Source: Acidobacteriota bacterium (lineage in GTDB: Bacteria > Acidobacteriota > Blastocatellia > Pyrinomonadales > Pyrinomonadaceae). Taken from it: a stretch of DNA of 37,635 bases. Under the pieces are notes generated by a model. That model was not told where the DNA came from, searched no databases, and worked only from the letters and a program-made list of their open reading frames with translations. Below are positions 1 to 37,635 of the stretch, one piece after another. The position numbers and the translations under genes are program-made. The stretch spans positions 1 to 37,635 of the forward strand of contig QHXG01000186.1 in NCBI GenBank assembly GCA_003222845.1, given 5' to 3'. The number at the start of each line of letters is the position of its first letter. Positions within the stretch are counted from its first letter, which is position 1.

Positions 1-126
1 AAAATCATCGACAATGCTTTCCGGCGAAAGCCCGTTGTGCCAGGCGTAAACGACTGAGTCCAGAGAAACTCGCGTTCCCGTCAGACGATATCCCCCGTTA
101 GTTTTAGAAACATATTCTTTACTCAT
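1..126 (-). CDS. DUF433 domain protein, N-terminal part (runs off the window edge)
   Basis: Reverse strand from ATG at 124-126 reads MSKEYVSKTNGGYRLTGTRVSLDSVVYAWHNGLSPESIVDDF, matching the GGYRLxGTRVSLDSVVYA...SPESI pattern of DUF433 (VapB-like antitoxin-type) proteins. Too short for the ORF track. Confidence 0.75.
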   Translation of the reverse strand, partial: MSKEYVSKTNGGYRLTGTRVSLDSVVYAWHNGLSPESIVDDF

Positions 127-206
127 AATCTGTCTCCAAAACGGGATTGTAACTCATTGACCCTGTCAAGATCACTGACTACCGACTATAGAGAGGGCGT
201 CCTTCC

Positions 207-1460
207 TTAATTGATCGCCCGTGCAATCACGCATTTCAAATAATGCGTCTCGGGCACGCCGAGCAGCACTGGATGATCCGCGGATTGCCCACGCTTCTCG
301 ATAATTTGCACCCGACGACGAGCGTCAAGCGCGGCTTCGGCGATGATGTCGAGGAACGTTTCTTCACTCATGTGATACGAACAGGTGCAAGTAACCAACA
401 CGCCACCAGGATTCAGAAGTTTCAGCGCCCGCAGGTTGATCTCTTTATAGCCGCGCGCGGCTGATGGCACGCTGGCGCGGTTCTTCGCGAACGCGGGCGG
501 ATCGAGGACGATCGTATCGAAACGATCACCATTGGCCTCCATTTCTCGCAAAGCATCGAACACATTAGCGGCGCGAAATTCAACGTTGCGCGCGTTGTTG
601 AGTGCAGCGTTGCGCTGAGCCGCAGCAATCGCGTCGGCAGAAATGTCGATGCCCATTACGTTATCGCAGGCCGATGCGAGGTGCAGCGCGAAACCACCAT
701 TGAAGGTGAAACAATCAAGCGCGCGGCCATGAGCGAGACTGCAGGCGGCCAGATAGTTTTCGCGTTGATCGAGGAACGCTCCGGTCTTTTGTCCGCTTAG
801 GGGCGAGACAAAAAAGCGAATCCCATGTTGATTTATCTCGATTTGGAATGCGCCGGCAGAGCGCAGCGGCGACGGCGCTTTGGATACCTGTGGCATGAGG
901 GCGCTGTCTGAATCCAAAGCGCCGTCGCCGCTGCGCTCTGCCGGCGCACTCCAAAGCACGCCGGTACGCAATTCCAGTCCTTCAAATTCTCGCACGCGCG
1001 CATCGTTCCGCTCGACGATTGCCCGCGGCTTGAATTCTTCTACCAACAAATCAACCAACGTGCTCTGCAACCGTTCCGCGCCCTGAGATAATGTCTGAAT
1101 CACGAAAACTTGATCATAGACATCGATGATCAGCGAGGGCATCAGATCACCTTCTGAATAAACCAATCGGTAGGCATTAGTTTCGCCCGCAATGGCTTGG
1201 CGCCGCTCGGCGCAACCACGCAGACGCTCGCGCCACCATTCGCTATCGATCGTCTCCTCACGCGTCGTTAAAAAGCGCAAGGCGATCTCCGAAAGCTCGC
1301 TGTAAAGCGCTTGCCCCACAAAATTTCCGGTATCGTCAACCACCGCGACGATGTCACCCGCCTTCGCGTCCGTCACGTCGCGCACATCGCTGCGATACAC
1401 CCAAAGGTGGCCCTTTCGAATGCGCTTCGCGCCGCGAATTGAGATCTTTATTTGCGTCAT
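207..1460 (-). CDS. rlmI: Class I SAM-dependent rRNA methyltransferase, RlmI-like (23S rRNA m5C), with an in-frame palindromic repeat
   Basis: Motifs GHLWVYRSDV (PUA), GQKTGAFLDQREN, DCFTFNGGFALHLA, IVLDPPAFAKN and TCSYHM. Start placed at MTQIKISIRGAKRIRKGHLW (ATG 1458-1460); the ORF-track extension upstream is translated repeat sequence. Confidence 0.88.
   Translation of the reverse strand: MTQIKISIRGAKRIRKGHLWVYRSDVRDVTDAKAGDIVAVVDDTGNFVGQALYSELSEIALRFLTTREETIDSEWWRERLRGCAERRQAIAGETNAYRLVYSEGDLMPSLIIDVYDQVFVIQTLSQGAERLQSTLVDLLVEEFKPRAIVERNDARVREFEGLELRTGVLWSAPAERSGDGALDSDSALMPQVSKAPSPLRSAGAFQIEINQHGIRFFVSPLSGQKTGAFLDQRENYLAACSLAHGRALDCFTFNGGFALHLASACDNVMGIDISADAIAAAQRNAALNNARNVEFRAANVFDALREMEANGDRFDTIVLDPPAFAKNRASVPSAARGYKEINLRALKLLNPGGVLVTCTCSYHMSEETFLDIIAEAALDARRRVQIIEKRGQSADHPVLLGVPETHYLKCVIARAIN
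842..955. repeat. Palindromic element family A, copy 1 (arms 842-885 and 912-955, 26-nt loop), inside rlmI-like CDS
   Basis: Arms tttggaatgcgccggcagagcgcagcggcgacggcgctttggat / atccaaagcgccgtcgccgctgcgctctgccggcgcactccaaa; 43 of 44 complementary by eye. Length 114 nt = 38 codons. Confidence 0.95.
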
Positions 1461-1504
1461 CGTCGGTTTGAAGTTAGCACAGACACGGCACATCAAGCAG
1501 TTTT

Positions 1505-1614
1505 TGGAGTGCGCCGGCAGAGTGCAGCGGCGACGGCGCTTTGGATTAATATTGATTCTGCCGGCCCAAAGAATCCAAAGCGCCGTCGCCGCTGCGCTCT
1601 GCCGGCGCACTCCA
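1505..1614. repeat. Palindromic element family A, copy 2 (arms 1505-1547 and 1572-1614)
   Basis: Same arm sequence as copy 1, with one G:T-type mismatch; in the divergent intergenic region between the rlmI-like gene and the histidine kinase. Confidence 0.95.
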
Positions 1615-1658
1615 TATCCGTTCAGCACTTGACCATGCGATGATTTCCGCGTAGAAGA

Positions 1659-4070
1659 TTGGCGAGCGCCCCGACGACTTTGCGGATTTTAACTGCCCCC
1701 GGTGAATCCGAGCTAATGGCCGTATCTACTGAAGTAAACGACGCCCAAACCTCGCAATCGGAAAGCGCCACCACGCTAGGCACCATCGTCGAATTGGTCC
1801 GGCGGATCACGCACGCCGACGTGGCCAGCGTTGTCAGTTTTTCGCTGGCCGACAAAACGATCACCTGGAGAGCTGTGAGCGGGTTTCGAGCGCACGCTAT
1901 CGATGATACTCATCCACTGGTCCACCCGATCACCAACGAGCTTGCGCGACGCGCCGCGAATGCCGATTCAGTTCTCATTCTCGAAGGCATCGGAGTGCGG
2001 GACGAGCTGCCGGCTGATGAATTTCCCGTGCACACGGCTGAGGGGATTCGTGATCTGGCAGTCGCGCCTCTGAAGGCCGGAGACCAAACGCTTGGCGGGC
2101 TGGTCGCGGGTTACCGCGCTCCACACTATTTCACTGTCGCAGAGAAAAAGCTGCTGCAAGATTTGGCAGAATTGGCGGCGCTGGCACTCGATAATGCGCG
2201 GCTCCTGGAGACGACAACCAAGAGTCAGGCGCGCATGACCGGCCTTATAAACTCGGCCCTGGATGCGGTTATCTCGGTAGATGCGGAGCAACGCGTCATG
2301 CTTTTCAACCCAGCCGCTGAGCGCATGTTTGGCTGCGCCGCTATGGAGGCGCTCGGCAGTTCGCTTGACAGATTCATTCCCATGCGCTTCTGGGACCAAC
2401 GTCGCGATCACATCGAGAACTTTGGCCAAATGGGAGTCACGGCGCGGCGCATGGGCGCGATGGGTGCTTTGAGCGGCGTCCGTGCCAATGGCGAAGAGTT
2501 CCCCATCGAAGCGTCGATCTCGCACTCGGAGGTTGACGGCCAAAAGCTGTTCACGGTGATCCTGCGCGATATCACCGAGCGCAGGCGAGCCGAAGATGCG
2601 CTGCTCGAAAGCGAAGAGCGCTACAGAGAACTCTTCGAAAACGCCAACGACACCGCTTACACGCTCGACCTTGACGGCAACCTGACTTCAATCAATAAAG
2701 CAGGAGAGACACTCAGCGGCTATTCGCGTGAAGAGTTGATGAAGCTTAACATGCGCGAGTTGCTCCTTCCTGCCTCGATGCAATCAGCTCGCGAAATGTT
2801 GGAGCGAAAGCTTTCCGGCCAGGGCAGAACCAATTACGAAGTTCAGCTTAAGTCAAAGGACGCACGAGTGCTGACGCTCGAAATCAGCAGCCATTTGATC
2901 GTGAAGAACGGCCAGCCAGTTGGAATACAAGGCATCGCGAGGGATATTACCGAGCGTAAACGCACCGAAGATGCGCTGCGCGCCAGTGAAGAGCGCGCTT
3001 GGCGGGGACAAAAAATTTGGGAGGAAACGTTCGACGCCATCGGCGAAGGCATCCTCGTTTACGACCGCCGCATGCGCATCGTCCGTTGTAACGTCCGCGC
3101 CGCCGAAATGATGGAAGTGGAGCCGGCCGGCGTGATTGGACTTTCGTTCACTGATGCTTTCGCGCGTTTATTTGGCGAACAGGCCTCCCGGTATTACCTG
3201 ACCAAGGATCGCGAGTCCTCCTCGGTATTTGAGGTTAGAACTGAGAGCGGACAAAGGAACCTGGTCTCAATCTTTTCGGTTGAGCACCCCGCCGGAGACT
3301 CAGTCAGCGTGGTGACTTTGAACGACGTCACTCGTATGTCGGAGATGCAGGAACAATTGGGACGCTCACGGAGGTTGGCCAGTGTCGGTCAACTGGCGGC
3401 GGGCGTCGCTCACGAAATCAATAATCCGCTGGCTGCGATCACAACTTGCGCTGAAGCCACCATGCGCGATCTGCGCCAAAACAGCGAAACTCAGGCGTTA
3501 GCAGAGAGTCATCAATGGAACTACTACCTCGAAGAGATCGTGCGCCAATCGCTTCGCTGCAAAGAGATCACGCGCGGTCTGTTGGATCTTACGCGTCAGC
3601 GCCAGGCCCAGCGAGTGCACTGTGACATCAACTCAATCGCTAAACAGTGCGCCAAAGTCGCCTTGCAACGCGCAGGTCCCGCGATCGAATTCGAAATTGA
3701 CCTCGACCAAAACATTGGCGAAGTTGCGAGTGATACGGCGATGCTGCGACAGATACTCGACAACCTTCTGAGCAACGCCATCGATGCGTTGGGAGAGAAC
3801 GAAGGCAAGATACATGTTTCAACTAGGCGCGACGGGGACCGCCTGGTGCTTGAAGTGGCCGACACCGGATGTGGCATTCCTGCTGATTCGCTGGCGCGGA
3901 TCTTCGATCCGTTTTTCAGCCTGAAAGATCCCGGAAAGGGTTATGGCCTTGGTCTGGCGATCTGCTCAACGCTCGCTGAGTCTCTACGGGGAGCTATTAC
4001 CGTCGAGTCGAAGGAAGGTGAAGGCAGCCGCTTTCGTCTCTGGATTCCGCGTCGGGCACCCGAGGAGTAG
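1659..4070 (+). CDS. Sensor histidine kinase with GAF and PAS domains
   Basis: GAF-like N-terminal region, several PAS repeats (VDAEQRVMLFNPAAERMFG, LRDITERRRAE, IARDITERKRTE), HisKA H-box GVAHEINNPLAAI, HATPase DNLLSNAID / DTGCGIP / GYGLGLAIC. Start codon uncertain (an alternative is the ATG giving MAVSTEV). Confidence 0.93.
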   Translation: MASAPTTLRILTAPGESELMAVSTEVNDAQTSQSESATTLGTIVELVRRITHADVASVVSFSLADKTITWRAVSGFRAHAIDDTHPLVHPITNELARRAANADSVLILEGIGVRDELPADEFPVHTAEGIRDLAVAPLKAGDQTLGGLVAGYRAPHYFTVAEKKLLQDLAELAALALDNARLLETTTKSQARMTGLINSALDAVISVDAEQRVMLFNPAAERMFGCAAMEALGSSLDRFIPMRFWDQRRDHIENFGQMGVTARRMGAMGALSGVRANGEEFPIEASISHSEVDGQKLFTVILRDITERRRAEDALLESEERYRELFENANDTAYTLDLDGNLTSINKAGETLSGYSREELMKLNMRELLLPASMQSAREMLERKLSGQGRTNYEVQLKSKDARVLTLEISSHLIVKNGQPVGIQGIARDITERKRTEDALRASEERAWRGQKIWEETFDAIGEGILVYDRRMRIVRCNVRAAEMMEVEPAGVIGLSFTDAFARLFGEQASRYYLTKDRESSSVFEVRTESGQRNLVSIFSVEHPAGDSVSVVTLNDVTRMSEMQEQLGRSRRLASVGQLAAGVAHEINNPLAAITTCAEATMRDLRQNSETQALAESHQWNYYLEEIVRQSLRCKEITRGLLDLTRQRQAQRVHCDINSIAKQCAKVALQRAGPAIEFEIDLDQNIGEVASDTAMLRQILDNLLSNAIDALGENEGKIHVSTRRDGDRLVLEVADTGCGIPADSLARIFDPFFSLKDPGKGYGLGLAICSTLAESLRGAITVESKEGEGSRFRLWIPRRAPEE

Positions 4071-4097
4071 CATAGACTTTAGTAGTATGCCAACAAA

Positions 4098-4131
4098 CCC
4101 TCACCCTAGCCCTCTCCCAGGGGGAGAGGGG
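4098..4131. repeat. Family B hairpin (CCCTCACCC..CCCTCTCCC/GGGAGAGGG), between kinase and regulator
   Basis: ccctcaccctagccctctcccagggggagagggg; same element as at 25370, 26152 and 26282. Confidence 0.85.
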
Positions 4132-4147
4132 AGAAAAGACAGAAATC

Positions 4148-5563
4148 ATGAACAGAAAAATTCGCGTACTGGTCGTTGACGATGACAGCCTCTTGCGCAA
4201 GCTGCTGACCGAGCAGCTTTCTCGCGCGGAATTTGATGCGGCGCCGGCAGCCAGCGGCAACGACGCGTTAAAGATTTTGGGTGAGTCGGATTTTGATGTG
4301 GTGCTGTTGGACATTATGATGGCCGGCCTCTCCGGTCTCGATGCGCTTCGCGAGATTCGAAAGTTAGAGGACCCGCCGGAAGTCATCATGCTCACCGCGG
4401 ACACATCGCTTCAGACGGGCCTCGAAGCGATGCGTGATGGCGCTTACGATTACCTCACCAAGCCGGCGACCCTTGACGAAACGGAAGCAGTAATTCGCAA
4501 GGCCGATGAAAAGCGGCGGTTGATAAAGCAGAATGCGTCGTTGCGTTCCGTGGCGCGGCCCACGAGCAGTGGTGACGAAATACTTCCGATCATTCATGAG
4601 AATTCCAGGATGGCCGCAGTCGTTGCCCAGGCTGAAACCGCGGCGCGAACTGATTCGACGATTTTGCTTACTGGCGAGTCCGGCACAGGCAAAGATGTGC
4701 TGGCGCGCTTCATTCATTCAAAGAGCGCGCGGCAGAGCATGCCGATGCTCACGGTCAACTGTGGCGCGTTTCCTGAGACGCTCTTTGAATCGGAATTTTT
4801 TGGCTACGAGCGCGGCGCCTTCACGGGCGCCAGCTCTTTGCGACGGGGGTTGCTTGAAGCCGCGGATGGTTCGACGCTTTTCCTCGATGAGATTGGCGAC
4901 ATGCCGTTGGTGATGCAGGTCAAGCTCCTGCACTTTCTAGAACTGGGACGTTTTCGGCGCGTAGGCTCGACCCGCGATCAGAATGCCGACGTGCGCGTGA
5001 TCGCCGCAACTAATCGAAGTCTTCCTGACGAGATTGACCAACAGCGATTTCGCGCCGACCTTTATTATCGATTGAACGTACTGTCCTTGCGGGTGCCGCC
5101 ATTACGTGAGCGTCCTGAAGATATTCCCAAACTGATCGAATATTTTCTGGGAATTTATCGGCAACGCTTCAATCGGCCTAATCTCGATCTGGCCGGCGAA
5201 GCTCGCCAGCTTCTACAAAGCCACTCCTGGCCGGGCAATGTGCGTGAATTGCGCAATTGTCTGGAACGCGCGGCCGCGCTCTCCCAGGGCGATATGATCG
5301 AAGCCAGTCAAATCCTGTCAGGCGCCGAGAAAAGCGAAGTCATCGAAAGTCGCTCTGGACAGGCCGCCGCGACAACGCCGCAATCCGCACCCGTCACGCT
5401 CGAACAACTTGAACGAGAGCACATCCTGCGCATACTCAAAGAGAGCGACGGAAATCGCGAACGTGCCGCCGCCATCCTCGGCATTTCATCGCGAACTCTC
5501 TATCGAAAACTGCGTGAATACGAAACACAAACTCGGTCGGAAGGGTTGGCCACGGAAGGCTAA
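4148..5563 (+). CDS. NtrC-family sigma54-dependent response regulator (REC-AAA+-Fis HTH)
   Basis: REC: VLVVDDDSLLRKLL, VVLLDIMM; AAA+: LLTGESGTGKDVLARFIH, GAFTGA motif ERGAFTGASSL, LFLDEIGDMP; Fis-type HTH: ERAAAILGISSRTLYRKLREY. Confidence 0.97.
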   Translation: MNRKIRVLVVDDDSLLRKLLTEQLSRAEFDAAPAASGNDALKILGESDFDVVLLDIMMAGLSGLDALREIRKLEDPPEVIMLTADTSLQTGLEAMRDGAYDYLTKPATLDETEAVIRKADEKRRLIKQNASLRSVARPTSSGDEILPIIHENSRMAAVVAQAETAARTDSTILLTGESGTGKDVLARFIHSKSARQSMPMLTVNCGAFPETLFESEFFGYERGAFTGASSLRRGLLEAADGSTLFLDEIGDMPLVMQVKLLHFLELGRFRRVGSTRDQNADVRVIAATNRSLPDEIDQQRFRADLYYRLNVLSLRVPPLRERPEDIPKLIEYFLGIYRQRFNRPNLDLAGEARQLLQSHSWPGNVRELRNCLERAAALSQGDMIEASQILSGAEKSEVIESRSGQAAATTPQSAPVTLEQLEREHILRILKESDGNRERAAAILGISSRTLYRKLREYETQTRSEGLATEG

Positions 5564-5588
5564 GAGATTGGCGCTGGATTTCGGGCGC

Positions 5589-5804
5589 TTAGCCCAGTAT
5601 CTCATCGCTTGCCTGGTCCTGGTCGATTCTTGCGCATTCCTTACACAACTCGAGATCAGTCGGCCGGTCGGAAGTCAGGTGAAGCGATGATGTCTTCGCC
5701 GGACGATCAATCACGATTGGCACCACGCTTCGACCACACAGAGTAAGGTCCTTACCCTCCGTGAGCAGGTGATAAAAAGGAGTTGAGGAACTCTTCGCGT
5801 ACAT
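5589..5804 (-). CDS. Possible small zinc-ribbon-like protein (71 aa)
   Basis: MYAKSSSTPFYHLLTEGKDLTLCGRSVVPIVIDRPAKTSSLHLTSDRPTDLELCKECARI...: H-x(n)-TLCG ... LCKEC arrangement typical of small zinc-ribbon-like proteins. No strong ribosome-binding site seen. Confidence 0.4.
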   Translation of the reverse strand: MYAKSSSTPFYHLLTEGKDLTLCGRSVVPIVIDRPAKTSSLHLTSDRPTDLELCKECARIDQDQASDEILG

Positions 5805-6585
5805 GGTGGCATACTCTACTGCAAGGATGGTTGAGAAATTCCTGAGGTTGCCGGTCGCGCGAATCCCAGCAGAATAAGCTTACAGAAGTCTCATTGCCGG
5901 AACCTTTTTGCTGGAAGCAAGTCTCGGGCTTCCGCCGGAGCGGCAAGCTAAGAATCTCTCGGTTAGTTACTCAAGGGGTGTCCCGGTGATTGCTATTTAA
6001 TCCAGCTCTGACACGCCGGTAAGCAGTTTGATCAAGATGTCACATCATCGTTCGGTGCAAATATGATCTTCGCTTTTACACGTCGAGCCATTAGGCAGCA
6101 TCAAAAGAATCCACTCTGTCTTAGCAAAAACTGACTGAGTCTCGACCTACCTCGGCAGCGCGGGTTTCGACGGCGCATACGGTAGAACTCTATGACTAAA
6201 TTCCGCAGCCTTGTACTACTTTCAATTGAAAAATGTCAATGCTTTATCCATTGAGTCTGTGAAGAAGATCACAATCTGGGCAAGATTCGTAGTACAAGCG
6301 TTTCCCGCAATCAGCCACTTACGCTGACAGATTGTCATTCCCGCTGACAAAGCGTCAGCGCCTTCTGTCATGCCGCGCAATGCTCTCAAGCTCTCGGGCG
6401 ATTCTTTGCCAAGCTGGGGCAAAGCTTCGCGGCTTTTTTTGCTTTAGCTACTCGAAATCAATCAAACCGAAGGCGCGGCACGGTGCTTGTAAAGCAGCGG
6501 TGTGGTTAATGGTCTGCCTACCAATCAGCGAATCACCGTCCAATACGGCGATTCTCACGTTCCAAGGACCTTTAAGGAGAAGACG

Positions 6586-7104
6586 ATGATCAAGTCGAAG
6601 AAACAATTTGGCGTGTCCCTGATGGCCGCGCTGACATTGATGGTTGCCGGTGCCGCAGGTTTTGCGCAACGGCATTTCATGCTTTCGAATGCAGCGCGTC
6701 CCGAAGTGAAGATGCAGCTCTCCGCAGCAGTCGAGCGCGGGTCGGACGCCGTGCCGTTATCAAAGGACACGGTCGTGAATCCCGGCGACGTGCTGGATTG
6801 GACCATCACCTCTGAGAATGACGGCAATGGCGCTGCGGTCGAATATAAAGCAGTTGCCCGCATTCCGCGCGGCACAACCTTCGTCGCTGACAGCGCGAAA
6901 GCTGACGGGGCGAAGGCCTTCTACAGCATAGACGGCGGCAAATCTTATTCACGCCAGCCCATGATTGAAGAGAAGCAGGCCGATGGATCCAGCAAGCGTG
7001 TGCCCGTGCCAGTTTCGAGCTACACCGACGTTCGCTATGAGTGGGCCGATCCGCTCGCGCCGGGTGGCAAGCTTTCCGCGTCTTACAAAGTGCGCGTGAA
7101 ATAG
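6586..7104 (+). CDS. Secreted DUF11-like protein
   Basis: AAGGAG upstream of ATG 6586; signal peptide MIKSKKQFGVSLMAALTLMVAGAAGFAQ; DUF11-like core (VNPGDVLDWTITSENDGNGAAVEYKAVARIPRGTTFV...YEWADPLAPGGKLSASYKVRVK). Confidence 0.75.
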   Translation: MIKSKKQFGVSLMAALTLMVAGAAGFAQRHFMLSNAARPEVKMQLSAAVERGSDAVPLSKDTVVNPGDVLDWTITSENDGNGAAVEYKAVARIPRGTTFVADSAKADGAKAFYSIDGGKSYSRQPMIEEKQADGSSKRVPVPVSSYTDVRYEWADPLAPGGKLSASYKVRVK

Positions 7105-7196
7105 CACACCGGCTGATTCTCCAGGCGAATACCTGCGCTTCGTCGGTTCGCCTACTCACGAGACCCTGCCCCCAGCAATTTCTAATGAGGACTACT

Positions 7197-9242
7197 ATGA
7201 AGAACCGAAGAACACTTATGACCCCTGCCATATTGCGCTTGCTGATCGCTTTGGCGATCGCTGGTGGGCTCTCAGCGCAAACCGTGGCGCAAACGCCCGG
7301 TGGCACTTCGATTTCGAACCAGGCCAGCGCAACCTATTCTGACGGCACCAACAGTTACTCGACGGTTTCGAACACTGTGACGGTGACTGTTTCGAACGTT
7401 TCGGGCCTGGCTATTACGCCAGATGCCGGAACCAATTCGGGCATCGTAGCCGGACAGACGGGAGTGATCTTCAATTTCACTGTGACAAACACCGGCAACT
7501 TTAGCGACAACGTTCACTTTGTCCCGGGAAGTGCTCACCTGAGCGGGACCAGTCCCGCCGCGATTACGCGCGCTGTTATAGACGTGGATAATAACGGCAG
7601 CATCAACGCTGGCGACACCGATATCCTGGGAGCTGCCGTGGATTCCGCGCTTATTGCACAGAACGCATCGATCCACGTCCTGGTTGAGGTCAGCGTCAAT
7701 GCCGGTGCTACGCCAAGCCAGAGCGTTCAAGTGTTGCTAGGTGACGCTGGCGGAAGTTCGCCTTTTGACAACCAACCGGTTGCCGCACCCAACACAAATG
7801 AAGTGCGAACTGTTTCTACTTCATCCGTAAACGGGCAGCGCGAAGCTCGCGGCGACATCTCGGCTTCAGTTATTGACGATGCGCTGCTGAAGCTGACGCT
7901 CACCGCTCCGACTGGACCAGTGCCTGTCGGTTCCGACATTACGTACACGTGGCAGGTATGCAACACGGGCTCGCAACCAGCTTCAGGTGTGACACTGAAT
8001 GGCTCGACGCAGGTCTTTATCATCGTGCCGATTCCAGTGAACACGGTGTTGAAGTCGGGACAGACTTTCCCCGCGGGCACGCTTTATGCCGACAAGACGA
8101 GTAGTCCGCTGTCGGTTGCGCCTTTATCGGCTACATGGAGCGCGACGCCTCCATCACCGCTCTCGAATACGTCGCGCATTGCTTTTCCGGTCGGCTCGAG
8201 TCTGGCGGCGGGCGCCTGCAGTTCGCTGGTCAATATGAATATGATCGTAACGATCGACACCGGTATCAGTGCCTCAAGTACGATTGACGAAATCGGAGAC
8301 GTATTTGGCAAGAATAGCCTGGGCACGAATATTACGGACCAGTCGGGTGACAACACGGCGAACAATGGCGACGGCAACGCCAACTTCGACGAAACCTACG
8401 TCGCCGGACCCGGCCATGGTGTGATTTGGCGAACTACGCTAACGCAAGCCGGTGCCGTTTTGATTGGGCCGAGCGGCGCGCCCGGCGCGGTTGGCCCGAC
8501 CGACAACAACGATGACTACAGCAACAAGAGCGTCAACACCGGCATCGGCGGCGTTGCACCAGGCGGCGTCACGACCGCGTCCGGCCAAATCGTTTACGTC
8601 AACACGATTCAGAACACCGGTAATGCGAACGACACGTTTACGATTGACGCGCCGACAGTTCCGGCAGGCTTCACCGTCGAAGTCTCTACCAACGGCGGCG
8701 CCAGCTATACAACAGTGTCGGGCGGTGGATCGGTTTCGCTCGCGATTGGTTTCGGTGCTTCCGCGAATATCAACGTTCGCATCACGGAGCCTGCGGGCCA
8801 GACCGTGCTCACGGGTTACGACACTGTGATCCGCGCAACTTCAACCAACACGCCAGCGTCCTTCAACAAGACGATTGATCGCCTCTACACCGGCTTTGTT
8901 CGATTGGACAAATCTTCCAGTGTCAGCAATTCAACGGGGGTTGGCGGCGCAACCGACGCGGTTCCGGGCGCGGTCATCACCTACAACATCACATACTCGA
9001 ACGTCTCGAGTGCGAACGGCGACGTCAACTGCGTCAAGTTGACAGCGAGCAACCTGGTCATCACGGAAGACGGACTGGCAGCGCCCAATAATTGGGGAAC
9101 GTTTACAGCCGGCAGCGGCACGCCGAGCGATTCAGGTTCAGGCACGGTGGCCACGGTCAGCGCGACGAAGTACACCGACACCGTGGCTTCGCTAGCCCCA
9201 GGCGCATCCGCGATCTTCACGTTCAAGCGTGCGATTAACTAA
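7197..9242 (+). CDS. Secreted DUF11-repeat protein
   Basis: MKNRRTLMTPAILRLLIALAIAGGLSAQTVAQ signal peptide, then repeated DUF11-type segments (ITYTWQVCNTGSQPASGVTL, IVYVNTIQNTGNANDTFTI, VITYNITYSNVSSANGD). No recognisable C-terminal sorting tail. Confidence 0.8.
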   Translation: MKNRRTLMTPAILRLLIALAIAGGLSAQTVAQTPGGTSISNQASATYSDGTNSYSTVSNTVTVTVSNVSGLAITPDAGTNSGIVAGQTGVIFNFTVTNTGNFSDNVHFVPGSAHLSGTSPAAITRAVIDVDNNGSINAGDTDILGAAVDSALIAQNASIHVLVEVSVNAGATPSQSVQVLLGDAGGSSPFDNQPVAAPNTNEVRTVSTSSVNGQREARGDISASVIDDALLKLTLTAPTGPVPVGSDITYTWQVCNTGSQPASGVTLNGSTQVFIIVPIPVNTVLKSGQTFPAGTLYADKTSSPLSVAPLSATWSATPPSPLSNTSRIAFPVGSSLAAGACSSLVNMNMIVTIDTGISASSTIDEIGDVFGKNSLGTNITDQSGDNTANNGDGNANFDETYVAGPGHGVIWRTTLTQAGAVLIGPSGAPGAVGPTDNNDDYSNKSVNTGIGGVAPGGVTTASGQIVYVNTIQNTGNANDTFTIDAPTVPAGFTVEVSTNGGASYTTVSGGGSVSLAIGFGASANINVRITEPAGQTVLTGYDTVIRATSTNTPASFNKTIDRLYTGFVRLDKSSSVSNSTGVGGATDAVPGAVITYNITYSNVSSANGDVNCVKLTASNLVITEDGLAAPNNWGTFTAGSGTPSDSGSGTVATVSATKYTDTVASLAPGASAIFTFKRAIN

Positions 9243-9386
9243 GACGGCGCTTAGGGCGTCCTGCAACGTCAGCGGAAGCGGCGCGGAGGTTTCTGGATCT
9301 GCCATCGGAAACCGACGGGCCGCTTCTGAGCAATTAGGAAGCAGCCGGCAAAGAGTTCTCGGCCCCTTGAAACGTCCACTTTTCTC

Positions 9387-12300
9387 ATGTTGAGCACTCG
9401 ATCAAAGACAATCGCAATCGTCTCGATATTGGTGACGATATTGCTTAGTGGGTCAGCGGAATTGTGGGCGCGCGCTTTCGATGATCCAACCAATGGCGGC
9501 ACGATTATTTCCAATCGCGCCGAAGCGACTTACCAGAACGCGGCGGGCGAGAATTTCACCACCGTCTCGGAAACGGTCACGGTGACCGTGCAGACGGTTG
9601 TAAGTCTTGCCATCACGCCCGACGAGACCTCTCCGTCCAACACGGTCTCGCCGCACGCGCAGGTGACCCGTCTCTTTCGCGTCTGCAACAGCGGCAATTA
9701 TTCTGACAGCTTCACGTTGACGCGTGCTGATATCACGGCGCCGGCAACCATTAAAGCGTTCTACTTCGATAATGACGGCAGCGGAACAGTAAGCGACGGC
9801 GATACCCAAGTGCGCGTGAATGAAACCGTTTCGCCGCAATTGACGGCCGGTGGTTGTCTGGACGTGCTCGCTTTAATTGAAACCAACGACGCGGCGCCGC
9901 AAAGCACGATCACGATTAGGATTACGGCGCGCTCGAACGCCGCGAATGCGGCCAACGGTCGCGCGGAAGACACGGGCACGATCATCAATGCGGTCGGTCA
10001 GGGCGCGTTTCTGACTAGTCCCGACAATCCGAATCTTGTTCCCACCAAGTTGGTTAATGGACTGGCTAAGGTCGTGGTAAGTTCCGGCGGACAGTTCACT
10101 TACACCATCGCTTTAAAGAACAGCGGCGAGAGTCCGGCGCAAAATGTCATCGTCGATGATCAATTGCCAGCGGCAATCGACTATGTCAGCGGTTCGCTGC
10201 AACTCAACGACCGCAGTCTTCCCGACGAGGGCAGCGAATCCTCGGTTCGTGACAATCACATTCGAGTGTTCATAGCTCGGATAAACGCGGGCGAGATCTT
10301 TCGCATCAGTTTTGCTGCACGCCTCGCGCGTTCTATCGCCGGTGGTGGCGGAGTTGTGAATACCGCGAGCTTCACCGCCGACAATATCCCTCCCGTCCAG
10401 AGCAGCCCGGCTACGGTGGTGATCGATCCTTTCGGCTTTGTCTTCGCCGGTCGCGCTGGCAGGTCGGCGCCAATTGCGGGCGCGCGCGTTGAAGTATTGC
10501 AAGACCAGGGTGGCGAGAATCTCTTGCGCTTGCCGCCGGACACCGGCTTCACCCCGAATGAAAAAAACCAAAATCCATTCTCGAGCGATGGACAGGGACG
10601 CTTCGGTTTCACACTCAGTGCCGACGAGATGGGCAGTGCGACCACCACGGCGAATTACTTCTTGCGAGTTATCGCGCAGGGTTATGTCAGCCGTCTGATG
10701 CAGCTTGGTCTGCGCCCGACTCAGCCGGGGTTGTTTACTTTGACGATTCACGCGCTTGACAACCAGCCGCTGGCCATAGCCGGGGGGTTCGACCTGGTGC
10801 GCGAGGACGTTCGCATCAACGACCTTGCCACGCTGGCGCTGAACGTCCCGATGTTCGAACCGGGCGGTTTGCAGATCGTCAAATCAGCCGATCGTGCGCG
10901 GGCAGAAATTGGCGACACGATCACCTATCGAATCGAAGTTCATAATCCTACCGCGACTTCGATAAATGATGTGACCGTCGAGGATCGTCTGCCACCTTCG
11001 TTCAATTATGCTCAGGGGAGTGCGTTATTCGGTTTTGGCTCTGGTTCCGATCGGCTAATCGAGCCGGAAGTTCAGGGCGACATTTTACGTTTTCATCTCG
11101 GTGAGATTCCGCACGGCGCGACCGCGCACGTGCTCTATCGCGTGCGAGTGGGCGCCAACGCCAATGAAGGCGAGCAGGAGAATCTGGCCGTCGCATCCGG
11201 TGCTTTTGATTCCGGAGAAAGAGTCACGACAGCCCCGGCCCGCGCCGTTGTTCTCGTCTCCAGCGGGGTTTTCTCGACCCGGCAGGTCCTGATTGGCCGC
11301 GTCTTCGTTGACACGAATGGCGACGGACATTTCGATCACAGCGATCGGCCGATGCCAGGCGTGCGGCTGTACCTGAGCAACGGCCAATCGGTAATCACCG
11401 ATTCGGCAGGACTATACAGTTTTCCTTCACTCGGAGATGGTCCGCAGGTGATCTCGCTGGATCCGGTGACATTGCCGACGGGCTATACACTGTCTGATGG
11501 CGGCAGAGAATCCGGGAAGAGTTGGACGCGTCTGTTACGCACGCCGATTGGCGGCGGGGCTTTACTACTACAGAACTTTGCGCTGTTAGCGTCAGTTCGA
11601 CCTGTGTCAGCGGGTGGGTCAACCTCGCCCTCATTACCACCTAAATCGGTTAGTAACTCCAGCGACGAACTGAAGTTTGTCGGACAACCGGGAACTTACG
11701 AGGTTGCGGCGAAGGATAACGTTGCAGCCGTCACGCCTGGTGCCGTGCACGTGATTTCGCCAGCGCCTAACTCAGTGGCGATGTCACCCGGTTTGCAAAT
11801 CGAAGCGCGCGTGGCTTTGGACTGGTCGGTCAAGGCGGAAGTCAACGGCGAGCAAGTTTCTGATAAGAACATAGGGGTCCGGAGTTTGGATCACAAGAAC
11901 CAAGTGTCGACGTTCACCTTCGTTGGCATCAGCGTCAAGCCCGGACCAAACCGAATTCGTTGCACCGCGATTGGTGCTAACGGCGTCGTTGGTCGCGCGG
12001 AGGAGTTAGTCGTTATGGGCCGCGGCCCGGCGCGTCGTCTCGAGATCGTTTCTGAAAGATCTGAAATTCAGTCTGGTGGGAATGATTCTTCGATCATTCG
12101 GGTCAAGGCTTTCGATCAGTGGGGCAATCCGGCGCTCGACGGCGAGATTGGTATTGAGACTTCGCTGGGGCAATTGCGGCGGCTGAACGACAAGGCGAGC
12201 GAGATACAAACCTCTTCAGCGCTCGTCACGCAAAAACCTGTCGAGGTGGTTGGGCCCGCCAGTTCACAGATTGTGGTTCAGCTCGAAGGCGGCGAGGCGA

Positions 12301-14915
12301 CGCTAAAGCTGTTCAGCTCCGGTGCGCCTGGAGAAGCGCGACTGCGCGCCCAAACCGGACAGATCGAAGCGCAAGAGCAAGTTCATATCACCTCCGAAAT
12401 GCGCAAGAGTATTCTAGTCGGCTTTGGCGAGATGAGTTTCGGGAACAGCATTCCCGAAGTCGGCTTACGCGGCGAGCAGGGTAACTTTCGCAAGCGCGTC
12501 AGCCTCTTTTACAGCGGGCGCGTTCTTGGCAATAACATGCTGACGCTCTCGTACGATTCGCAGCGGCCCATCAACCGTACTGCGGGCCGCGATCGGATTT
12601 TTCAACTCGATCCGCTGGATCGCGTCTACCCGCTGTTCGGCGATTCGTCCACGCGTTATGAAGCCGCCGCATCCAATTCAAAACTTTACCTGCGAGTCGA
12701 TCACAAACGTTCGTACGCAATGTTCGGCGATTTTGAAACGGACATGAGCGCGCCGCTGATGGGGTACGCACGCAAGCTGACCGGTATCAAAGCGCATCTT
12801 GAGAATTCTCGCGGCGACTTCGTCACCGTAACGGGCGCGCGTCCCGACACCGCGTTCGCCCGCGACGTCTTTCCGGCGGGAACTTTCGGCATCATGCAGC
12901 TTTCAAATACAGAGATCCTGACGGGCTCGGAAGTTGTCTTGCTCGAAGTACGCGATAGACGTAATCCGGAGGCGATCATCTCGCACGAAACGCTGACCCG
13001 ATCAATTGATTACAATCTCGACGCGCTCACCGGACGCCTGTTTCTGCTTCGTTACATCTCGACGTTCGATTCACTCTTGAATCTCACACAGATAGTCGTC
13101 ACCTATGAACATCGCGCAACCAGCTTGAACTCAGCCGTCTACACAGCTCGTGCGCGCCGGAACTTCCAGGGCATTGGATTAAAGCTCGGGCTGTCAGCCG
13201 TGCTCCAACGGCAACCGGACGAAGCAGATTTTGCGCTCGGTGGAGTTGACGCAGAAAAGACTCTGCCTCGCGGCGGCTCGCTGCAACTCGCCTGGGCGCG
13301 CAGCCAGGGAGAGATTTTGGGAACCGGCAATGTGCTGGGCACGGCCGGAGACAACAAGCATGACGGCGATGCGTACCAACTAACGCTGACGCAGCCGCTC
13401 CCGTTCCTCGGTGCCACCGTGCGGGCGCATTACCTGAACGCCTCGTCGGGTTTCTTCAATCCCTTCGGCGGCACGATTACGCCCGGCTCGCGTCGTGGCG
13501 AGTTGACGCTAGAAATGAAACCGCTCAAGAATTCGACGCTGCGTTTCGGTGCGACAAGCGAACGTAATAAGACGGCCAACGTTGATAACGGACGTCTGAC
13601 TTTTTCCGCTGCCTGGGACCAAGTTCTGAGCGATCGCATTCGTTTCCACCTGGGCTTCGATCATCGCGCCTTCACCGACAACCTGAACGACAAGACGACC
13701 GATTCAAACCTGATTACTGCGGGTGCGGAAGTGCAGGCTACGGACAAACTGCAATTCTCGGTTAAGCGCGAACAGAATTTGAGCGATGCCGATCCAACTT
13801 ATCCGACGCAGACGATCCTCGGCGCGACTTATCAGGTCAATGCCTTGACCAAGCTTTTCTTCACGCAAAGGTTGGCCGCCACGCCCATCACTCCGATTGG
13901 CGATTTCACGACCAACGGATTCGCAGTCTCTTCGTCGCGGCGCGAAACTGCTTTTGGTGTCGAGACGCGTTTCGGCAAGCACACTTCGATGACAGGGCGC
14001 TATCAACTCGAGAACGGAATCAACGGCACGGACAGTTTTGCCGTGATTGGGTTGCAGGATCGTCTGCCACTGACAAAGAAGTTGTCGCTTGATCTAGGCT
14101 TTGAGCGCGGTTTCCACCTGCTCGGTCCAAATCAGAGCTTTAACAGCGCGACGTTGGGGTTTGGCTGGCAGCCGAATTCTGATCTCCGCGCCACGGCCCG
14201 TTACGAGTACCGCGATCGCGGCGGCGTCGGACAACTGTTCGCCGCGGGTGTGGCGGGTAAACTGAGCGAAGGCATCACGGCGCTCTCGCGTTTTCAATTT
14301 TCACGCGGCGCGTTTAGCGGCAAATCAAACTCTGCGCTCGAAGGTACCGCAGCGCTGGCGATACGCCCGCTCGATTCCGATCGCACCGGCATCCTTTTCA
14401 GCTATACGCATCGTTCGCTGATTCAGGACGCAACCTCGTCAACTCCGACCCGCGCTCGCATCGATTCGCTGGCGAGCGATGGTTATCGTCGAGTGACTGA
14501 GCGGCTCGAACTATACGGACGATTCGCGCTGCGCTTCAGCGCCGATGGCCAACCTCAGCTACCTTTTGTTTCGACGCTCAGCCTGCTGACGCAAGCACGC
14601 GCGCAATACCTGCTGGCGCGCCGTTGGGATTGGGCGGTCGAGACGCGGATGATGTTCCAACCTTCGTCGCACACCACGCGCCACACCTATGCAACCGAAC
14701 TCGGATTCTGGCTGCTTCCGGATATGAGACTGGGCGGCGGCTATAATTTCACCGCGGCGCGAGAACCCGCCGGCGCGATGATTCTCCCAACCCGACGTGG
14801 CTTTTATTTCACCATCTCTTCAAAGCTGTCGAATCTTTTCGATTTGTTTGGAACTTCAAAAGCAGGGCTCGTGAACTCAACCGATAATCCAATCAGCACC
14901 GAAAAGGAAAAATAG
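9387..14915 (+). CDS. Giant surface protein: DUF11 repeats, SdrD-B-like repeat, C-terminal outer-membrane beta-barrel-like region
   Basis: Signal peptide; DUF11 segments (FTYTIALKNSGESPAQNVIVDDQLPAAIDYVSGS; ITYRIEVHNPTATSINDVTVEDRLPPSFNY); B-repeat-like FVDTNGDGHFDHSDRPMPGVRLYLSNG; C-terminal ~850 aa of alternating aromatic/polar strands ending in GFYFTISSKLSNLFDLFG... Confidence 0.8.
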   Translation: MLSTRSKTIAIVSILVTILLSGSAELWARAFDDPTNGGTIISNRAEATYQNAAGENFTTVSETVTVTVQTVVSLAITPDETSPSNTVSPHAQVTRLFRVCNSGNYSDSFTLTRADITAPATIKAFYFDNDGSGTVSDGDTQVRVNETVSPQLTAGGCLDVLALIETNDAAPQSTITIRITARSNAANAANGRAEDTGTIINAVGQGAFLTSPDNPNLVPTKLVNGLAKVVVSSGGQFTYTIALKNSGESPAQNVIVDDQLPAAIDYVSGSLQLNDRSLPDEGSESSVRDNHIRVFIARINAGEIFRISFAARLARSIAGGGGVVNTASFTADNIPPVQSSPATVVIDPFGFVFAGRAGRSAPIAGARVEVLQDQGGENLLRLPPDTGFTPNEKNQNPFSSDGQGRFGFTLSADEMGSATTTANYFLRVIAQGYVSRLMQLGLRPTQPGLFTLTIHALDNQPLAIAGGFDLVREDVRINDLATLALNVPMFEPGGLQIVKSADRARAEIGDTITYRIEVHNPTATSINDVTVEDRLPPSFNYAQGSALFGFGSGSDRLIEPEVQGDILRFHLGEIPHGATAHVLYRVRVGANANEGEQENLAVASGAFDSGERVTTAPARAVVLVSSGVFSTRQVLIGRVFVDTNGDGHFDHSDRPMPGVRLYLSNGQSVITDSAGLYSFPSLGDGPQVISLDPVTLPTGYTLSDGGRESGKSWTRLLRTPIGGGALLLQNFALLASVRPVSAGGSTSPSLPPKSVSNSSDELKFVGQPGTYEVAAKDNVAAVTPGAVHVISPAPNSVAMSPGLQIEARVALDWSVKAEVNGEQVSDKNIGVRSLDHKNQVSTFTFVGISVKPGPNRIRCTAIGANGVVGRAEELVVMGRGPARRLEIVSERSEIQSGGNDSSIIRVKAFDQWGNPALDGEIGIETSLGQLRRLNDKASEIQTSSALVTQKPVEVVGPASSQIVVQLEGGEATLKLFSSGAPGEARLRAQTGQIEAQEQVHITSEMRKSILVGFGEMSFGNSIPEVGLRGEQGNFRKRVSLFYSGRVLGNNMLTLSYDSQRPINRTAGRDRIFQLDPLDRVYPLFGDSSTRYEAAASNSKLYLRVDHKRSYAMFGDFETDMSAPLMGYARKLTGIKAHLENSRGDFVTVTGARPDTAFARDVFPAGTFGIMQLSNTEILTGSEVVLLEVRDRRNPEAIISHETLTRSIDYNLDALTGRLFLLRYISTFDSLLNLTQIVVTYEHRATSLNSAVYTARARRNFQGIGLKLGLSAVLQRQPDEADFALGGVDAEKTLPRGGSLQLAWARSQGEILGTGNVLGTAGDNKHDGDAYQLTLTQPLPFLGATVRAHYLNASSGFFNPFGGTITPGSRRGELTLEMKPLKNSTLRFGATSERNKTANVDNGRLTFSAAWDQVLSDRIRFHLGFDHRAFTDNLNDKTTDSNLITAGAEVQATDKLQFSVKREQNLSDADPTYPTQTILGATYQVNALTKLFFTQRLAATPITPIGDFTTNGFAVSSSRRETAFGVETRFGKHTSMTGRYQLENGINGTDSFAVIGLQDRLPLTKKLSLDLGFERGFHLLGPNQSFNSATLGFGWQPNSDLRATARYEYRDRGGVGQLFAAGVAGKLSEGITALSRFQFSRGAFSGKSNSALEGTAALAIRPLDSDRTGILFSYTHRSLIQDATSSTPTRARIDSLASDGYRRVTERLELYGRFALRFSADGQPQLPFVSTLSLLTQARAQYLLARRWDWAVETRMMFQPSSHTTRHTYATELGFWLLPDMRLGGGYNFTAAREPAGAMILPTRRGFYFTISSKLSNLFDLFGTSKAGLVNSTDNPISTEKEK
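11663..11686. repeat. Family C short palindrome within coding sequence
   Basis: cgacgaactgaagtttgtcggaca, 23/24 identical to cgacaaactgaagtttgtcggaca at 25408-25431. Confidence 0.7.
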
Positions 14916-14938
14916 TTCAGACTGCTATCGGAACCGTA

Positions 14939-16250
14939 GTGATGAGATCCAGAGCTTTCAAACCATCCCGCGTCAGGCTGAACGTTCTTGTCCTGCGAGT
15001 TTTTCTCGTGGCGCTGTTCTTGGTGTGCGGCGTACAGAGCGTATATGCGGGGCTCACCGTTACGCCGGTTTCGTGGAACGTCGTCGGCCTCGACAGCAAT
15101 AACACCACTATAGGACCAGACACATTTCAAATTGGCGCGCGCGTCTGTAACACGGGTGGAACCGCCGTCAGCAACGTTGTCGGCGATTTCATTTGGGATA
15201 GCACTAACGTCTTTATCAATCTGAGCGGCGCGAGTACTCTTAACCTTAGCTCGCTGAATGCCGGCGCCTGCACGGACTTCTACTATCCGGTAACCATTAC
15301 CCGGAGCTCACTTGCTTACAACGCGACTCGGAGTTACCACATCGCGGTGAGCGCAACGGGCATCTCGACGATTACTACGCCGACGCCGCGCGAGATTTAC
15401 GTCGAGAAAATCATTTCGCAAAACCGCAATTCAGTACAGTCAATCGTTGGTCCTACTACCGTCTATGTCGGGCAGACTTATACCTATACAGTTAATGCCA
15501 CCACCGCAACTCAGGGTTACGAACAACTCGAGGCTTTTCTTAGTGATTTTTCAGGTACAGGCAATCGCGACGACATATACGTCGCCGCCCGCGGCAACCA
15601 ACGATAAGTTTTACGCGGACGCTTGCGGTTGGGATAACAATCCTTTGAGCGCGACCTACCGCAGTTGCATTGGCCCGGCGAACTATTCCGGCGGCAAAGC
15701 CGGCGGCACCATTAGCTCAACCTACACGGTAAAGATTCTATCGACGGGCGTAACGACGGCGTCGGCGTTGATTATGGATTTCTCCGGCAGTAGCTATCAT
15801 TACAATAACGACTTTGGCCTGGGCGTTAATTCCATCACTATTATTGCGATCCCGGCGCCAGTGCCCAACGTCGGACTTCAGAAATCCGTCAGCCCAACCA
15901 GCCCGGCGCAATTGATACCCGGCGCGGATCTCGTTTATGCGATCGCCTTCACGAACAGCGGTACCGCGAGCGCTTCCAGTTTGGTGGTCACAGATCCCAT
16001 TCCCGCCAATACCGATTTCAAGGTTGGATCAGTGACCAGTTCGCTGGGGACGACGGGCTTGACCGTGGCGGTTGCGTATTCAAACAACGGCGGGAGCACC
16101 TGGACCTACACACCGGTGAGCGGTGGCGGCGGCGCATCGTCCGGCTATGATCGGAACGTTACGAACATCAAGTGGACCTTTACTGGAAGTCTAAGCCAAA
16201 CCTCACCGAACAACACCGGCAACGTGGGGTTCACTTCACGGATTCGATAA
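14939..16250 (+). pseudogene. DUF11-type secreted protein split by an apparent frameshift (ORFs 14939-15607 and 15447-16250)
   Basis: First ORF has signal peptide and ...ATQGYEQLEAFLSDF; continuation ...IFQVQAIATTYTSPPAATNDKFYADACGWDNNP...VPNVGLQKSVSPTSPAQLIPGADLVYAIAFTNSG is in the +1 frame. The change point is near 15535-15560. Confidence 0.7.
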
Positions 16251-16257
16251 CTGGATC

Positions 16258-17013
16258 CTACTGAATCACGAACACATCATCACCGACTGGCTGATTGAGC
16301 TTTACGTCTTTCACTTTGTATTCGGCGAAGAATGCGCCTGCAGGCATCTCAAGTCGCTGGGAAAAGCTCATTGGAACCAGCACGCCGTCAAAATCCTTGA
16401 ATTTTGAGTTCTCAGTTCCGAACAGGTATCCGTTGTAAGGGATCTTGTATTTCATCACGCGCGCCGTCGCCGGATCGACGTAAAAGTCAGTGGTGTTGCC
16501 GTCTGCATCAACAATGCGAAAGCCGAGCAACTTCTTATCGTTGGGCAACGCCGAAACCGTATAGCCCGGCTGATCGAATTTCGTGAGCACTGGCAAGCCG
16601 AACTTATTCGCCGGCGGCGTTTGCACTCCCGGAATCGAGCTGTATGATTGCTGCCCATCGTAGATCTGTTTGAACTTAAACATCGGACTCGCGTCGACAT
16701 CGAGCCGCATGCGTTCACCGGAGGTCACCAGCGCAAACTTTCCAGGGATCGATTGCGCACTGGTCGGGGCATACAGATCGACCGTGCCGAAGAGGACCAG
16801 GCTCTTAAGGTTTTTGAATTTGTCGCCGCCTTGCGCCGCCAGGGCCGCGCGAGCGAGTTCGAGCGGCGTACTGTTTGCCGTGATCGCAGGAGGCGCGGCG
16901 ATAGTACTGGTCGAGTTGGTTGGAGTTGGCTTTGCCGAGTTTGGCCCTTGAGCCATAACGGCAGTGCTAAGCAAGAATGTTAGGACGGCTAGCGTCGGGG
17001 CGCTTCTTTTCAT
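16258..17013 (-). CDS. Periplasmic LolA-like outer-membrane lipoprotein-sorting family protein
   Basis: AAGGAG before ATG at 17011-17013; MKRSAPTLAVLTFLLSTAVMAQ signal peptide; ALAAQGGDKFKNLKSLVLFGTVDLY...FYVDPATARVMKYKI pattern. Confidence 0.65.
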   Translation of the reverse strand: MKRSAPTLAVLTFLLSTAVMAQGPNSAKPTPTNSTSTIAAPPAITANSTPLELARAALAAQGGDKFKNLKSLVLFGTVDLYAPTSAQSIPGKFALVTSGERMRLDVDASPMFKFKQIYDGQQSYSSIPGVQTPPANKFGLPVLTKFDQPGYTVSALPNDKKLLGFRIVDADGNTTDFYVDPATARVMKYKIPYNGYLFGTENSKFKDFDGVLVPMSFSQRLEMPAGAFFAEYKVKDVKLNQPVGDDVFVIQ

Positions 17014-17028
17014 GGCGGACTCCTTTTC

Positions 17029-17170
17029 GGTTACAGAACCGCGAGCGGTAGCGACCGGCCTGGGTACGCAGGCGTCCCGCCTGCTCATGTGCATGCTGCC
17101 CATCGTCGATTAAGCAGGCGAGACGCCTGCGTACCCAGGGCCGGTGGCTACCGCTCGCGGTTCCGTAACC
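17029..17170. repeat. Family D long imperfect palindrome (arms 17029-17085 and 17113-17170)
   Basis: ggttacagaaccgcgagcggtagcgaccggcc-tgggtacgcaggcgtcccgcctgct versus reverse complement ggttacggaaccgcgagcggtagccaccggccctgggtacgcaggcgtctcgcctgct. Confidence 0.92.
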
Positions 17171-17194
17171 TATACGCGCCGACACTGATAAAGT

Positions 17195-20100
17195 TCAGAA
17201 ATTGAATCTGGCGCTAAGGGTGACTTTTCTGTTACCGGCGCCGTTGCCGCCTCCAAATCCGCCGCCGGGACCGCCAAAGAAACCGAAGTTCCCGCCGAGC
17301 CCAAGCGATTGGCCAAACAGAGGCGAAGAAAGATTGCCATAAGGCGTTCCCAGATTCACGTGATTGAAGAGGTTCTGGAAATTCACGGAAAACGTCAAGG
17401 TGTATTTCGACGCGGCGCCGGCGCCTGCTCCGCCCATCATCATATTGCCGCCGCCACCATGATCCCCACCTCCGCCGGGGCCCTTTCCGCCACCGCCGCC
17501 GACGTTGATCATTGGGCCGCCTCGTCCGCCCATTGCACCACCTTCGCCGCGCTTTCCAGTTTCGGCGGTAGTCTTCTGGCCGCCTTGCTTTGACGACGAC
17601 GCGCTTTTGCGGGCTTCGCCACCAAAGCCAAACGTGCGACTGATGCGCAGGTTCACGGAAAACGCGCCCGGACCTTGACCGTAATTGCGGGGAATTATTT
17701 GCTCGCCGGGATTAGGAACGAGATTGAAGGTGCCAAATCGCGTACAGCGAATGTTGACGCTATTGCAGTCGGCGCCCGTCGCGGCGAAGCTAGGCCGCTC
17801 GTTATATTGCCGATCAAGGTTCGTGTCGCGGCCAGTCGTGATATTGAACGGCGGACCAGAATTCGCGATGATAAATGGACTGAACACCAACTTCCACCAG
17901 GGCGCATTGATGGTGCCAACCAGCGTAAAGCGATGACGGACGTCACCTGAACCGCGTCCGTACTCACCGGTAAAATCATACGAGCTGACTGGGAAACCGC
18001 CACCTCCATCCGTGTCGTTGGTCTGCTTTGCCAACGTATAGCTGCCCTGAAGCGAGATTTTCGGATTCAGGCGGCTGTTGAATCCAACACTGAAATTCGA
18101 CATCCGAAACTTGCCGCTCGATTCGTACTGATTGATGTCGCCCAAGGCCGGATTCGGCCGGATGCCGTTGGGGGTGGCCGTGGTAATTGTGCCAGGCAGG
18201 GGCGCATTTATATCGCGCGCACGAATCACGTGCGAAATTCTGTAAGTAAAAATACCCACGAATCCTGTGATGTTTTTCGGCAACTGTCGTTCGACCTGAA
18301 CACCAGCCAGGGTTACCAGCGGCGCTTGAAGATTCGGCGACACTCGCCATGTAGTTTGCTGCGTGGGCGGAACTACGCCCGTCAGCGAAGCAGGCACGAT
18401 CGGGAACAGGTTCAGTACGTTATAGATTGGCCGAGCTGTCGGGGCGTCGAGATCCGATTGCGCCGGCGCGGAAAGAGTCTTTGACACCGGCTCCGCCAAA
18501 ACGAACTGAAGCTCGCTCGATCCATTGAAACGATTCGTTGTCAGCGAAAAACCTTCACTGAATCGATTGTAGAAAATGCCGCCGCCGCCACGAATCACCG
18601 TCTTGGGAGGTTTGGTGGCGTTGGCCGCACCGGGCGACCACGCAAAGCCAAGTCGCGGGGCAAAGTTGAACTTACTGCTGATGTTGGTTTGATTCTCGTA
18701 ACGCAGGCCGTAACTGAGAGTGAGGTTTGGCCGAATGCGCCAGTCATCCTGCCAGTAAAAACCGATATCCATTTGGGAAATGGAAGCTTCGGGATTACCG
18801 GTGTTGATGCTGAACTGCGAAGCGCCGCCGCCCAGTCTGCGAGTGCAATCAGCTACGGAAATTCCCGCGCCGCAAAAAGCCTGCTGCGCCGCGGAAAGCC
18901 CGCGCTGTTGCACGAACAACGTGCGGCGATAACGCTCAAGGCTGCTCAATTGAATGCTGGTGCCGGCGATAGGATTGTTGTTGGCGTCAAAGGCCGGACC
19001 GAAGCCACCGGTGAAAGTCCACTGCCCACCGAAATTATTCGGATTGACGTCATCGATCTTCACGCCGCGCACGCGCCCGCCGAATTTGAAGGTGTGCGTG
19101 CCCTTCTGAATCTGAGTAAAGTTATTCAACTCCCAGCTCGTTCTTTTATTGATCGAGTGGCCAACTTGCGAGCAAGTTGCTGAAGGCGTAATGCAACCAT
19201 TGAATGCGCCGCTTACGTTCAAAACCGGTATCGTGCTGTTACCCAGATTCTCGTTACGACCACGAGAATACTGAAATCGCGTTTCGTTTATGGTAAACGC
19301 ATTGATGACGGCAGTTTCTGTCAACTGCAGGTTGTGATTTGTGGATTTGGACTGGTATCCCCGCTGCGGGAGAGTAAATCCACCGACGCCGTTTACACTT
19401 CGGAATTCAAAAAAATTGTAGCGGGCAATCAGCGTATTGCGATCGTTGATTGCATAGTCGAGGCGCGGGCTGATATTCGTGTTCCTGCGCGGCACCAGTG
19501 CTCCCAAACCAAAATCGGTCGGCGTCAGCGCAGAATTCAGAATCGTTGCACGCACCAGATCGTTATCGTCAGTTTCGTTACGATTGGCTTCAAAGAAGAA
19601 CGAGGCCTTCTTTTTGACGATAGGCCCGCTCAGACTTCCGCCGAACTGCCGCTGTTGATATGGCGAGCGCTTGCTGGAGCTAATCGCGAATGGATTGCGT
19701 GAATTCAAACTCTCGTCCTGAAAATTAAAATTGGCGCTGCCGCGTATCTTGTCAGTTCCCGGCCTGGTCAAAATGTCGATACGCCCTGATGGCTGATCAT
19801 TTTCCGGCGCGAAGGGATTCTGGTTGATGCGAATCTCGCGTATCGCTTCTTTTGGCGGCAGGTTGCCCCCGGAAAATCCATCGATAAAAATCTGGCCACC
19901 GCTCGGACCCACTGACGGGCCGGCGAGAGCTTGCAGCGCGGCGGCGAGTTCATCCGGATCGTCAGGTAGAGCTTCCAGGTCCTTGCCCGACAGCACTTGC
20001 TGATTGGCGTTATTGTTGGTGTCGGTACTGATCGGTGTTTCCGCGTTGACCTTTACCTGCGTTTCGATAGCCGCGATTTTCAAAGTGATATTCACCGGGT

Positions 20101-20407
20101 CGCGCTTCGCTGCGGTTACGTCGACCTCCGCGTCCTCGGAAGTCGCAAATCCGGTTGCGGTAGCGTGCACTCTGTATTTTCCCGGCGCAAGTCCGGCGAA
20201 TGAATACGTGCCATCAGCCGTTGTCGTCGCGGTCTTTTGGGCGCCGGCGGCATCGGTCAGCGTTACAGTAGCACCAACAATCGAAGCGCCGAACTCGTCG
20301 TTAATTACGCCGCGCAAGCTCGCTCGGCCCTGCGCAAAGACTGTGGTTGACAGACCCGCTAGTAAGAGCACGGTCGCCAAACAAGGAAATAGTTTTCGAA
20401 TATTCAT
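17195..20407 (-). CDS. Oar-like TonB-dependent receptor with N-terminal carboxypeptidase-regulatory-like domain and Gly-rich insert near the C-terminus
   Basis: GRASLRGVINDEFGASIVGATVTLTDAAG... (CarboxypepD_reg), plug-like IREIRINQNPFAPENDQPSGRIDILTRPGTDKIRGS, barrel with terminal KVTLSARFNF; Gly-rich PMINVGGGGGKGPGGGGDHGGGGNMMMGGAG. Confidence 0.9.
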   Translation of the reverse strand: MNIRKLFPCLATVLLLAGLSTTVFAQGRASLRGVINDEFGASIVGATVTLTDAAGAQKTATTTADGTYSFAGLAPGKYRVHATATGFATSEDAEVDVTAAKRDPVNITLKIAAIETQVKVNAETPISTDTNNNANQQVLSGKDLEALPDDPDELAAALQALAGPSVGPSGGQIFIDGFSGGNLPPKEAIREIRINQNPFAPENDQPSGRIDILTRPGTDKIRGSANFNFQDESLNSRNPFAISSSKRSPYQQRQFGGSLSGPIVKKKASFFFEANRNETDDNDLVRATILNSALTPTDFGLGALVPRRNTNISPRLDYAINDRNTLIARYNFFEFRSVNGVGGFTLPQRGYQSKSTNHNLQLTETAVINAFTINETRFQYSRGRNENLGNSTIPVLNVSGAFNGCITPSATCSQVGHSINKRTSWELNNFTQIQKGTHTFKFGGRVRGVKIDDVNPNNFGGQWTFTGGFGPAFDANNNPIAGTSIQLSSLERYRRTLFVQQRGLSAAQQAFCGAGISVADCTRRLGGGASQFSINTGNPEASISQMDIGFYWQDDWRIRPNLTLSYGLRYENQTNISSKFNFAPRLGFAWSPGAANATKPPKTVIRGGGGIFYNRFSEGFSLTTNRFNGSSELQFVLAEPVSKTLSAPAQSDLDAPTARPIYNVLNLFPIVPASLTGVVPPTQQTTWRVSPNLQAPLVTLAGVQVERQLPKNITGFVGIFTYRISHVIRARDINAPLPGTITTATPNGIRPNPALGDINQYESSGKFRMSNFSVGFNSRLNPKISLQGSYTLAKQTNDTDGGGGFPVSSYDFTGEYGRGSGDVRHRFTLVGTINAPWWKLVFSPFIIANSGPPFNITTGRDTNLDRQYNERPSFAATGADCNSVNIRCTRFGTFNLVPNPGEQIIPRNYGQGPGAFSVNLRISRTFGFGGEARKSASSSKQGGQKTTAETGKRGEGGAMGGRGGPMINVGGGGGKGPGGGGDHGGGGNMMMGGAGAGAASKYTLTFSVNFQNLFNHVNLGTPYGNLSSPLFGQSLGLGGNFGFFGGPGGGFGGGNGAGNRKVTLSARFNF

Positions 20408-20435
20408 GATCAGATTCTTCTTCGTTTAGAAAAAC

Positions 20436-20555
20436 TTTTGGAGTGCGCCGGCAGAGCGAAGTGGCGACGGCGCTTTGGATTTTGACCAAGCGTTGGGTCG
20501 TAGTTGAAAGATCCAAAGCGCCGTCGCCACTTCGCTCTGCCGGCGCACTCCAAAA
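20436..20555. repeat. Palindromic element family A, copy 3 (arms 20436-20480 and 20511-20555)
   Basis: ttttggagtgcgccggcagagcgaagtggcgacggcgctttggat / atccaaagcgccgtcgccacttcgctctgccggcgcactccaaaa; perfect arm complementarity by eye, with two paired changes relative to copies 1 and 2. Confidence 0.95.
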
Positions 20556-20559
20556 AGGT

Positions 20560-21840
20560 TTACGGCACGCCGACGCCGCCGAACATGCCACCAAAACTTC
20601 CGTTGAGATCCACGCCTTGGGGGCGACCCTGGCCGCCACCGGGTTGCTGGCGCGCCGCGACCATCGTCAAGAGCGGCTCGACTCCGGTGACCAGAGAGAT
20701 TGCGGTGAACTGAGTCGGGTCTGAGCCCGGCAGGCTCGACATGATAACCATGTCGCCCACTTTGACTTCACTAATCGAGATCGTGGGCAGACGTTCAAGG
20801 ATGTCAGCGACGTTCGGTCCGCCGCCACCCATGCGTGGGCCGCCACCTTGTGGCCCACCGGGTCCGGCACCTTGCGGTCGTTGCGCTGCTTGTCCCTGGT
20901 TTTGTGCCTGTCCCGGTCCGGCGCCGGCTTTGGCGGGCCCGCCAGCAGCCCCTGGCCCCATACCGCCTCCGAACATAGCGGTCATATTTTCAGGCCATCG
21001 GCGGAGAACTGAATCCGGCTTTAGCACAATCGTAATCGGTTTCTTGGTTGTAAGATCATTAATCTTGAGTTGGTTGGTGGCCAGGTCAATCGCGGTCACG
21101 GTGCCACCGACGATCTTAAACGTTCCAAACACCACTTCTTCGGCGGTCAAGTGTGTACCATCCGGGCTCTTATCGCCGAGGGCTCGCAACTGATCTTGGA
21201 CTTTTACCTCTTCAAACGTGCTGGGCTTGGCTTCGCTATACTTGGGGATGGTGTCGGGCGGATAGCGCCGCATCAAAACTTTGTCGGTGATCGGAATAAT
21301 GACCGCCTGCTGAGCACCCATCAAGCTGCGGCTCGAAACTGTGATCTCTTTCGTGCTCGGATTAACCGAGGTGACGATGCCGCTGACGCCGCGTCTACGC
21401 CACTCGGCCCTCTCTTGCTCCTGTTTCTTCGCGACATCCGCCTTGCTCATTACGACCACCTGGGTCGTGGGCACCGTCTTCTGATCCGAGCCCGCTCTCC
21501 AGCGCGCCCATACACGATCACCCTGACCAACATCTGCAAGCGTGATGTCCGTGGCACTGGCCATTGTCTTCTCGCCGGGTGCCATGCGCTTATACTGCGT
21601 CTTACCGCTAAGATTGATGTTGAAGATGACGCCCTTATCGTCTCGGACGACCATTTGCTTGGCAGCTGCATCAATTGCTTTGACTTCGCCGATTACACCG
21701 CTGACCGCTGAGGTTGCCGGAGACGCGCTCGGCGTCTGCCCATAAACCGCGCCACGGAAACCAATCGAGGCCACCAATAAGCAGGTCAATATCAATAATT
21801 TTCGCACAATGCCGCCCTGGTTCATTTGAAGAATATCCAT
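20560..21840 (-). CDS. Secreted DUF5666-like protein with Gly/Pro/Gln-rich segment
   Basis: Signal peptide (LLILTCLLVASIGFRGAVYGQ), repeated GxVxxIDxxxxxxxxxD segments (SGVIGEVKAIDAAAKQMVVRDDKG; SGIVTSVNPSTKEITVSSRS; GGTVTAIDLATNQLKINDLTTKK). Confidence 0.65.
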   Translation of the reverse strand: MDILQMNQGGIVRKLLILTCLLVASIGFRGAVYGQTPSASPATSAVSGVIGEVKAIDAAAKQMVVRDDKGVIFNINLSGKTQYKRMAPGEKTMASATDITLADVGQGDRVWARWRAGSDQKTVPTTQVVVMSKADVAKKQEQERAEWRRRGVSGIVTSVNPSTKEITVSSRSLMGAQQAVIIPITDKVLMRRYPPDTIPKYSEAKPSTFEEVKVQDQLRALGDKSPDGTHLTAEEVVFGTFKIVGGTVTAIDLATNQLKINDLTTKKPITIVLKPDSVLRRWPENMTAMFGGGMGPGAAGGPAKAGAGPGQAQNQGQAAQRPQGAGPGGPQGGGPRMGGGGPNVADILERLPTISISEVKVGDMVIMSSLPGSDPTQFTAISLVTGVEPLLTMVAARQQPGGGQGRPQGVDLNGSFGGMFGGVGVP

Positions 21841-21945
21841 TATTTACGCCCCACTAAATCTGTTAGTTGCAAAAATATGAAGTTTCGTTTCACAAAACTC
21901 GAGTGCTCACGTACAAAGACGCTTGAAACCGCTCAGCAATTAACC

Positions 21946-22335
21946 TCAGTGACGGGATTTTTGTTCTTCTTCGCGGTGCGCGTCCCGCTGGGCCACCTTC
22001 GCGTCAAACTTCTGCTGCTGTTCGGCTGAAAGCAGCGCGCGAATTCGGGCGCGAGCTTTCTGACGTGGCTCGTCGAAGCGCGGCTTCAATTCGACATGCA
22101 GCGCTCGGTACTCGTTACGCGTTTCGTCCAGGATGGCGCTTACGGCTTTTGTTTGTTCGTCAGTCAAGTTAAGTTCGCTGCGCATTTTTTCGAAACGCTC
22201 ATGCATCGCCTTCTCAGGGCGCTCGCCGCTTGCCCGCGAGCGATACAAACCGCCCAGCGCCGCCCCAGTCACTCCGCCAAGCACAAACACGACCAAAAGC
22301 ACCAACCAGATTTTAAGTTTAGTGTGGCCCTGCAT
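21946..22335 (-). CDS. Membrane-anchored CpxP/Spy-like (CnrX-like) periplasmic protein
   Basis: N-terminal TM WLVLLVVFVLGGVTGAALGGLY, then helical LNLTDEQTKAVSAILDETRNEYRALHVELKPRFDEPRQKARARIRALLSAEQQQKFDA. Confidence 0.7.
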   Translation of the reverse strand: MQGHTKLKIWLVLLVVFVLGGVTGAALGGLYRSRASGERPEKAMHERFEKMRSELNLTDEQTKAVSAILDETRNEYRALHVELKPRFDEPRQKARARIRALLSAEQQQKFDAKVAQRDAHREEEQKSRH

Positions 22336-22337
22336 AC

Positions 22338-22762
22338 TTATTTAGCGCCTTCCCCATAATTACGATCCACGACAATGTTGAATACTTCATCCTTAGACGG
22401 ACCGTTTCTGCTGGCGAGGACTGTTTGTTCAACTCCTGCGGCCGGCGTGCCGAAGAGCGCTTCTTCGTCAGATTGAACCGGCGCCGAAGGGGCGCTGAGT
22501 TGCGCCGACCAGACTGTCAAAATCGCAGCCAGCACCGCGACCAGCGCCATTGCTGGGACCGCACGCCGGGCGACAAGAAACATAGAAAGCCAGCCACCTG
22601 TTTCATTCCGCCGCCGCTCTTCTTCAGCAATCGCGGCGCGCATGCGCGTGAAAACAAACGGCGAAGTAGCAGCGGCTTCGGTCTCGGCTTCGCTCCCGGT
22701 GGCGCTCCTCAATACCAGCCGACCGGCGCGGTCGAGTTGTTCATCTGTTTGTCGATTTGCCA
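22338..22762 (-). CDS. Small single-TM protein, candidate atypical anti-sigma factor
   Basis: Start at MANRQTDEQLDRAGRLVL (ATG 22760-22762) after a plausible SD; one TM (AVPAMALVAVLAAILTVW); stop 2 nt from the start of the CpxP-like gene; immediately downstream of an ECF sigma gene. Confidence 0.6.
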
Positions 22763-22856
22763 TGAACACCTCCGAAGTTAAAAGGAGCCGAAAGTTTACC
22801 GCTCCCACCGACAAAAGACGAAATAAAACCCTGAGAAGTTACAACAATCTGACCGT

Positions 22857-22923
22857 GTACGACAGGCTGCCAGCCTGTCGAAGTATAAATCATTAAGGCC
22901 AACAGGCTGGCAGCCTGTCGTAC
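22857..22923. repeat. Family E palindrome (arms 22857-22878 and 22902-22923)
   Basis: gtacgacaggctgccagcctgt ... acaggctggcagcctgtcgtac; exact complementarity over 22 nt. Confidence 0.95.
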
Positions 22924-22929
22924 GCCGCA

Positions 22930-23499
22930 TCACAAGTATCTCCGCAAGACTCGGCGCAGATGAGCGCGAGCTCGGTGCGCGCGGACCTTAACCTTCGATA
23001 CCGACCAACTAGTCATTTCCGCAATCTCTGCCACCGAGAAGCCTTCGACATCCAGCAGCGTCAGTACCAGGCGATCTTCCGCACTCAAGCGGGCCAGCAG
23101 CTTGACGGCTAAGTCTCGTGACACAAGCGCGCTTTCGATATCCCTTCCCGCGGAGCGTAATTGCAGCGCTATTTCATGGCTCTCGGTATCGTTGAGATCG
23201 CTCAGGGCCTGTTCTGGCCGGCGGCGTGCGCGACGCAGTTGATCGTAACTTGAATTGACCGCGATCTGAGTTAGCCATGCCTTGAACGACTTCTCGTGCG
23301 TGCCATGATAACTGTCGAGCGCAAAGTATGCCTTGGTAAAAGTATCCTGAATAATTTCTTCGATTTGTTCGCGGCGAGCAAAGAAACGACTGGCGGTATA
23401 GGCCACATGACGGCGGTAGCGATTGAATAATTCTTCAAACGCTAAATCATCGCCTGCGTTGGCGCCGGCGACCAGCACGTCATCTGCCTGTGGTTCCAC
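22930..23499 (-). CDS. ECF RNA polymerase sigma factor
   Basis: Region 2 (FEELFNRYRRHVAYTASRFFARREQIEEIIQDTFTKAYFALDSYHG), region 4 (LSAEDRLVLTLLDVEGFSVAEIAEMTSWSVSKVKVRAHRARAHLRRVL). Confidence 0.92.
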   Translation of the reverse strand: MEPQADDVLVAGANAGDDLAFEELFNRYRRHVAYTASRFFARREQIEEIIQDTFTKAYFALDSYHGTHEKSFKAWLTQIAVNSSYDQLRRARRRPEQALSDLNDTESHEIALQLRSAGRDIESALVSRDLAVKLLARLSAEDRLVLTLLDVEGFSVAEIAEMTSWSVSKVKVRAHRARAHLRRVLRRYL

Positions 23500-23552
23500 A
23501 ATTTTCTATTATCTTTCGGCGACCCCATTCAAAACCACCTCGAGGCTAACGA

Positions 23553-24503
23553 TCAAGCTTCAAGGGACGACGGTCTCTTCCAACTAATGCGGTAGCGCGC
23601 AGTCAGCGCCAGACCCAGACTAACAACCAGCAAGCCGGCAATAATAATCGGCCAAATATAAGGCAGGGAAGCAAGAGCGACCCAAAAGGCAACGCCCAGC
23701 AATAGAATTATCGATTCGGATCGCACGCGCGGCAAGAATCGACGCTGCAGCCATCGTCCAGTCGCTACAAAAATGACTACGCGTCCGAAGAGTGTGGCGA
23801 CCACCACCAGCAGCAATGCCAGAACGGAAATCAGCGCGCCGACTATTTCGGGAAATACTAATAAGCAAGCGACCACTCCAATAGTTATTGCGATCGAGCC
23901 CAGGAGGCCAATCACCGCCACTCGCAAACTCGTTAATTGCAAGCGAGCGACTGCGCGGCTAATTGTATTGGGCATGACCGCGGTTAGGGCCAGCGAGATG
24001 ATCAACCAGAACAGTACCGCCAGCAAACGCATGCCCAGAAACGCCGGTGTCAGTCTCGGGTGCAGTAAGCTGAAGGGTTCGCGCATGACATGTCGCAGTT
24101 CATTTTCATAACCCGCATACATGATCGTCACGCTTTGCGGATCGCGGCCCGGCGCAGCCTTGCCGTGATGATAAATGCCGCCCAGCACGATCACGTCGCC
24201 TCCGATTCGCGAACCTGCCCGCTGGATTACAGAGCCGCCAATCGCCGCCACGTCTCCATCGACTGAGCCTTCGACAATTACATCGCCGCCAAAAGCTATG
24301 GCGCCTTTTTTCACTGTGCCCGTAATTTTGATTGATTGCCCGAGCCCGAAAACCGTGGTGTTGCTGACGCCTTCAATCACGCGCGCGTCGGGATCGCCGG
24401 GATGATCGTCAGCTGTTTGGGCCTGGATGGCGACAAAGGTGAGAAGCAACGCCCCCAACAAGACGACTTGTTTCAGCACCGCGAGTTGTAGCGACAGGAT
24501 CAT
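23553..24503 (-). CDS. Polymer-forming (bactofilin-like) domain protein with signal peptide and TM segments
   Basis: MILSLQLAVLKQVVLLGALLLTFVAIQAQ; SIKITGTVKKGAIAFGGDVIVEGSVDGDVAAIGGSVIQRAGSRIGGDVIVLGG; C-terminal TM helices. Start could also be ATG at 24535 in the same frame. Confidence 0.75.
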   Translation of the reverse strand: MILSLQLAVLKQVVLLGALLLTFVAIQAQTADDHPGDPDARVIEGVSNTTVFGLGQSIKITGTVKKGAIAFGGDVIVEGSVDGDVAAIGGSVIQRAGSRIGGDVIVLGGIYHHGKAAPGRDPQSVTIMYAGYENELRHVMREPFSLLHPRLTPAFLGMRLLAVLFWLIISLALTAVMPNTISRAVARLQLTSLRVAVIGLLGSIAITIGVVACLLVFPEIVGALISVLALLLVVVATLFGRVVIFVATGRWLQRRFLPRVRSESIILLLGVAFWVALASLPYIWPIIIAGLLVVSLGLALTARYRISWKRPSSLEA

Positions 24504-24637
24504 CTTCCATTTGTCATTTGAGACTCCTTCCATTCGGATCGCGGACTTGCCCCGGTCGCTGAGGGGCGCATTATCAAAACGGATGATTCTTCCTAAATGG
24601 CCAATGAAAAATGTCAAATGACAAATGGAAAATGATC
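24498..24637. repeat. Family F inverted repeat (arms 24498-24523 and 24612-24637)
   Basis: gatcatcttccatttgtcatttgaga / tgtcaaatgacaaatggaaaatgatc. Confidence 0.85.
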
Positions 24638-25217
24638 AGATTTGCGCGCGATGATATCTAGCGATTAGCAAAGGCAGTAGTGAAATTGAGACGATGAAAG
24701 CCAACAGCAATAGCAGCCCCAAACCGTGTGACGCTGAAACAATCGCGTGGCCGAGGACCCGAACGATTACAGCCAAACCTGTTCCGGCGTCGTAGATGGT
24801 TCGCCAGGCAAGATCCAAAAAACTCTCAGCGACACGCAGGAAAGATCGGGCGGGTTCAAAAATCAGCGCTCGCGCAGCCGCCCCCAACAGCGCGAATGAT
24901 AACAGTGCCAGCACCACACATATTTTCATCGCCCGCCTGCGCTCGCTCTGCTTATGCATTCCGCTAATATTGGCTTCGGCGTGCGCCGCAATCACGCGCG
25001 TAAAGTCGCGAGGCAGCTCAAACGCGCGCGACTCGTTAAAGGCTACGTCGAGCGTGCAAAGCAACTGGCGTTGTATGCGCAGTTCCGCGGCACAAGCGTC
25101 GCACGATTTCAAGTGAGTCTCGAAACTCGTTAGCTCTTCACCCGTCAACTCGCCATCAAGGTAGGCGGCGATATCCTCACGCTCGCAGCCGTTGTTTGTG
25201 ATGGTCGAATGATTCAT
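24636..25217 (-). CDS. Anti-sigma factor with zf-HC2 zinc finger
   Basis: EREDIAAYLDGELTGEELTSFETHLKSCDACAAELRIQRQLL (H-x3-C-x2-C) plus TM helices. Confidence 0.9.
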   Translation of the reverse strand: MNHSTITNNGCEREDIAAYLDGELTGEELTSFETHLKSCDACAAELRIQRQLLCTLDVAFNESRAFELPRDFTRVIAAHAEANISGMHKQSERRRAMKICVVLALLSFALLGAAARALIFEPARSFLRVAESFLDLAWRTIYDAGTGLAVIVRVLGHAIVSASHGLGLLLLLAFIVSISLLPLLIARYHRAQI

Positions 25218-25369
25218 GAAATCTTCTGGTCCGAAAAACTTCAGTTCAATTGCGTTCCCTGGGAGAGGACTAGGGGAGGGCTTAGTGACTCAAGCCACGT
25301 TTTAGTCCTCTCTTCCCGCCACCGCACAACCAAAAATAAGGAGATGAATTCTTACACTGCTCTGCTATG

Positions 25370-25431
25370 CCCTCACCCCGGCCCTCTCCCAAAGGGAGAG
25401 GGATCAACGACAAACTGAAGTTTGTCGGACA
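25370..25431. repeat. Composite of family B hairpin (25370-25403) and family C palindrome (25408-25431)
   Basis: ccctcaccccggccctctcccaaagggagaggga tcaa cgacaaactgaagtttgtcggaca. Confidence 0.85.
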
Positions 25432-26034
25432 TCAAGCACTGGTAATGCCGCGCTCGAGCAACTGATCGCGCATGGCTTCGCGAGCGCGGAAGAGGCGGTT
25501 CTTCACCGTGCCCAGCGGCAGGCCGGTGACCTCGGCGATCTCGTCGTAACTCAAATCCTGCGAATGTCTCAACACGATCAATTCACGATATGCGGTCGGT
25601 AGTAACTGCACAACGGCTTCGATTTCCGACCGTCGCTCTTTTCGCTCGCTCTCCTGCTCGGGCGTTAGCCGGCGGCTCTCGATTGAAATCTCGCGCCGTT
25701 CGCCTTCCGGTCCGGTGGCCAGGGTTTGCTCGCGCACCGCGTGTCGTCGCAAGTGATCGATTGCGGCGTTGTGCGCAATCTTGTAAATCCACGTCGAAAA
25801 CTTGAATTCAGATCGATAGCGCGAAAGCGAATTGTAGACCTTGATAAAAACTTCCTGCGTCAAATCCAGCGCCGCATCGTAATTGCCCACCATCCGATAG
25901 ACGTAGGCCGCGATGGGCCGCTGATAACGGCGCACCAATTCCTCGAAGCAAGCTTCGCGGCCCGACAGCGCACTGACGACCAGCTCGCCATCGGCCAACG
26001 CGCCCGGTTTTGCTAAAGAAATTACTGCGCTCAT
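25432..26034 (-). CDS. ECF RNA polymerase sigma factor (RpoE-like)
   Basis: CFEELVRRYQRPIAAYVYRMVGNYDAALDLTQEVFIKVYNSLSRYRSEFKFSTWIYKIAHNAAIDHLRR ... LPTAYRELIVLRHSQDLSYDEIAEVTGLPLGTVKNRLFRAREAMR. Confidence 0.95.
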   Translation of the reverse strand: MSAVISLAKPGALADGELVVSALSGREACFEELVRRYQRPIAAYVYRMVGNYDAALDLTQEVFIKVYNSLSRYRSEFKFSTWIYKIAHNAAIDHLRRHAVREQTLATGPEGERREISIESRRLTPEQESERKERRSEIEAVVQLLPTAYRELIVLRHSQDLSYDEIAEVTGLPLGTVKNRLFRAREAMRDQLLERGITSA

Positions 26035-26151
26035 CGTGTGATCGCTCCGATTCTACGTTGGCTGGAGAACGAAAGTTTCAAGGTAGCACAAGACTTAAGG
26101 ATGTGTCTCCCCTATCGTGCCGATTCAGTCTGCCAAGAATTGTAGGTAACT

Positions 26152-26184
26152 CCCTCTCCGTTTGGGAGAGGGCCGGGGTGAGGG
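26152..26184. repeat. Family B hairpin, reverse orientation
   Basis: ccctctccgtttgggagagggccggggtgaggg. Confidence 0.85.
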
Positions 26185-26281
26185 CCTGGCGACGAAACTC
26201 AAAATACTTCTTCTCCTGTTTCTATCGGAGTGGACAGGAAAAACGATGGAGGAGAGGTTTCTTTCTTGTTACTCTGCTAAG

Positions 26282-26313
26282 CCCTCACCCCAGCCTCTGC
26301 CAAAGGGAGAGGA
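26282..26313. repeat. Family B element, forward orientation, partly decayed
   Basis: ccctcaccccagcctctgccaaagggagagga. Confidence 0.75.
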
Positions 26314-26353
26314 GTCTACGTCTGAATCCCTGGCGCGGTGTGTACTGCGTTGA

Positions 26354-27628
26354 TTGGCTCGCTACCTGACGAGCCTTACCTGTACAATCTCCGGCTTGCA
26401 AAACTTCGGTCGATCTTCATCAGACCAAGCGCCGATTCCACGCTGGCGCACGCTGGCAGTGCTGGCGATTGCCGAACTGCTCGGTATGTCGCTCTGGTTC
26501 AGCGGTTCGGCTGTGGTGCCGGCGCTAACGAAGGAATGGAATCTCAGCGAAGCAGCGGCAAGCTGGCTCACGCTCTCGGTCCAACTTGGTTTTGTAGCGG
26601 GCACTCTTTTGAGTGCGCTGGTAAATCTTCCGGACATCATCAGTCCCCGTCATCTTTTTGCGCTGACCGCGATCGCGGGCGCGATCGTGAACGGCGCATT
26701 CGGATTGTTTGCGCATGATGCGTGGACGGGGATTCTGCTGCGATTTCTGACGGGCATGTTTCTAGCCGGAGTCTATCCGCCGGCAATGAAGATTCTCGCC
26801 ACCTGGTTTCGTCATGGTCGGGGGCTGGCGCTCGGAATACTGGTTGGCGCGCTTACGCTCGGCAAAGCGACGCCTTATCTGGTCAATGGCATTGGCAGCC
26901 ACTGGCGACATAACGTAGTCTTCGTTTCGTTGCTGGCAATCGTGGGAGGACTGCTGGTTCTGTTCTCTATTAGTGACGGACCATTTGCTTTGCCGGCGGC
27001 GCGTTTTGATTGGAAGCAAGCCGGGCGCGTCTTTCGCAATCGCGGCGTGCGCCTGGCAAACTTCGGCTATTTCGGCCATATGTGGGAACTGTATGCGATG
27101 TGGACGTGGATTCCGTTTATGATTCGCGCCAGCCTGTCACTTCATCGAAGCAACCCCGCACTCGCCGAAGTTGCTTCGTTTCTGGTGATTGGTTGCGGCG
27201 CGATGGGCTGCGTCATCGCGGGCTTGATTGCCGATCGCATCGGGCGCACGATCGTGACCTCGTGGGCGATGGTGATTAGCGGCAGTTGTTGTCTGATTAT
27301 CGGCCTGCTGTTCGGCTCCAATCCGATTGCACTCCTGATTGTTGCCGCGATTTGGGGAGCCAGCGTCGTCGCCGATTCGGCACAGTTCTCGGCCTGCGTC
27401 ACCGAACTAGGCGATCCGCAATACATCGGCACCGCCTTGACGATTCAGACGTGTCTGGGATTTTTGTTGACGACGATTTCGATTGAGTTGATTCCGCGCG
27501 TCGTCAATCTGATCGGCTGGCGCTATGCCTTCATGATACTTGCGCCCGGGCCACTGTTTGGAGTGATTTCGATGTTGCGGTTGCGTCGTCTGCCCGAAGC
27601 AACGAAGATTGCGCAGGGAAGGAAATAG
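26354..27628 (+). CDS. MFS transporter
   Basis: Multiple TM helices; RWRTLAVLAIAELLGMSLWFSGSAVVPALTKEW; LIADRIGRTIVTSWAM loop motif. Confidence 0.88.
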   Translation: MARYLTSLTCTISGLQNFGRSSSDQAPIPRWRTLAVLAIAELLGMSLWFSGSAVVPALTKEWNLSEAAASWLTLSVQLGFVAGTLLSALVNLPDIISPRHLFALTAIAGAIVNGAFGLFAHDAWTGILLRFLTGMFLAGVYPPAMKILATWFRHGRGLALGILVGALTLGKATPYLVNGIGSHWRHNVVFVSLLAIVGGLLVLFSISDGPFALPAARFDWKQAGRVFRNRGVRLANFGYFGHMWELYAMWTWIPFMIRASLSLHRSNPALAEVASFLVIGCGAMGCVIAGLIADRIGRTIVTSWAMVISGSCCLIIGLLFGSNPIALLIVAAIWGASVVADSAQFSACVTELGDPQYIGTALTIQTCLGFLLTTISIELIPRVVNLIGWRYAFMILAPGPLFGVISMLRLRRLPEATKIAQGRK

Positions 27629-27656
27629 CAGTGCTCCGGCAGAGAGCGTCGGCGAC

Positions 27657-27734
27657 TGGAGCGCAAGCGTCCTCGCTTGCAATGAGCGCAACCGTGCGAG
27701 AGTTTGAGGTGCAAGCGAGGACGCTTGCGCTCCA
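27657..27734. repeat. Family G palindrome (arms 27657-27681 and 27710-27734)
   Basis: tggagcgcaagcgtcctcgcttgca ... tgcaagcgaggacgcttgcgctcca; exact 25-nt arms. Confidence 0.95.
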
Positions 27735-27818
27735 ATCCCGCTACGCTTCTGCCAGCGCGCCGCTCCAAAGCCCGCTGGTTGCAGTCGTCGCGCGGTGAGA
27801 GTTTAATATAGCTGAAAA

Positions 27819-30263
27819 ATGATCGGCGCAAAATTAGGGAATTATCGAATCCTCGAAAAGATTGGCGCCGGCGGACAGGGTACAGTTTATAAAGCGACCG
27901 ACACGAAGTTGGGACGCGCGGTCGTCATCAAAGTTTTACCGCCGGAGTTAACTCTCAAAGAAGCCAACCTCAAACGATTCGAGCGCGAAGCGCGGCTGGC
28001 GTCGGCGCTCGACCATCCGAATATCTGCACCATTTTCGATTTGAATGAAATTGGCGGCGTTCACTTTATTGCCATGCAGTACGTCGAAGGCAAAAACGTT
28101 CGCCAATTGGTCAGTGGCCGTCCGCTCGATTTGCGCAGCGCGCTCTCAATCGCGATTCAAGTTGCCGACGCTCTTGCGGCTGCACATTCGCGCGGGATCA
28201 TCCATCGCGACGTCAAAGCCGGCAACGTTATGGTGACGCCGGCGGGACAGGTGAAGATTCTCGACTTTGGATTAGCAAAATTATTGGATCACGAAGGCGG
28301 CGGCATTCATCAGACCGACTTAACCGAGGTTGGCATTCCGTACGGGACCGCAACGTATGCGGCGCCCGAACAAGCCCGCGGCGAACGCGTCGATGCGCGC
28401 GCGGACATTTTTTCCACTGGCGTGCTGCTTTACGAAATGCTGACGGGCACGTGGCCGTTTACGGGAAAGACCAGCGTCGATGTGCGTCATGCCGTGCTGC
28501 ATGATGAACCGCCGGCCCTCTACGAAGCGCGACCAGGCGGCGCGCCGCAACAACTGCAAGCGATTCTCGATCGCGCGCTGGCCAAAGATCCAAAGCAGCG
28601 TTATCAGAAAGTCAACGAACTTCGCGATGACTTGCGCGCCATCTTACGTGAAGTCGAAGCGGGCGGGCCCCTAAGCTTCGAGCCGATCTCGCCGGTGGCG
28701 CCGAAACATCTGTCCGGCACCGGTCGCATGGGGCGCGCGTTGCGTTGGCTGCGCAGCAGGACTGGCGAACGAACTTCACAGGCGCGAGAGTCGTCGTCAG
28801 GACGACCAATGCACGACACGCCGGCAACCAGTCTCGGCGACCGCGAACGCAAGAGTGTCGCGATTCTTCCTTTCAGAAACGTCAGCAGCGATCCGCAATC
28901 CAGCTTTTATGAATTCTCGCTGGCCGATGCCGTGATCACGGAACTTGCGCGCGTAAGATCGCTGGTGGTGCGCCCCTCTTCAGAAATCGTTAAATATCAG
29001 GGCGTGCAAATCGATCCACGACAGGCCGGACGAGAGATGAGCGTCGCCGCGGTGTTGTCCGCTGGATTCTTGCGCGCGGGCGATCGCATTCGCGTTACGG
29101 CGCAACTGGTCGATGTCGATTCGGGAGATCTCCTTTGGAGCGATCGCATCGACGCCGATGCTACTGACATCATCAACGTGCAGGACACAATCACGCAGGA
29201 AATTTGCGAAGGTCTGCGGCTGGAACTGACTACCGACGAGAAGGACCGGCTTGAGCAACAGAAGACTGCGAATGCCGAAGCTTACGAAGAATACCTGCGC
29301 GGCCGCGACTGCCTGGGTCGCTTTATCTATCATACGATCGCGCGCAGTGACATCGACAAAGCCATCGAACACCTCGAACGCGCGGCTTATCTCGATCCTT
29401 CATTTGCCCTCGCGCACAGCGCGTTGGGCAAAGCTTATGCTAATCGAGTGATAAAGGGTTGCGGGGAACCGGGCGATTATGCGGCTGCCACGGAGGCATT
29501 CGATAAAGCCCTCGCGCTCGATCCGGGTCTGCTGGAAGCACGCCGGCACATGGTCCTCATTCACCTCTCGCGCGGCGAAAAGCGGCGCGCGCGAGAGACG
29601 GCCGAACAATTGGCGCGTGAAGCCCCCAACGATTCCGGTGTTCACTTTGCACGGGGCGTGGTCGCGAGGCTCGATGGTAACTACGAAAAGGCATTGCGCT
29701 GCTTTGAGCGCATGGCGCGCCTTAATCCCGCTGAGCGGGTTGTAGCCAGTTACAATCGGGCGCGCATTTTCACGTATCAGGGCCTGTTTGAAAAAGCACT
29801 CGCCGAACTCGATGAGGGCGCGATTATCGAACCCGATCATCCCCTAAACAAGACTTTTCGCGCCCGCGCGCTCTACTATCACGGCGAACCGGTCAAGGCC
29901 GCGGAAATTCTGGAGCAGGTCCTCGAACAGCAACCGCAGCTCGACGGCATTCGCCCGATCTATGCGACGTTCCTGAGCGCGCTGGGCTTTAGCGAAGAAG
30001 CGCGGGCGCAACTGACCGATGAAGTAAAGAAAACCGCCGACACCGATCATGACGTGGCTTACTGGCTGGCTTCGGCCTATGCAATGGAAGGCGAGCGCGA
30101 TGAAGCTCTGAAGTGGTTGCGCCGCGCCATCGCATTGGGAAATGAAAACAAGCAATGGTTCGAACGCGATAAGAACTGGGATTCGCTGCGGGAGGATCCG
30201 GAGTATCAAGAGATCGTCGGTGCGATTGTCACGCCCGCTTCAGATGATGCTGAGGGCCGCTAG
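27819..30263 (+). CDS. Serine/threonine protein kinase with TolB-like domain and TPR repeats
   Basis: GNYRILEKIGAGGQGTVYKATD, IIHRDVKAGNVMV, KILDFGLAKLL, GTATYAAPEQARGE; KSVAILPFRNVSSDPQ...; C-terminal TPRs. Confidence 0.95.
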   Translation: MIGAKLGNYRILEKIGAGGQGTVYKATDTKLGRAVVIKVLPPELTLKEANLKRFEREARLASALDHPNICTIFDLNEIGGVHFIAMQYVEGKNVRQLVSGRPLDLRSALSIAIQVADALAAAHSRGIIHRDVKAGNVMVTPAGQVKILDFGLAKLLDHEGGGIHQTDLTEVGIPYGTATYAAPEQARGERVDARADIFSTGVLLYEMLTGTWPFTGKTSVDVRHAVLHDEPPALYEARPGGAPQQLQAILDRALAKDPKQRYQKVNELRDDLRAILREVEAGGPLSFEPISPVAPKHLSGTGRMGRALRWLRSRTGERTSQARESSSGRPMHDTPATSLGDRERKSVAILPFRNVSSDPQSSFYEFSLADAVITELARVRSLVVRPSSEIVKYQGVQIDPRQAGREMSVAAVLSAGFLRAGDRIRVTAQLVDVDSGDLLWSDRIDADATDIINVQDTITQEICEGLRLELTTDEKDRLEQQKTANAEAYEEYLRGRDCLGRFIYHTIARSDIDKAIEHLERAAYLDPSFALAHSALGKAYANRVIKGCGEPGDYAAATEAFDKALALDPGLLEARRHMVLIHLSRGEKRRARETAEQLAREAPNDSGVHFARGVVARLDGNYEKALRCFERMARLNPAERVVASYNRARIFTYQGLFEKALAELDEGAIIEPDHPLNKTFRARALYYHGEPVKAAEILEQVLEQQPQLDGIRPIYATFLSALGFSEEARAQLTDEVKKTADTDHDVAYWLASAYAMEGERDEALKWLRRAIALGNENKQWFERDKNWDSLREDPEYQEIVGAIVTPASDDAEGR

Positions 30264-30328
30264 GCCCCGGTAAGTCAAGAGATGCATTTGAGTTAAGTTT
30301 GAGACGCGTTAGCCCTTTCGATAGTACG

Positions 30329-30544
30329 AACCGCAAAGCGGTTGCGACCTACAGCCTAGGGTTGCCGCTTCGGCTACCCTAGGTGACGAGTTTCGTTGGT
30401 TTTCAACCGCAAGGCGGTTGCGCCCGTTTTTGATTCGCCGAGGAATGACTCAACCGCGTTGCGGTTGAATGGTTTTTTCATTCGTGATCCCAGGGTAGCC
30501 GAAGCGGCCAACCCTGGGCTGCGGGGCGCAACCGCGTTGCGGTT
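30329..30544. repeat. Family H nested inverted repeat (outer arms 30329-30383/30489-30544; inner arms 30398-30420/30451-30474)
   Basis: aaccgcaaagcggttgcgacctacagcctagggttgccgcttcggctaccctagg versus reverse complement of 30489-30544; inner caaccgcaaggcggttg / caaccgcgttgcggttg. Confidence 0.9.
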
Positions 30545-30614
30545 AAGGAATCGAGCGAAGCTAAGGCTCGCTAGTTGTCTTTCTTTCTTCTCCCCGAGGC
30601 AGAGGGAATCCTTT

Positions 30615-31421
30615 ATGAAAACCTTCGTCGTTGGCGACATCCACGGACGCTGCGCGCAGCTTCATCACTTGCTCGATCTGCTGCCGCGCGACGAATCAAC
30701 TGATACGTTGATTTTCCTCGGCGACTTGATCGACCGCGGATCGGATGTACCAGGATGCGTCGAGCACGTCTTGAGCCTCTGCGGTGCGAATCCCGAAAGG
30801 GTCATCTGCCTGCGCGGAAATCACGAGCAGATGCTTTTGGATTTTGTCGACGGGAAAAGCCTGACGTGGCTCGACGCCGGCACGGGCGGCGACCGCACAT
30901 TTGCACAGTACACTCAAACGCCGCTCCGCCTTCAGACCGAAGCTGACTTTGATATTGCCCGCAACCTATTCGCCGACAAGATGCCTGCAAATCAAATCGA
31001 GTTCTTTCGTCAGTTGCCTCTGTATCACGAAGACGACTTTGCCCTCTACGTTCATGCGGGTTTGGAGCAGGGCAAGCATCCGCGCGACAGTTCACCCCAG
31101 GCTTTGCTCTGGACCCGCGATATGGAGTTCTACAAGAGCTATCGCGGCAAGCCCTGTGTCTTCGGCCACACACCGACAGCTTTCCTGCCCTTGCGTGGCC
31201 GCCTGGGCCATCACGGCATCTACATCTTCCACAGCGCGATTGGCATCGACACAGGTTACAACCTGCACTCGCCGCTCTCGTGTTTGTCACTGCCCGACTT
31301 CATGCTCTATCAGACATACGCCGACGGCCAAAGCGCAACTCATCACATCACATCGCTGATTCCGGAGACGTTGAAAGAAATGCAGCGGAGGGCGGAATTG
31401 ATTTGGACAGGATTGACATGA
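30615..31421 (+). CDS. Metallophosphoesterase, PP2A-like serine/threonine protein phosphatase family
   Basis: MKTFVVGDIHGRCAQLHHLLD, IFLGDLIDRGSDVPG, VICLRGNHEQMLLDF, YVHAGL, VFGHTP. The 73-aa upstream ORF extension is repeat-derived. Confidence 0.93.
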   Translation: MKTFVVGDIHGRCAQLHHLLDLLPRDESTDTLIFLGDLIDRGSDVPGCVEHVLSLCGANPERVICLRGNHEQMLLDFVDGKSLTWLDAGTGGDRTFAQYTQTPLRLQTEADFDIARNLFADKMPANQIEFFRQLPLYHEDDFALYVHAGLEQGKHPRDSSPQALLWTRDMEFYKSYRGKPCVFGHTPTAFLPLRGRLGHHGIYIFHSAIGIDTGYNLHSPLSCLSLPDFMLYQTYADGQSATHHITSLIPETLKEMQRRAELIWTGLT

Positions 31422-31680
31422 TTTACAAGATATGGAACCTGAGAAGGGCAAGTTATCGACCCTCCAATCTTGTCCATCTTGTTAATCCTGTCTTTCTATT
31501 CGTACCCAAACACTCAATCGGATCCAAACGTCAGCGGAAGGCGGAATTGATTTGGACAGGATTTACATGATTTACAAGATATGGAACCTGAGAAAGGCGA
31601 GTCATCAACCTCCTAATCTTGTCCATCTTGTTAATCCTGTCTTTCTATTCATAACGCAAACACTCAATCGGATCCAGACG
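31383..31680. repeat. ~149-bp tandem duplication spanning the convergent gene junction
   Basis: Unit 1 31383-31531 and unit 2 31532-31680 share cagcgga(g/a)ggcggaattgatttggacaggatt(g/t)acatgatttacaagatatggaacctgagaa... through ...cactcaatcggatcca(a/g)acg. Confidence 0.95.
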
Positions 31681-32922
31681 CGCCGCTTTGCGCGCGGGCC
31701 AGACGCCGAAGATTAGTCCGACGGCGACACTGACGGTCAATCCCGTAGTCACGGCCCAGGTTGGAATCGAGGCGGGCAGGCTGGGTATCAGGAGCATTAT
31801 GAGTTTGCTGATCCCGACCGCCGCCAGCACGCCGATGACTCCGCCAAGAAACGTCAGGGTCATCGCTTCGAACAGGAATTGATTAGTAATGTCGCGGCGG
31901 CGCGCGCCCAGCGCCTTGCGAATGCCGATTTCTGCCGTGCGCTCAGTAACGCTCACCAACATGATGTTCATGACCCCGATGCCGCCCACCATCAAGCCGA
32001 CCGATGAGATCGCAATGGCGATGATGCCGATCATACCGAAGATGCTATCGAACTGCGTGATGAAAGCGTTCGCAGTTTTTACGTCGAAGTTGTTCGCTTC
32101 GGAAAACTTAACGTGCCGGCGCGTGCGCAAAATCTCCTCGACCTGATTGACTGCTTCGGTCAAAAGCCCCGACCGCGCACGCGCAATAACGAATAAATAT
32201 TTGCGCCCGGGAGCGATCTGGAGCCCCGTGCGAAAGGGAACGAAGACAGCATTATCCTCATCGTTCTCACCGAAGACCGTCGTCTGCCGCTTCGCCAGCA
32301 CGCCGATGATCTCCCAGACATAGCCGCCCATCCTCACGCGCGTTCCGACTATGCCCCCATCCTGGTCGGGAAAGAGGGCTTTCGCGGCATTGACGCCAAT
32401 CACAATCACATTGCGGCGGTTCAGATCGTCCGGCTCCGAGATGAAGCGCCCTTCCTTCAGCGAGGCGTTGTGAATGTCAGCGTAATTGGCGGTGACTCCC
32501 TGCGTGTTGCCACGCCGGTAGGTCCTATTGTTGATCTTGATCGTGTCGTCAAAGCCGCAGCCCCCGCAGCCAATGTTCATCGACTGGAGCGCCACCGCCT
32601 CAACCGCCGAGGCCTGTTGGGCGATTGCTTCGCCATCCTCCGGGGTCAGGGGCTTTCGCGCCCGCTCGGATTGGTCGCGCTCGCCCACTTGCGGTCCCGT
32701 AGTCAGGTGGAATGCGTAAATATTATTGGTGCCGTATTCCTCGACCATCCTGACGATGTTGGCTCGGAGACCCGTGAGAATCGATGCGACCACGATCGCG
32801 ACCAGCACGCCAATAACGATCCCGAGCACCGTAAGCGCGCTACGGAACTTGTGCGCACGGACGCTGTCGAGCGCCATCAGAAGCGTTTCGCGCGGGATGA
32901 AACCAGGCAGGCTCAACTTCAT
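31645..32922 (-). CDS. MacB-like ABC transporter permease (FtsX family)
   Basis: [32 protein letters not shown]...; [50 protein letters not shown]. Confidence 0.93.
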
Positions 32923-32928
32923 AGGTAT

Positions 32929-34173
32929 TCAGGTGCGTGTTAGCGCGATGATCGGATCGAGTCGCGAGGCTTTGAAGGCCGGATAGATTCCAGCGATCAT
33001 GCCGACGGCAGTCGAGACGCCGAGTGCGAGCACGATATAGCCAATGGTGATCGTCATCGTAATCGGGGTTAAGACCGTCACTGCCCAGGAGATTCCGGCG
33101 GCGGCGAGCAGACCCAGAACGCCTCCGAGCGCGCACAGCATCGATGACTCGATCAGAAACTGCAGGAGCACCTGCTTTCGCCGGGCGCCGAGCGCCTTGC
33201 GCAAACCGATCTCGAAAGTGCGCTCGGTGACAGAGACCAGCATGATGTTCATCACCACGATGCCACCGACCACCAGTGCAATCAGGGTGATTGGGGTAAC
33301 GACCAGCGCGATCGCCCCCGTGAACTGATCGATCTGGCTGCCCAGCGCTTCGGTGTTCACGAGGCCAAAGTCGTCCTCCTCACTGCCGATCAGCTCGTGA
33401 TAATTGCGAAGCGCGCGGCGGGCATCCTCGATTGTTATTTGGAAGGTCTCGCGTCGCTGCCCCTTGCCGTGGATTTGCAAATCGAGGTTGCGTCCATAAA
33501 TGCGCTGAAAGGTCGTCAGCGGAATGTAAACGTGCTTGTCGATCAGGTCGCCGAAGATGGGACCACGCCTCTCTTCCACGCCGACAACGCGCATCGGCAG
33601 ACCGGCCACCTTGAACTCTTTGCCGATAGGGTCGATGTCCGGGTAGAACTTGTCCTTGATATCAGCGCCAAGGACGACTACCAGCTTGCTGTGCGACACT
33701 TCTTCCGGTTGGATGAAGCGTCCGTCCGTCATCGTCTTGTCTTCGATCTCAGCCATGTTGGCGGTTACCCCGAAGATAATGCCGCCGAAGAAGGTCATGC
33801 CGTTCTGCTCGAATTTCGTTCCATGTGCCGCTTCCGCCCCTACGGCAGTGCAGGTTTCGCAATATTCCTGCAGCCACTCCATGTCCGCCCATTTCAATTG
33901 CTTATTACGACGGTTCATGCGCTCTAGATCTTCCTCGGACAACTCACCTTGACTGACCATGCGCGCGATCATGAAATGATTCGTGCCCAGAACCTTGGAC
34001 ACTTTCTCGACCACATAAGTGTTGAGCCCGGAGATCGCGGCGCCGACGACGACCACCGACGCCACACCGATGATGATGCCAATCAAGGTGAGAAACGCGC
34101 GCAGCTTGTGCGCCAGGATCGACTGCAGGGCGATCCGGGCGGCGTCCGAATAAAATGAAAAGAGATAACGCAT
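32929..34173 (-). CDS. MacB-like ABC transporter permease (FtsX family)
   Basis: [85 protein letters not shown]. Confidence 0.93.
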
Positions 34174-34295
34174 GGTTGGGCACCAGTCAGGATTCAGTAC
34201 GACTAGTCCGCGGCAAAAGTTTGGACAAGAAATGTCGGGACAAAGTTCCCTTTAGAAGACGAGCGAGGCGGGTGATTTATTAACGATCATTCAAG

Positions 34296-34452
34296 AGCGG
34301 GGGCAAGCCGCCCTTCCTGACCTGAGAGGTGTTCTTAGGTTTGCGCATCGATCCTAAGGTATGTGGCTTCAATAATTCTAAGAACTCCGGCTGGCAGAGA
34401 TAGCACTGATGCCAAAGCACCTCGCAGTCAGGAAGGGTGGCTTGCCCCCGCT
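34296..34452. repeat. Family I inverted repeat (arms 34296-34330 and 34419-34452)
   Basis: agcgggggcaagccgcccttcctgacctgagaggt / acctcgcagtcaggaagggtggcttgcccccgct. Confidence 0.88.
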
Positions 34453-34457
34453 TGTCG

Positions 34458-35447
34458 TCACCATTTTTTCACTTGAAATCCGATTGGATGAGCCACCAGC
34501 CAATCCCACGCGGATTGAATGATGACACGCAGATCCTGAAACTGTGGTTCCCAGCCCAACTCGCGTTTTATCTTCTCCGAACTCGCAACCAGCACGGCCG
34601 GATCACCCGGACGGCGAGGTGCCATACGTACCTTGATTTCACGGCCGGTAACTTCGCGCGCCGTATCGATCACTTCGCGTACGGTGTAACCATCGCCGCC
34701 GCAACCAAGGTTGTAGATGGTGCTGCGTTCGTCGAGAATGCCCAGCGCCAGGATGTGCGCGCGCGCCAGATCGACGATGTGGATGTAATCACGCACGCAG
34801 GTGCCGTCGCGCGTTGGATAATCATCGCCGAAAATCTGCACCTCTTCACGCGCGCCGGCGGCGGTTTGCAAAACGAGCGGAATCAGATGCGTTTCCGGAT
34901 CGTGCATTTCGCCGCAACGCTCAGTTGCGCCCGCAGCATTGAAGTAGCGCAGACTTGCATAACGCAAACCATATGCGCTGTCGAACCATTTCAGCGCTCG
35001 CTCGAAAGCCAACTTTGATTCGCCGTAAGGATTCGTGGGATTGTTAGGAAGACTCTCGTCGATTGGCACCTTCGCGGGTTCACCATAGGTGGCGCACGTC
35101 GATGAAAAGACCAAACGCTTAACGCCGCATTCGCGCATCGCGTTGAGCAGCGACAATCCGCCCACCAAATTGTTTTGGTAATACTTCGCCGGGTGCGTCA
35201 CCGACTCGCCAACCAACGCAAAGGCCGCCATGTGCATGACGGCTTCGATCTCATTTTCCCTGAGCACGCCGCGCAAAGCCTCGCCATCAAGCAAATCCCC
35301 TTTCACAAACGCGGCCGAAGGATGAACGGCTTCACGATGGCCGTAGCTGAGATTGTCATAGACGACCGCCTGATGGCCCGCGTTAATTAATTCTTCCGTA
35401 ACGACGCTGCCAATGTAACCGGCGCCGCCCGTAACTAGAATTCGCAT
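34458..35447 (-). CDS. galE: UDP-glucose 4-epimerase
   Basis: MRILVTGGAGYIGSVVTEELINAGH; FSSTCATYGEP; NPYGESKLAFE; TRDGTCVRDYIHIVDLARAH; start at ATG 35445-35447. Confidence 0.95.
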   Translation of the reverse strand: MRILVTGGAGYIGSVVTEELINAGHQAVVYDNLSYGHREAVHPSAAFVKGDLLDGEALRGVLRENEIEAVMHMAAFALVGESVTHPAKYYQNNLVGGLSLLNAMRECGVKRLVFSSTCATYGEPAKVPIDESLPNNPTNPYGESKLAFERALKWFDSAYGLRYASLRYFNAAGATERCGEMHDPETHLIPLVLQTAAGAREEVQIFGDDYPTRDGTCVRDYIHIVDLARAHILALGILDERSTIYNLGCGGDGYTVREVIDTAREVTGREIKVRMAPRRPGDPAVLVASSEKIKRELGWEPQFQDLRVIIQSAWDWLVAHPIGFQVKKW

Positions 35448-35461
35448 AGATTTTTCTCTAG

Positions 35462-35523
35462 CCCAGGCGTTTACGCCTGGGAAACGAATGACCAAATATC
35501 ATCGCAGCCTCCTTCAGGAGGCT
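35462..35523. repeat. Two short hairpins upstream of galE (35462-35481 and 35506-35523)
   Basis: cccaggcgtttacgcctggg and agcctccttcaggaggct, each self-complementary. Confidence 0.85.
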
Positions 35524-35635
35524 TTCGTCCAGATGCCTTCAGGCCAATCATCCTCTTCGCACTCGAACCTTTCCAACAACTCTGACAATGACCCTTTGCG
35601 ATGATGCTCTTCCTACCCCTATAGAGAAAAAGATC

Positions 35636-37195
35636 TCAATCGAAGCCTTTCGATTTCAGCCATTCCTGAACGACATTCCTTTTATCTCGCTTCTGGCCGT
35701 CAACTTCGTAATTCAGATTTCGCATTTCATCGGTCGAGATCGCGCCGCCGAGTCTTTGCAGCACTTCCGCGAGCGTCGGCACGCGCATCAGTGTGTCCTT
35801 TCGAACTAAGAAGACAGCTTCGTAAGGTGGAAAGTAATGCCGATCGTCTTCGAGTTGCACCAGGTCGAGCGCCGCAATGCGCCCATCGGTTGAGTTGCCG
35901 GCGATTAGATCGACTTTGTGCGAAGCCAACGCCGTGTAGGTCAGATCGAGCGCCATCTCGTGAGGCGGATCGGCAAAACGCAAACCGTAAGCATGCGAAA
36001 ATCCAGGATAGCCATCGGCGCGGGACATGAAATCCTGACCGAAGCCGGCGCTCCATTGCGGCGTGTACGCGGCGGCATTCGAAATCGTTTTTAGATTCAG
36101 GCGCCGCGTATCTTCACCGCGCACCAGGATCGCAAACGTGTTATCGAAACCAAGCTGAGGGCTGACTTCAAGATTAAACTTTTCCGCGTATTCACGTTTG
36201 ACTTGATCGTAAACAGCTTTCGGATCGGGAATTGGTTGATGATGAAGAATCGCGGCGAACGCTGTACCGGTGTACTCGGGATAGAGATCGATCTGTCCCG
36301 CTGTCAGCGCGGCGTGAGTGAGATTTCCCGCCAGATCGAAAACTCGATCGACCTGGATGTTCTTCGCCTCCAACATCTGGGCCACGATTTCTGCGAGTAG
36401 GTTTGATTCGGTGAAATCCTTCGAGCCGACAGTCACGTGGCCGTGACTGAGCGACGAACTCGATCGGCTTTTCATTCCGCGCCAGGCCGAATAACCCATC
36501 AAGACGATGCCAATCAGCAGAACCGCCCATGCGACTGCGCGCAAAGGGCGGCCGGCGCCTGCTCGGCGCGCACTCGGATCGAAACGTCTTTCAATCGCAC
36601 TGAAACCAAAGTCCGCAATCAAAGCCATCAGCGCCGAAGGCACCGCGCCGGCCAACAGCAGACGCGTGTCGTCCATCCGCAGTCCGCGGAAGATATATTC
36701 GCCTAAGCCGCCGGCGCTCACTTCGGCAGCGATGATGGCGACACCGATCGTGATCACTACGGCGACGCGTACGCCCGTAAGAATCACGCTCATCGCTAAT
36801 GGCAGTTCGACCTGAAACAATACCTGTCGATCGGTCATGCCCATGGCCACGGCGGCTTCGCGCACGTTTCGATCGACGCCGAGAATTCCGGTAACTGTGT
36901 TGCGAATGATTGGCAGCAAGGCATAAAAGACCAGCGCGATAATCGCCGTACGCGGCCCGATGCCGCCAATGAACGGCAATGGAATCAGGAATCCGAACAG
37001 CGCCAGACTGGGAATCGTTTGCATCACGTTTGCAATTCCCAGAAGTGGCCCACGCAGACGCTTTCGCCGCGTGATCAAGATTCCGAGTGGCAAAGCGATC
37101 GCAATGGCAATCGCGGTCGCAATCAAGACCAGCCAAACGTGCTGCGCGATATGCACCAGGATGTCTGACCAATTGGATCGTAAGAACTCGCTCAT
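35636..37195 (-). CDS. Fused permease/substrate-binding protein of a betaine/choline-type ABC transporter (OpuB/ProW-ProX-like)
   Basis: Permease N-terminal part (HVWLVLIATAIAIAIALPLGILITRR, IPSLALFGFLIPLPFIG) followed by OpuAC-like domain (VTVGSKDFTESNLLAEIVAQMLEAKNIQVDR, YPEYTGTAFAAIL). Confidence 0.9.
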   Translation of the reverse strand: MSEFLRSNWSDILVHIAQHVWLVLIATAIAIAIALPLGILITRRKRLRGPLLGIANVMQTIPSLALFGFLIPLPFIGGIGPRTAIIALVFYALLPIIRNTVTGILGVDRNVREAAVAMGMTDRQVLFQVELPLAMSVILTGVRVAVVITIGVAIIAAEVSAGGLGEYIFRGLRMDDTRLLLAGAVPSALMALIADFGFSAIERRFDPSARRAGAGRPLRAVAWAVLLIGIVLMGYSAWRGMKSRSSSSLSHGHVTVGSKDFTESNLLAEIVAQMLEAKNIQVDRVFDLAGNLTHAALTAGQIDLYPEYTGTAFAAILHHQPIPDPKAVYDQVKREYAEKFNLEVSPQLGFDNTFAILVRGEDTRRLNLKTISNAAAYTPQWSAGFGQDFMSRADGYPGFSHAYGLRFADPPHEMALDLTYTALASHKVDLIAGNSTDGRIAALDLVQLEDDRHYFPPYEAVFLVRKDTLMRVPTLAEVLQRLGGAISTDEMRNLNYEVDGQKRDKRNVVQEWLKSKGFD

Positions 37196-37204
37196 TTCAA
37201 TTGT

Positions 37205-37402
37205 CCGCAGATTACGCAGATTTCACGGATTAGAAAGACAAAAAATAAGCCGCCACAAAAAGGCACAAGAAGCACAAAAGGGAAATGCGAGAATTCACTG
37301 AATTACGCCTTCGTTTAAGTTCATCTTACGACTTCTCATGACCTCTCTTTGTGCCTCTTGTGCCTTTTCGTGGCTAATTTCTCTTTCTGCGCAATCTGCG
37401 GA
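37205..37402. repeat. Family J imperfect palindrome filling the intergenic region
   Basis: Outer ccgcagattacgcag / ctgcgcaatctgcgg; inner gccgccacaaaaaggcacaagaagcacaaa / tttgtgcctcttgtgccttttcgtggct. Confidence 0.85.
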
Positions 37403-37635
37403 TTAAAAGTCACTTCGCAGCGTATCCAAATATGCCCGCGCATGTTTATCTTGGGACTTCACAAATCCCTGCGGCGTGTCCAGCAACACAATTTTTCCTT
37501 TATCCATCAGCGCAATTCGTGAGCCAAGCATCAAGGCTTCCCGCACGTCATGGGTCACGAAGATCACCGTCTTCCCAAGCCTCGCTTTCAACTCCGCAAA
37601 CTCTTTCTGCAAAGAAGCGCGCGTTAACGGATCGA
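37403..37635 (-). CDS. ABC transporter ATP-binding protein, C-terminal part (truncated by window edge)
   Basis: Frame is open to the window edge: DPLTRASLQKEFAELKARLGKTVIFVTHDVREALMLGSRIALMDKGKIVLLDTPQGF (H-loop VTHD). Confidence 0.9.
   Translation of the reverse strand, partial: DPLTRASLQKEFAELKARLGKTVIFVTHDVREALMLGSRIALMDKGKIVLLDTPQGFVKSQDKHARAYLDTLRSDF

Follow-up and report, generated by a model that had tools for sequence, protein, structure and literature searches.

Palindromic repeats that lie in frame within protein genes have been described in several bacteria. The Rickettsia palindromic elements (RPEs) are palindromes of 100-150 bp carried in frame in protein genes (PMC10969869). 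REPs in the same kind of position have been described in Opitutus terrae, Rickettsia conorii, Xanthomonas, Thauera and others, where intragenic REP doublets add 20-30 amino acids or more, and where different REPs occupy about the same site in recB of two Xanthomonas species (PMC3733652). Acidobacteria are among the groups from which TIRtrons, with their TIRYT genes and dispersed repeats, are known (Di Nocera et al. 2013, PMC3733652). In some REP dimers the spacer is reported to vary, and a CGTC superfamily of REPs is recognized by a terminal CGTC, an 8-9 bp stem starting with A/T, a CCA tail and the lack of a linked transposase (PMC3733652).

The locus considered here lies in a 37,635-nucleotide stretch from an Acidobacteriota bacterium of the family Pyrinomonadaceae (GCA_003222845.1, contig QHXG01000186.1, positions 1 to 37,635), hereafter the window; the source genome, G000, is a 6.05 Mb draft in 851 contigs. 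A gene at 207-1460 on the minus strand (ATG at 1460, stop at 207), single copy in the genome, encodes an RlmI-type 23S rRNA (cytosine-C5) methyltransferase, and within it positions 842-955 form a palindrome of a dispersed family, family A. Its two 44-nt arms (842-885 and 912-955) are 98% complementary and enclose a 26-nt loop (886-911); like the other palindromes below, it is assigned no strand. Folded as RNA, the element reaches -100.8 kcal/mol, whereas shuffled versions average -45.1 (z = -16.8) and 0 of 200 are as stable. A first-pass annotation, made from the letters alone, had proposed this palindrome and its in-frame, stop-free position in an rlmI-like ORF, and both are borne out; the peptide that it placed between ...LRTGVL and QIEINQHG... 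is indeed encoded by the 842-955 insert. A plasmid collection searched with the element gave no match, and a genome contig collection searched with the RlmI protein gave one distant relative only.

Comparison of 29 RlmI orthologues, from relatives whose DNA was retrievable, identifies the segment as an insertion. A short linker of about 5-13 residues, typically YGDxPxE, occupies the site in 27 of the 29, as had been expected, and the insert in the window gene is therefore new. The window protein carries WSAPAERSGDGALDSDSALMPQVSKAPSPLRSAGAFQ in place of this linker, and 27-35 extra residues occur there only in the window species and in its relatives G004 and G006. Empty-site orthologues, which had been proposed as a check, are present in sister genomes (e.g. 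G001, G002 and G003). Set against RlmI of the nearest species, G002, with which it shares 79% identity when the linker is excluded, the window protein has gained 30 amino acids net, because about six residues of the ancestral YGDxPxE linker are gone. The earlier proposal of a clean insertion of 36-38 amino acids thus stands as an in-frame insertion into rlmI but not as a clean one, and its broader claim of a spreading palindrome inserted in frame is supported by the short linker of orthologues that lack the palindrome. The family, the insertion, its frame and the empty orthologues are all read directly from the DNA.

The host protein consists of a PUA domain (residues 5-65), a central domain, the insert (about 169-205) and a catalytic domain (207-417). 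It matches PUA_3 and methyltransferase entries, and matches on each side of the insert confirm that both flanks fit the RlmI/SAM-methyltransferase families. The protein probably remains a METHYLTRANSFERASE, with the family's invariant positions present (invariant columns across 28 sequences). Judged from its PUA, central and C-terminal SAM domains and the family's conserved residues, it is an RlmI-type 23S rRNA (cytosine-C5) methyltransferase; its NCBIfam equivalog scores lie below the cut-off (389 of 575), so that they do not fix the exact target base. An AlphaFold2 model, a step also suggested by the annotation, has a mean pLDDT of 87.9 and leaves only the insert unfolded between confident flanks: residues 176-203, inside the insert, are the sole stretch with pLDDT < 50 and sit between strands 166-171 and 207-211. 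The model matches the solved relatives PDB 1wxw, 3c0k and 2as0 with TM-scores of 0.84-0.93, and the sequence match to the E. coli enzyme stops at residue 173 of that enzyme and restarts at its residue 183, the insert site. Outside the linker, dN/dS between G000 and G002 is about 0.09, equal to that among insert-free species, a rough value since dS is near saturation. The enzyme with its insert probably still works.

Family A is a dispersed repeat in its own right. The retrieved stretches of the window's genome hold about 49 elements, 39 of which are complete doublets with the same ends outward, and a reversed-pattern control gave 0 matches (the 39 come from the stricter scan; a first parse yielded 35, on which the loop-similarity, flank and direct-repeat, and reading-frame statistics are based). 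Two further copies predicted in the window, at 1503-1618 and 20437-20554, are real: the second lies at 1503-1618, directly upstream of the rlmI start codon, and the third spans 20436-20555, between ORFs 17195-20407 and 20560-21840. The ends conform to (A/T)T(T)TGGAG, with T at -7 in 96%, and apart from this conserved terminal T the flanks show a weak A/T preference only. Loops range from 18 to 93 nt and are unrelated between most copies; just 3 of 35 doublets have similar loops, through a nested palindrome of another kind. The arms of one copy resemble each other closely: the variable base of GCGNAGC is identical in both arms in 35 of the 39 doublets, as against 13 expected. Hairpin-templated correction between arms (quasi-palindrome correction) would explain such matching. 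A MITE with target-site duplication would carry a short direct repeat at the ends of each copy; direct repeats of 4-5 nt stand at the ends of 8 of 35 doublets, where about 3 are expected, with no consistent duplication. As side observations, three hybrid doublets (L067, L086 and L091) combine one family A arm with one variant arm (TGGAGTGCGGTGGCAAGCGNAGCGCGACACCGCTTTGGA), and at L092 a stretch resembling family B comes after a family A arm.

In its two inverted, conserved hairpin arms and many dispersed copies family A resembles a REPIN. A conserved spacer moving with the arms is absent from the 35 parsed doublets, and because the loops vary the family is termed REPIN-like rather than a plain REPIN, even though spacers of some REP dimers are also variable. 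The GTAG tag is absent from the arm consensus, and the family falls outside the CGTC superfamily, since CGTC is only internal in the arm and a RAYT is linked. Among 297 sampled genomes of the phylum the strict arm pattern occurs only in G000, G005, G014 and G039; a sensitive search of 60 relatives plus the window's own genome finds family A in all seven members of the genus and in G014, G034 and G039.

The candidate cognate transposase came from weak Y1 (Pfam) matches in sister genomes. Y1 transposases from a first search had been considered as partners and were rejected, as they lie near families B, C and D and 0 are flanked by family A. In G004 and G002 a RAYT lies between inverted family A-type arms, the two proteins being 72% identical; in G002 one flanking arm is of family A and the other of the variant type. 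The G002 RAYT scores 83.7 bits against NF047646 (REP-associated tyrosine transposase; cut-off 80) and that of G004 scores 78. The window's own genome has a homologue at C746:11069-11629, 79% identical to the G002 RAYT. A complete family A doublet ends 14 nt before the coding match of this homologue starts, and about 11 nt beyond its stop codon an inverted family A arm begins. By coordinates, the RAYT homologue of G001 also has family A arms 10-14 nt away on both sides, and that of G005 on one side. From this flanking, here and in the sister genomes, family A is best read as the REP doublet of that RAYT (REPIN/TIRtron type), not as a relative of the RPEs. We infer from the linkage that the RAYT mobilises family A, as would be expected by analogy with other REP systems (PMC3116915, PMC3733652).

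Other pairings of palindromes with transposases accompany this one. At L148, L150, L153 and L158 (G001, G002 and G000) RAYT-type genes lie between family B arms whose spacing hardly varies (about 575-610 nt), a second REP-RAYT pairing in the genus. At L048 and L051 (G000, contigs C345 and C849) Y1 transposase genes are flanked on both sides by families D and C. The window's genome thus contains at least four palindrome-transposase pairs.

The account preferred for the rlmI insert, to which a probability of roughly 0.85 is given as a whole, is as follows. Genus-level REP doublets of the REPIN-like kind, in which inverted arms of about 44 nt enclose a loop that varies, would depend for their movement on a cognate RAYT acting in trans; this Y1/HUH single-strand transposase is encoded by a gene that itself has family A arms on either side. 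Copies would land widely, and those in genes would nearly all be purged by selection, leaving a few that contain no stop, keep the frame and sit in linkers. The rlmI copy would have gone into the linker that joins the last strand ahead of the catalytic part to the first strand of that part, replacing about six linker codons with 36-37 codons that are expected to form a disordered loop. Several observations fit this account less well: the loops are unconserved, unlike those of classical REPINs, which move with a conserved spacer; the arms are without the GTAG tag of canonical RAYT-linked REPs; and the distant G039, of another family in the same class, has 46 family A arms, nearly identical to those of the genus, without a close family A RAYT at E < 1e-25. 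Horizontal spread or a diverged RAYT are possible explanations for G039.

The same RlmI linker has been entered more than once. In G006 it holds an unrelated palindrome with 37-nt arms, of family B, and in G004 the same family B insertion is found in diverged and decayed form, with an inner hairpin recognized by eye. The tree pairs G004 with G006, and the species closest to this pair, G001 and G003, have an empty linker (support 98/96). The family A insertion of G000 and the family B insertion of G004/G006 are therefore independent, giving at least two independent insertions into one RlmI linker within one genus; the occurrence of the second family is again a matter of sequence. Since the divergence of G004 and G006, the insert common to both has kept its frame over a dS of about 1.25, with a dN/dS of about 0.07 outside the linker, these values being subject to the same near-saturation of dS. 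The linker of G005 aligns to a collapsed family B palindrome better than any of 2000 shuffles (0/2000 as good); as the collapsed consensus was written after the linker had been seen, the segment is graded only a probable scar of family B. No trace of a scar was found in the linkers of G001, G002 and G003. Family B is itself abundant, with 319 matches to its core in the window's own genome. One family B palindrome (CGCGAGCGGTAGCGACCGG core), of the arm family found in rlmI of G004 and G006, lies in the window at 17029-17170 and encloses a nested palindrome of another family (17059-17139).

The RlmI linker is accordingly tolerant of repeated insertions, and under the preferred account such a permissive site would have admitted an unrelated palindrome family independently in the ancestor of G004 and G006. 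The rival that survives best ascribes the recurrence to target preference of the RAYTs, either for the site itself or for older palindrome scars within it, and not to tolerance. It would predict what is seen, a linker that within seven species of one genus holds two unrelated families and a probable scar, the more so as family A has only four in-frame genic copies among 49, and REP stretches do nest, as in the three loops that share a palindrome and in the mixed stretch at L092. Against it, the weak A/T bias of the flanks gives little sign of a preferred target, the linkers of G001, G002 and G003 are scar-free, and a soft linker is enough to explain survival; target preference is judged unlikely.

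Three further genes carry a family A copy in frame, so that the confirmed genic copies number 4 of 49; the remaining copies have no long gene ORF running through them. One lies in a 768-aa protein that matches no Pfam family (G006 and G037 orthologues empty), one in an NRPS adenylation domain (G001, G002 and G042 empty; 93 nt vs 198) and one between the domains of a two-domain protein (G005 and G002 empty). The last, L090:2530-3645, likewise matches no Pfam family, has the element between two similar halves and has orthologues in few relatives only. Some other copies are crossed by long ORFs (e.g. L078) that match no family and are apparently antisense; these were excluded. Of the 210 orientation-frame combinations of the 35 doublets, 36 contain no stop and have a length that is a multiple of three. 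Random insertion would be expected to give more than four in-frame copies, and selection thus probably removes most of them; the argument is rough, since it assumes random insertion into a mostly coding genome and counts ORFs at the copies in place of formal gene calls.

The four genic sites also bear on how the element arrives. From TGGAG to CTCCA the elements measure 110, 112, 117 and 100 nt, mostly not multiples of three, so that the reading frame depends on the loss of target bases. About 15-30 nt of the ancestral linker are missing at all four sites, a loss that simple insertion does not predict and that counts against the preferred account. Two explanations of the junctions were tried and rejected. 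A clean insertion with target duplication is not supported, as no duplication is consistent and linker bases are missing. A model in which the loop is target DNA bracketed by two arms fitted net gains of 87-90 nt at two sites, in size only; at rlmI, the 768-aa gene and the NRPS gene the loops match the empty-site linkers no better than do shuffled or other loops, and at the two-domain gene one of two comparisons is marginal. A more speculative proposal, judged unlikely, is that the elements do not move as intact arm-loop-arm units: each new copy would retain or reconstitute a matching pair of arms about new, unrelated loop DNA and delete 15-30 nt of the target, so that copying is arm-templated and not cut-and-paste, and that linkers like that of RlmI are recurrent landing sites for unrelated palindrome families.

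The first-pass annotation had likened the element to the RPEs, and a corresponding rival ascribes its spread in coding genes to an encoded peptide that does no harm or is of use. Its position in frame speaks for such an element, as do arms free of stops in all six frames, and the likeness stands in so far as the insert works like an RPE. Beyond this it breaks down: the reading frame through the element differs among the four genes, which obtain unrelated peptides, so that no common peptide is under selection, in-frame copies are rare (4/49) and most copies have no gene ORF spanning them, and the family has a RAYT of its own. The reading is largely refuted and very improbable. An assembly artefact, in which two contig ends were joined through the repeat, might be suspected in an assembly of 851 contigs with a repetitive family, and misassembly had been named in advance as an outcome that would overturn the insertion; it is even less probable, as on either side of the insert lie the two halves of one single-copy gene, correctly ordered and in one frame, where a chimera would join unrelated sequences. 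A last rival, at which the extended linkers of G004 and G006 might hint, takes the insert for an old extra domain conserved in this lineage of RlmI. It is refuted and has next to no chance of being right, for the sister extension is an unrelated palindrome, and the conserved domain that the annotation had named as a refuting outcome is absent from other lineages, the other 27 orthologues having no extension of this size.

The window contains other repeats besides. At 31383-31653, just past ORF 30396-31421, a 122-nt unit that contains inverted repeats of the GACAGGATTTACATGATTTACAAGATATGGA type is present as two direct copies (92%). A dispersed palindromic repeat, CCCTCACCC..GCCCTCTCCC...GGGAGAGGG, occurs in direct and inverted copies at 4098-4130, 25364-25403 and 26151-26190. 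A hairpin with 28-nt arms (GGAGCGCAAGCGTCCTCGCTTGCA) at 27654-27737 resembles the family D repeat that flanks the Y1 transposase at L048.

In-frame REP doublets are already known; a limited search of the literature turned up neither family A, nor its association with this RAYT, nor the recurrent use of the RlmI linker. One genus displays the empty, the filled and the probably collapsed states of a site at which a RAYT-linked palindrome has lengthened a conserved housekeeping enzyme by about 30 codons. Any mechanism of RAYT copying must account for arms that match within a copy while the loops are unrelated, and for the target bases missing at four sites; the entry of two unrelated families into one linker shows a point at which a conserved enzyme accepts an extension.

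Compared with described systems, family A shares with the REPINs and their RAYTs (Bertels and Rainey 2011, PMC3116915) inverted arms, a hairpin, dozens of copies and a RAYT flanked by arms; it differs in its longer arms of about 44 nt, the lack of GTAG, the unrelated loops and the presence of some copies in frame. With the TIRtrons (PMC3733652) it has in common a tyrosine transposase with long, non-GTAG inverted repeats and the dispersal of these repeats as dimers, whereas no mention of family A itself was found there, the comparison being one of descriptions. RPEs (PMC10969869) are likewise in-frame palindromes within protein genes, but their peptide is conserved and nearly half of them are in genes, whereas the frames of family A vary and a RAYT is linked; on frames, peptide, location and RAYT, again compared by description, the two are set apart. 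The closest parallel is with the intragenic REPs (PMC3733652), which are also in-frame doublets in protein genes and include a recB site shared by different REPs. Here, by contrast, two unrelated families and a probable scar are found in one rlmI linker within one genus, and empty sister species give the order of events.
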